Shown here in pieces: positions 1 to 33,583 of a DNA stretch of 33,583 bases; position 1 is the stretch's first letter, and each line of letters starts with the position of its first letter. The notes below the pieces were generated by a model that had not been told where the DNA came from, did not search any database, and was given only the letters and a program-made list of their open reading frames with translations. The DNA comes from Candidatus Omnitrophota bacterium (lineage in GTDB: Bacteria > Omnitrophota > Gorgyraeia > Zapsychrales > Zapsychraceae), in NCBI GenBank assembly GCA_028280285.1, contig JANQMA010000039.1, forward strand, positions 1-33,583, given 5' to 3'. Made by a program: the position numbers and the translations under genes.

Positions 1-2499
1 CAAATCCCCCTCAACACTATCATGTTTGGTGCTTTCAGCACCCTCTTCTGGATTATGCAGCTGCGCATTAGCTGCAAAATTATCCAAAAACGGTGATGCT
101 GTAAACTCCCCTGCAATGCCCTGCTCATGAGCTAGTCGTTTAAAAACTGTTTTCTCATTCTCAATACGTTGTATAGTGCGTTCTTCGTCGGTTAAAGTAA
201 GCTCTCGCTTAATTGCATTATAAAAAACAATCTCACTATACCTTAAAAAAGACATATAATAATTCAACCGATTCAAAGCAGAAACAATACGATCACCTTC
301 ATTTACCTCAACAATGCCTCTTAAATCTTCTATCGTGATCATTTCCCTGTGACGACCATCTAAAATAATAGTTTCACTCTCCAAGAAAGCACTCACTGCG
401 TCGGTCGTTGATATACCCGCGTGGCTAATAGCTATAATTAATTCCATATCTTCTCGCACGCTGCCGTCACTTATGCCCAGTCCGATTTTTTCCAGTCCTG
501 CCAGCGCACTAGCAATATAATCAATTTGTAAAAAATCTGCACTAACGTTTCTAGTAAAACCGTCCAAAAAATTTTCTTCTAATAATCCGTCTGGGTAAGC
601 ATCATAGTTAGCAGTCCGTGCAATATACGCTTCTTGAACTTGACTCAATCTTATCTCATATAATTCCTGTTGATCCAAACCAATATAGCGTCTCATTTCT
701 TCACTTGTTAGACGGTCCATACGCGCTTCATGTGCTACCATTCTGAAAAATTGCTTTAAGGCGACTTCCTCATGAGATTGCACCGCTTCTATAATTAAGC
801 TAGTCGGCATATCTTCTCCTAAATTTTTATCGCGGATATACGCCTCCAATACAATTAAATCTTCTAAGACCTCATCAGTAAATTCTTCGGCATTACGGCT
901 CACAGCTTTTATGACATCTAAATAGCCTTCTTCTCGAAATTGTTTACTTTTAACGGCTTCTGCGACTGTAAGTAATGCCGTAAGTTCATCTTCTATACTA
1001 TTGTCTTTGTTCCAAGGGTTAGCATCGTCATCTAATACATTTTGCTCAAACTCCCAAAGAAATGACCAACCAACTAACTCTTCTGCTAGACCCCTATCGC
1101 TTACCGCCTTTTTGAATTCTTCTTTTTCATCACCTAACGCGTCTTCAACCGTTTCCTCATAGTCTGTATTAAACATTATCAACGAGAAGAACATGTAAAG
1201 CACCCCAGCTAATATACTAGCTAACATGACTCCTCTCTCACCATCACTCAACCTTGCGGCATCACTATTTACAGATGATCCGCCGCCACTCGCACTTTTT
1301 AATGCTACCGTCACATTTTTATCGTTTAAATCGGCCTGCACAGCTTGATCGTATGCCCGGTTTAAGCTTGCGCTGTCACCTGTAATCTTCTCCATCGTGC
1401 CAGTAACCCGCGCCCGTACTCCACCCGAAAAATATTTTCTGGATACAATTTCTTGTGTCGACTGATTGTAATCTTCTCTAATATATTCATATACCCCCTT
1501 CTTAAATGCTGCTATATATTGCTCATAGATCTTTTGGTTAATTGTTGGATCATTAACATCAACACCTTTGGTTCTATTTTGGTCTACATATACCTGCCCC
1601 AATAAACTCTCTTTTAATGTCTGCTTATACCACGTAGCTAAAATAACTGAATTAAAAATTTGTCGCAAATTAGCAAATGTTTTTCCTTCATTCACTTCCC
1701 GTTCAATTTCCGGAATGATGATTTCTTTTAAAATTTGTGATTGTAATTCATTAATTGGAGTTAGTTTATCAAAGGAGGTGCTCCCAAGCCCATGTTCGGT
1801 ACTACCCACATTTGCTTCAAGAGCCATATAATCCTCTTCAAGCATAACCTTTAGATGACTATCAACAACAAAGGCACCCTTTTCATGCTCATAAACAGAA
1901 GATTTTTCAGGAACAATCCAAACTTTATTAAATGTATTCAAAGGAATGTCCGTTGTCCCAAATTGATCTTGAGCCTTAGAACGAACCCTTTGCCAGAAGC
2001 TATCTCCTAACTCATCTTCCGGATACATTAGAGACGCTGTTAGCTGTTTCAACATGTAATCCTGGGCAAGCATATCCCTTCCCATTTCCGTTGTACCAAA
2101 TGCATTTGGAATGATACGATCCTTTTCATACGGAGACAAATTAACCCACATGTGCTCTTCCGGGACAGTAAGGGCCGCAAGAAAATATTTAACCAATTTT
2201 TTAGACTCTTGATTAAACTCTGTTTCATTAAGATCAGCATCACCTTGATCTATAATAAAATCAAATTTTAGCGGATCATTTGGATAGAGCGTTAGAGCCT
2301 TGATTAATGGCGGATTGTAAACTTCAGAAGGAGTAATCATTGCCCCAGGCACAGGCAGATTTAAAACCGTCTGAGGAAGTGTGACAGCATGGGCTATCTG
2401 TGGTGGAAACATTAATGTAAAAGCAAACACCCCAACAAACAATAAAGAGGCAGCCCTATACAAAAAAGCTGATTGATTTTTATTTATATATTTAAACAT
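1..2499 (-). CDS. Very large exported protein, N-terminal 833 codons (partial)
   Basis: An uninterrupted minus-strand reading frame starts at ATG 2499 and runs off the left edge. Residues 1-38 form a signal peptide: a basic start, a hydrophobic stretch and a likely cut after AHA. Residues about 85-200 carry strongly patterned text (motifs LSPYEKDRIIP, TEMGRDMLAQDYMLKQL, TASLMYPEDELG, FNKVWIVPEK, SHLKVMLEEDYMALE). Residues about 285-345 include LLGQVYVDQN and RKYFSGGV. A second hydrophobic segment lies near residues 424-444 (MLASILAGVLYMFFSLIMF), followed by acidic helical sequence. From memory, these motifs recur at the start of very large secreted proteins of Omnitrophota; no function is known to me. 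The end, and so the total length, lies outside the window. An overlapping ATG at 2510 is in another frame. Confidence is high that it is coding, moderate for the family. Confidence 0.85.
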   Translation of the reverse strand, partial: MFKYINKNQSAFLYRAASLLFVGVFAFTLMFPPQIAHAVTLPQTVLNLPVPGAMITPSEVYNPPLIKALTLYPNDPLKFDFIIDQGDADLNETEFNQESKKLVKYFLAALTVPEEHMWVNLSPYEKDRIIPNAFGTTEMGRDMLAQDYMLKQLTASLMYPEDELGDSFWQRVRSKAQDQFGTTDIPLNTFNKVWIVPEKSSVYEHEKGAFVVDSHLKVMLEEDYMALEANVGSTEHGLGSTSFDKLTPINELQSQILKEIIIPEIEREVNEGKTFANLRQIFNSVILATWYKQTLKESLLGQVYVDQNRTKGVDVNDPTINQKIYEQYIAAFKKGVYEYIREDYNQSTQEIVSRKYFSGGVRARVTGTMEKITGDSASLNRAYDQAVQADLNDKNVTVALKSASGGGSSVNSDAARLSDGERGVMLASILAGVLYMFFSLIMFNTDYEETVEDALGDEKEEFKKAVSDRGLAEELVGWSFLWEFEQNVLDDDANPWNKDNSIEDELTALLTVAEAVKSKQFREEGYLDVIKAVSRNAEEFTDEVLEDLIVLEAYIRDKNLGEDMPTSLIIEAVQSHEEVALKQFFRMVAHEARMDRLTSEEMRRYIGLDQQELYEIRLSQVQEAYIARTANYDAYPDGLLEENFLDGFTRNVSADFLQIDYIASALAGLEKIGLGISDGSVREDMELIIAISHAGISTTDAVSAFLESETIILDGRHREMITIEDLRGIVEVNEGDRIVSALNRLNYYMSFLRYSEIVFYNAIKRELTLTDEERTIQRIENEKTVFKRLAHEQGIAGEFTASPFLDNFAANAQLHNPEEGAESTKHDSVEGDL

Positions 2500-2534
2500 A
2501 ATTTACTCATAATTAATCTAGAAGGTGTTTGCTA

Positions 2535-2563
2535 AGTATATACGGCAATGTTGATTATTGCAA
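2535..2563 (-). promoter_or_regulatory. Sigma70-type promoter of the large exported protein gene
   Basis: Read on the minus strand, a -35 box TTGCAA (2558-2563) and a -10 box TATACT (2535-2540) are separated by exactly 17 bp. Transcription would begin near 2528, giving a leader of about 30 nt before ATG 2499. Inferred from consensus match and spacing only. Confidence 0.55.
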
Positions 2564-2569
2564 ACGGGT

Positions 2570-2588
2570 GTCCTGGACAGTCCTGGAC
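2570..2588. repeat. Two copies of the palindrome GTCCTGGAC, 10 bp apart
   Basis: GTCCTGGAC occurs at 2570-2578 and again at 2580-2588. Each copy is a palindrome with a central T (GTCC-T-GGAC), and the two are one helical turn apart. They lie just upstream of the -35 box of the leftward promoter, centred near -50, where an activator could bind. They could instead be a small dispersed repeat, or part of the region downstream of bioDA. A perfect 12-bp palindrome, CTAAAATTTTAG, follows at 2591-2602. Confidence 0.5.
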
Positions 2589-2617
2589 GGCTAAAATTTT
2601 AGAATTTGGGAGAAATT

Positions 2618-4648
2618 TTAGACAGGTGTGGGAAGAACTACGCTCAATGCTTTTGAAACCGCATCGGTAAGTGTTTTAAGCTCTTTTTTACTCATAGAAA
2701 GAGGCGGCATGAGCACAATCACATTGCCTAATGACCTAATGATCACACCATATTCGCGTGCTTGCCGGCAAACTTTAACCCCTATCTGATCTTGCCAGTC
2801 AAACGGTTGTTTGGTTTGTTTATTTTTTACTAATTCAATCCCCACCATAAAACCCTTTTGACGAATGCTTCCAACATATTTATTTTTTTTCAAGGGAGCC
2901 AGCAGTTCTTTAAGATATTTAATTTTGGGTTGAAGCTTATTCAATGTTTTTTCTTCCTCAAATACTTTCAGACTCGCCAGGGCCGCCCGGCATGCCAGAG
3001 GATTGCCTGTATAGGTATGCCCGTGAAAAAATGTTTTCATATCCTTATAATCATGCAAAAACCCTTCATAAATCCGGTTGGATGTCAACGTCGCGGCAAG
3101 CGGCAGATAGCCGCCGGTGATTCCTTTAGCCAAACACATAATATCCGGCACAACACCCTCATGCTCAACCGCAAACATCTTGCCTGTCCGCCCAAATCCG
3201 GTGGCCACCTCATCGCAGATAAAAAGGACATCATACTTTGTGCAAAGCTCTGCCATTTTTGTGAGGATCCCATCCGGCCACATGATCATACCGGCTGCTC
3301 CTTGAACTAAAGGTTCGACAACAAAGGCCGCAATAGTATCACTTTTCTTTTTGAGCATATGCTCAAAATCCTCAAGACAGGCGAACGCATATTCAGGATA
3401 CTCTTTACCCTTTGGTGCGCGGTAACAATCCGGAAAGTTCAGTTTCTCGGCCTTAAAAATCAAATTGCGATAGACCTTATGAAATAAATCAATGCCACCA
3501 ATACTAACGCTTCCAAGGGTATCCCCATGATACGAATTCGCTAAATGCACAATCTTTGTCTTTTTTGTTTTGCCAATATTTTGCCAATACTGATAAGCCA
3601 GTTTAACCGCAATCTCAACCGATGTTGATCCGCTGTCAGAGTAAAAAACTTTATCGAGTCCTTTCGGTGTAATCTCAACCAGCTTCTTTGCCAGCTCAAT
3701 GGATGGTGTGTTCGCCAAACCGAGCGTGGTGGAATGATCAAGCTGAGCGAGCTGCGTGCACAGTGCCTTATTAATCGTTGGATGGCAATGCCCGTGGACC
3801 GTCACCCAAAGCGATGACACACCGTCGAGGTATTTATTCCCATCGGTATCAATCAGATAATTATCCATCGCGTACTTGATGACAAGCGGATCTTCTTCAA
3901 GCCAATCTTTCATCTGCGTAAACGGATGCCAAAGGTATTTTTTATCATCGGCAATCATCGTTTTGGTCGCACTTTTCTTTTTCGGTGAAACGATGTTAGA
4001 TAATTTAATGTCTTTGCACTTCGCCAAAACAGTCTTTTGATCAACTTTGGATAAATAAGGGATAATTCCCAAAACCGGCACATCGCCAAATTGTTTAATC
4101 ACATCAGGGTTGGTCAGCTCGGGTACACCTTTTTTTGTTTTAGTGGTTTCAGAAAAGATAATGCCGACGACATTAAGTCCCGACTGACGGACTTGCTCGA
4201 TTGTTAAAAGCGTATGATTAATTGTGCCAAGCCCGAGGCGAGACACAATAATAACATCAAGCCCCATCTGCCGGGCTAAGTCAGAAACAAGGTAATCTTT
4301 CTTAAGCGGCACCATCCAGCCGCCGGCACCTTCGACAAGAATGAGATCATGACTAGCACTTAAACGTTTATAGCTGTCAAAGATTTTAGATATGTTGATT
4401 GTCTTTTTGGCGCGGGCAAAGGCAACATTGGGCGAGAGCGGCTCATCGGCATAAAACGGGTTAACGTCATTAAAGTCGTCTTTTAAATCAAGACCATTGG
4501 CAAGAAACTCGGCATCATCCCCTGCGCATTGCACCGGTTTCATCACGCCGACATCAATCCCTTTATTTTTTAATAGAGAAGCGATGGTAAATGTTGCGAC
4601 CGTTTTACCGACATCCGTGTCGGTTCCTGTTATGAATAGACTTTTCAT
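2618..4648 (-). CDS. bioDA: Fused dethiobiotin synthetase / 7,8-diaminopelargonate aminotransferase (BioD-BioA)
   Basis: Two biotin enzymes are joined in one 676-residue chain. Residues 1-225 are BioD, which closes the ureido ring: P-loop GTDTDVGKT (8-16), KPVQ (37-40) and VEGAGG (105-110). Residues about 235-676 are BioA, a class III PLP aminotransferase that converts KAPA to DAPA using S-adenosylmethionine. It shows WHPFTQMKDW at the start, SYHGDTLG (372-379), CDEVATGFGRTG (478-489) and PLP lysine K508 in LAKGITGG. A lysine-rich linker (about 222-237) joins the halves. The reactions are consecutive, so product can pass from the second half to the first. The D-A order is that of the plant BIO3-BIO1 fusion. 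It is the last gene of the biotin operon, 73 bp after bioC. No clear ribosome-binding site is visible, and a REP-like repeat fills the gap. Confidence 0.95.
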   Translation of the reverse strand: MKSLFITGTDTDVGKTVATFTIASLLKNKGIDVGVMKPVQCAGDDAEFLANGLDLKDDFNDVNPFYADEPLSPNVAFARAKKTINISKIFDSYKRLSASHDLILVEGAGGWMVPLKKDYLVSDLARQMGLDVIIVSRLGLGTINHTLLTIEQVRQSGLNVVGIIFSETTKTKKGVPELTNPDVIKQFGDVPVLGIIPYLSKVDQKTVLAKCKDIKLSNIVSPKKKSATKTMIADDKKYLWHPFTQMKDWLEEDPLVIKYAMDNYLIDTDGNKYLDGVSSLWVTVHGHCHPTINKALCTQLAQLDHSTTLGLANTPSIELAKKLVEITPKGLDKVFYSDSGSTSVEIAVKLAYQYWQNIGKTKKTKIVHLANSYHGDTLGSVSIGGIDLFHKVYRNLIFKAEKLNFPDCYRAPKGKEYPEYAFACLEDFEHMLKKKSDTIAAFVVEPLVQGAAGMIMWPDGILTKMAELCTKYDVLFICDEVATGFGRTGKMFAVEHEGVVPDIMCLAKGITGGYLPLAATLTSNRIYEGFLHDYKDMKTFFHGHTYTGNPLACRAALASLKVFEEEKTLNKLQPKIKYLKELLAPLKKNKYVGSIRQKGFMVGIELVKNKQTKQPFDWQDQIGVKVCRQAREYGVIIRSLGNVIVLMPPLSMSKKELKTLTDAVSKALSVVLPTPV

Positions 4649-4652
4649 AGTA

Positions 4653-4716
4653 GTAGGGGTCGATCGTGAGACCCTAATTCATCACATATCTAGGGCGGCT
4701 CGCGAGCCGCCCCTAC
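4653..4716. repeat. REP-like pair of facing palindromes between bioC and bioDA
   Basis: The element is bounded by GTAGGGG (4653-4659) and its complement CCCCTAC (4710-4716). The right half holds a perfect 20-bp palindrome, GGGCGGCTCGCGAGCCGCCC (4693-4712). The left half is a weaker hairpin, GGGTC...GACCC. Two inverted units sharing an outer GTAGGGG head resemble REPIN-type mobile repeats dispersed by REP-associated tyrosine transposases. No such transposase is present here. Lying within the operon, it could affect mRNA stability between bioC and bioDA. Confidence 0.65.
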
Positions 4717-4721
4717 ATTAT

Positions 4722-5513
4722 TTATCCAACGATCCAGATTATTTCGAAAGTAGCATAAATGCCAAAGCGGTCAGTGTATTTTTGTTTATAGTAATTTTCC
4801 GCACGCTGAAGAAGGTCTTTCCCAATATAAATATCCTTTTTAAGTCCGTTAGCGCCGATCCCCTTAATCCATTTAATAAGCGCAAGCATATCCGGAAAAC
4901 GCACCTGGATATTCTCCACTTTAACTTCCGCGTCATTAAACGCTCCGGTTTTTAAAGCGGATTTGATCTCTTCCAATGAATAAAGACGGTCTATAGGAAG
5001 CGCGCCGGCTGCCCCATAAGCAAACCGGAGCGACTCAAAAAGCTCTTGAAATGTATTAAACCCAAACATCGTCATATAAATCTGGCCACCTTCGGTTAAA
5101 ACACGTCGGCACTCTTTAAATGTTTGTGTTAAGTCCCCAATCCATTGATAAGCAAGATTTGATGTGATGATATTAAAACTGTTGTCTTGAAACGGAAGTC
5201 TGCGGGCATCCGCCTGAAGAATCGAAAAGTCGCCTTCACGCTTTTTGGCAACATCGATCATGCCGTGCGCAAAATCAAGGCCAATCACTTTGGAATCGGG
5301 AAAAATATGGGTCAGACGATTGGTCATCCAACCTGTCCCCATACCGATGTCTAAAATATTATCGCACGCCTCGACATGATGCATTTTCCCGTAAAGTTCG
5401 CGTCCGATTTCCCGGTGCAGAGATGCCAGCGCATCATAATGTATGGAACTTTCTGAAAATTTATGCTGCACTTTATCGTCAAGAAGATCTATCGCCATAT
5501 CATTTTGTCTCAT
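4722..5513 (-). CDS. bioC: Malonyl-ACP O-methyltransferase BioC
   Basis: A 263-residue class I SAM-dependent methyltransferase. Motif I is DNILDIGMGTG (51-61), followed by VIGLDFAHGMIDVAKKR, an ILQADARRLPF segment and NLAYQWIGD, all typical of BioC. BioC methylates the free carboxyl of malonyl-ACP so the disguised chain can be elongated by fatty-acid synthesis. Its start overlaps the end of bioH by 14 bp (5500-5513), implying translational coupling; a second in-frame methionine (residue 6) is a possible start. Placement between bioH and bioDA makes BioC more likely than a generic methyltransferase, which sequence alone would not fully exclude. Confidence 0.9.
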   Translation of the reverse strand: MRQNDMAIDLLDDKVQHKFSESSIHYDALASLHREIGRELYGKMHHVEACDNILDIGMGTGWMTNRLTHIFPDSKVIGLDFAHGMIDVAKKREGDFSILQADARRLPFQDNSFNIITSNLAYQWIGDLTQTFKECRRVLTEGGQIYMTMFGFNTFQELFESLRFAYGAAGALPIDRLYSLEEIKSALKTGAFNDAEVKVENIQVRFPDMLALIKWIKGIGANGLKKDIYIGKDLLQRAENYYKQKYTDRFGIYATFEIIWIVG

Positions 5514-6306
5514 CTAAAAATTTCTCAAGAACATCATTAAATTCATGCGGACTGATTAAAAACGGAAAATGACCGCTTTTTTCAAACCAATCATACTGCG
5601 CGTTAGGAGCGAGTTTTTGAATATACTTAACTGTGTCTTGTGTACAAATTTCATCGCATCGTCCGTTGATAAACTGCATGGGGACCTCAACCGCTTTAAG
5701 CACCTCGCGCAAATCCTCGGTTTCAAGCACATCAAGATACTCAACCAAGGCCGGTTTAATCGGAACGTCACCCACAACCCTAAACTTCTGTATCCACTTA
5801 TAGCGACGGGTTTTCTTATCCTCACGGCTAAAAAGCGAGCGGAAAAATATCTCAATGATAACAGGATAGGCTGTTTCCAGTTGCCCTTCCAGCTTATTAA
5901 ACTGGGCCATATCTAAACCGAAAGGATAATGTTCATCTTTGACAAATTTAGGCATTGACCCGACAAAGATCATACGCTTAATCCTCCCCGGATATTTTTC
6001 ATACAGTTTCAGGGAAAACAAACCACCCAAGGAGCTCCCTATTAAGGTGCATTCTTGAATTTCTAAAAGATCAAGTAATTGAATAATATCATCGGCTAGA
6101 GTTTCTAAATCTGTCTTAACAAAACTGCTTTTGCCATGCCCTGGCAAATCAATCATGAGCACATTATATTTTTCACTAAAATATTTTTCTTGCTGCTTCC
6201 AAATGCGTTTATCCATTCCCCAACCATGGAGAAACAATAAACATTCACCTTCTCCGTGTACACTATAATGCCACTTGATTGTACTTGGCGCTTCAAAGTA
6301 TTCCAT
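5500..6306 (-). CDS. bioH: Pimeloyl-ACP methyl ester carboxylesterase, BioH-like
   Basis: A 268-residue alpha/beta hydrolase. The oxyanion-hole HGWGMD lies near 27-32, the nucleophile elbow GSSLGG gives S92, and D218 (NGRCDEI) and H246 (SGHFPFL) complete a triad. BioH removes the methyl ester put on by BioC and so ends chain elongation at pimeloyl-ACP. The family is broad, and several unrelated or distantly related esterases (BioG, BioJ, BioK, BioV) fill this step elsewhere. The call rests on the BioH-like HGWGMD motif and on lying between bioF and bioC. It starts 10 bp after the bioF stop. Confidence 0.85.
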   Translation of the reverse strand: MEYFEAPSTIKWHYSVHGEGECLLFLHGWGMDKRIWKQQEKYFSEKYNVLMIDLPGHGKSSFVKTDLETLADDIIQLLDLLEIQECTLIGSSLGGLFSLKLYEKYPGRIKRMIFVGSMPKFVKDEHYPFGLDMAQFNKLEGQLETAYPVIIEIFFRSLFSREDKKTRRYKWIQKFRVVGDVPIKPALVEYLDVLETEDLREVLKAVEVPMQFINGRCDEICTQDTVKYIQKLAPNAQYDWFEKSGHFPFLISPHEFNDVLEKFLDETK

Positions 6307-6316
6307 TATTCCCTTT

Positions 6317-7489
6317 CTATATTAGTCCGAGCTTTTTGCCAATGTCTTCTAAATGGTTTAATAAATAATCGATTTCTTTTTCCTGGTGTGTTGCCATAAC
6401 TGTTAATCTTAGCCGGGCCGTATTGACCGGTACCGTCGGTGGCCTGATCGCACTGATTAAAATGTTTCTCTCAAAAAGTTCCTTAGAAAATGCGAGGGCC
6501 ATTTGTGAATCTTTCACAATAATCGGTATAATCGGCGTCATACAATAACCGGGATTAAAACCGACTCCTTTAAGTCCTGTATAGATATGCTGTACATTAT
6601 CCCATAACTTTTGGCGGAGTTCGGGATGATTTTCAATAATTTTGACTCCCGCAAGCGATGCCGCGGCTGTCGACGGGGGCATGCCGGTTGTGTAAACAAA
6701 ACTGCGCGCTTTGTTGATCACCAGATCAATCAATTCCTTTTTTCCGCAGCAATACGCCCCGAATGAGCCAACAGCTTTGGAAAAGGTTCCCATTTGAATA
6801 TCAATGTCATCCGCAACATCAAAATGCTCAACAACCCCTTTGCCGTTTTTGCCGATCACTCCAAGACCGTGCGCCTCATCCACATAAGTCATACAATTAT
6901 ATTGTTTAGCTAATTTGACAATTTGGTCAAGCGGCGCAATACCCCCATCCATGCTAAAAACGGTGTCGGTTATGATGATCTTCTTTTTATAATCTTGATT
7001 AGTTTGAAGTTGACGTTCTAGATCCTGCATGTCGCGATGTTTATATCGTTTCATGGTCGCACCGCTTAATATGATCCCGTCGATGATCGATGCATGATTA
7101 AGCTTATCACAGAAGACAATATCCCCTCGCCCCACCAGTGACGAAATGATGCCGACATTCGCCATATAACCGGTTGAAAAAACGACACAACTTTCCGTTC
7201 CCTTAAATGCAGCCATATATTGTTCAAGCGCTGTGTGCTCATCTAAATTACCGCAAACCAAACGGGACGCACCCGCACCAAAGCCGCTTGCTTCAATCGA
7301 ATGGAACGCAGCCCGACGGATACGCGGATCATCAGCAAGTCCCAGGTAATTATTGGAACAAAAATTAAGGTACTCCTTACCATCGATCGATACGCGCGTG
7401 CTTTGTGCGCCATTGATCGTCCGCATTGAACGTAAGCGATTACCTCGCTGTAAATCTTCAAGTGTGTTTGTTATGTAAGCATCAATCAT
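6317..7489 (-). CDS. bioF: 8-amino-7-oxononanoate synthase (KAPA synthase)
   Basis: A 390-residue PLP-dependent alpha-oxoamine synthase of normal family length. It shows LNFCSNNYLGLADD (41-54), GAGASRLVCGN (71-81), VDEAHGLGVIG (203-213) and PLP lysine K238 in TFSKAVGSFGAYC. It condenses pimeloyl-thioester with L-alanine to give KAPA. The close relative Kbl (2-amino-3-ketobutyrate CoA ligase) is excluded mainly by context, since the gene lies between birA and bioH. The gap to birA (7490-7587) is largely filled by a long inverted repeat. Confidence 0.93.
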   Translation of the reverse strand: MIDAYITNTLEDLQRGNRLRSMRTINGAQSTRVSIDGKEYLNFCSNNYLGLADDPRIRRAAFHSIEASGFGAGASRLVCGNLDEHTALEQYMAAFKGTESCVVFSTGYMANVGIISSLVGRGDIVFCDKLNHASIIDGIILSGATMKRYKHRDMQDLERQLQTNQDYKKKIIITDTVFSMDGGIAPLDQIVKLAKQYNCMTYVDEAHGLGVIGKNGKGVVEHFDVADDIDIQMGTFSKAVGSFGAYCCGKKELIDLVINKARSFVYTTGMPPSTAAASLAGVKIIENHPELRQKLWDNVQHIYTGLKGVGFNPGYCMTPIIPIIVKDSQMALAFSKELFERNILISAIRPPTVPVNTARLRLTVMATHQEKEIDYLLNHLEDIGKKLGLI

Positions 7490-7500
7490 AATTTTAAAAA

Positions 7501-7597
7501 TGGTAATATGGTAATGTAGAAATGTGGTGCGATGGTAATGTTGTATTTTTTAAAATTACACAACTACATTACCACATTACTACCTTACTACATTTCC
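7501..7597. repeat. Stuttering inverted repeat, word GGTAATGT, at the birA-bioF junction
   Basis: The left arm (7501-7543) repeats variants of GGTAATGT. The right arm (about 7557-7597) carries their complements (ACATTACC, ACATTACTACC). An AT-rich loop, ATTTTTTAAAATT, lies at 7544-7556. The birA stop codon is inside the right arm. Pairing is long but imperfect, with small bulges. As RNA it would form a hairpin between two operon genes. Three other loci in the window have the same design with different words (22999-23069, 28663-28724, 33294-33360). Confidence 0.7.
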
Positions 7598-8538
7598 ATT
7601 TCCACCACGTCTCCCGACATACGCTTAACAACTGTTCCGTTATCCGTGCGTACAACAAGCCCGCCAAACTCATCTAAATCTTGGGCATATCCTTCGATAT
7701 CATTAATGCGGATACGTTTATTAAGTGTCGATGAATACTTCTTCCACCGATTAATAATCGGATCAAAACCTTTTTGCTGCATCGTTTGATACCAATGATC
7801 AAACGAACGTAAAATTTCCTTTAACATCGTAACACGTGAAACCGGTTGCCCAATTTCGGCTTGAATCGATGTTGCTTCGTCTAAAAGTTCATTTGCGTCA
7901 TGATTAACATTAATACCAATACCGACAATCACAAACTTAACCTGCTCCATTTGCGCATTCATCTCCGTTAGGATGCCGCACAATTTTTTACCTTCCACCA
8001 TTACATCATTCGGCCATTTGATCGAACAATTAATATCACTCATTTTTTTAACTGCTTCATAGACAGCAACACCGGCAAGCAGTGTTAATTTCGCGACATC
8101 TGTCGCCATAAGATTAGGTTTAAGCACCACCGACGTGTAAATACCACGCGAGGTAACCGAGGACCATTCGCGTCCCAAACGCCCGCGTCCGGCCGATTGC
8201 TGCTCAGAACAGATCACCGTTCCTTCAACGCAACCTTCCATGGCCTGTTTAAAGGCTTCGTCCATGGTTGACGGAAGCGAATCAAAATGAATGACTTTTT
8301 GACCGATAATACGTGTATTAAGTTGAGCGGTAATTTCGTGAGCCAAGAGTTTATCAGGAGTGGATTTTAGAACATAGCCTTTATGCGGCACAGCTTCTAT
8401 CTGGTAACCCTTCTTGCGCAATTCCTGCATATTCTTCCAGATCCCGGCCCGGCTGATTTTAAGTTTCCGGCTAATTTCCTCGCCGGAAAGGTAATCATCA
8501 TTTTGCTTCAAGATAGTTATTATCTTTTCTTGTACCAT
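7588..8538 (-). CDS. birA: Biotin-protein ligase and biotin operon repressor BirA
   Basis: A 316-residue class II biotin-protein ligase. Residues 1-60 are a winged helix-turn-helix (SGEEISRKLKISRAGIWKNM, then KGYQIEAVPHKGYVL). The catalytic domain carries the biotinyl-AMP loop SAGRGRLGR (115-123), KWPNDVMVEGKKLCGILTE (174-192) and a C-terminal SH3-like cap. It makes biotinoyl-5'-AMP and transfers biotin to the carrier protein of acetyl-CoA carboxylase. When unused, the adenylate acts as corepressor and the dimer binds operator DNA. A near-consensus BirA operator lies at 9714-9745, ahead of the gene upstream, so it probably represses its own operon. It starts 2 bp after the nifS-like stop. Confidence 0.95.
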   Translation of the reverse strand: MVQEKIITILKQNDDYLSGEEISRKLKISRAGIWKNMQELRKKGYQIEAVPHKGYVLKSTPDKLLAHEITAQLNTRIIGQKVIHFDSLPSTMDEAFKQAMEGCVEGTVICSEQQSAGRGRLGREWSSVTSRGIYTSVVLKPNLMATDVAKLTLLAGVAVYEAVKKMSDINCSIKWPNDVMVEGKKLCGILTEMNAQMEQVKFVIVGIGINVNHDANELLDEATSIQAEIGQPVSRVTMLKEILRSFDHWYQTMQQKGFDPIINRWKKYSSTLNKRIRINDIEGYAQDLDEFGGLVVRTDNGTVVKRMSGDVVEMEM

Positions 8539-8540
8539 TT

Positions 8541-9683
8541 TTAGACCCTAAGCTCCTTCACAATCCCGGGCAGCTTCTCCAACAAATAATCTATATGCTC
8601 ATCCGTCGTCCAGCGGCCAAGCGTGATACGCAGTGCGGCAAAGGCTTGATCATCATTAAGCCCGATGGCACGCAAAACATGCGATGCTTCCATCGAACCA
8701 GCGGTGCAGGCAGAGCCCATCGATGCACAAATCCCTTCCATATCCAAACGCATCAAAACAGACTCACCGGTAACACCGTCAAAAGAAAAATGCGCATTAT
8801 TCGGCAGACGCTTGGTTAAATGCCCGTTAATCTTTGTTCCGTCAATAAGCGTCGGTACTTCTTTTAAAAGCCGGTCGCGCAGTTTACTTTGATAGACGGC
8901 CTCTTCATCCATCTTTTTTTGAGAAATCTTAATTGCTTCACAAAGACCAACGGCGCCGCTTACATTTTGCGTGGACGCACGCCTGGATCTTTCCTGATCA
9001 CCGCCCAACAGAAAAGAAGACACATCCGTTCCTTCTCTTATATAAAGAGCGCCGATGCCTTTCGGTCCGTAAAATTTATGCGCCGATAAAGATAAAAGAT
9101 CACAACCAAGTTCAGCCACATCAACAGGAATATGGCCGACCGTTTGACAAGCATCGACGAGAAAAGGAATATTATATTTTTTGGTTACTGCACTGATATC
9201 TTGAATAGGTTGTATTGTTCCGATTTCATTGCTGGCGTGCATAACGCAGATGAGCATAGTTTTATCTGTAATCGCTTCTTCGATTTTTTCAGGATTAACA
9301 AGGCCGTCGGCATCAACCGGGACAAAAGTTATTTTAAAACCGCTGTCGCGCAGAAGCTCAACCGGTTCGATCACGGAATGATGTTCAACGCTGCTGACAA
9401 TAATATGATCACACCCGCGATCCATCGCCCTATAAGCAATGCCGCTGATCGCATGATTATTGCCTTCGGTTGCTCCGCTGTTAAAAACAATTTCCTGAGG
9501 TTTGGCATTAATAAACCGGGCCAAGGTTTCGCGCGCTTCTTCCAATGCCGCCAAAGCCTCTTGGCCAATGGCATGGGGACTCGACGCATTACCGAACTTT
9601 TCGTAAAAATAGGGAGCCATTGCCTCGATCGCAGCCGGATCGGTTGGCGTGGTGGAGGCGTAGTCGAAGTAAATCTTGTTCAT
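8541..9683 (-). CDS. Cysteine desulfurase, NifS/IscS family, first gene of the biotin operon
   Basis: A 380-residue PLP enzyme releasing sulfur from cysteine as an enzyme-bound persulfide. Motifs are IYFDYASTTPTDP (4-16), VEHHSV with PLP-stacking H101, PLP lysine K203 in SLSAHKFYGPKG, and the mobile catalytic loop SMGSACTAGS with C326. It is a group I desulfurase. Being promoter-proximal in a BirA-controlled biotin operon, it may serve the iron-sulfur clusters of biotin synthase, although BioB is not encoded here; general Fe-S or tRNA thiolation roles remain possible. ATG 9683 gives the expected family N-terminus. There is no ribosome-binding site, and the -10 box ends 8 nt upstream, so the mRNA may be leaderless. 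Confidence 0.93.
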   Translation of the reverse strand: MNKIYFDYASTTPTDPAAIEAMAPYFYEKFGNASSPHAIGQEALAALEEARETLARFINAKPQEIVFNSGATEGNNHAISGIAYRAMDRGCDHIIVSSVEHHSVIEPVELLRDSGFKITFVPVDADGLVNPEKIEEAITDKTMLICVMHASNEIGTIQPIQDISAVTKKYNIPFLVDACQTVGHIPVDVAELGCDLLSLSAHKFYGPKGIGALYIREGTDVSSFLLGGDQERSRRASTQNVSGAVGLCEAIKISQKKMDEEAVYQSKLRDRLLKEVPTLIDGTKINGHLTKRLPNNAHFSFDGVTGESVLMRLDMEGICASMGSACTAGSMEASHVLRAIGLNDDQAFAALRITLGRWTTDEHIDYLLEKLPGIVKELRV

Positions 9684-9691
9684 AGCCCATC

Positions 9692-9720
9692 ATATTACAG
9701 TCGATTAAAGCAATTGTCAA
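9692..9720 (-). promoter_or_regulatory. Promoter of the nifS-birA-bio operon
   Basis: On the minus strand, a perfect -35 TTGACA (9715-9720) and a -10 TAATAT (9692-9697) are 17 bp apart. Only 8 nt (GATGGGCT) separate the -10 box from ATG 9683, so transcription should start at or within about two bases of the start codon. The -35 box lies inside the downstream half of the BirA operator. Confidence 0.8.
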
Positions 9721-9745
9721 CCACGTGAATTTTTTAGGTTTACAA
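9714..9745. promoter_or_regulatory. BirA operator (biotin box) over the operon -35
   Basis: On the minus strand the site reads TTGTAAACC (9745-9737), a 14-nt spacer, then GGTTGACAA (9722-9714). The known BirA box, from comparative genomics of biotin regulons, is TTGTAAACC and GGTTTACAA separated by about 14-16 nt. The first half matches perfectly and the second has one mismatch. That mismatch creates the -35 TTGACA, so bound BirA would directly block RNA polymerase. birA is the second gene of the controlled operon. This is the strongest regulatory call in the window. Confidence 0.88.
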
Positions 9746-9784
9746 TGAATTTCGTCTATCGTTACCGCTTACCGTGACCGATTG

Positions 9785-9813
9785 TTGACAATGGATAAAC
9801 GCTTTGCTATATT
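9785..9813 (+). promoter_or_regulatory. Promoter of the tRNA-Ala/tRNA-Leu unit
   Basis: Perfect -35 TTGACA (9785-9790), 17-bp spacer and -10 TATATT (9808-9813). The start would fall near 9820, about 35 nt before tRNA-Ala. It is divergent from the biotin operon promoter and about 40 bp from the BirA operator. Confidence 0.75.
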
Positions 9814-9854
9814 GTCCCGTACTTCCGATCGATCTTTTTTAAAAGAATATAAAT

Positions 9855-9931
<77 letters not shown>

Positions 9932-9958
9932 AATTTTGGAAAGCCCGTCTGGGTGGCG

Positions 9959-10007
9959 CACCCCGGCTGGATTCCACATAATACATCCAGAAAAACCAGC
10001 CGGGGTG
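9959..10007. repeat. 12-bp perfect inverted repeat at the 5' end of the broken tRNA-Leu
   Basis: CACCCCGGCTGG (9959-9970) is the exact complement of CCAGCCGGGGTG (9996-10007). The right arm contains the first bases of the tRNA-Leu-like sequence. CTGGATTCC at 9967-9975 recurs at 10026-10034 in the anticodon arm. The left arm therefore looks like rearranged tRNA-Leu sequence and would fold onto the tRNA 5' end. Confidence 0.7.
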
Positions 10008-10106
10008 GTGAAATTGGTAGACGCACTGGATTCCGAAACGAACGTTAGTGAGTGAAGTCCCGAGCGACAGCGAGGGAAAAATCTAAAACAGTGAGGGTTC
10101 CCCTCG
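9999..10106 (+). pseudogene. Broken tRNA-Leu, split at the anticodon
   Basis: Residues 9999-10033 match the 5' half of the intact tRNA-Leu downstream, with a different acceptor strand (GCCGGGG). Homology stops after TTC in the anticodon loop. About 43 nt of unrelated sequence follow (10034-10076), then a rough resumption (AAAAATC...CAG) and a collapsed T arm (GAGGG-TTC-CCCTC, 10093-10105) with no loop. The matching 3' acceptor strand CCCCGGC is missing, so a working tRNA is very unlikely. The break falls where group I introns enter tRNA-Leu genes, but the insert is far too short for one. Confidence 0.65.
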
Positions 10107-10117
10107 AAAAAATTTCT

Positions 10118-10201
10118 GCTGGAGTGGTGAAACTGGTAGACGCACTGGATTCAAAATCCAGCGACCGCGAGGTCATGAGGGTTCGATTCCCTCCTCCAGC
10201 A
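10118..10201 (+). tRNA. tRNA-Leu(CAA)
   Basis: The acceptor GCTGGAG pairs with CTCCAGC. The anticodon stem CTGGA/TCCAG encloses TTCAAAA, giving anticodon CAA (reads UUG). The long variable arm GACC-GCGA-GGTC and the T arm GAGGG-TTCGATT-CCCTC are typical of class II tRNA-Leu. CCA is not encoded; the discriminator is A10201, followed by a T run (10205-10211) that may aid termination. Confidence 0.95.
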
Positions 10202-10306
10202 TAAATTTTTTCTCGGGACAAGCGATTCCCTCCCCCGGCATTCTGCTTCGCTCTTACCTATTTTGATTAGAGCTTCGCAGAACAAGCCATTACTTAAGGA
10301 GCCTAT

Positions 10307-10810
10307 ATGAAACTTAAAATTTTCTTAACCCTTATTTTTTCTTTTCTCTTAATTAGTAACACTTCAGCCCAAACACCAGAAGCCAAAAAAAACATTAAGC
10401 TCAAAGACGGCACCATCTTAAAAGGACGTGTCATTAGTATGGAAGACGGCGTCTATACCATCCGCACACCTTATCTGAATGAAATTGCAATTAATGAAGA
10501 AGATATTGAAACGATAAGCGATCATGTCGTCCAACCGCTTACGCAAGATCTTCTTAGAAACGAAGTGGAAGCTGTGCAAGGACAGGTCATCGCAAACCCC
10601 GCACTCATGCAAGAAATTCAAGAAACGATGAATAATCCAAAGATAAGAGAAATTATGCAGGACCCCGAGTTTATTAACGCGGTTATGAGCATGGACCCTG
10701 AAGCAATCAAAAATAATGAAAAGACGTACGAAATGCTCCAGCAGCCGGAGATTAAAGAACTCTTTCAAAAGATTGAATCGACATTAAATAACACGCAGAC
10801 TAATCCTTAA
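10307..10810 (+). CDS. Small exported protein with beta-barrel-like head and STI1-like tail
   Basis: A 167-residue protein. Residues 1-21 are a signal peptide ending TSA before QTPEAKK. Residues about 28-68 (IKLKDGTILKGRVISMEDG...) read like a small SH3/Sm-type beta barrel. Residues about 95-160 are helical with spaced NP and DP pairs (NPALMQEI, NNPKIREIM, QDPEFINAV, MDPEAI, QQPEIKELF), as in STI1/Hop-type DP domains that bind hydrophobic segments. A strong AAGGAG site precedes ATG 10307. The last 11 bp overlap the convergent gene on the other strand. Function unknown; a role in envelope protein handling is only a guess. Confidence 0.85.
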   Translation: MKLKIFLTLIFSFLLISNTSAQTPEAKKNIKLKDGTILKGRVISMEDGVYTIRTPYLNEIAINEEDIETISDHVVQPLTQDLLRNEVEAVQGQVIANPALMQEIQETMNNPKIREIMQDPEFINAVMSMDPEAIKNNEKTYEMLQQPEIKELFQKIESTLNNTQTNP

Positions 10811-11591
10811 AAATTTTATCAAAAAAATCCTGCATGTCCTGCCAGGATTTCTTATCTGCCTCTTCACTATACCCTAAAGGAATGCCGAACTCCTTACCAA
10901 TCCTATCGGCATCGGGATTTGTAAAACTGTGCGTCGCCCCCGCGTAACTCATAAATGTGTAATCAGCACCGGCTACGTCCATTTCTTTTTTAAAGGCAGC
11001 AACGTGTTCCGCCGGTATCATAGAATCATCCGCGCCGTGACAAACAAGAATTTTGGCTTTGATAGCGCCGGGCTCGGGCACAACCGATGAAGCCAAACTC
11101 CCGTGAAAACTTACAACCCCGTCAAGGTCAACACCCATACGCGCCATGTTTAAAACAGTTGAGCCGCCAAAACAGTAACCGATGGCCGCAATCTTTTCAG
11201 GATCAACCGCTTCATGTGTTTTTAAAAAATCATGTGCGGCCACAAACTTCGCTTTATACAAATCCATATTAGCCATGGATTGACTTGCAAACTCTCCGGC
11301 TTGATCCGGATGTTTGGTCGACTTACCCCCGCCATACATATCAATAGCAAAGGCAACATAGCCAAGCTCGGCTAATTGTCGTGCACGTTTTTGTACGTAA
11401 TCATTATGCCCCCACCATTCATGCACAATCAAAACACCCGGACGCGCGCCGGCAACATCTTTATCATAGGCAATGTATCCTTTAAGGACAATGCCATAAG
11501 CCTCATAACTTACTACACTTGACTCAACTTCAGCAAAAGCAGTTGTCGATAAAGCAAACGTTAAAAGTAAACCTAATATTAATTTTTTCAT
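10800..11591 (-). CDS. Exported dienelactone hydrolase family protein
   Basis: Residues 1-21 are a signal peptide (MKKLILGLLLTFALSTTAFA). The mature part is a dienelactone hydrolase-type alpha/beta hydrolase: VHEWWGHNDYVQKRARQLA, nucleophile elbow GYCFGG with cysteine as nucleophile, Asp in CHGADDSMI and His in GATHSFTNP. Such proteins hydrolyse lactones or esters; the substrate cannot be told. I start it at ATG 11591, five bases after AAGGAG; a GTG directly before it (11594) is possible but too close to that site. Its end overlaps the convergent 10307-10810 gene by 11 bp, leaving no room for a terminator between them. Confidence 0.9.
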   Translation of the reverse strand: MKKLILGLLLTFALSTTAFAEVESSVVSYEAYGIVLKGYIAYDKDVAGARPGVLIVHEWWGHNDYVQKRARQLAELGYVAFAIDMYGGGKSTKHPDQAGEFASQSMANMDLYKAKFVAAHDFLKTHEAVDPEKIAAIGYCFGGSTVLNMARMGVDLDGVVSFHGSLASSVVPEPGAIKAKILVCHGADDSMIPAEHVAAFKKEMDVAGADYTFMSYAGATHSFTNPDADRIGKEFGIPLGYSEEADKKSWQDMQDFFDKIFKD

Positions 11592-11700
11592 CACCTCTCC
11601 TTAATGTGTATCAAAGATATATTAATTTAACTACAGAACGATTGTATCAGCTGCTTACTTAACCGCAACCCCTTTTACATACGTCTGCCAATGAATTGTT

Positions 11701-12618
11701 TTAGAGAGGATTTAAAGCTTTTTGAATAGCCTGGCGGCAGTCAAAAAGTTCCTGCGGGATAATTGTGGTAATCTTATTGTTCTTACACACAACCGGATTT
11801 TTCAAACCTTCGGTCAGCGGCATTGCGATATAGCTTGGAATAGGTGTTACTAAATGAATCCACAAAGAACTGAGCCGCGGCGTTAAAACCGGAACAGGGA
11901 TCACAAACCGTTTTCTAAAGCCTGCCACTTCTGCATATATTCTCATCAAATCCAAATAGGAAAGGACTTCCGTTCCGCCGATATCATATGTTGTTCCTAT
12001 GGTTTGCTGCGCCTCGGTGCATCCATAAAGATAATTAATGACATTATCTATTGCAATCGGTTGATTAGGCGTCTTAACCCATCTTGGTGTCACCATAACC
12101 GGCAGACGCTCGACAAGATGGCGCAGTATTTCAAAAGATACGCTGCCAGACCCGATAATCATCGCTGCCCTTAAAACAGTAACAGGCACCGATCCTGATT
12201 TAAGAATCTCCTCTACCTCCCGACGGGATCTAAGATGCCTGCTTAACTGCGCACTATCATCCCCCAGCCCCCCTAAATAAATAATTCTCTTTAAACCGCA
12301 TTGCCGGGCAGCTCGTACCATATTATTGGCCGCCATCCGGTCCGCTCTTTCAAAATCTTTGTTCTCTACATCCATTGAATGAACTAAATAGTATGCAATA
12401 TCACATCCATTAAGCGCACTACGCAGAGAATCCGGATCGCGCACATCGACCTGAACAAGTTCAACATTGGGGTGATTTGAAAAAGACTTGTCTTTTAACT
12501 TATCTTCAGAGCGGCCGGCGGCTTTCACACTAAAACCTTCTTCCAATAATTTAGGAACAAAGTTTTCACCAACATACCCGGTGGCACCTAAAACAATAAT
12601 TTTTTCTTTCTGTGCCAT
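11701..12618 (-). CDS. Atypical short-chain dehydrogenase (NmrA/SDR_a type), short form
   Basis: A 305-residue NAD(P)-binding protein: Rossmann motif GATGYVGE (11-18), AGRSEDKL, VDVRDPDSL, the family hallmark IAYYLVHSM, IIYLGGLGDD, SRREVEEIL and LPVMVTPRWVKTP. As I recall, the longer relatives (about 480 residues) carry a C-terminal DUF2867 domain; this protein stops without it. It starts 3 bp after the TIGR04073 stop, with its AGAGGA site inside that gene's end. It is the last gene of a five-gene operon. Substrate unknown; quinone, sterol or isoprenoid-like ligands are possible from the neighbours. Confidence 0.88.
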   Translation of the reverse strand: MAQKEKIIVLGATGYVGENFVPKLLEEGFSVKAAGRSEDKLKDKSFSNHPNVELVQVDVRDPDSLRSALNGCDIAYYLVHSMDVENKDFERADRMAANNMVRAARQCGLKRIIYLGGLGDDSAQLSRHLRSRREVEEILKSGSVPVTVLRAAMIIGSGSVSFEILRHLVERLPVMVTPRWVKTPNQPIAIDNVINYLYGCTEAQQTIGTTYDIGGTEVLSYLDLMRIYAEVAGFRKRFVIPVPVLTPRLSSLWIHLVTPIPSYIAMPLTEGLKNPVVCKNNKITTIIPQELFDCRQAIQKALNPL

Positions 12619-12621
12619 TGT

Positions 12622-12990
12622 TTATTTCCTCTTAAAAATGAAAACATCCGGATCACTCGGCCAGTCTTCAAAAACATAATCCGGTTTAAGCAAAGGCGCG
12701 TAATCCTGCGGTTTGGCAAATGGAAAACTCACAATATCCCAAAGTCCCGAGGCCGTCCTTTTAACCGTCTGCACCATACCCCAAACTGCCCCGCTTGCTG
12801 CCCAAACAAGAAAGTGGTCCGTTATATGTGCTCCTTCAATCCAGTAGGCCCGCGTCTGCTTAGGGATCTCAACAGATGCAGTGACAACATTAACAACGCC
12901 TCTTGTAAGTTTATTTCCTGCACTCTCAGCAAAAACTTTTGAAACACCCGTTAAACTAAAAATAATGGTAAGTATAATTAAATTTTTCAT
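12622..12990 (-). CDS. Small exported TIGR04073-type (exosortase-associated) protein
   Basis: A 122-residue protein with an N-terminal signal peptide (to about residue 21, VFAESAGNK). The body has the TIGR04073 pattern: N..TRGVVNV..A.VEIPKQ, a glycine/alanine-rich hydrophobic middle (FLVWAASGAVWGMVQTVKRT), GLWDIVSFPF, then YAPLLKPDYVFEDW near the end. The family was named for co-occurrence with exosortase systems but has no known activity. No exosortase or PEP-CTERM protein is visible in the window. Start supported by AGGAG seven bases upstream. Ten bases separate it from the YceI gene. Confidence 0.75.
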   Translation of the reverse strand: MKNLIILTIIFSLTGVSKVFAESAGNKLTRGVVNVVTASVEIPKQTRAYWIEGAHITDHFLVWAASGAVWGMVQTVKRTASGLWDIVSFPFAKPQDYAPLLKPDYVFEDWPSDPDVFIFKRK

Positions 12991-12999
12991 GACATACTC

Positions 13000-13599
13000 C
13001 TAAGACAGGATTGGCGCCTTTATGCCCCAATCAACGGTAATAATATTTCCAACTAATACACCGCCTTTATCGAGCAGTTTATTCCATGTAATATTAAAAT
13101 CCTTACGGTTTATTTCCCATAGACCTTTAATATCAAGCAACTTCTCTCCACTCGCTTCATCTATAATGATATCGGCATCAAAAGGCAGAACATATTCTTT
13201 TTTAACACCGTGCAAATCGAGCACGCCTTTGACTTTATATCCCTGCTCATCTTTAAAAATCGTATCACTTGTAAAAGTAATCAACGGGTACTCCTGTGAC
13301 GATAATAGTCTTTTGGAGCGCACAATTTTATCACACCAGCCGCAATTCGATGTAATTGTCTTGGTCACAAACTCCAGATAAACTGATTGAATAGTATTTT
13401 TTTCAGAATCAACTTTAACCTTTCCATTAAAATCCTCAAAGAACGAGTGATATGTTCCAATGACCGCATAATCAATCGATGCCTTAACATCAGCCTGTTC
13501 AGGATTAAGATAGACCTTGCCGTTGGCATGAACAGCTGTCGCCGTCCATAACAGAATAGTTAACCCCATCAACGGTATTCGTTTTACGTTTAAACCCAT
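13000..13599 (-). CDS. Exported YceI-family lipid/isoprenoid-binding protein
   Basis: A 199-residue protein with a signal peptide (to about residue 26, ending VHANG) and a YceI lipocalin-like barrel: DVKASIDYAVIGTYHSFFEDFNGKVKV, YPLITFTSDTI, YKVKGVLDLHGVKKEYVLPFD. YceI proteins bind polyisoprenoid chains in the periplasm. An unusual CGWC pair sits near residue 90, where the family normally has a cysteine-free loop. GGAG lies seven bases before ATG 13599; M11 is a possible later start. It overlaps the end of the SRPBCC gene by 10 bp. Confidence 0.88.
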   Translation of the reverse strand: MGLNVKRIPLMGLTILLWTATAVHANGKVYLNPEQADVKASIDYAVIGTYHSFFEDFNGKVKVDSEKNTIQSVYLEFVTKTITSNCGWCDKIVRSKRLLSSQEYPLITFTSDTIFKDEQGYKVKGVLDLHGVKKEYVLPFDADIIIDEASGEKLLDIKGLWEINRKDFNITWNKLLDKGGVLVGNIITVDWGIKAPILS

Positions 13600-14060
13600 C
13601 GTTTTGCTCCAAATAATCTTTCAATCACATCAACGCGATAACTAAATATCTTATCAAGCTGTTTACTGACAATAACCTTGTTAATAATTGGTGCTAAAAA
13701 ACCCGCCGGCAAGGCATAATGAACGATATCAATAATCTCCACACCTTTGTCCGTGGGTCTAAAAATATGCTGATGATACCAAAGTTTATACGGCCCCACC
13801 CTCTGTTCATCGACAAAAATATAGGGTTCTTTGACATGTTTAATTTCACTAACCCATAACATCTCAATACCCAATAAAGGCTTAACCGTATACTCGATGA
13901 TCATGCCATTGTAAACTTTCTCTCCGAGGTCTCCTTTTATTTTAAAATCCAATTCACGCGGTGTAATCATCGACAAATTCTGTGGTTTGGAGAAAAAGGC
14001 CCAGGCTTCCTCAATGGAAACAAAAATTTCCTGTTTGCGTTGTAAGGTAAATATTTTCAT
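13590..14060 (-). CDS. SRPBCC (START-like) ligand-binding protein
   Basis: A 156-residue cytoplasmic protein with the helix-grip pattern: EIFVSIEEAWAFFSKPQNLSMITP at the N-terminus, IEYTVKPLLGIEMLWVSEI, YHQHIFRPTDKGVEIIDIVHYALPAG and a C-terminal helix. It has no signal peptide. Such proteins hold hydrophobic ligands (the COQ10/START group). Its ATG overlaps the stop of the chalcone isomerase-like gene (ATGA), so the two are translationally coupled. Stand-alone SRPBCC next to a short SDR recalls the two-domain SDR-DUF2867 proteins. Confidence 0.85.
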   Translation of the reverse strand: MKIFTLQRKQEIFVSIEEAWAFFSKPQNLSMITPRELDFKIKGDLGEKVYNGMIIEYTVKPLLGIEMLWVSEIKHVKEPYIFVDEQRVGPYKLWYHQHIFRPTDKGVEIIDIVHYALPAGFLAPIINKVIVSKQLDKIFSYRVDVIERLFGAKRWV

Positions 14061-14668
14061 AATCTATCTTTACCCCTATAAACAACTCTTTCTTCTTTAT
14101 TAACATTAGATTTAGGGCCTAATATTTGCTCTTTTAATCTTTTATCAAATGGTTTTTCACCCAGCCATACGGAAAAAAGCGCGTGGGCAAAATCACTTCC
14201 CTTGATAATCCCCGTTAGTTGATCGTTGTGAGCAAACTTTGTTCCGACTCCTGGGATATAAGTTAAAGAAAAACGATCCCCCGGATTAAGGTCAACGAAA
14301 TAATTACGCATCCGTTCAACCTCAGATGTAATGGCTTCAAATTCACTCTTACTAACATTGGCTTTCATGCGGTCAATGGTATAGTTCTGCATTCTATGGG
14401 CCGGGATACTGACAAAATATTCAACCTCGATGCGTTTAGGAAAGCGGCCGATATTATTTTGATCAAACACACCATTTTGATAAAATCCAGCCACAAAGGC
14501 CTTGAAAAAAATCATCGATTTAAGGCCGGTGCCCTGCAGCACCATATCAATGCCTTCATCTGTATAAACATTATCAAAGCGCACATTATTTATCTCAGCG
14601 GCTTGAGCATTCGCCGCACCACTCAGTATCGTTACCAAAAAAATGATTTGCCAGGTTTTACGTTTCAT
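14057..14668 (-). CDS. Exported chalcone isomerase-like protein
   Basis: A 203-residue protein with a signal peptide (to about residue 23, ANAQA). The mature part matches bacterial chalcone isomerase-like domains: GTGLKSMIFFKAFVAGFYQNG, KRIEVEYFVSIPAHRM, PGDRFSLTYIPGVGT, FAHALFSVWLGEKPFDKRLKEQILG. These generally lack flavonoid chemistry and may bind fatty acids or isoprenoids. It is the first gene of the operon, with a promoter and a dyad upstream and AAGGAG before ATG 14668. Confidence 0.87.
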   Translation of the reverse strand: MKRKTWQIIFLVTILSGAANAQAAEINNVRFDNVYTDEGIDMVLQGTGLKSMIFFKAFVAGFYQNGVFDQNNIGRFPKRIEVEYFVSIPAHRMQNYTIDRMKANVSKSEFEAITSEVERMRNYFVDLNPGDRFSLTYIPGVGTKFAHNDQLTGIIKGSDFAHALFSVWLGEKPFDKRLKEQILGPKSNVNKEERVVYRGKDRL

Positions 14669-14696
14669 TTTTTGCTCCTTAGCTTACTACACCTTA

Positions 14697-14724
14697 AGCA
14701 TAACAAACAGATAGGAAAGCTCAA
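14697..14724 (-). promoter_or_regulatory. Promoter of the chalcone isomerase-SRPBCC-YceI operon
   Basis: On the minus strand, -35 TTGAGC (14719-14724) and -10 TATGCT (14697-14702) are 16 bp apart. The -35 box is imperfect, as expected for an activated promoter. The predicted start near 14690 gives a leader of about 20 nt. Confidence 0.5.
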
Positions 14725-14729
14725 CGCCG

Positions 14730-14750
14730 CATGATAAATTACATATCATG
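14730..14750. promoter_or_regulatory. Dyad CATGATA-N7-TATCATG, candidate operator
   Basis: A perfect 7-bp dyad with a 7-nt spacer (21 bp in total) sits directly upstream of the -35 box, centred near -50. The PAS-LuxR gene next door encodes a dimeric helix-turn-helix regulator, and LuxR-type sites are about 20-bp dyads. Assigning the site to that regulator is inference. Confidence 0.55.
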
Positions 14751-14779
14751 TATTCAATTTTAAGTGGTATTAATTTTTC

Positions 14780-15634
14780 TTAAAGTGTTTGGAGATAAGT
14801 AGTTAGGTTAATATCTTGACGAGTTATGCCCAATTTTTTGCGTATTCGGTTGCGGTGAGTTTCAACGGTTTTAAACGAAATATTAAGCATATCAACTATC
14901 TCTTTGCTGCTTAACCCATTTTTAATAAGGTTGGCAATTTCAACCTCACGGGGAGATAATTTGAGATGCTTATCAGAAACCTGAATACCGAAGGTTGAGG
15001 TAAGATCTTTTAAGTTTTGCTCAAGAATATCAATGTACTGTTTATCGAGTTTTGTCCCTTTACGACGCAGTTTTTTTAAAGCCGGAATCAACACTTCTTC
15101 AACATTAAGGGTAACACCCTCTTTGATCTTATTCTTTTCTATTTCAATTTGCTGAAGAATTTCCGTTAAAGCCGTATTTTTTTGGGCAATGGCCTCTTCT
15201 TGCATCTTTCTTTTAGTCACATCGTGTTGAATGGCTATGTAGTGCGTCACCTCGCCATCTTCATTTATAATTGGTTCAATATGCCACTCATTCCAAAACT
15301 CGGTGCCGTCTTTTTTGTAATTAATGGCTTGCCCGAAAAATACTTCATTAGCTTCGAGTTTTTTTCTTAAACTTTTTAAGACCTCCTGGTCTGTCTTGGG
15401 CCCTTGCAGCATGCGAGGCGTTTTACCTAGAGCCTCCTCCGGTGCATAGCCGGTCATTTTGGTAAAACCGGGATTGACGTAGACAATAGTGGGCCCTGGC
15501 TCATCCAATTGATTGTTGGTCACTATGATGGAGTCTTCGGAAAAATGGACAACCGAGGCAAGGAGTTTTTCATCTACCTGGTATTTGGCATTATAATTTT
15601 TCATGCTGATAAAAGGTGTCCTAAAACCGATCAC
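14780..15634 (-). CDS. PAS(LOV-like)-LuxR transcriptional regulator
   Basis: A PAS domain (about residues 25-145 from this start) is followed by a coiled linker and a LuxR helix-turn-helix (LSPREVEIANLIKNGLSSKE and TVETHRNRIRKKLGI). The PAS domain reads like a LOV domain: VNPGFTKMTGY, GKTPRMLQG in place of GxNCRFLQG, and NYKKDGTEFWNEWHIEPI with the asparagines that contact flavin. The photoactive cysteine is replaced by proline. I start it at GTG 15634 because GGAGG lies five bases upstream; TTG 15673 would add 13 residues but has no visible ribosome-binding site. It lies upstream of the chalcone isomerase operon and downstream of cheV, in the same direction. Confidence 0.88.
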   Translation of the reverse strand: MIGFRTPFISMKNYNAKYQVDEKLLASVVHFSEDSIIVTNNQLDEPGPTIVYVNPGFTKMTGYAPEEALGKTPRMLQGPKTDQEVLKSLRKKLEANEVFFGQAINYKKDGTEFWNEWHIEPIINEDGEVTHYIAIQHDVTKRKMQEEAIAQKNTALTEILQQIEIEKNKIKEGVTLNVEEVLIPALKKLRRKGTKLDKQYIDILEQNLKDLTSTFGIQVSDKHLKLSPREVEIANLIKNGLSSKEIVDMLNISFKTVETHRNRIRKKLGITRQDINLTTYLQTL

Positions 15635-15720
15635 TTCTTCCTCCATTTTACATTGATCAATTAAACCTGACAAAGAAAATGATAAAAGAATATGGAGGAT
15701 TAATCAACACAGATTGGTTG

Positions 15721-15737
15721 CATACGAATCATGTATG
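15721..15737. promoter_or_regulatory. Imperfect dyad CATAC-N7-GTATG ahead of PAS-LuxR
   Basis: CATAC (15721-15725) and GTATG (15733-15737) are separated by 7 nt. The symmetry extends outward (TTGC against GGCAA) with one inserted base. The spacer length equals that of the dyad at 14730-14750, but the half-sites differ, so a shared regulator is uncertain. Confidence 0.3.
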
Positions 15738-15764
15738 GCAAAATCAGTGGTCAATGGAAAGAGT

Positions 15765-16688
15765 TTACAAAACATGCGTATCAACAAGTTTCACCAAATG
15801 ATCAAGTTCCGGCTTTGTGATTTGATCCACCGCGCCTATTTGCTTGCATTTTACGGATAATTCCGGTGAAATCATTGAAGAAAATACAATACAAGGTAGT
15901 TTTTTGATCGACTCGCTTTCTTTAATACGCTTAATAAGATGTAGTCCGTCCATCTGCGGCATTTCAATATCTGTAATGAGTAAATTACAATGATCGGTCA
16001 TTGTTTCAGCGTTTGCATCCTTACTAATTTGTTCGATATGCGTCCAGGCTTCCCTGCCATCTTGAAATTCCTGGACTTTGTAACCAGCCTGTCTAAGGGA
16101 GTCGACCAAAAGACTGCGGATAAATGCAGAGTCCTCGGCAATAAGAATATTTTTGGTCCCCCGATCAAAATTAACATCTCCGATATTGGCCAAAGACGCT
16201 CCTTCAATGCCGGATCCCGGATTGATAATGGAGGCAATCTTTTCAAAATCCAGCAAAAATAAAATATGCTCTTCAATTTTGACAACACCGACAGTGTTAC
16301 CTTCCTGTGAATTGATTAGTCCTGATGGAGGCTCAACTTGTTGCCATGAAATCCGGTGAATACGTGTTACCTCATCGACCAAAAATCCAGCATGAATTTT
16401 GTTAAACTCAGAAATAATAATACGGCTGGCCTTTTTTTCACACTCTGTGTATATATTTAAATATTTAGCGAGATTAACAACCGGAATAATCTTTCCTCTT
16501 ATATTAACGACCCCCGCCAGCGAAGAATGACCATCCGGAACAGGAACAATTTTTATATCCCCTCTTATAATCTCCCGCACCTTGGCAACGTTAATGCCAT
16601 AGAATTCTTCGCCAATACGAAAAACAACTATTTCAAGTTCATTGGTTCCTGTTTCTAATAAAATTTCGTTTTCTTTCATTTTTTCCAT
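15765..16688 (-). CDS. cheV: CheV-type chemotaxis coupling protein (CheW-receiver)
   Basis: A 307-residue protein. Residues about 17-155 are a CheW domain (IVVFRIGEEFYGINVAKVREII, GVVNIRGKIIPVVNLAKYL). Residues 179-305 are a response-regulator receiver: NILIAEDSAFIRS with E185/D186, phosphoacceptor D240 in LLITDIEMPQMDG, and K292. CheV couples receptors to the CheA kinase and tunes signalling by its own phosphorylation. It follows the PilJ-like gene by 51 bp. Two close in-frame starts (residues 1 and 4) are possible. Confidence 0.93.
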   Translation of the reverse strand: MEKMKENEILLETGTNELEIVVFRIGEEFYGINVAKVREIIRGDIKIVPVPDGHSSLAGVVNIRGKIIPVVNLAKYLNIYTECEKKASRIIISEFNKIHAGFLVDEVTRIHRISWQQVEPPSGLINSQEGNTVGVVKIEEHILFLLDFEKIASIINPGSGIEGASLANIGDVNFDRGTKNILIAEDSAFIRSLLVDSLRQAGYKVQEFQDGREAWTHIEQISKDANAETMTDHCNLLITDIEMPQMDGLHLIKRIKESESIKKLPCIVFSSMISPELSVKCKQIGAVDQITKPELDHLVKLVDTHVL

Positions 16689-16739
16689 TTTTTTTACCTA
16701 TCAGATTAATATGTTTATCCAGAAAAGAGAACAGGCCGT

Positions 16740-17798
16740 TTAATGCTTACGCGCTGATGTCTTAATCAAGGCTACTACTTTATTACTTTCTTGAAATAAA
16801 GGCATATTAAACGCATCTACCGCTGTCATTTCAAAATGCGTTAGACCTCCACGCCCCATAGCTTCAATATTTTTAACCGTCGGTGCAATAAAACTCCAAA
16901 CGTTATTAATAACATCCAACTGTGCTTTAACAGCATCGTTGTCAACCGGAGCAATACCCAACTCTTGGTCTCCTGCCGTTAGAGCCTCTAAAGTCTTAGA
17001 AAAAAGTTTTCCGGTTTTATGGAGTTCTTTAACGTTTTGATCATGATCAATATCTAAATAAATCATAAGAATTTCTTTAGCCATTTTTTGTGAAAGCATT
17101 CTTTGCTGACCGGCAAGATCAATCACTGGATTAACATGTAATCCATACCGCGTTTCATACATCCGGGCAACTGTATTGAGCTCTGCTAACAAAGCAAGAT
17201 CTTGTCCTTTCAAAACATCCACTTCCTCGTCTAAAAGTTCTTGTCCTTCAATAATCTTGTAATAAACCGGTTTTAATTGCGCAAAAATTGTTTGTGTCTT
17301 CTGCAATTGAACTTTGATTTTTGGATTGGTTGATGGGGGAATCTTAAGCTCGGCATCTCCTTGTTCTAAGCCGCTCAGTATTTTCTCAAATACAGGTATT
17401 GCCTTTTCGAGTTCTTGGGCATTTTGAGCAGAAGAAATTCCTGCCAAAATAAACAAAGACTCTTTTGACATTTTTTGAGAGAGCATAACTTGTCGTCGAG
17501 ATAAATTAATAATGCGCGCAAGCTCTTCATTAGAAACACGGGGTAAGACTTTTCCAATGCGTGGCCTATCATCATTTCTTTCTGTCGGCACGGTAACAAT
17601 CGCGGGGGCCGGAATAGCCGCAGGAATATTGTTTTGTTCGACTACAGGCTGCTTCTCTTTTTGTTCATTAACAAATGTAATATGAACTTCTGTGTTTGGT
17701 TGGTCGGCTGGCGCCTCTTCACAAAAACCTTTGCTGATAAAACACGTTAACCCTGTTATAACAGCTAAGGCTACTTTGTAATGAAATAGCTTATTCAC
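16740..17798 (-). CDS. Periplasmic protein with two PilJ-type sensor repeats
   Basis: A 352-residue protein with an N-terminal signal sequence (to about residue 27, CFISKGFCEE), then a proline/threonine-rich stretch (30-75). Two copies of a PilJ-type (type IV pili methyl-accepting N-terminal) module follow, marked by LSRRQVMLSQKMSKESLFIL (near 94-113) and LAGQQRMLSQKMAKEILMIYL (near 226-246). There is no transmembrane signalling half and no HAMP, so it would be a free or tethered periplasmic binding protein working through a partner. The partner is most likely the MCP encoded just upstream; its GTG start is 4 bp after the MCP stop. Confidence 0.82.
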   Translation of the reverse strand: MNKLFHYKVALAVITGLTCFISKGFCEEAPADQPNTEVHITFVNEQKEKQPVVEQNNIPAAIPAPAIVTVPTERNDDRPRIGKVLPRVSNEELARIINLSRRQVMLSQKMSKESLFILAGISSAQNAQELEKAIPVFEKILSGLEQGDAELKIPPSTNPKIKVQLQKTQTIFAQLKPVYYKIIEGQELLDEEVDVLKGQDLALLAELNTVARMYETRYGLHVNPVIDLAGQQRMLSQKMAKEILMIYLDIDHDQNVKELHKTGKLFSKTLEALTAGDQELGIAPVDNDAVKAQLDVINNVWSFIAPTVKNIEAMGRGGLTHFEMTAVDAFNMPLFQESNKVVALIKTSARKH

Positions 17799-17802
17799 GT
17801 AT

Positions 17803-19965
17803 TTATCCCGACTGCTGCCCAGTCACCTCTGCGCCTTTTTCTCCTACCCGCTCTTGTGTATCATCCGCTGCACTAACTCTAAACTGGCTAACCAATTGCT
17901 CAAGCTCACGTGATTGGGATGCCATCTGAGCGGCTGACGCCGCCAGCTGCTCTGAGGCTGATGCGTTACTTTCCGTAATTGATGTGTTTTCTTCCATTGT
18001 CGCCGCTTGTTCCTGTGTTGCTGAGGATATCGCACGGATTTGATCAGCCACTTGTTGAACATCGCCTACCATCTTCTTTAAACTGTCCCCCGCATCCTTA
18101 GAAAGCTCTGCTCCCGTTTGAACCTGACCAGAACTCTCGTCGATAAGTGTCTTAATATCTTTAGCCGAATCGGCACTTCTTTCTGCCAGCTTACGCACTT
18201 CATCGGCCACAACAGCAAATCCTTTTCCATGTTCACCGGCGCGGGCCGCTTCAATAGCCGCATTAAGCGCAAGCAAATTCGTCTGATCGGCAATATCCGT
18301 AATAAGATCAACTGCATCGGTAATCTGTTTGGAGCTTCTTTCAATCTGCTCCATAGAATCAATCGTATTTTCCATAGACTTCCCAGTACTATCCGCATTA
18401 GTAGAAACACTCTGGGCCAACTCATTGGCTGATTGAGAATTCGACGAGTTGGACTGAACCGAGCTTGATAATTGCTCGAAGCTGGCCGACTGCTGCTGGG
18501 CTCCATCGGAAATCTGCTGCGCACTACCTGAAATTTCATCGGTGGCAGTCGTTAACTGATTTGAGGTGGATTTGACTTGTATGATAATCTTTTCAATTCT
18601 TTCAATAAACGTGTTAAACCATCTAGCCAAACGACCCAACTCATCTTGCGAGTTAATTGTGATTCTTTTGGTTAAGTCTCCCTCTCCTTGAGCAATGTCT
18701 TTTAAGGAATCGACAATCTTATTGATTGGATTAATAATCGAACGGCTTAACAAAAACCCGATAGCACCAACAATGACGGCTATCACTAAGGCCAAAGTAC
18801 CGATTACCATTTTTAAATGATTAATCGGTTTTAAGACCTCTTGTTCTTCAATTTCAGAAATAACAGCCCAATGCAATCCTTTAATATGCAAAGGAGCGAA
18901 CGCCGTCCAAACTTTTTTTCCCAAATAGTTTTTACCATGCACTGCGCCCGACTTTCCTGCCAAAGCCTCGTCAACTGCCTGCGATTTGATTTCGAGCCCA
19001 AGGATTGTCGAATCTTCCTTGAAGCGTGAATCACTGCGCATTAAATGATCTTCGCCAACCATATACGACTCTCCGGTTTCACCTAGGCCTGCTCTATCAG
19101 CCATAACCGCATTAATCCGATCAACCGGCATTTGAAATACCGCAACACCTATAAGTGTATCCCCATCATATATAGGAGAGGCAATAAATGAAGCAGCGGC
19201 ATTGTAACTTGGCTCATAGAATTCAAAGTCCTCAAGGACAATAAAGCCCTTCTGCCCGCTTTCTAATGCCGTTTTCGCAACCCGAGCAAAATTGGTACCA
19301 CGATAAGGCCCATTAAAAAGAGATGTCGCATAATCGACTTCTTTAAATACTGAATACACTATCACCCCATTTTCAGGTTCAATGAGAAAAATATCGTAAT
19401 AACCAAACTCCTGTAGATAACTTCGGATAATCGGATGAAATGATTCATGTAATTTCGAATAAGCGCTGCCATCATTGGCATTGTCCAAGTTTTCTTTCGA
19501 TCCGATAGGATGCTCATTGGCACCGATATAAAGATGTTGCAAAATTTGTGCTGTTTTTCCTTTAGGCGTCCATCGATTAATCGCTGAACGATCTACCCCA
19601 TTTGTATTATCGGCCTGGTAGGCATAACGTTCTCGTAAGGAATTATCGATAGCAGATTTATTAGATTCATAAAACCCGGCAAGATCCTGATCGACGCGGG
19701 AGAAAGCATAAGCAAACTGTTTCATAGCTTGAACAATCATAGCGTTTTCAGAAAACGTAAGCATTTGAGAACGGATTGTACTGAAATACATTTCAATATT
19801 ATGTGCTTTGATCGTACTAATAGCTTCAAGTTTTTGATCGGTAATATGTGTGGCTGTTTTTGTTGCGGAATTAATACCAACAAAAGAAACAATAATCATC
19901 GGAACCAAACCCAACACCAAAAAAGCACCGATAATTTTGTGTTTTAATTGTAGAGCTTTAAACAT
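17803..19965 (-). CDS. Methyl-accepting chemotaxis protein with Cache sensor
   Basis: A 720-residue receptor. The first membrane helix is near 10-30 and a large dCache-like periplasmic domain follows (35-375; [56 protein letters not shown]). The second membrane helix is near 387-408, then HAMP (to about 460), then the cytoplasmic coiled coil. The kinase-binding tip ([38 protein letters not shown]) is near 555-600. The C-terminus ends GQQSG, with no NWETF-type CheR tether. It heads the set with the PilJ-like gene and cheV. Ligand unknown. Confidence 0.95.
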
Positions 19966-20141
19966 AGCAGCCTCTTTTCTTAATATAAACCTTTGAGTTA
20001 ATTAAATTTATGTAGATATGGTTTATTTTAAGCCAATCACTAGGACTTTCAACAAAATTTCGCAATAAATAATTTTATTTTGTGGAATGGCGTAACTGCA
20101 CCCTCGCTCTAACTCGGGTACGTTCTGAGGCATCATCCCGA

Positions 20142-21167
20142 TTATTTTGTTGAGTGTCTCAACTGCCCGCAGGCGGCGGCAACATCACGGCCCCTTGGGG
20201 TACGGATGGTGGCGTGCACGCCCATATCTATCAGGGCATCACGGAATTGGTAGGCCTCTTTACGGCTGGGGGGCTTGTGATCGAACTCACTGACTGGATT
20301 ATAGGGAATCAGGTTCATTTTGCAAATCATCCCCTTAAGGTGTTTACGTAGTTCTTTGACTGCTTCATCTGAACAGGTCACATCTTTGATTAAGATATAT
20401 TCAAACGTCACCTGCCGCTTGGTTTTTTTAATATACTCTTTGACAGCTGCAACTAAATCTTTAAAAGGATACTTTTTATTGACCGGCATAAGGATATTAC
20501 GCGATTCATTATTGTAACCGTGAAGTGATATGGCCAGCTCAAGCTGTATGCCCTCAGTCCCCAGTTTCTGAATTTTCGGAATAACGCCACACGTCGAAAT
20601 TGTAATCCGCCGCGCACCGATGCCAATACCTTTTGGCGCATTAATTGTTTTAATGGCTTTGAGAAGATTATCATAATTATCCATAGGTTCGCCGACACCC
20701 ATAAATACGATATGGGTCACATCGCGGTATTTTTTCATATAAAGAATCTGGGCAAGAATTTCAAAGACATCTAAGTTGCGTTGCCAACCGCCGATGCCAC
20801 TGGCACAAAACCGGCAACCGAACTTGCAGCCAGCCTGCGTTGAAACACACACCGTTACCCTTTTTTCGGTCGGAATTAAGACCGTTTCGATCGTTTCATT
20901 ATCAGACAATTCAAACAGGACCTTACGTGTACCGTCTTCTGAAATCAATTCTTGTTTTACTTTAAGCGGTGTAAAGGTAAATTCGTCTTTTAACTTATGA
21001 AGCAAAGGTTTGGAGATATTACGCATGCCGTCAAAATCATCAACAGCCTTTTGATAAAGCCAGTCGGCGATTTGATCGGCCCGGAAGGATTTTTCTCCAA
21101 TTGATTCAACAAAGGATGCAAGCCCATTGAGGGAAAGAGATCTGATATCTTCTTTAGGGGAAATCAT
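20142..21167 (-). CDS. rlmN: 23S rRNA (A2503-C2)/tRNA (A37-C2) methyltransferase RlmN
   Basis: A 341-residue radical SAM enzyme. The cluster motif CKFGCRFC gives C114, C118 and C121 (CxxxCxxC). GVGEPMDNYDN follows, and the C-terminal cysteine that carries the methyl group is C333 in AAACGQLRH. It methylates A2503 of 23S rRNA and A37 of some tRNAs by a two-step, self-methylating mechanism. It lacks the extra features of Cfr resistance enzymes that I could recognise. Its ATG overlaps the accA stop by 4 bp. Confidence 0.95.
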   Translation of the reverse strand: MISPKEDIRSLSLNGLASFVESIGEKSFRADQIADWLYQKAVDDFDGMRNISKPLLHKLKDEFTFTPLKVKQELISEDGTRKVLFELSDNETIETVLIPTEKRVTVCVSTQAGCKFGCRFCASGIGGWQRNLDVFEILAQILYMKKYRDVTHIVFMGVGEPMDNYDNLLKAIKTINAPKGIGIGARRITISTCGVIPKIQKLGTEGIQLELAISLHGYNNESRNILMPVNKKYPFKDLVAAVKEYIKKTKRQVTFEYILIKDVTCSDEAVKELRKHLKGMICKMNLIPYNPVSEFDHKPPSRKEAYQFRDALIDMGVHATIRTPRGRDVAAACGQLRHSTK

Positions 21168-22129
21168 TCCGTGGTAGATTTTTCCGTAAACTCACCGATA
21201 TCGCGGAATTTTTGATAGCGATGCTCAATCAGCTGATCTTCAGAAAGATTTTTTAATTCTTTGATTGTGCGGACAACGGCACTTTTAAGTGCATTGGCAA
21301 CAACCTCAGGATCGTTATGCGCACCGCCTAAAGGCTCGTCCACAACCTCATCAACAATACCGAATTTAAGAAGGTGTTCGCTGTTAATCCTTAAGGCCTC
21401 AGCGGCCTCGGGCGCTTTAACCGCATTGCGCCAAAGGATTGATGCACACCCTTCTGGCGAGATAACCGAATAATAAGCATGCTCGAGCATAAACACTTTA
21501 TCGGCAACGCCCACGCCTAGCGCACCGCCGGAGCCGCCTTCGCCAATCACCGTTGCGATGATCGGTGTACGGACAGAAGCCATGTCTTTTAAGTTTTCCG
21601 CAATGGCTTGCGCCTGACCACGCTCCTCAGCCCCAACACCAGGATAGGCACCAGGGGTATCAATCAAAATCACAACAGGTAAATTAAACTTATCGGCCAT
21701 TTTCATGATGCGGATAGCCTTGCGATAGCCTTCCGGATGCGCACAACCAAAATTACGTTTAACATTGTCATTTACATCACGCCCTTTTTGATGCCCCATA
21801 ATCACAACCTTTTCATCATCAATTGTGGCAAACCCGGCAATCATGGCTAAATCGTCGGCAAACAAACGATCACCATGCAGCTCAATAAAATCCGTCGTCA
21901 TCATGCGGATATAATCAAGCGTATACGGCCTGTCGGGATGGCGGGCAATTTGCACACGCTGCCACGGCGTAAGATTGGCATAAATCTCTGTCTTCATTTT
22001 TTCGAGCTTCTCTTTAAGCTTTTTCACTTCGGGTTCAAGCGCAATATTTTTATCGCTGCCGAAGTTTTCAAGCTCTGCGATTTTCTCTTCAAGCTCAGCA
22101 ATTGGTTTTTCAAAATCAAGTATCGCCAC
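21164..22129 (-). CDS. accA: Acetyl-CoA carboxylase carboxyltransferase subunit alpha
   Basis: A 321-residue protein of normal length. It shows ARHPDRPYTLDYI, FIELHGDRLFADD, GHQKGRDVNDNVKRNFGCAHPEGYRKA, IDTPGAYPGVGAEERGQA and IGEGGSGGALGVGVAD. With AccD it transfers carboxyl from biotinylated AccB to acetyl-CoA. It starts at GTG, sharing one base with the stop of the L,D-transpeptidase gene (TAGTG). accB, accC and accD are not in the window, and no BirA box was seen upstream. Confidence 0.96.
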   Translation of the reverse strand: MAILDFEKPIAELEEKIAELENFGSDKNIALEPEVKKLKEKLEKMKTEIYANLTPWQRVQIARHPDRPYTLDYIRMMTTDFIELHGDRLFADDLAMIAGFATIDDEKVVIMGHQKGRDVNDNVKRNFGCAHPEGYRKAIRIMKMADKFNLPVVILIDTPGAYPGVGAEERGQAQAIAENLKDMASVRTPIIATVIGEGGSGGALGVGVADKVFMLEHAYYSVISPEGCASILWRNAVKAPEAAEALRINSEHLLKFGIVDEVVDEPLGGAHNDPEVVANALKSAVVRTIKELKNLSEDQLIEHRYQKFRDIGEFTEKSTTE

Positions 22130-22983
22130 TAATCCACCACCTTAACCGATGTTCCTACTCTAATAATACTATAAAGCTCTTCTACCTCGTCGTTGCGCAT
22201 GCGTACACAACCGGCTGTTACTTGTTCGCCGATGCTATCAGGCTTGATTGTTCCATGAATACCGTAGCCAGGAATATCAAATCCAAGCCAACGGCTGCCA
22301 AGTTCATTTTCAGGACTTTCCGGTGGGACAACCACACCGCGGTTAAACCAGACGGGATCAACCAACTTGGTTGTTACCTTAAAATCCCCCACAGGCGTTG
22401 AGTTATTAGAACCCGTTGAAACATCATAGACTTTTAATACCTCATCACCTGTTTTAAGAATCAAAATATTTTGCGATTTATCGACATGAATGTTAAATGG
22501 TTTATTCCAAATACGTAGTTTCTGTCCAATGCGGATGACATCGTTTTTCAAATGATTACTCAATTTGATATGCTCTATCGTTGTCCCATAGTGCTTGGCA
22601 AGTTCACCTAATGTGTCGCCGCTAACAACCTCATGGATAACTGCGTTATTCGTCGGCGCATTAGAAAAAATGAGCTCCATATTAAGATCTTCGAGCTCAC
22701 TTTGAACGAGTTCAATTTTTTCAAAATCGGGATATTCAGTCAAAATTGTTTGGTAGCTCTGTTTGGCTTTTTCTAAATCACGATTTTCACGCAAAGCCTT
22801 TGCCGCCTCGTAGATTTCTAGGGCCTTACCATCTGTATCTTCTTCAACATGTTCGATGCTTAAAGCCGGGCCTTCTTCGTCAAAAGATATCTTTGTCAAC
22901 TCTTCATCCTGCGAAAAGCCGATGATCGCCAAGATGATGATTACCGCGACTGTTCCTCCGATGATTAGAATCTTTCTATCCAC
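22129..22983 (-). CDS. L,D-transpeptidase with LysM domain
   Basis: A 284-residue protein anchored by an N-terminal membrane helix (4-24). A short TPR-like helical stretch (about 55-95) is followed by LysM (HEVVSGDTLGELAKHYGTT, about 116-160) and a YkuD catalytic domain (165-284). The catalytic motif is GIHGT...TAGCVRMRNDEV with C259. It would form 3-3 peptidoglycan crosslinks or attach proteins to the wall. The GTG start is supported by AAGGAG six bases upstream. It heads an operon with accA and rlmN. Confidence 0.93.
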   Translation of the reverse strand: MDRKILIIGGTVAVIIILAIIGFSQDEELTKISFDEEGPALSIEHVEEDTDGKALEIYEAAKALRENRDLEKAKQSYQTILTEYPDFEKIELVQSELEDLNMELIFSNAPTNNAVIHEVVSGDTLGELAKHYGTTIEHIKLSNHLKNDVIRIGQKLRIWNKPFNIHVDKSQNILILKTGDEVLKVYDVSTGSNNSTPVGDFKVTTKLVDPVWFNRGVVVPPESPENELGSRWLGFDIPGYGIHGTIKPDSIGEQVTAGCVRMRNDEVEELYSIIRVGTSVKVVD

Positions 22984-22998
22984 TACCCGCTCCTTGTA

Positions 22999-23069
22999 TT
23001 AGTTGTTGGTTGTTTGTTGTTCGTTGTTAAAAACAGCTCTAACAACCATCAACCTACAACTAACAACAA
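22999..23069. repeat. Stuttering inverted repeat, word GTTGTT, before the L,D-transpeptidase gene
   Basis: The left arm (22999-23030) repeats GTTGTT variants (AGTTGTTGGTTGTTTGTTG...). The right arm (23040-23069) carries the complements (TAACAACCATCAACCTACAAC...). The loop is about 10 nt. It fills most of the gap between the PAP2-like gene and the transpeptidase gene and ends about 7 nt before the AAGGAG site of the latter. Confidence 0.7.
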
Positions 23070-23083
23070 ATTATCTATTACTA

Positions 23084-23524
23084 TCACATTTGACAAAACA
23101 ACAGGGCTATGACAATACCCAGAAGTGCCCCGGCAAAGACTTGAATCGGCGTATGCCCTAAAAGCTCTTTAAGCTTCACTTCTTCAATCGTACCCTTGGA
23201 ATACATATCATCCAAAATCTGATTTAAAATCGTTGCCTGCTGCCCGGCCGCCCGGCGGACCCCTTGCGCATCAAACATAGTCACAAGGGCAAAAACCGTT
23301 GCCACACCAAAGAGCCCCGAGTCAAAACCATACAAAATCGCACAAGACGTGGCCAAGGCCGTTGCCCCGGCCGCATGGCTTGAGGGCATTCCCCCTGAGC
23401 CAATAAACCAGCGGAAATTAAAGCGCTTCTCTCGAATAATGCCGGACACCACCTTTAAGGCCTGTGCTACAATCCAGGCACTGATCGTGACAATGAGGAC
23501 CTTGTTATCCAGTATGTTTCCCAA
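23084..23524 (-). CDS. Divergent PAP2 family membrane protein (DUF212/YuiD-like)
   Basis: A 146-residue membrane protein with four hydrophobic segments. The phosphatase-like pattern KVVSGIIREKRFNFRWFIGSGGMPSSHAAGA, FDAQGVRRAAGQQA and LGHTPIQVFAGALLGI is characteristic of the divergent PAP2 (DUF212) group. Substrate unknown; lipid phosphates are likely. The start is TTG 23524, with AAGGA about nine bases upstream. Confidence 0.88.
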   Translation of the reverse strand: MGNILDNKVLIVTISAWIVAQALKVVSGIIREKRFNFRWFIGSGGMPSSHAAGATALATSCAILYGFDSGLFGVATVFALVTMFDAQGVRRAAGQQATILNQILDDMYSKGTIEEVKLKELLGHTPIQVFAGALLGIVIALLFCQM

Positions 23525-23606
23525 ATTCTTAAGTCCTTAGGATATATTGATTTATAGCCCTAATGAGAGTAACGTTTGACCTTCTTAAGCGCATATGGTA
23601 GCTTAT

Positions 23607-23634
23607 ATTATATTCTTACCCCCCAAAAAAGCAA
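23607..23634 (-). promoter_or_regulatory. Candidate promoter for the PAP2-like gene
   Basis: On the minus strand, -35 TTGCTT (23629-23634), 16-bp spacer and a perfect -10 TATAAT (23607-23612). The leader to TTG 23524 would be about 75 nt. The region is AT-rich, so chance matches are possible. Confidence 0.4.
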
Positions 23635-23702
23635 GGCGAATTTCCACCCCTTATCTTAACTAACGCCATACATTACTCGATTTCCTTTAATTAATTTAGA
23701 GC

Positions 23703-23731
23703 AAAGGTAGTCACAATTTGTGATCACCTTT
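23703..23731. promoter_or_regulatory. Palindrome upstream of the first ORF6N gene (copy 1)
   Basis: AAAGGTAGTCACAA, central T, TTGTGATCACCTTT: 14-nt arms matching at 12 of 14 positions. It has the same size and CAA-T-TTG centre as the palindrome at 23757-23785. It lies where the -35 region of the gene is expected. Confidence 0.55.
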
Positions 23732-23756
23732 TAATAGCCTTTAAAACATAATGAAG

Positions 23757-23785
23757 TTTTGAGGTTTCAATTTGAAACCTCAAAA
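23757..23785. promoter_or_regulatory. Palindrome upstream of the first ORF6N gene (copy 2)
   Basis: TTTTGAGGTTTCAA, central T, TTGAAACCTCAAAA: perfect 14-bp arms. It ends about 20 bp before the AAGGAG site and 31 bp before ATG 23817. Candidate operator; the A/T flanks could also make it terminator-like. Confidence 0.65.
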
Positions 23786-23816
23786 AAAGGCCAAGGAAAC
23801 CCATAAGGAGCAAAAA

Positions 23817-24347
23817 ATGACAACAAAGAAAATTTCCAAAAACGTAGTACTACTTGAAAACATTATCCAAAACAAAATTTATTTAGTGAGAGATAAAAAG
23901 GTCATGTTGGATAAAGATCTGGCACAGTTATATGGTGTTAAACCATTTCGCTTAAGGGAGCAAGTTAAAAGAAATACTAAGCGATTCCCACCCGACTTTA
24001 TGTTCCAATTAAATGAAAAAGAAACGAATGAGATGGTATCGCAAAATGCGATACCATCTCACAAAGTCCTTGGAGGACATGCAGTTACAGTATTTACAGA
24101 ACATGGTATTCTCATGCTTTCCAGTGTACTTAATAGTGAAAGAGCAATCGAAGTAAACATTCAAATTATGCGTACCTTTGTCAAGTTACGTGAAATGATG
24201 CAAACACATAAAGATCTAAAACGCAAAATCGAATCCATGGAAAAGAAATACGATCATCAATTTCGTATTGTTTTCGATGCAATTAAAAAACTGCTCGAAC
24301 CTCCTACTAAAACGAAAAAGTCAATAGGATTTCATACTGATAATTGA
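23817..24347 (+). CDS. ORF6N-domain DNA-binding protein, copy 1
   Basis: A 176-residue protein. The N-terminal half is an ORF6N domain: IYLVRDKKVMLDKDLAQLYGVKPFRLREQVKRN, FPPDFMFQLNEKE, a variable patch MVSQNAIPSHKVLGG, then VFTEHGILMLSSVLNSERAI. The C-terminal part (about 120-176) is a coiled helix shared almost exactly with copy 2. ORF6N is a KilA-N-related domain of phage and bacterial DNA-binding proteins; its role in chromosomes is unclear. The start is ATG 23817, six bases after AAGGAG; a frame opening at 23772 would begin inside the upstream palindrome. The variable patch is encoded by a perfect palindrome (24030-24060). Confidence 0.88.
   Translation: MTTKKISKNVVLLENIIQNKIYLVRDKKVMLDKDLAQLYGVKPFRLREQVKRNTKRFPPDFMFQLNEKETNEMVSQNAIPSHKVLGGHAVTVFTEHGILMLSSVLNSERAIEVNIQIMRTFVKLREMMQTHKDLKRKIESMEKKYDHQFRIVFDAIKKLLEPPTKTKKSIGFHTDN
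24030..24060. repeat. Palindrome inside ORF6N copy 1
   Basis: GAGATGGTATCGCA (24030-24043), loop AAA, TGCGATACCATCTC (24047-24060): perfect 14-bp arms within coding sequence, encoding EMVSQNAIPS. Size and form match the palindromes outside the genes. Confidence 0.8.
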
Positions 24348-24357
24348 GGAGTTTTCG

Positions 24358-24388
24358 AATTTGATCTGCCATTTTGGCAGATCAAATT
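24358..24388. promoter_or_regulatory. Palindrome upstream of ORF6N copy 2
   Basis: AATTTGATCTGCCA (24358-24371), loop TTT, TGGCAGATCAAATT (24375-24388): perfect 14-bp arms in the 73-bp gap between the two genes. Read from 24361, the DNA would encode LICHFGRSNW, close to LKCQFGTSSW encoded by the internal palindrome of copy 2. The intergenic site therefore resembles a gene-internal one. Confidence 0.75.
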
Positions 24389-24420
24389 GGGAGTGTGGCA
24401 TTACTTAAAGGAGAAAAATA

Positions 24421-24954
24421 ATGGTAAAAAATCAATCTAAATCGGACAAAATTGAAGTACCACAAGAGTCTGTCAAAGGCAAAATACTGCTCATACGAGG
24501 CCACAAAGTCATGTTGGATCGAGATCTTGCATATCTTTATGGAGTTGAAACTAAATATTTAACCCGCCAAGTACGCCGCCATAAAGAACGATTTCCATCT
24601 GATTTTCTGCTAACTCTTACACAACAGGAGTTTGCAAACTTGAAGTGCCAATTTGGCACCTCAAGTTGGGGTGGAACTAGGTACCTTCCTTATGCTTTCA
24701 CTGAACAAGGAATTGCGATGCTCTCAAGTGTCCTTAATAGTAAACGTGCAATTCAAGTTAATATTCAAATCATGCGGACATTTACTAAACTACGTGAAAT
24801 GATGCAAACGCATAAAGACCTAAAACGCAAAGTCGAATCCATGGAAAAGAAATACGACCATCAATTCCGGATCGTTTTTGACGCCATCAAAAAACTGCTC
24901 GAACCCCCCGCCAAAACAAAAAAATCAATAGGTTTTCATACCACTGATGAATAA
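24421..24954 (+). CDS. ORF6N-domain DNA-binding protein, copy 2
   Basis: A 177-residue paralogue of the preceding gene: ILLIRGHKVMLDRDLAYLYGVETKYLTRQVRRH, FPSDFLLTLTQQE, variable patch LKCQFGTSSWGGTRYLPY, then AFTEQGIAMLSSVLNSKRAI. The C-terminal 60 residues (LREMMQTHKDLKRK... to KKSIGFHT) are almost identical to copy 1 in protein and DNA, whereas the N-terminal half has diverged. AAGGAG lies before ATG 24421. The comM-like gene starts 29 bp after its stop and may be cotranscribed. Confidence 0.88.
   Translation: MVKNQSKSDKIEVPQESVKGKILLIRGHKVMLDRDLAYLYGVETKYLTRQVRRHKERFPSDFLLTLTQQEFANLKCQFGTSSWGGTRYLPYAFTEQGIAMLSSVLNSKRAIQVNIQIMRTFTKLREMMQTHKDLKRKVESMEKKYDHQFRIVFDAIKKLLEPPAKTKKSIGFHTTDE
24637..24667. 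repeat. Palindrome inside ORF6N copy 2
   Basis: AACTTGAAGTGCCAA (24637-24651), central T, TTGGCACCTCAAGTT (24653-24667): 15-nt arms with one mismatch, inside coding sequence, spanning NLKCQFGTSS. The centre CAA-T-TTG equals that of the palindromes upstream of copy 1. Confidence 0.8.
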
Positions 24955-24983
24955 TTAAAAAATTAAAAATAGGAGACTTACAC

Positions 24984-26495
24984 ATGATAGCAAAAACTTA
25001 TTCATATGGCATTACGGGGATAAATGCATTTCTCGTGCAAATTCAAATTGACGCATCGCCCGGACTTCCCATTACAAGCATAATAGGCTTACCAGATAGC
25101 AGCATCCGCGAAAGCAAGGAACGTGTGCGTTCGGCCATTCGTAACAGCGGATATAAATATGCCAAGGGTCGCGTGACAATCAATCTTTCGCCAGCCAACA
25201 TCAAGAAAGAAGGCCCTTCTTATGATCTGGCTATTGCCGTCGGCATTTTAAGTACAACAGAGCAAATCACCACACCTGACATTGACAAATATATCTTCCT
25301 TGGTGAATTATCCCTCGATGGCAAACTCCAGCCGGTTCGTGGTGCTTTATCAATTGCGCTCGCATGCGACAAAAAATACAAAGGAATAATTCTTCCCTCT
25401 CACAATGCCGAAGAGGCACTGCTTGCCCAAAGGCTGCCGGTTTATCCAGCCCAAACACTTCATGACGTTATCGATATTATTAATAATCCTCATAACTATT
25501 CACCACGTTTACAAGAATCATCAAAGTTTTCCATGCAACAAGATTACGATGTTGATTTTCAAGATGTGAAAGGACAATATCATGTCAAAAGAGGACTTGA
25601 GATTGCCGCCAGTGGGATGCACAATTTTCTTTTGGTCGGACCATATGGAAGCGGAAAAAGTATGCTGGCTAAGAGATTTGCAACGATCATGCCTGACATG
25701 ACCCGTCGAGAAATATTGGAGACAACGCAGATTCACTCTGTTGCCGGGCTCCTTAAATACGGCCAACCGATCATAACCGCGCGCCCCTTCCGTTCACCGC
25801 ATCACACCACCTCATCGGTCGCCATTGTCGGAGGAGGCTCTAATCCAAAGCCGGGTGAGGTAACACTTGGTCATAACGGCATTTTATTCCTTGACGAACT
25901 TCCCGAATTTAAACGTGATGCCCTGGAATCCTTAAGACAACCGTTAGAAGACCATCATGTCACTATCGCACGTGCCAATAAAACACTCAGGTTTCCCGCA
26001 CGGTTTATTTTGGCCTGCGCGATGAACCCGACGCCAAAAGGATACCATGAAAAAGATGCGCCATCTTATCAGACACAAAAATATTTATCCAAACTCTCCG
26101 GCCCTATCCTCGACCGGATAGATCTTCATCTCGATGTCCCGGCTGTAAAATCCACGGAACTGTTTAAAGAATCTGTTAGCGAACCTTCATCCGCTATTAA
26201 AAAACGCACCACCGCGGCCTACACGATTCAAAAAGAACGTTTTAAAAAAACAAAGGTGCGCGCTAATGCTTATATGAGGCAAAAGGAGATCAAACAATTC
26301 TGCGCACTTGATCAAAACAGTAAAAAACTTCTTAAAGCAGCGATTGAAGATCTCAATTTATCAGCACGGGGATACGACAAGATATTAAAAGTCGCCCGAA
26401 CCATTGCCGATCTTGAGAGTCAAGAAAAAATTGCCGAGCATCATATTGCCGAAGCTATCCAGTACCGGAGTTTGGATAGAATCTTGTGGGGTTAA
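24984..26495 (+). CDS. comM: ComM/YifB-family Mg-chelatase-like AAA+ ATPase
   Basis: A 503-residue protein of normal length. The N-terminal Lon-like fold has GLPDSSIRESKERVRSAI and RVTINLSPANIKKEGPSYDL. The AAA+ module has Walker A GPYGSGKSM (near 217-226), RPFRSPHHTTSSVAIVGGG, Walker B FLDELPEF and SGPILDRIDLHLDVP. ComM is a hexameric helicase that extends branch migration during natural transformation. The zinc-cysteine cluster found in many members after AMNP is absent (NPTPKGY), as in E. coli YifB. AGGAG lies before ATG 24984. The stop overlaps the stop of the convergent glycosyltransferase gene by 4 bp. Confidence 0.93.
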   Translation: MIAKTYSYGITGINAFLVQIQIDASPGLPITSIIGLPDSSIRESKERVRSAIRNSGYKYAKGRVTINLSPANIKKEGPSYDLAIAVGILSTTEQITTPDIDKYIFLGELSLDGKLQPVRGALSIALACDKKYKGIILPSHNAEEALLAQRLPVYPAQTLHDVIDIINNPHNYSPRLQESSKFSMQQDYDVDFQDVKGQYHVKRGLEIAASGMHNFLLVGPYGSGKSMLAKRFATIMPDMTRREILETTQIHSVAGLLKYGQPIITARPFRSPHHTTSSVAIVGGGSNPKPGEVTLGHNGILFLDELPEFKRDALESLRQPLEDHHVTIARANKTLRFPARFILACAMNPTPKGYHEKDAPSYQTQKYLSKLSGPILDRIDLHLDVPAVKSTELFKESVSEPSSAIKKRTTAAYTIQKERFKKTKVRANAYMRQKEIKQFCALDQNSKKLLKAAIEDLNLSARGYDKILKVARTIADLESQEKIAEHHIAEAIQYRSLDRILWG

Positions 26496-28129
26496 ATCAC
26501 CGGTGCACGACGGGCTTCGGGAGGAATAGTTTCGATGAACCTTTCAAGATCCTCTTGGGTTTTGATAACCTCAACACTGTTTGGATATTTTTGCGTCAAG
26601 TATTTCAGATCAGTCAAAGCCTCCTCATACCGGTGCATATCTAAAAAAATATAAACGCGATGCAAAATAAGCGTATCTCTGTTCTTCCCATCAGAAGTGT
26701 TAATCGATTGATTTCGCAACGCAAGGGCCTTTTTAAGCGACGTATCATCGGTCTGTCCTGCTTTCTCTAAATAATTTTTTGCTTTCCCGGCATACGCAAA
26801 AGACCAATTGGAATAGCTAATATAACCAATACGCCCGTGCAGGTATTTGTCAATAATACCATTGTCGGATATTGTGAAAAAAGTAAGCATAGCTAACCCA
26901 ACAAACGCTATAGAAAGCACCCTAAACTTTTTAGAGGAAAATGTCTGATAAAGAAAATCTATCCCGTACGCTGCAAAAAGAATAAAAAACGGCATAACCG
27001 GCATGCGGTAACGGCTTTGAATATGAAAGATCAAAACAAAAAAAGAAAGGCCGATAATATAGGTAAAAAGCAATGAATTCTGTTTACCATGTTTTAAAAG
27101 CACAGCCATCCCTAGCAAACCCAATGCACAAACAATACCAAAATTTAAAAAAGCGAGTCTTAGCGCGATTGAATTTTCTTTAAACAAATAAAAATTCATG
27201 TTACCCGGGATTTCATAATCATTAAAAAACATTTTAAATTTTCGCCAATAAAGCGCAGCGTAATCTTCGGGGTATTTATTAATCTCGCGGATAAAAATTT
27301 GAAGAGTCTTGACAACATCATGACCGGATTCTTCAGCCAATTGCTGCTGCGTTGCCGTGCGTGTCAGCCCGACACCAGCGGTGTCATAGCTGTTACCGAG
27401 CCAGAATATCGTCGGACCGGGTTTGGCAATCCCCACATCATGACCAATCGCTTTATTACGCAAACTGATCGGCGCAACAGCAATTAAAAAACCAATGATG
27501 AACAAAGTTAGAATTTTACTCTTCTGTCTAAACGTACGTGGTAGAAGAAACAGAAAATACAAAACGATAAAACATGGAATAAGATTGGGTCTAAGTGCAA
27601 CGCTTAAGCCAACACAAAATCCTCCCAAGGAATAAAACCTGTTATCCTTCCTCTTTTCTGCTAAAGCAAGTAAATAAAAACTAAGCAGATTAATACCGGG
27701 AATAAGTCCTGCCCGTAGAATAGATCCTTCATAGTAGATAAATGGTGCATACAAACACGCCATCAATGCGGCAGCAATACCGATCCGTTCACTATCAAAT
27801 ATAAGTCGCGCTGTCTTATAAAACATAAACACATTAAAAACGCCGAATAGTAGTTGTATTAAAAAAACAGCATTAATGTGCTCACCAAATAAGGCAAAGA
27901 TAGCGGCAAGAAAATACCCATACGTCGGCGAAAAACCGGCAAAACTCTCCCCCATCCATCCCTTTTCTCTTATTTCACGCGCAAGTGTAATAAAATTATA
28001 CTGATCGAAATCAACGCCCTGTGCCATAAACTGCGGCATAGGATTGTCCATCAATTCAACAAAATAAAATAGGCGCAATGCCAAAGCAATGCAAAGAATG
28101 ATAAAAAGAGTTTTGGTTGGTGAGAACAT
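26492..28129 (-). CDS. GT39/ArnT-like membrane glycosyltransferase with TPR tail
   Basis: A 545-residue protein (from ATG 28129) with about ten membrane helices. An acidic first loop (GVDFDQYNFITLAREI) follows the first helix, as in GT-C enzymes of the dolichyl-phosphate-mannose type. FSPTYGYFLAAIFALFGEH and YAPFIYYEGSILRAGLIPG follow. The last 100 residues are soluble and TPR-like (ILHRVYIFLDMHRYEEALTDLKYLTQKYP). It would move a sugar from a polyprenyl carrier to an exported acceptor; pilins encoded next door are possible acceptors. ATG 28129 overlaps the pilin stop (TAATG), suggesting coupled translation; an upstream in-frame GTG (28147) is the alternative. Confidence 0.85.
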   Translation of the reverse strand: MFSPTKTLFIILCIALALRLFYFVELMDNPMPQFMAQGVDFDQYNFITLAREIREKGWMGESFAGFSPTYGYFLAAIFALFGEHINAVFLIQLLFGVFNVFMFYKTARLIFDSERIGIAAALMACLYAPFIYYEGSILRAGLIPGINLLSFYLLALAEKRKDNRFYSLGGFCVGLSVALRPNLIPCFIVLYFLFLLPRTFRQKSKILTLFIIGFLIAVAPISLRNKAIGHDVGIAKPGPTIFWLGNSYDTAGVGLTRTATQQQLAEESGHDVVKTLQIFIREINKYPEDYAALYWRKFKMFFNDYEIPGNMNFYLFKENSIALRLAFLNFGIVCALGLLGMAVLLKHGKQNSLLFTYIIGLSFFVLIFHIQSRYRMPVMPFFILFAAYGIDFLYQTFSSKKFRVLSIAFVGLAMLTFFTISDNGIIDKYLHGRIGYISYSNWSFAYAGKAKNYLEKAGQTDDTSLKKALALRNQSINTSDGKNRDTLILHRVYIFLDMHRYEEALTDLKYLTQKYPNSVEVIKTQEDLERFIETIPPEARRAPVI

Positions 28130-28581
28130 TATTCTAAATTTGAACACCCACCGCTGGCATCATCATCACAACTTGGGCAGGTGCCGTTTGAACAATAAGC
28201 TTGATTGGTCGCCTCTTCATTAAACCGCAAGGCCCAGCCGTCAGTGTGCGTTGCTGTACACTGATTTGTCCTGATTCCGTCTATTCCTAAACAGGCAATT
28301 GTAATATTATCAATCTCATAAAGCGATATACCTAAAGACGTGCTGATTGCATTGATATTGGCCATATCCGGAATCGTCGGCTGCTCCTCACGAATCAAGT
28401 ACATATTCGCCGCTTGTTTAATCACCATAAGTGCACGAAAGGCAGCTTTTTCATCGTTTTTGGCCTTGGTTTTATTGTAATTCGGAATAGACAGCCCGGC
28501 CAACAGCCCCATAATGATAACGACCACTACCAGCTCCATGACCGTGTACCCACGTTGATTTTTAGAATACCAATTAAGCAT
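28129..28581 (-). CDS. Type IV pilin-like protein, cysteine-rich C-terminus
   Basis: A 150-residue prepilin with leader MLNWYSKNQRG, cut before Y12, and E16 at mature position +5 (YTVMELVVVVIIMGLLAGLSI). The C-terminal half has six cysteines, four of them in the last 20 residues (YCSNGTCPSCDDDASGGC). It could be a pilus or type II secretion pseudopilin, or a minor pilin. It precedes the glycosyltransferase gene in one coupled unit. No assembly ATPase or secretin is in the window. Confidence 0.9.
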   Translation of the reverse strand: MLNWYSKNQRGYTVMELVVVVIIMGLLAGLSIPNYNKTKAKNDEKAAFRALMVIKQAANMYLIREEQPTIPDMANINAISTSLGISLYEIDNITIACLGIDGIRTNQCTATHTDGWALRFNEEATNQAYCSNGTCPSCDDDASGGCSNLE

Positions 28582-28662
28582 ACCTTTTACGATATCACCC
28601 TCTTATGCGGTTTCAACCTCTAATTGAAGTATATCATGCTCAATTGATACCCAGAGACTCAT

Positions 28663-28724
28663 GACACAAGTCACAAGACACATGGTTTTTTGACCTTGTG
28701 TCGTGTGTCCTGTGTCTTGTGTCT
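28663..28724. repeat. Stuttering inverted repeat, word TGTGTC
   Basis: The left arm GACACAAGTCACAAGACACA (28663-28682) faces a right arm (about 28695-28724) made of TTGTGTCGTGTGTCCTGTGT and further TGTGTC copies. The loop is about 12 nt (TGGTTTTTTGAC). It lies between the divergent pilin and TPR genes, just upstream of the promoter of the latter. Confidence 0.7.
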
Positions 28725-28729
28725 AAAAG

Positions 28730-28757
28730 TTGCCGCCCCTCATATAAATGTTATACT
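28730..28757 (+). promoter_or_regulatory. Candidate promoter of the TPR/coiled-coil gene
   Basis: -35 TTGCCG (28730-28735), 16-bp spacer, -10 TATACT (28752-28757). Start near 28764, leader about 30 nt, followed by AGGAGG before ATG 28793. Confidence 0.5.
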
Positions 28758-28792
28758 TTCCTATATTAGAGGAACAACGATCAGGAGGAATA

Positions 28793-29680
28793 ATGATGAA
28801 AACAATATATTTAAGCACTGTATTTTCCATAACACTATTATTTTCAGTATTTTGTGTAAATTCAGCCGCATTCTCCACCGGAAACTCCGGGGCTGATTTT
28901 CTAGCCGAAATCGGCGAAAGACACCTCGCTAACGGAGAAACAGAGATGGCTATTCATGAATTTCAAAAAGCACTGCTTTTAAGCCCATCTCATCCTGTGG
29001 CCACAGCCCGTCTTAACGAAATGGGTCTGGGCAAGACAGGCGCCACAACCGATCGCAGCCACCGCCAGGAAGTTGCGCGTTTGGGCGAAATCATAAAACA
29101 GCAAAATGATAAAATCAAATATCTCAAAAAACTAAAGACCCGCAAACAAAAGCAGCCTAAAATGAAGGTCGTCAAAAAGACCGTAAGACCAGAGAACACT
29201 GACCACCGAAGAATAACCGTCCTTCAGAATAAAATTCACGACCTTCAAAAAGAGCAGCTTGACCATATCAATAATGTCGCCTCTTACTACAAAAAGAACA
29301 TCGATAAACCCGCCTCACATCATTCTGATCAAGAAATGATGGAAGCTAGATATTACAAAGCTGTCGAAACGGCTTTGCATAATGCCGATACAGCCTTAAG
29401 AGCCCAGGCGCAAAATGATAGATTGAAAAAATTTGTCTCTGTTCAATACGCTCATCAGGATAAACTCATCCACGTTCTCGAAGACTATCTTCACTTAAGA
29501 GAAGAACAAATAAGACAAATGGGAAATGATGTAACCCTGGCTAAAATCGAAGAGGCTAAACAGGAACTTCAATTATTTATTGAACAAACGGAAGCCTTAG
29601 GAATAAACCAAGAACACAAAGCGCGGCTCGATCTTCTCAATCAAAAAATAGAAGAACTAGGATTAATAAAGCAAAATTAA
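28793..29680 (+). CDS. Exported TPR and coiled-coil protein
   Basis: A 295-residue protein with a signal peptide (to about residue 25, ending NSAAFS). One TPR pair follows (DFLAEIGERHLANGETEMAIHEFQKALLLSPSHP without the gap, about 32-66), then charged helical sequence predicted as coiled coil to the C-terminus (KRITV-like LQNKIHDLQKEQLDHI, LEDYLHLREEQIRQ, LNQKIEELGLI). A perfect AGGAGG precedes ATG 28793, so an upstream in-frame ATG at 28748 is not used. It has no catalytic motif. The position between pilin genes suggests a surface or pilus-related role, by context only. Confidence 0.85.
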   Translation: MMKTIYLSTVFSITLLFSVFCVNSAAFSTGNSGADFLAEIGERHLANGETEMAIHEFQKALLLSPSHPVATARLNEMGLGKTGATTDRSHRQEVARLGEIIKQQNDKIKYLKKLKTRKQKQPKMKVVKKTVRPENTDHRRITVLQNKIHDLQKEQLDHINNVASYYKKNIDKPASHHSDQEMMEARYYKAVETALHNADTALRAQAQNDRLKKFVSVQYAHQDKLIHVLEDYLHLREEQIRQMGNDVTLAKIEEAKQELQLFIEQTEALGINQEHKARLDLLNQKIEELGLIKQN

Positions 29681-29682
29681 GG

Positions 29683-29754
29683 AATTAAGGGGACACAATA
29701 CTTAATTGATAAATACATTAGATGTAAATAATTAAGTATTGTGTCCCCTTAATT
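29683..29754. repeat. Perfect 25-bp inverted repeat (REP-like palindromic element)
   Basis: The left arm (29683-29707) begins AATTAAGGGGACACAATAC; the right arm (29730-29754) is its exact 25-bp complement. The 22-nt loop holds a small hairpin, TACAT-TAG-ATGTA. The GGGGACACAATACTTAATT core is, from memory, a common dispersed element linked to IS200/REP-type transposases in many genomes. It starts 3 bp after the TPR gene stop and ends in a T-rich run, so it may also act as terminator. No transposase gene is inside it. Confidence 0.75.
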
Positions 29755-29802
29755 TTTAATTTAACTCTTTACTCTTTAAACCATTGCATAAATAATAAAT
29801 AT

Positions 29803-30261
29803 ATGCGCGTGGATCCTAAAAAGTTATTAGCGTCAAACACTGCCTTTACTATCCAGGAAGTTATTGTCGCGATTGTTATCGTCGGTGTGCTGGCCGGATT
29901 AAGCTACCCATCTTTTGTTAATAATATTAAAAAAATAACCAATCAAGAAGCTGAAACTATTCTTATCGCCCTTTATGAGGCGCAAAAAGATTACGCATTC
30001 GAAACCGGCTCCTATACGACAACCGCATCAGATTTAGACGTTACCTTTAGTACACCCAAAGGATTTAATGCCCCCCTGGCGCTTGACGGCAACTTCAGTT
30101 GTCACGGCGGCAACTCAGTCGAAGTGATTGGATCAATTAATCGCAATAACCCAGACGGCTACACCTTATATGTAGAAGAAGATACCGGCATTATTTACTG
30201 CTGCCCGATAACAAACGGCAACTCAATATGCACCGAGTTAGGACTTAACCCTTGGCCTTAA
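29803..30261 (+). CDS. Type IV pilin-like protein with Ala at the cleavage site
   Basis: A 152-residue prepilin. The hydrophobic N-terminus FTIQEVIVAIVIVGVLAGL has E19 at mature +5. The residue before the cut is alanine (SNTA-FTIQE), not the usual glycine. The C-terminal part has a CC pair and a third cysteine (IYCCPITNGNSIC). No ribosome-binding site is visible before ATG 29803. A TTTACT/AATAAT pair (29768-29773 and 29791-29796, 17 bp apart) ends 6 nt before the ATG, so this mRNA too may be leaderless, though the region is AT-rich. Confidence 0.85.
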   Translation: MRVDPKKLLASNTAFTIQEVIVAIVIVGVLAGLSYPSFVNNIKKITNQEAETILIALYEAQKDYAFETGSYTTTASDLDVTFSTPKGFNAPLALDGNFSCHGGNSVEVIGSINRNNPDGYTLYVEEDTGIIYCCPITNGNSICTELGLNPWP

Positions 30262-30265
30262 TGCT

Positions 30266-30679
30266 ATGAACAACAATGGATTTACAATAATGGAAATTAT
30301 TATCGCCATTGTACTGATCGGTGTGCTGGTCGGATTTGCCGTGCCCAATTACAGTAAAATGATGCGGAAAAATCAGGAAAGAACCGCCATCACACAGCTC
30401 AATACCATTTATGCCGCCGCCCAACTCTATAACGATGCAGCCGGAAATTACTTAGGATCAGGCGGTGCTCAGGGAGCTGCCTGGATTAACACTAACTTAG
30501 ACCTTAATGTCATTGACCGCAATATGGCCATCACCTATACAAGCGGCGGCGCATCGACGTTTACAGCGACAGCCGTTTTGGATTCCGGTGCGACTGTCAC
30601 CATTGACCAAGATACTCTATCCACTACCAATCCCTGCTGTGGGGCCGCCGGGACTTGCCTCATTGTGCCAGATTGTTAA
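30266..30679 (+). CDS. Type IV pilin-like protein, short leader
   Basis: A 137-residue prepilin with the very short leader MNNNG, cut before F6, and E10 at +5 (FTIMEIIIAIVLIGVLVGFAV). The C-terminus holds a CC pair and two more cysteines (NPCCGAAGTCLIVPDC). It starts 4 bp after the stop of the previous pilin and is presumably cotranscribed with it. Closer to GspG-like pseudopilins in length, but lacking a calcium-site signature I could recognise. Confidence 0.88.
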   Translation: MNNNGFTIMEIIIAIVLIGVLVGFAVPNYSKMMRKNQERTAITQLNTIYAAAQLYNDAAGNYLGSGGAQGAAWINTNLDLNVIDRNMAITYTSGGASTFTATAVLDSGATVTIDQDTLSTTNPCCGAAGTCLIVPDC

Positions 30680-30686
30680 ATGAACG

Positions 30687-30852
30687 TATAATTTACGGAG
30701 GAGCAAAGTAACGAACGTAAATTATTACAGTGAATTTTAAAAGATGCTTGCATCTTTTATGCGAAGCGCAACACGAGCATTGCTTAAGCTCAACGTGCAA
30801 ACATTGAGCGCAGGCAAGCGCAGTATTGCAGCCTGCCTGCCGGCAGGCAGGC
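30687..30852. repeat. Mosaic of short palindromes between the pilin and mutS genes
   Basis: This gap (30680-30916) has no credible gene. It contains a 10-bp inverted repeat, ATAATTTACG (30687-30696) and CGTAAATTAT (30717-30726); a hairpin AAAAGATGC-TT-GCATCTTTT (30739-30758); a loose GCTCAA...TTGAGC stem near 30788-30810; and a perfect 22-bp palindrome (30831-30852) made of GCCTGCCTGCC and its complement. GC-rich words such as GCGAAGCGC and GCAGGC recur. It looks like accumulated repeat debris. The first hairpins could end the pilin transcript. Confidence 0.65.
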
Positions 30853-30879
30853 GAAGCAGGCCTCCATTATTCATGACCA

Positions 30880-30908
30880 TTTACACCCCCTCCCTTTTAT
30901 GTTATAAA
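30880..30908 (+). promoter_or_regulatory. Promoter of mutS
   Basis: -35 TTTACA (30880-30885), 17-bp spacer, -10 TATAAA (30903-30908). Eight nt (TACTGCCT) separate the -10 box from ATG 30917, with no ribosome-binding site between. The geometry is identical to the nifS-like gene promoter and predicts a leaderless mRNA. Confidence 0.65.
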
Positions 30909-30916
30909 TACTGCCT

Positions 30917-33490
30917 ATGGAAACCCCCATGTTGAAGCAGTATGCCGCCATTAAGTCCGAGCATAAAGACTGCATTTTATTCTTCCGTTTAGGTGATTTT
31001 TACGAAATGTTTAACGAGGATGCCAAGATCGCCTCTTCGGTGCTTGATCTTGTTTTGACCGCACGCGGCAAAGGTACGGCCAACAAAACACCGATGTGCG
31101 GATTTCCCCATCATGCGGCCGAAAGTTATATTGCCAAGCTCGTTAAAGCAGGTTACAAAGTCGCTATCTGCGAACAGGTTGAGGACCCTGCATCTGCCAA
31201 AGGCATTGTCCGCCGTGATGTGACCCGCGTCATCACCTCCGGAACATATCTGGATGATAATAGTTATGAATCGCGCCTGCTTCTCTCATTAAGTCCAAAC
31301 GAGAAAAATATCGGCATTGCTTTCACTGATCCTGTCACCGGCATCATTCAAACCAATCAAATCAAATATGATAAAAACAGAATCACTGAGCTCATCACCA
31401 AGCTTCCTGTCTGCGAATGCATTTACCCGGAAAGCGTTGAGGAAGACATCCGCACAATATTTGAATCACCTCTGCTAAGACCGAAAAAGATTTCCCTAAG
31501 TCCGGTCGAAGACTGGACCTTTAATCCCGAGATGGCGAAGAAAAGCCTGCTTGAACATTACGGTGTCAAAAATCTGCACGGCTTCGGCATTGAAGACTCA
31601 GCGTATGCGGCCTCTTCAACCGGCGCACTGCTTGAATACCTTAAGCGGATGAATAAACAGCCGCTTAAACACATGGACAAAATCAGCCTTTACACCGATA
31701 ACGATTTTGTTTTTATTGCACCTGCGGCTTACAAAGGCCTTGAGCTCGATACGGTTGTCACAACCCTTAATCAAACACACACCGCCCTTGGCAAAAGGAA
31801 ATTTGCCAATTGGTTCTATCATCCGCTTAAAAATAAAGAGCAGATCACAGAACGTCAGGATGCTATTGCCATTTTGAATAATGAAGAGAACACACGTACA
31901 GAACTTAAAAAAATATTTAAACAAATCCCCGATATCGAGAAAAATATTTCCCGTCTCGGCTGCGGCTATAAAAACCCGAAAGATCTCTTGGCCATTCGCA
32001 ATACGCTTTGTTTAATGCCCGAATTATCCGCGCTGACAAAACCTCTGGCCGATAAAAATAAACTCTTTGTGTGTGAGGATATTGCTGAGTTGCGCACGCT
32101 ACTGGAGAAGTCAATCAACGAAAATATGCCGCTCGCTCATGCCGAGGGTAAAATTATTCGTGAAGGCTATAATGGGGAAATTGATGAGCTGCGCTCTATT
32201 CAGGCCAACGGACGTGACTGGCTTAAAAAGTTTCAGGAAGAAGAAATTAAACGCACTTCCATTCCTTCGCTTAAAGTCGGTTTTAACAAAGTCTTTGGCT
32301 ACTATATTGAGGTCACCAAAACACACGCGACCAAAGTCCCGAACGATTATATACGCAAGCAAACTCTTGTTAATGCCGAGCGTTACATAACCCCCACTTT
32401 AAAAGAGTATGAAGAAAAAATATTATCCGCCGAAGAGAAAATTTTTAAATTAGAAAACGAACTGTTGATTAACATTCAAAAAGAAGTCCTGAACAATTCT
32501 CTATCGCTCCATGATTTGTGTGAATCCATTGCGACCATTGATTGCATTAATGCGTTAAGCGAATTGGCTGTTGATCACAACTACACACGTCCCGACATAA
32601 GTGACAACACCCTCATAGACATCAAAGACGGGCGGCATCCGGTGGTCGAACGCATGGTCGACGATAACTTTATTGCCAATGATACGCTGCTTGATTGTGA
32701 AGAGAATCATTTTATTATTTTAACCGGGCCAAACATGGCCGGTAAATCTACCTATATTCGCCAGACGGCTATTCTTGTGATCATGGCCCAGATGGGCAGC
32801 TTTATCCCGGCGGCATCCGCCCATATCGGTCTTGTCGATAAAGTCTTTACCCGTATCGGCGCGCACGATGATATCGCCCGCGGCCAGTCGACCTTTATGG
32901 TCGAGATGAATGAAACCGCCGACATTCTTAATAATTTGAGCGAACGCAGTTTGGTTATCCTTGATGAAATTGGACGTGGCACATCGACCTATGACGGGCT
33001 TGCCCTGGCCTGGGCGTTAGCCGAGCACCTACAAGCTTCAAAAGCGCGGACACTGTTTGCCACTCATTTTCACGAGCTAACCTCTTTGGCCGAAACACAT
33101 GAGGGCGTTAAAAACTACAATGTCGCGGTGAAAGAATGGAAAGATGAAATCATTTTCCTCCATAAAATCATTGAAGGATCAACGGACGACTCATATGGGA
33201 TTTATGTCGCCAAGCTGGCCGGAATTCCAAAGGATGTAATTGCACGTTCAAGGCATATATTGTCCGGACTGGAGAATAATCAAAACACCAAACAGTTGCT
33301 AGATGCTAGTTGCTCGTCGCTAGTTAACAACCAGCAACAAGCAACAAGCAACAAGCAACTGGATCTATTTACACAAAAAACCGACCCTGCCGCCGAAGAA
33401 ATTAGAGAAGAATTAGAAGGATTAGATGTAAATAATTTAACACCGGTTGAGGCGTTGAATAAATTGGTAAAATTGAAAGAAAAACTGTAG
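30917..33490 (+). CDS. mutS: DNA mismatch repair ATPase MutS
   Basis: An 857-residue MutS of normal length. The mismatch-reading F-Y-E motif is F28-Y29-E30 (FRLGDFYEMF). Connector, lever and clamp follow (ERYITPTLKEYEEKILSAEE is in the clamp). The ATPase has Walker A GPNMAGKSTYIRQ (near 604), Walker B LVILDEIGRGTSTYDG (near 680) and FATHFHELTSLAE. The C-terminal helix EALNKLVKLKEKL is kept. The linker near 793-815 (QLLDASCSSLVNNQQQATSN) is encoded by a stuttering inverted repeat and should be a flexible insertion. The family N-terminus TPMLKQY fixes the start at ATG 30917. Confidence 0.97.
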   Translation: METPMLKQYAAIKSEHKDCILFFRLGDFYEMFNEDAKIASSVLDLVLTARGKGTANKTPMCGFPHHAAESYIAKLVKAGYKVAICEQVEDPASAKGIVRRDVTRVITSGTYLDDNSYESRLLLSLSPNEKNIGIAFTDPVTGIIQTNQIKYDKNRITELITKLPVCECIYPESVEEDIRTIFESPLLRPKKISLSPVEDWTFNPEMAKKSLLEHYGVKNLHGFGIEDSAYAASSTGALLEYLKRMNKQPLKHMDKISLYTDNDFVFIAPAAYKGLELDTVVTTLNQTHTALGKRKFANWFYHPLKNKEQITERQDAIAILNNEENTRTELKKIFKQIPDIEKNISRLGCGYKNPKDLLAIRNTLCLMPELSALTKPLADKNKLFVCEDIAELRTLLEKSINENMPLAHAEGKIIREGYNGEIDELRSIQANGRDWLKKFQEEEIKRTSIPSLKVGFNKVFGYYIEVTKTHATKVPNDYIRKQTLVNAERYITPTLKEYEEKILSAEEKIFKLENELLINIQKEVLNNSLSLHDLCESIATIDCINALSELAVDHNYTRPDISDNTLIDIKDGRHPVVERMVDDNFIANDTLLDCEENHFIILTGPNMAGKSTYIRQTAILVIMAQMGSFIPAASAHIGLVDKVFTRIGAHDDIARGQSTFMVEMNETADILNNLSERSLVILDEIGRGTSTYDGLALAWALAEHLQASKARTLFATHFHELTSLAETHEGVKNYNVAVKEWKDEIIFLHKIIEGSTDDSYGIYVAKLAGIPKDVIARSRHILSGLENNQNTKQLLDASCSSLVNNQQQATSNKQLDLFTQKTDPAAEEIREELEGLDVNNLTPVEALNKLVKLKEKL
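33294..33360. repeat. Stuttering inverted repeat, word GTTGCT, inside mutS
   Basis: The left arm (33294-33326) starts AGTTGCTAGATGCTAGTTGC; the right arm (about 33325-33360) is built of AGCAACA units complementary to it (CAGCAACAAGCAACAAGCAA...). The reading frame stays open across it. It has the same architecture as the three intergenic elements, but within a conserved gene. Confidence 0.8.
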
Positions 33491-33498
33491 GGTGTATA

Positions 33499-33527
33499 TT
33501 GTCACAATTCGGGTAACCGTTTACAAT
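33499..33527 (+). promoter_or_regulatory. Promoter of the gene at the right edge
   Basis: -35 TTGTCA (33499-33504), 17-bp spacer, -10 TACAAT (33522-33527). Start near 33534. GGTAACC (33512-33518) in the spacer and GGTTACC (33546-33552) before the start codon are complementary and could mark a regulator site. Confidence 0.65.
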
Positions 33528-33553
33528 AGTGAATAAGTAAAGGATGGTTACCA

Positions 33554-33583
33554 ATGAGCAATACATTAACCCGTAATTTCACT
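33554..33583 (+). CDS. Start of an unidentified gene (partial, 10 codons)
   Basis: ATG 33554 opens MSNTLTRNFT and continues past the right edge. AAAGGA, about ten bases upstream, and a good promoter support it as a real gene start. Ten residues are too few to name it. Confidence 0.5.
   Translation, partial: MSNTLTRNFT

Follow-up and report, generated by a model that had tools for sequence, protein, structure and literature searches.

The window, a 33,583-nucleotide stretch of a contig (JANQMA010000039.1) from an uncultured Candidatus Omnitrophota bacterium, carries a five-gene operon that appears to encode a so far undescribed response to light or redox stress. An autoregulated LOV-like LuxR protein encoded directly upstream probably drives it, giving an envelope response to stress from light, UV or the flavin redox state. 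Six consecutive ORFs on the minus strand encode this PAS-LuxR regulator, a CHI-like protein, an SRPBCC protein, a YceI-family protein, a member of TIGR04073 and an SDR. The five genes behind the regulator (14668-11701, minus strand) are all co-directional, with joints of -10 to +9 bp (in gene order, a 4-bp overlap, a 10-bp overlap, a 9-bp gap and a 3-bp gap), and 111 bp separate the regulator gene from the CHI-like gene. The ORF list and family searches confirmed the five-gene operon behind a sensor-regulator described in the original prediction, the interpretation of which, as a lipid/isoprenoid stress operon, was partly supported overall.

Four of the five products were assigned by sequence: the CHI-like product of the first gene (14057..14668, minus strand, as are all genes below; Pfam PF16036, E=1.2e-31), the YceI-family protein (13000..13599; PF04264, E=1.2e-21, 78.1 bits against a gathering score of 23.7), the small TIGR04073 protein (12622..12990; 61 bits against a curated cut-off of 50) and an NmrA/NAD-binding (NAD_binding_10) SDR (11701..12618; PF13460, E=5.8e-21; PF05368, E=5.5e-19). 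The CHI-like, YceI and TIGR04073 products have signal-peptide-like N-termini, as judged by eye, and are predicted to be exported. The SDR lacks the DUF2867 domain present in several relatives, such as the DUF2867-fused homologue in genome G002. The probably cytosolic 156-aa product of the second gene (13590..14060) had no match in a Pfam search. Its assignment to the SRPBCC superfamily, although not confirmed by sequence libraries, holds by the helix-grip fold of its AlphaFold2 model (pLDDT 93), for which Foldseek gave TM-scores of 0.77/0.82 to 7wa9 and 0.76 to the TcmN aromatase/cyclase; the family profile also matches 3oh8, a SulA-family epimerase (E=2e-4). Genes for a CFA-type methylase, an amine oxidase (AmOx) or DUF1365 are absent from the window operon. 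Neither a B12-binding MerR nor a sigma/anti-sigma pair was found adjoining it, the adjacent regulator being the PAS-LuxR protein.

The regulator (14780..15634, minus strand) combines a LOV-like PAS domain with a LuxR/GerE DNA-binding domain (Pfam PAS_9, E=1.2e-21; GerE, E=7.9e-14). The GTG start at 15634, implied by the original prediction, appears better than the alternative mechanical start, a TTG at 15673, because GGAGG lies 5 nt before the former, whereas the latter nearly coincides with the predicted transcription start. The best PDB matches of the PAS domain are to YtvA LOV (E=4.5e-25), with EL222 (8a5r) also among the matches of the regulator, and its top NCBIfam match is the YtvA family (123 bits, under the cut-off of 250 for that model). 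The adduct cysteine (C62 in YtvA) is replaced by proline in the window regulator and its six orthologues, that is, in all seven members from the order, so that classical blue-light photochemistry can be excluded from these sequences; homologues of the same class in G073 and G230 retain the cysteine. Among nine other conserved LOV residues scored from a published list (G59, N61, R63, F64, L65, Q66, N94, N104 and Q123; PMC4682037), the window regulator keeps seven, with Thr in place of N61 and Met in place of F64, and falls under the 9-of-10 filter used in that study. Cys-less LOV domains are still able to signal via photoreduction (PMC4682037). With the adduct cysteine missing, either light or redox state may be the input.

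The regulator gene and the operon are each preceded by an operator-like dyad, TACATGATnnGTA, at a distance of exactly 15 bp from a downstream TTGA -35 hexamer. The copy before the regulator, TACATGATTCGTA (15723..15735, minus strand; exact match), a candidate autoregulation site, stands 15 bp upstream of TTGATT, with TATCAT as the -10-like element (promoter-like site at 15707-15679). The copy before the operon, TACATGATATGTA (14740..14752, minus strand; exact match), is 15 bp upstream of TTGAGC and 72 bp from the CHI-like start codon. Overlapping this conserved dyad, which was favoured instead, is a perfect inverted repeat before the CHI-like gene, CATGATA-N7-TATCATG (14730-14750); an equally good one occurs in 13% of shuffled sequences of the same length, and this candidate was rejected. 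With the same spacing, TACATGATnnGTA also precedes CHI in G002 and G325 and the YceI-TIGR04073-SDR genes in G052, where the regulator is encoded on a different contig. The 15-bp spacing was kept at all six promoters first compared. Across 81 genomes, the exact composite, TACATGATnnGTA-N15-TTGA, had six matches, located before the regulator, CHI (three times), YceI-TIGR04073-SDR and a lipocalin/GST operon, and allowing up to one mismatch gave 18 matches versus 4 for the reversed control. Weaker variants stand before fasciclin and UV-endonuclease genes.

Recurrence of the gene set, the absence of which the original prediction had named as its refutation, was found by surveying related genomes: parts of the set turn up in seven further genomes from the order, with varying content and orientation, so that the grouping is more than a chance one. 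Linkage to the regulator, likewise anticipated, is borne out by the operator-like site before both transcription units and by a conserved neighbourhood. Five of the six regulator orthologues in the order (55-73% identical to the window regulator) directly adjoin CHI, UvdE or a DUF1295-CFA-AmOx-DUF1365-CFA cluster, the sixth being at a contig end; the neighbours are CFA/AmOx/DUF1365 genes in G011, G052 and G323. In four genomes (G050, G015, G030 and G046), the TIGR04073-SDR core is present but the dyad and a full-length regulator orthologue are missing.

The expected tie of TIGR04073 to the function of the operon stands for one branch and fails for the family at large. All seven close relatives, the window protein included, adjoin an operon-type SDR; they come from families f1, f4 and f7 within the order. 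In the tree, five of these seven operon-linked proteins, to which the window protein was assigned by score, alignment and tree, group together (support 95/93) and the other two are placed without resolution, so that a single clean clade was rejected. TIGR04073 is not a rare family either, being present in 155 of the 275 genomes of the class, and the 30 best-scoring members have no operon-type genes within 1.5 kb; because the family is common and these members are unlinked, the tie is restricted to the one branch. A relationship to the C-terminal region of VPS13 was set aside: the profile matches, VPS13A at E=1.3 and VPS13C at E=0.22, fall short of significance, the AlphaFold2 structure prediction is weak (pLDDT 71) and gave no match in a fold search of the PDB, and a Pfam search returned nothing consistent. 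TIGR04073 was not found by name in the literature searched. The NCBIfam name of the family model refers to exosortase association.

The light or stress setting put forward originally is reflected in UvdE, lipocalin, fasciclin, the CFA/amine-oxidase/DUF1365 cluster and carotenoid genes next to SRPBCC relatives. UvdE lies in units of G323 and G325 under the same regulator or operator, and lipocalin occurs in the G325 unit and in the lipocalin/GST operon on contig C43 of the window genome, which carries the same operator and includes a GST-like gene that, as judged by eye, is of the glutathionyl-hydroquinone-reductase type. The CFA/AmOx/DUF1365 cluster of the window genome is on another contig, C24, behind a MarR gene, which rules out the operon products as the furan-fatty-acid enzymes themselves. 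At locus L046, an SRPBCC relative (53% identical to that of the window) is encoded between phytoene synthase and lycopene cyclase in a carotenoid cluster behind a B12-type MerR. A gene pool of this kind is light-induced in Pseudomonas (PMC9758184), and fasciclin and CFA-type genes are induced by singlet oxygen in Rhodobacter (PMC7074977).

We propose that the PAS-LuxR protein would respond to light or to the redox state of a flavin that it binds, attach to the dyad that precedes the -35 box by 15 bp and activate both its own gene and the five-gene operon. The products, CHI-like, YceI and TIGR04073 proteins exported and SRPBCC and SDR cytosolic, would form an envelope/membrane stress response, binding, shuttling or reducing hydrophobic molecules (acyl lipids, quinones or isoprenoids) that may be damaged, or needed, under photo-oxidative stress. 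The operon would accompany the furan-fatty-acid-type cluster and the lipocalin/GST operon. Computation established the gene order, its recurrence, the linkage to the regulator and the common site with its spacing, and a stress regulon is well supported, whereas binding, activation, chemistry, light as the input and a lipid as the ligand are inferred, the lipid/isoprenoid role from family knowledge.

The regulator might instead be a pure flavin redox or oxygen sensor, NifL- or BAT-like, and the operon a response to oxygen or quinone stress with no link to light, the light-type neighbours being shared because photo-oxidative and oxidative damage overlap. The uniform replacement of Cys by Pro in the order, the response of the likewise Pro-bearing, Cys-less BAT-LOV* to flavin reduction (PMC4682037) and the GST-like gene on C43 are in line with this explanation. 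However, the presence of UvdE in units with this regulator or operator points to UV or light, the Cys-bearing homologues in G073 and G230 sit near the same SDR family, and signalling by photoreduction is open to Cys-less domains; on balance, we consider a purely redox role rather unlikely.

Much less probable is that unrelated envelope genes share one operon, the regulator controlling only itself or its neighbours and the CHI dyad being a functionless inherited promoter sequence. The variable content and orientation, and the separation of the operon from the light-type genes on C24, would fit, but the spacing is constant and the dyad precedes YceI rather than CHI in G052 and the lipocalin/GST operon on C43, and thus tracks function, not one ancestral promoter. 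Hardly any credibility is left for a chance neighbourhood that forms no functional unit, for which nothing speaks beyond variable content among relatives: the genes overlap, an operator is held in common, the same SDR adjoins the close TIGR04073 relatives in three families, and recurrence of the gene set already refutes it.

Compared with known systems, the gene pool is already known, but the regulator, the operator and the TIGR04073/YceI module appear new. A LOV-type flavoprotein likewise governs light-induced genes, among them SDR, FAD-dependent oxidoreductase, UfaM-type methylase and DNA-repair genes, in Pseudomonas mendocina and P. putida (PMC9758184). There, however, the short LOV protein binds a separate MerR-type repressor, the class II LitR protein PmlR/PplR, whereas the window regulator joins LOV-like and DNA-binding domains in one protein and has Pro in place of Cys; CHI-like, YceI and TIGR04073 proteins go unnamed in that regulon (PMC9758184). 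In Rhodobacter sphaeroides, singlet oxygen co-induces, through RpoE-ChrR, the CFA-type RSP_1090/1091, the SDR RSP_1087, photolyase and the fasciclin RSP_1409 (PMC7074977). Unlike the window system, this one is under sigma/anti-sigma control and has no reported CHI-like, YceI or TIGR04073 module (PMC7074977); the CFA genes of the window genome lie on another contig. EL222-type LOV-LuxR proteins have the same domain order as the window regulator, which differs in having Pro for the adduct Cys and a stretch of about 80 residues that separates PAS from GerE. The window operator presumably differs from the EL222 site. BAT-LOV* of halobacteria, likewise a naturally occurring LOV-like domain in a helix-turn-helix regulator, also carries Pro in place of the Cys and responds to chemical reduction or photoreduction of its flavin (PMC4682037); BAT, which regulates bacterio-opsin, contains receiver and GAF domains as well, whereas the flavin of the window regulator is putative. 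The Bacteroidetes light-type carotenoid cluster (L046) shares the SRPBCC relative, whereas the window operon has no carotenoid genes. In Chryseobacterium lacus, the place of this relative, flanked by crtB and crtZ, is taken by a hypothetical gene that light induces, the match being one of position, and a lipocalin gene ends the cluster (PMC7064467).

More tentatively, at somewhat below an even chance, these elements could make up an undescribed regulon of an uncultured lineage in which a single-protein LOV-like LuxR regulator, with Pro for Cys, acts as a flavin-redox or photoreduction sensor at TACATGATnnGTA-N15-TTGA promoters of UV-repair and envelope lipid-handling genes (CHI-like, YceI, the TIGR04073 branch, SRPBCC and lipocalin), the TIGR04073 branch being a membrane photo-oxidative-stress protein. 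If so, this branch would gain its first functional assignment, and CHI-like, SRPBCC, YceI and TIGR04073-branch proteins would be placed in a common regulatory context, for the testing of which one protein and one short DNA site suffice. The class also offers, in homologous LOV-LuxR proteins that have or lack the adduct Cys and yet stay near the same target gene family, a natural and direct test of the idea that a LOV photoreceptor and a flavin redox sensor can stand in for each other.

The window spans an entire contig, and its minus strand encodes a PAS-LuxR regulator (15634-14780) followed, in this order, by a CHI-like protein, an SRPBCC protein, YceI, a TIGR04073 protein and an SDR (14668-11701). 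As originally predicted, the five genes following the regulator overlap or nearly abut, with overlaps of 4 and 10 bp and then gaps of 9 and 3 bp, and the sensor-regulator is encoded upstream on the same strand, 111 bp ahead of the CHI-like-led run. Because these genes touch or overlap, their arrangement fits a single predicted transcript. The predicted regulator promoter, TTGATT-N17-TATCAT, implies a transcription start near 15673; given this start and a GGAGG 5 nt ahead, the GTG at 15634 chosen in the original prediction is the best placement. The SRPBCC assignment began as a guess based on sequence; an AlphaFold2 model (pLDDT 93), which has helix-grip matches in the PDB, supports it. A dienelactone-hydrolase-family gene (10800-11594, minus strand), 106 bp downstream of the SDR gene in the same direction and with no terminator-like site in between, is a possible further operon member; it was not seen at the operon loci of relatives.

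Upstream of the regulator, genes for a CheW-receiver fusion, a PilJ-type sensor and a methyl-accepting chemotaxis protein lie in a row (15765-19965, minus strand). The plus strand encodes a small protein (10307-10810) with a signal-peptide-like start and a match to the STI1/HOP DP-domain (PF17830, E=2.3e-07), better known from eukaryotic co-chaperones, as well as tRNA-Ala(ggc) (9855-9931) and tRNA-Leu(caa) (10117-10202); ORFs called across these tRNA genes are spurious.

Relatives of the same order or class (G-numbered genomes) were sought with the CHI, SDR, TIGR04073 and PAS-LuxR proteins as queries, and the genes around the matches were identified by BLAST against labelled references. Recurrence of the gene set, proposed at the outset as a test, was found: SRPBCC-YceI-TIGR04073-SDR/DUF2867 in G052, YceI-TIGR04073-SDR in G030, TIGR04073-YceI-SDR-CHI in G050, TIGR04073-SDR in G015, SDR, TIGR04073 and YceI with changed orientation in G046, and CHI-SDR in G043. 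In G002, PASLuxR-CHI is followed by methyltransferase, SnoaL-like, VTT and DUF1295 genes, an unassigned lipoprotein-like gene and TIGR04073-SDR/DUF2867.

The proposal that TIGR04073 is tied to the job of the operon holds for a close branch of the family, not for the family at large. A gene of the operon's SDR family adjoins TIGR04073 in all seven members of the close subfamily (the window protein plus six sharing 48-57% identity with it). More distant TIGR04073 proteins from the order (E up to 1e-8) are not beside this SDR, and none of the operon neighbours lies within 1.5 kb of the 30 best-scoring members of the class, in which the family is present in 155 of 275 genomes; thus, only one branch is linked to the operon. 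The TIGR04073 profile (window gene at 12622-12990, minus strand) has weak, non-significant matches to the C-terminal regions of the lipid-transfer proteins VPS13C and VPS13A (E=0.22 and 1.3).

Comparison of upstream regions yielded a shared operator-like 13-bp dyad, TACATGATnnGTA, with the initial matches found without any spacing criterion. It occurs twice in the window with zero mismatches, ahead of CHI (14740-14752) and of the regulator (15723-15735), and nine times across seven regulator-bearing genomes, including sites at CHI in G002, CHI-lipocalin-x-UvdE in G325 and YceI-TIGR04073-SDR in G052, where the latter genes and the regulator are on separate contigs. In all six promoters compared first (the window's two, CHI in G002 and G325, YceI-TIGR04073-SDR in G052 and, with one mismatch, CHI in G332), the dyad is followed after exactly 15 bp by a TTGAnn hexamer, with a weak -10-like hexamer 16-19 bp beyond. 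Across 81 genomes of the order, the composite TACATGATnnGTA-N15-TTGA has six exact matches, preceding the window operon, the regulator, CHI in G002 and G325, YceI-TIGR04073-SDR in G052, and an operon on another contig of the window's own genome, C43. With up to one mismatch, there are 18 matches versus 4 for a reversed-pattern control; the one-mismatch matches lie, among other places, at CHI in G332, at a G002 fasciclin gene and at a two-component operon of the window's genome, and most of the rest are probably due to chance. TTG[A/T] is found at spacing 15 in 9 of 16 sites with 0-1 mismatch and at each other spacing in 0-2, a tally that is not independent, the 1.1 Mb of loci being partly motif-selected. 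Weaker sites that keep the 15-bp spacing stand before UvdE-DUF1475-DUF1295-CFA in G323 and before another fasciclin gene in G002 (two mismatches each), and before DUF1295-CFA in G052 (three mismatches, near chance level). Allowing two mismatches at this spacing, the site is absent from the TIGR04073-SDR loci of G050, G015, G030 and G046, genomes in which no full-length regulator orthologue was found.

The C43 operon (L242:2578-6833), encoding an unassigned exported protein, GST-like protein, lipocalin, DUF4336, glyoxalase-like and SnoaL-like proteins, has the exact site and spacing and may be a second unit of this regulon. On contig C10 of this genome (L243:2252), a run of response-regulator/PAS genes is preceded, at a distance of ~237 bp, by an operator with one mismatch in TTGA, whose 15-bp spacer resembles that before the window regulator.

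The nearest solved structures to the regulator are YtvA LOV domains, and among NCBIfam models it scores highest against the YtvA family (123 bits, under the 250 cut-off). Compared with YtvA, G59, R63, L65, Q66, N94, N104 and Q123 are kept, whereas the adduct cysteine C62 is replaced by Pro, N61 by Thr and F64 by Met. Pro also occupies position 62 in all six full-length orthologues of the order, five of which (G002, G011, G052, G323 and G332) adjoin CHI, UvdE or a DUF1295-CFA-AmOx-DUF1365-CFA cluster, the sixth (G325) being at a contig end. The canonical NCRFLQG is present in two more distant homologues of the class (G073 and G230), each encoded near an SDR/DUF2867 gene from the operon SDR's family; the G073 run also includes CFA, DUF1295, DUF1365 and amine-oxidase genes.

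Among the neighbours, UvdE (UV endonuclease) points to UV damage, and lipocalin, fasciclin, CFA-type methylases, amine oxidase and DUF1365 point to a photo-oxidative lipid gene pool. Genes of this pool are light-induced via LOV and LitR in Pseudomonas (PMC9758184), and the singlet-oxygen RpoE regulon of Rhodobacter sphaeroides includes RSP_1087-1091 and fasciclin RSP_1409 (PMC7074977). Relatives of the SRPBCC protein (39-53% identical) have UvdE and lipocalin genes close by in a deltaproteobacterium and, in a Bacteroidetes genome, are encoded between phytoene synthase and lycopene cyclase behind a B12-type MerR. The latter position is shared with a light-induced 'hypothetical' gene between crtB and crtZ in Chryseobacterium lacus (PMC7064467).

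The gene order, its recurrence, the linkage to the regulator, and the site with its spacing are established computationally. PAS-LuxR would bind the TACATGATnnGTA site and may act as an activator, as the constant position of the site ahead of the -35 suggests. Pro is also found in natural LOV domains that lack the Cys, such as BAT-LOV*, in which chemical reduction or photoreduction of the flavin triggers the response (PMC4682037). The regulator might sense light or flavin redox; a purely redox signal, with no light, is less likely. Neither the gene pool nor the concept of lipid and repair genes coupled to LOV is new; the literature searched, partial in its coverage, contained no description of the fused Cys-less LOV-like LuxR regulator, of its operator or of the YceI-TIGR04073-SDR module.

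Contig C24 of the window's genome has a MarR-DUF1295-CFA-AmOx-DUF1365-CFA2-SnoaL cluster (L180:6512-12729), with a palindrome, ACATATCAAATATTGATATGT, upstream of its MarR gene. The window operon thus seems to be an accompanying unit and not the furan-fatty-acid cluster proper. The exported proteins, SRPBCC and SDR would act on hydrophobic molecules, and we lean towards a stress regulon with light or flavin-redox input.
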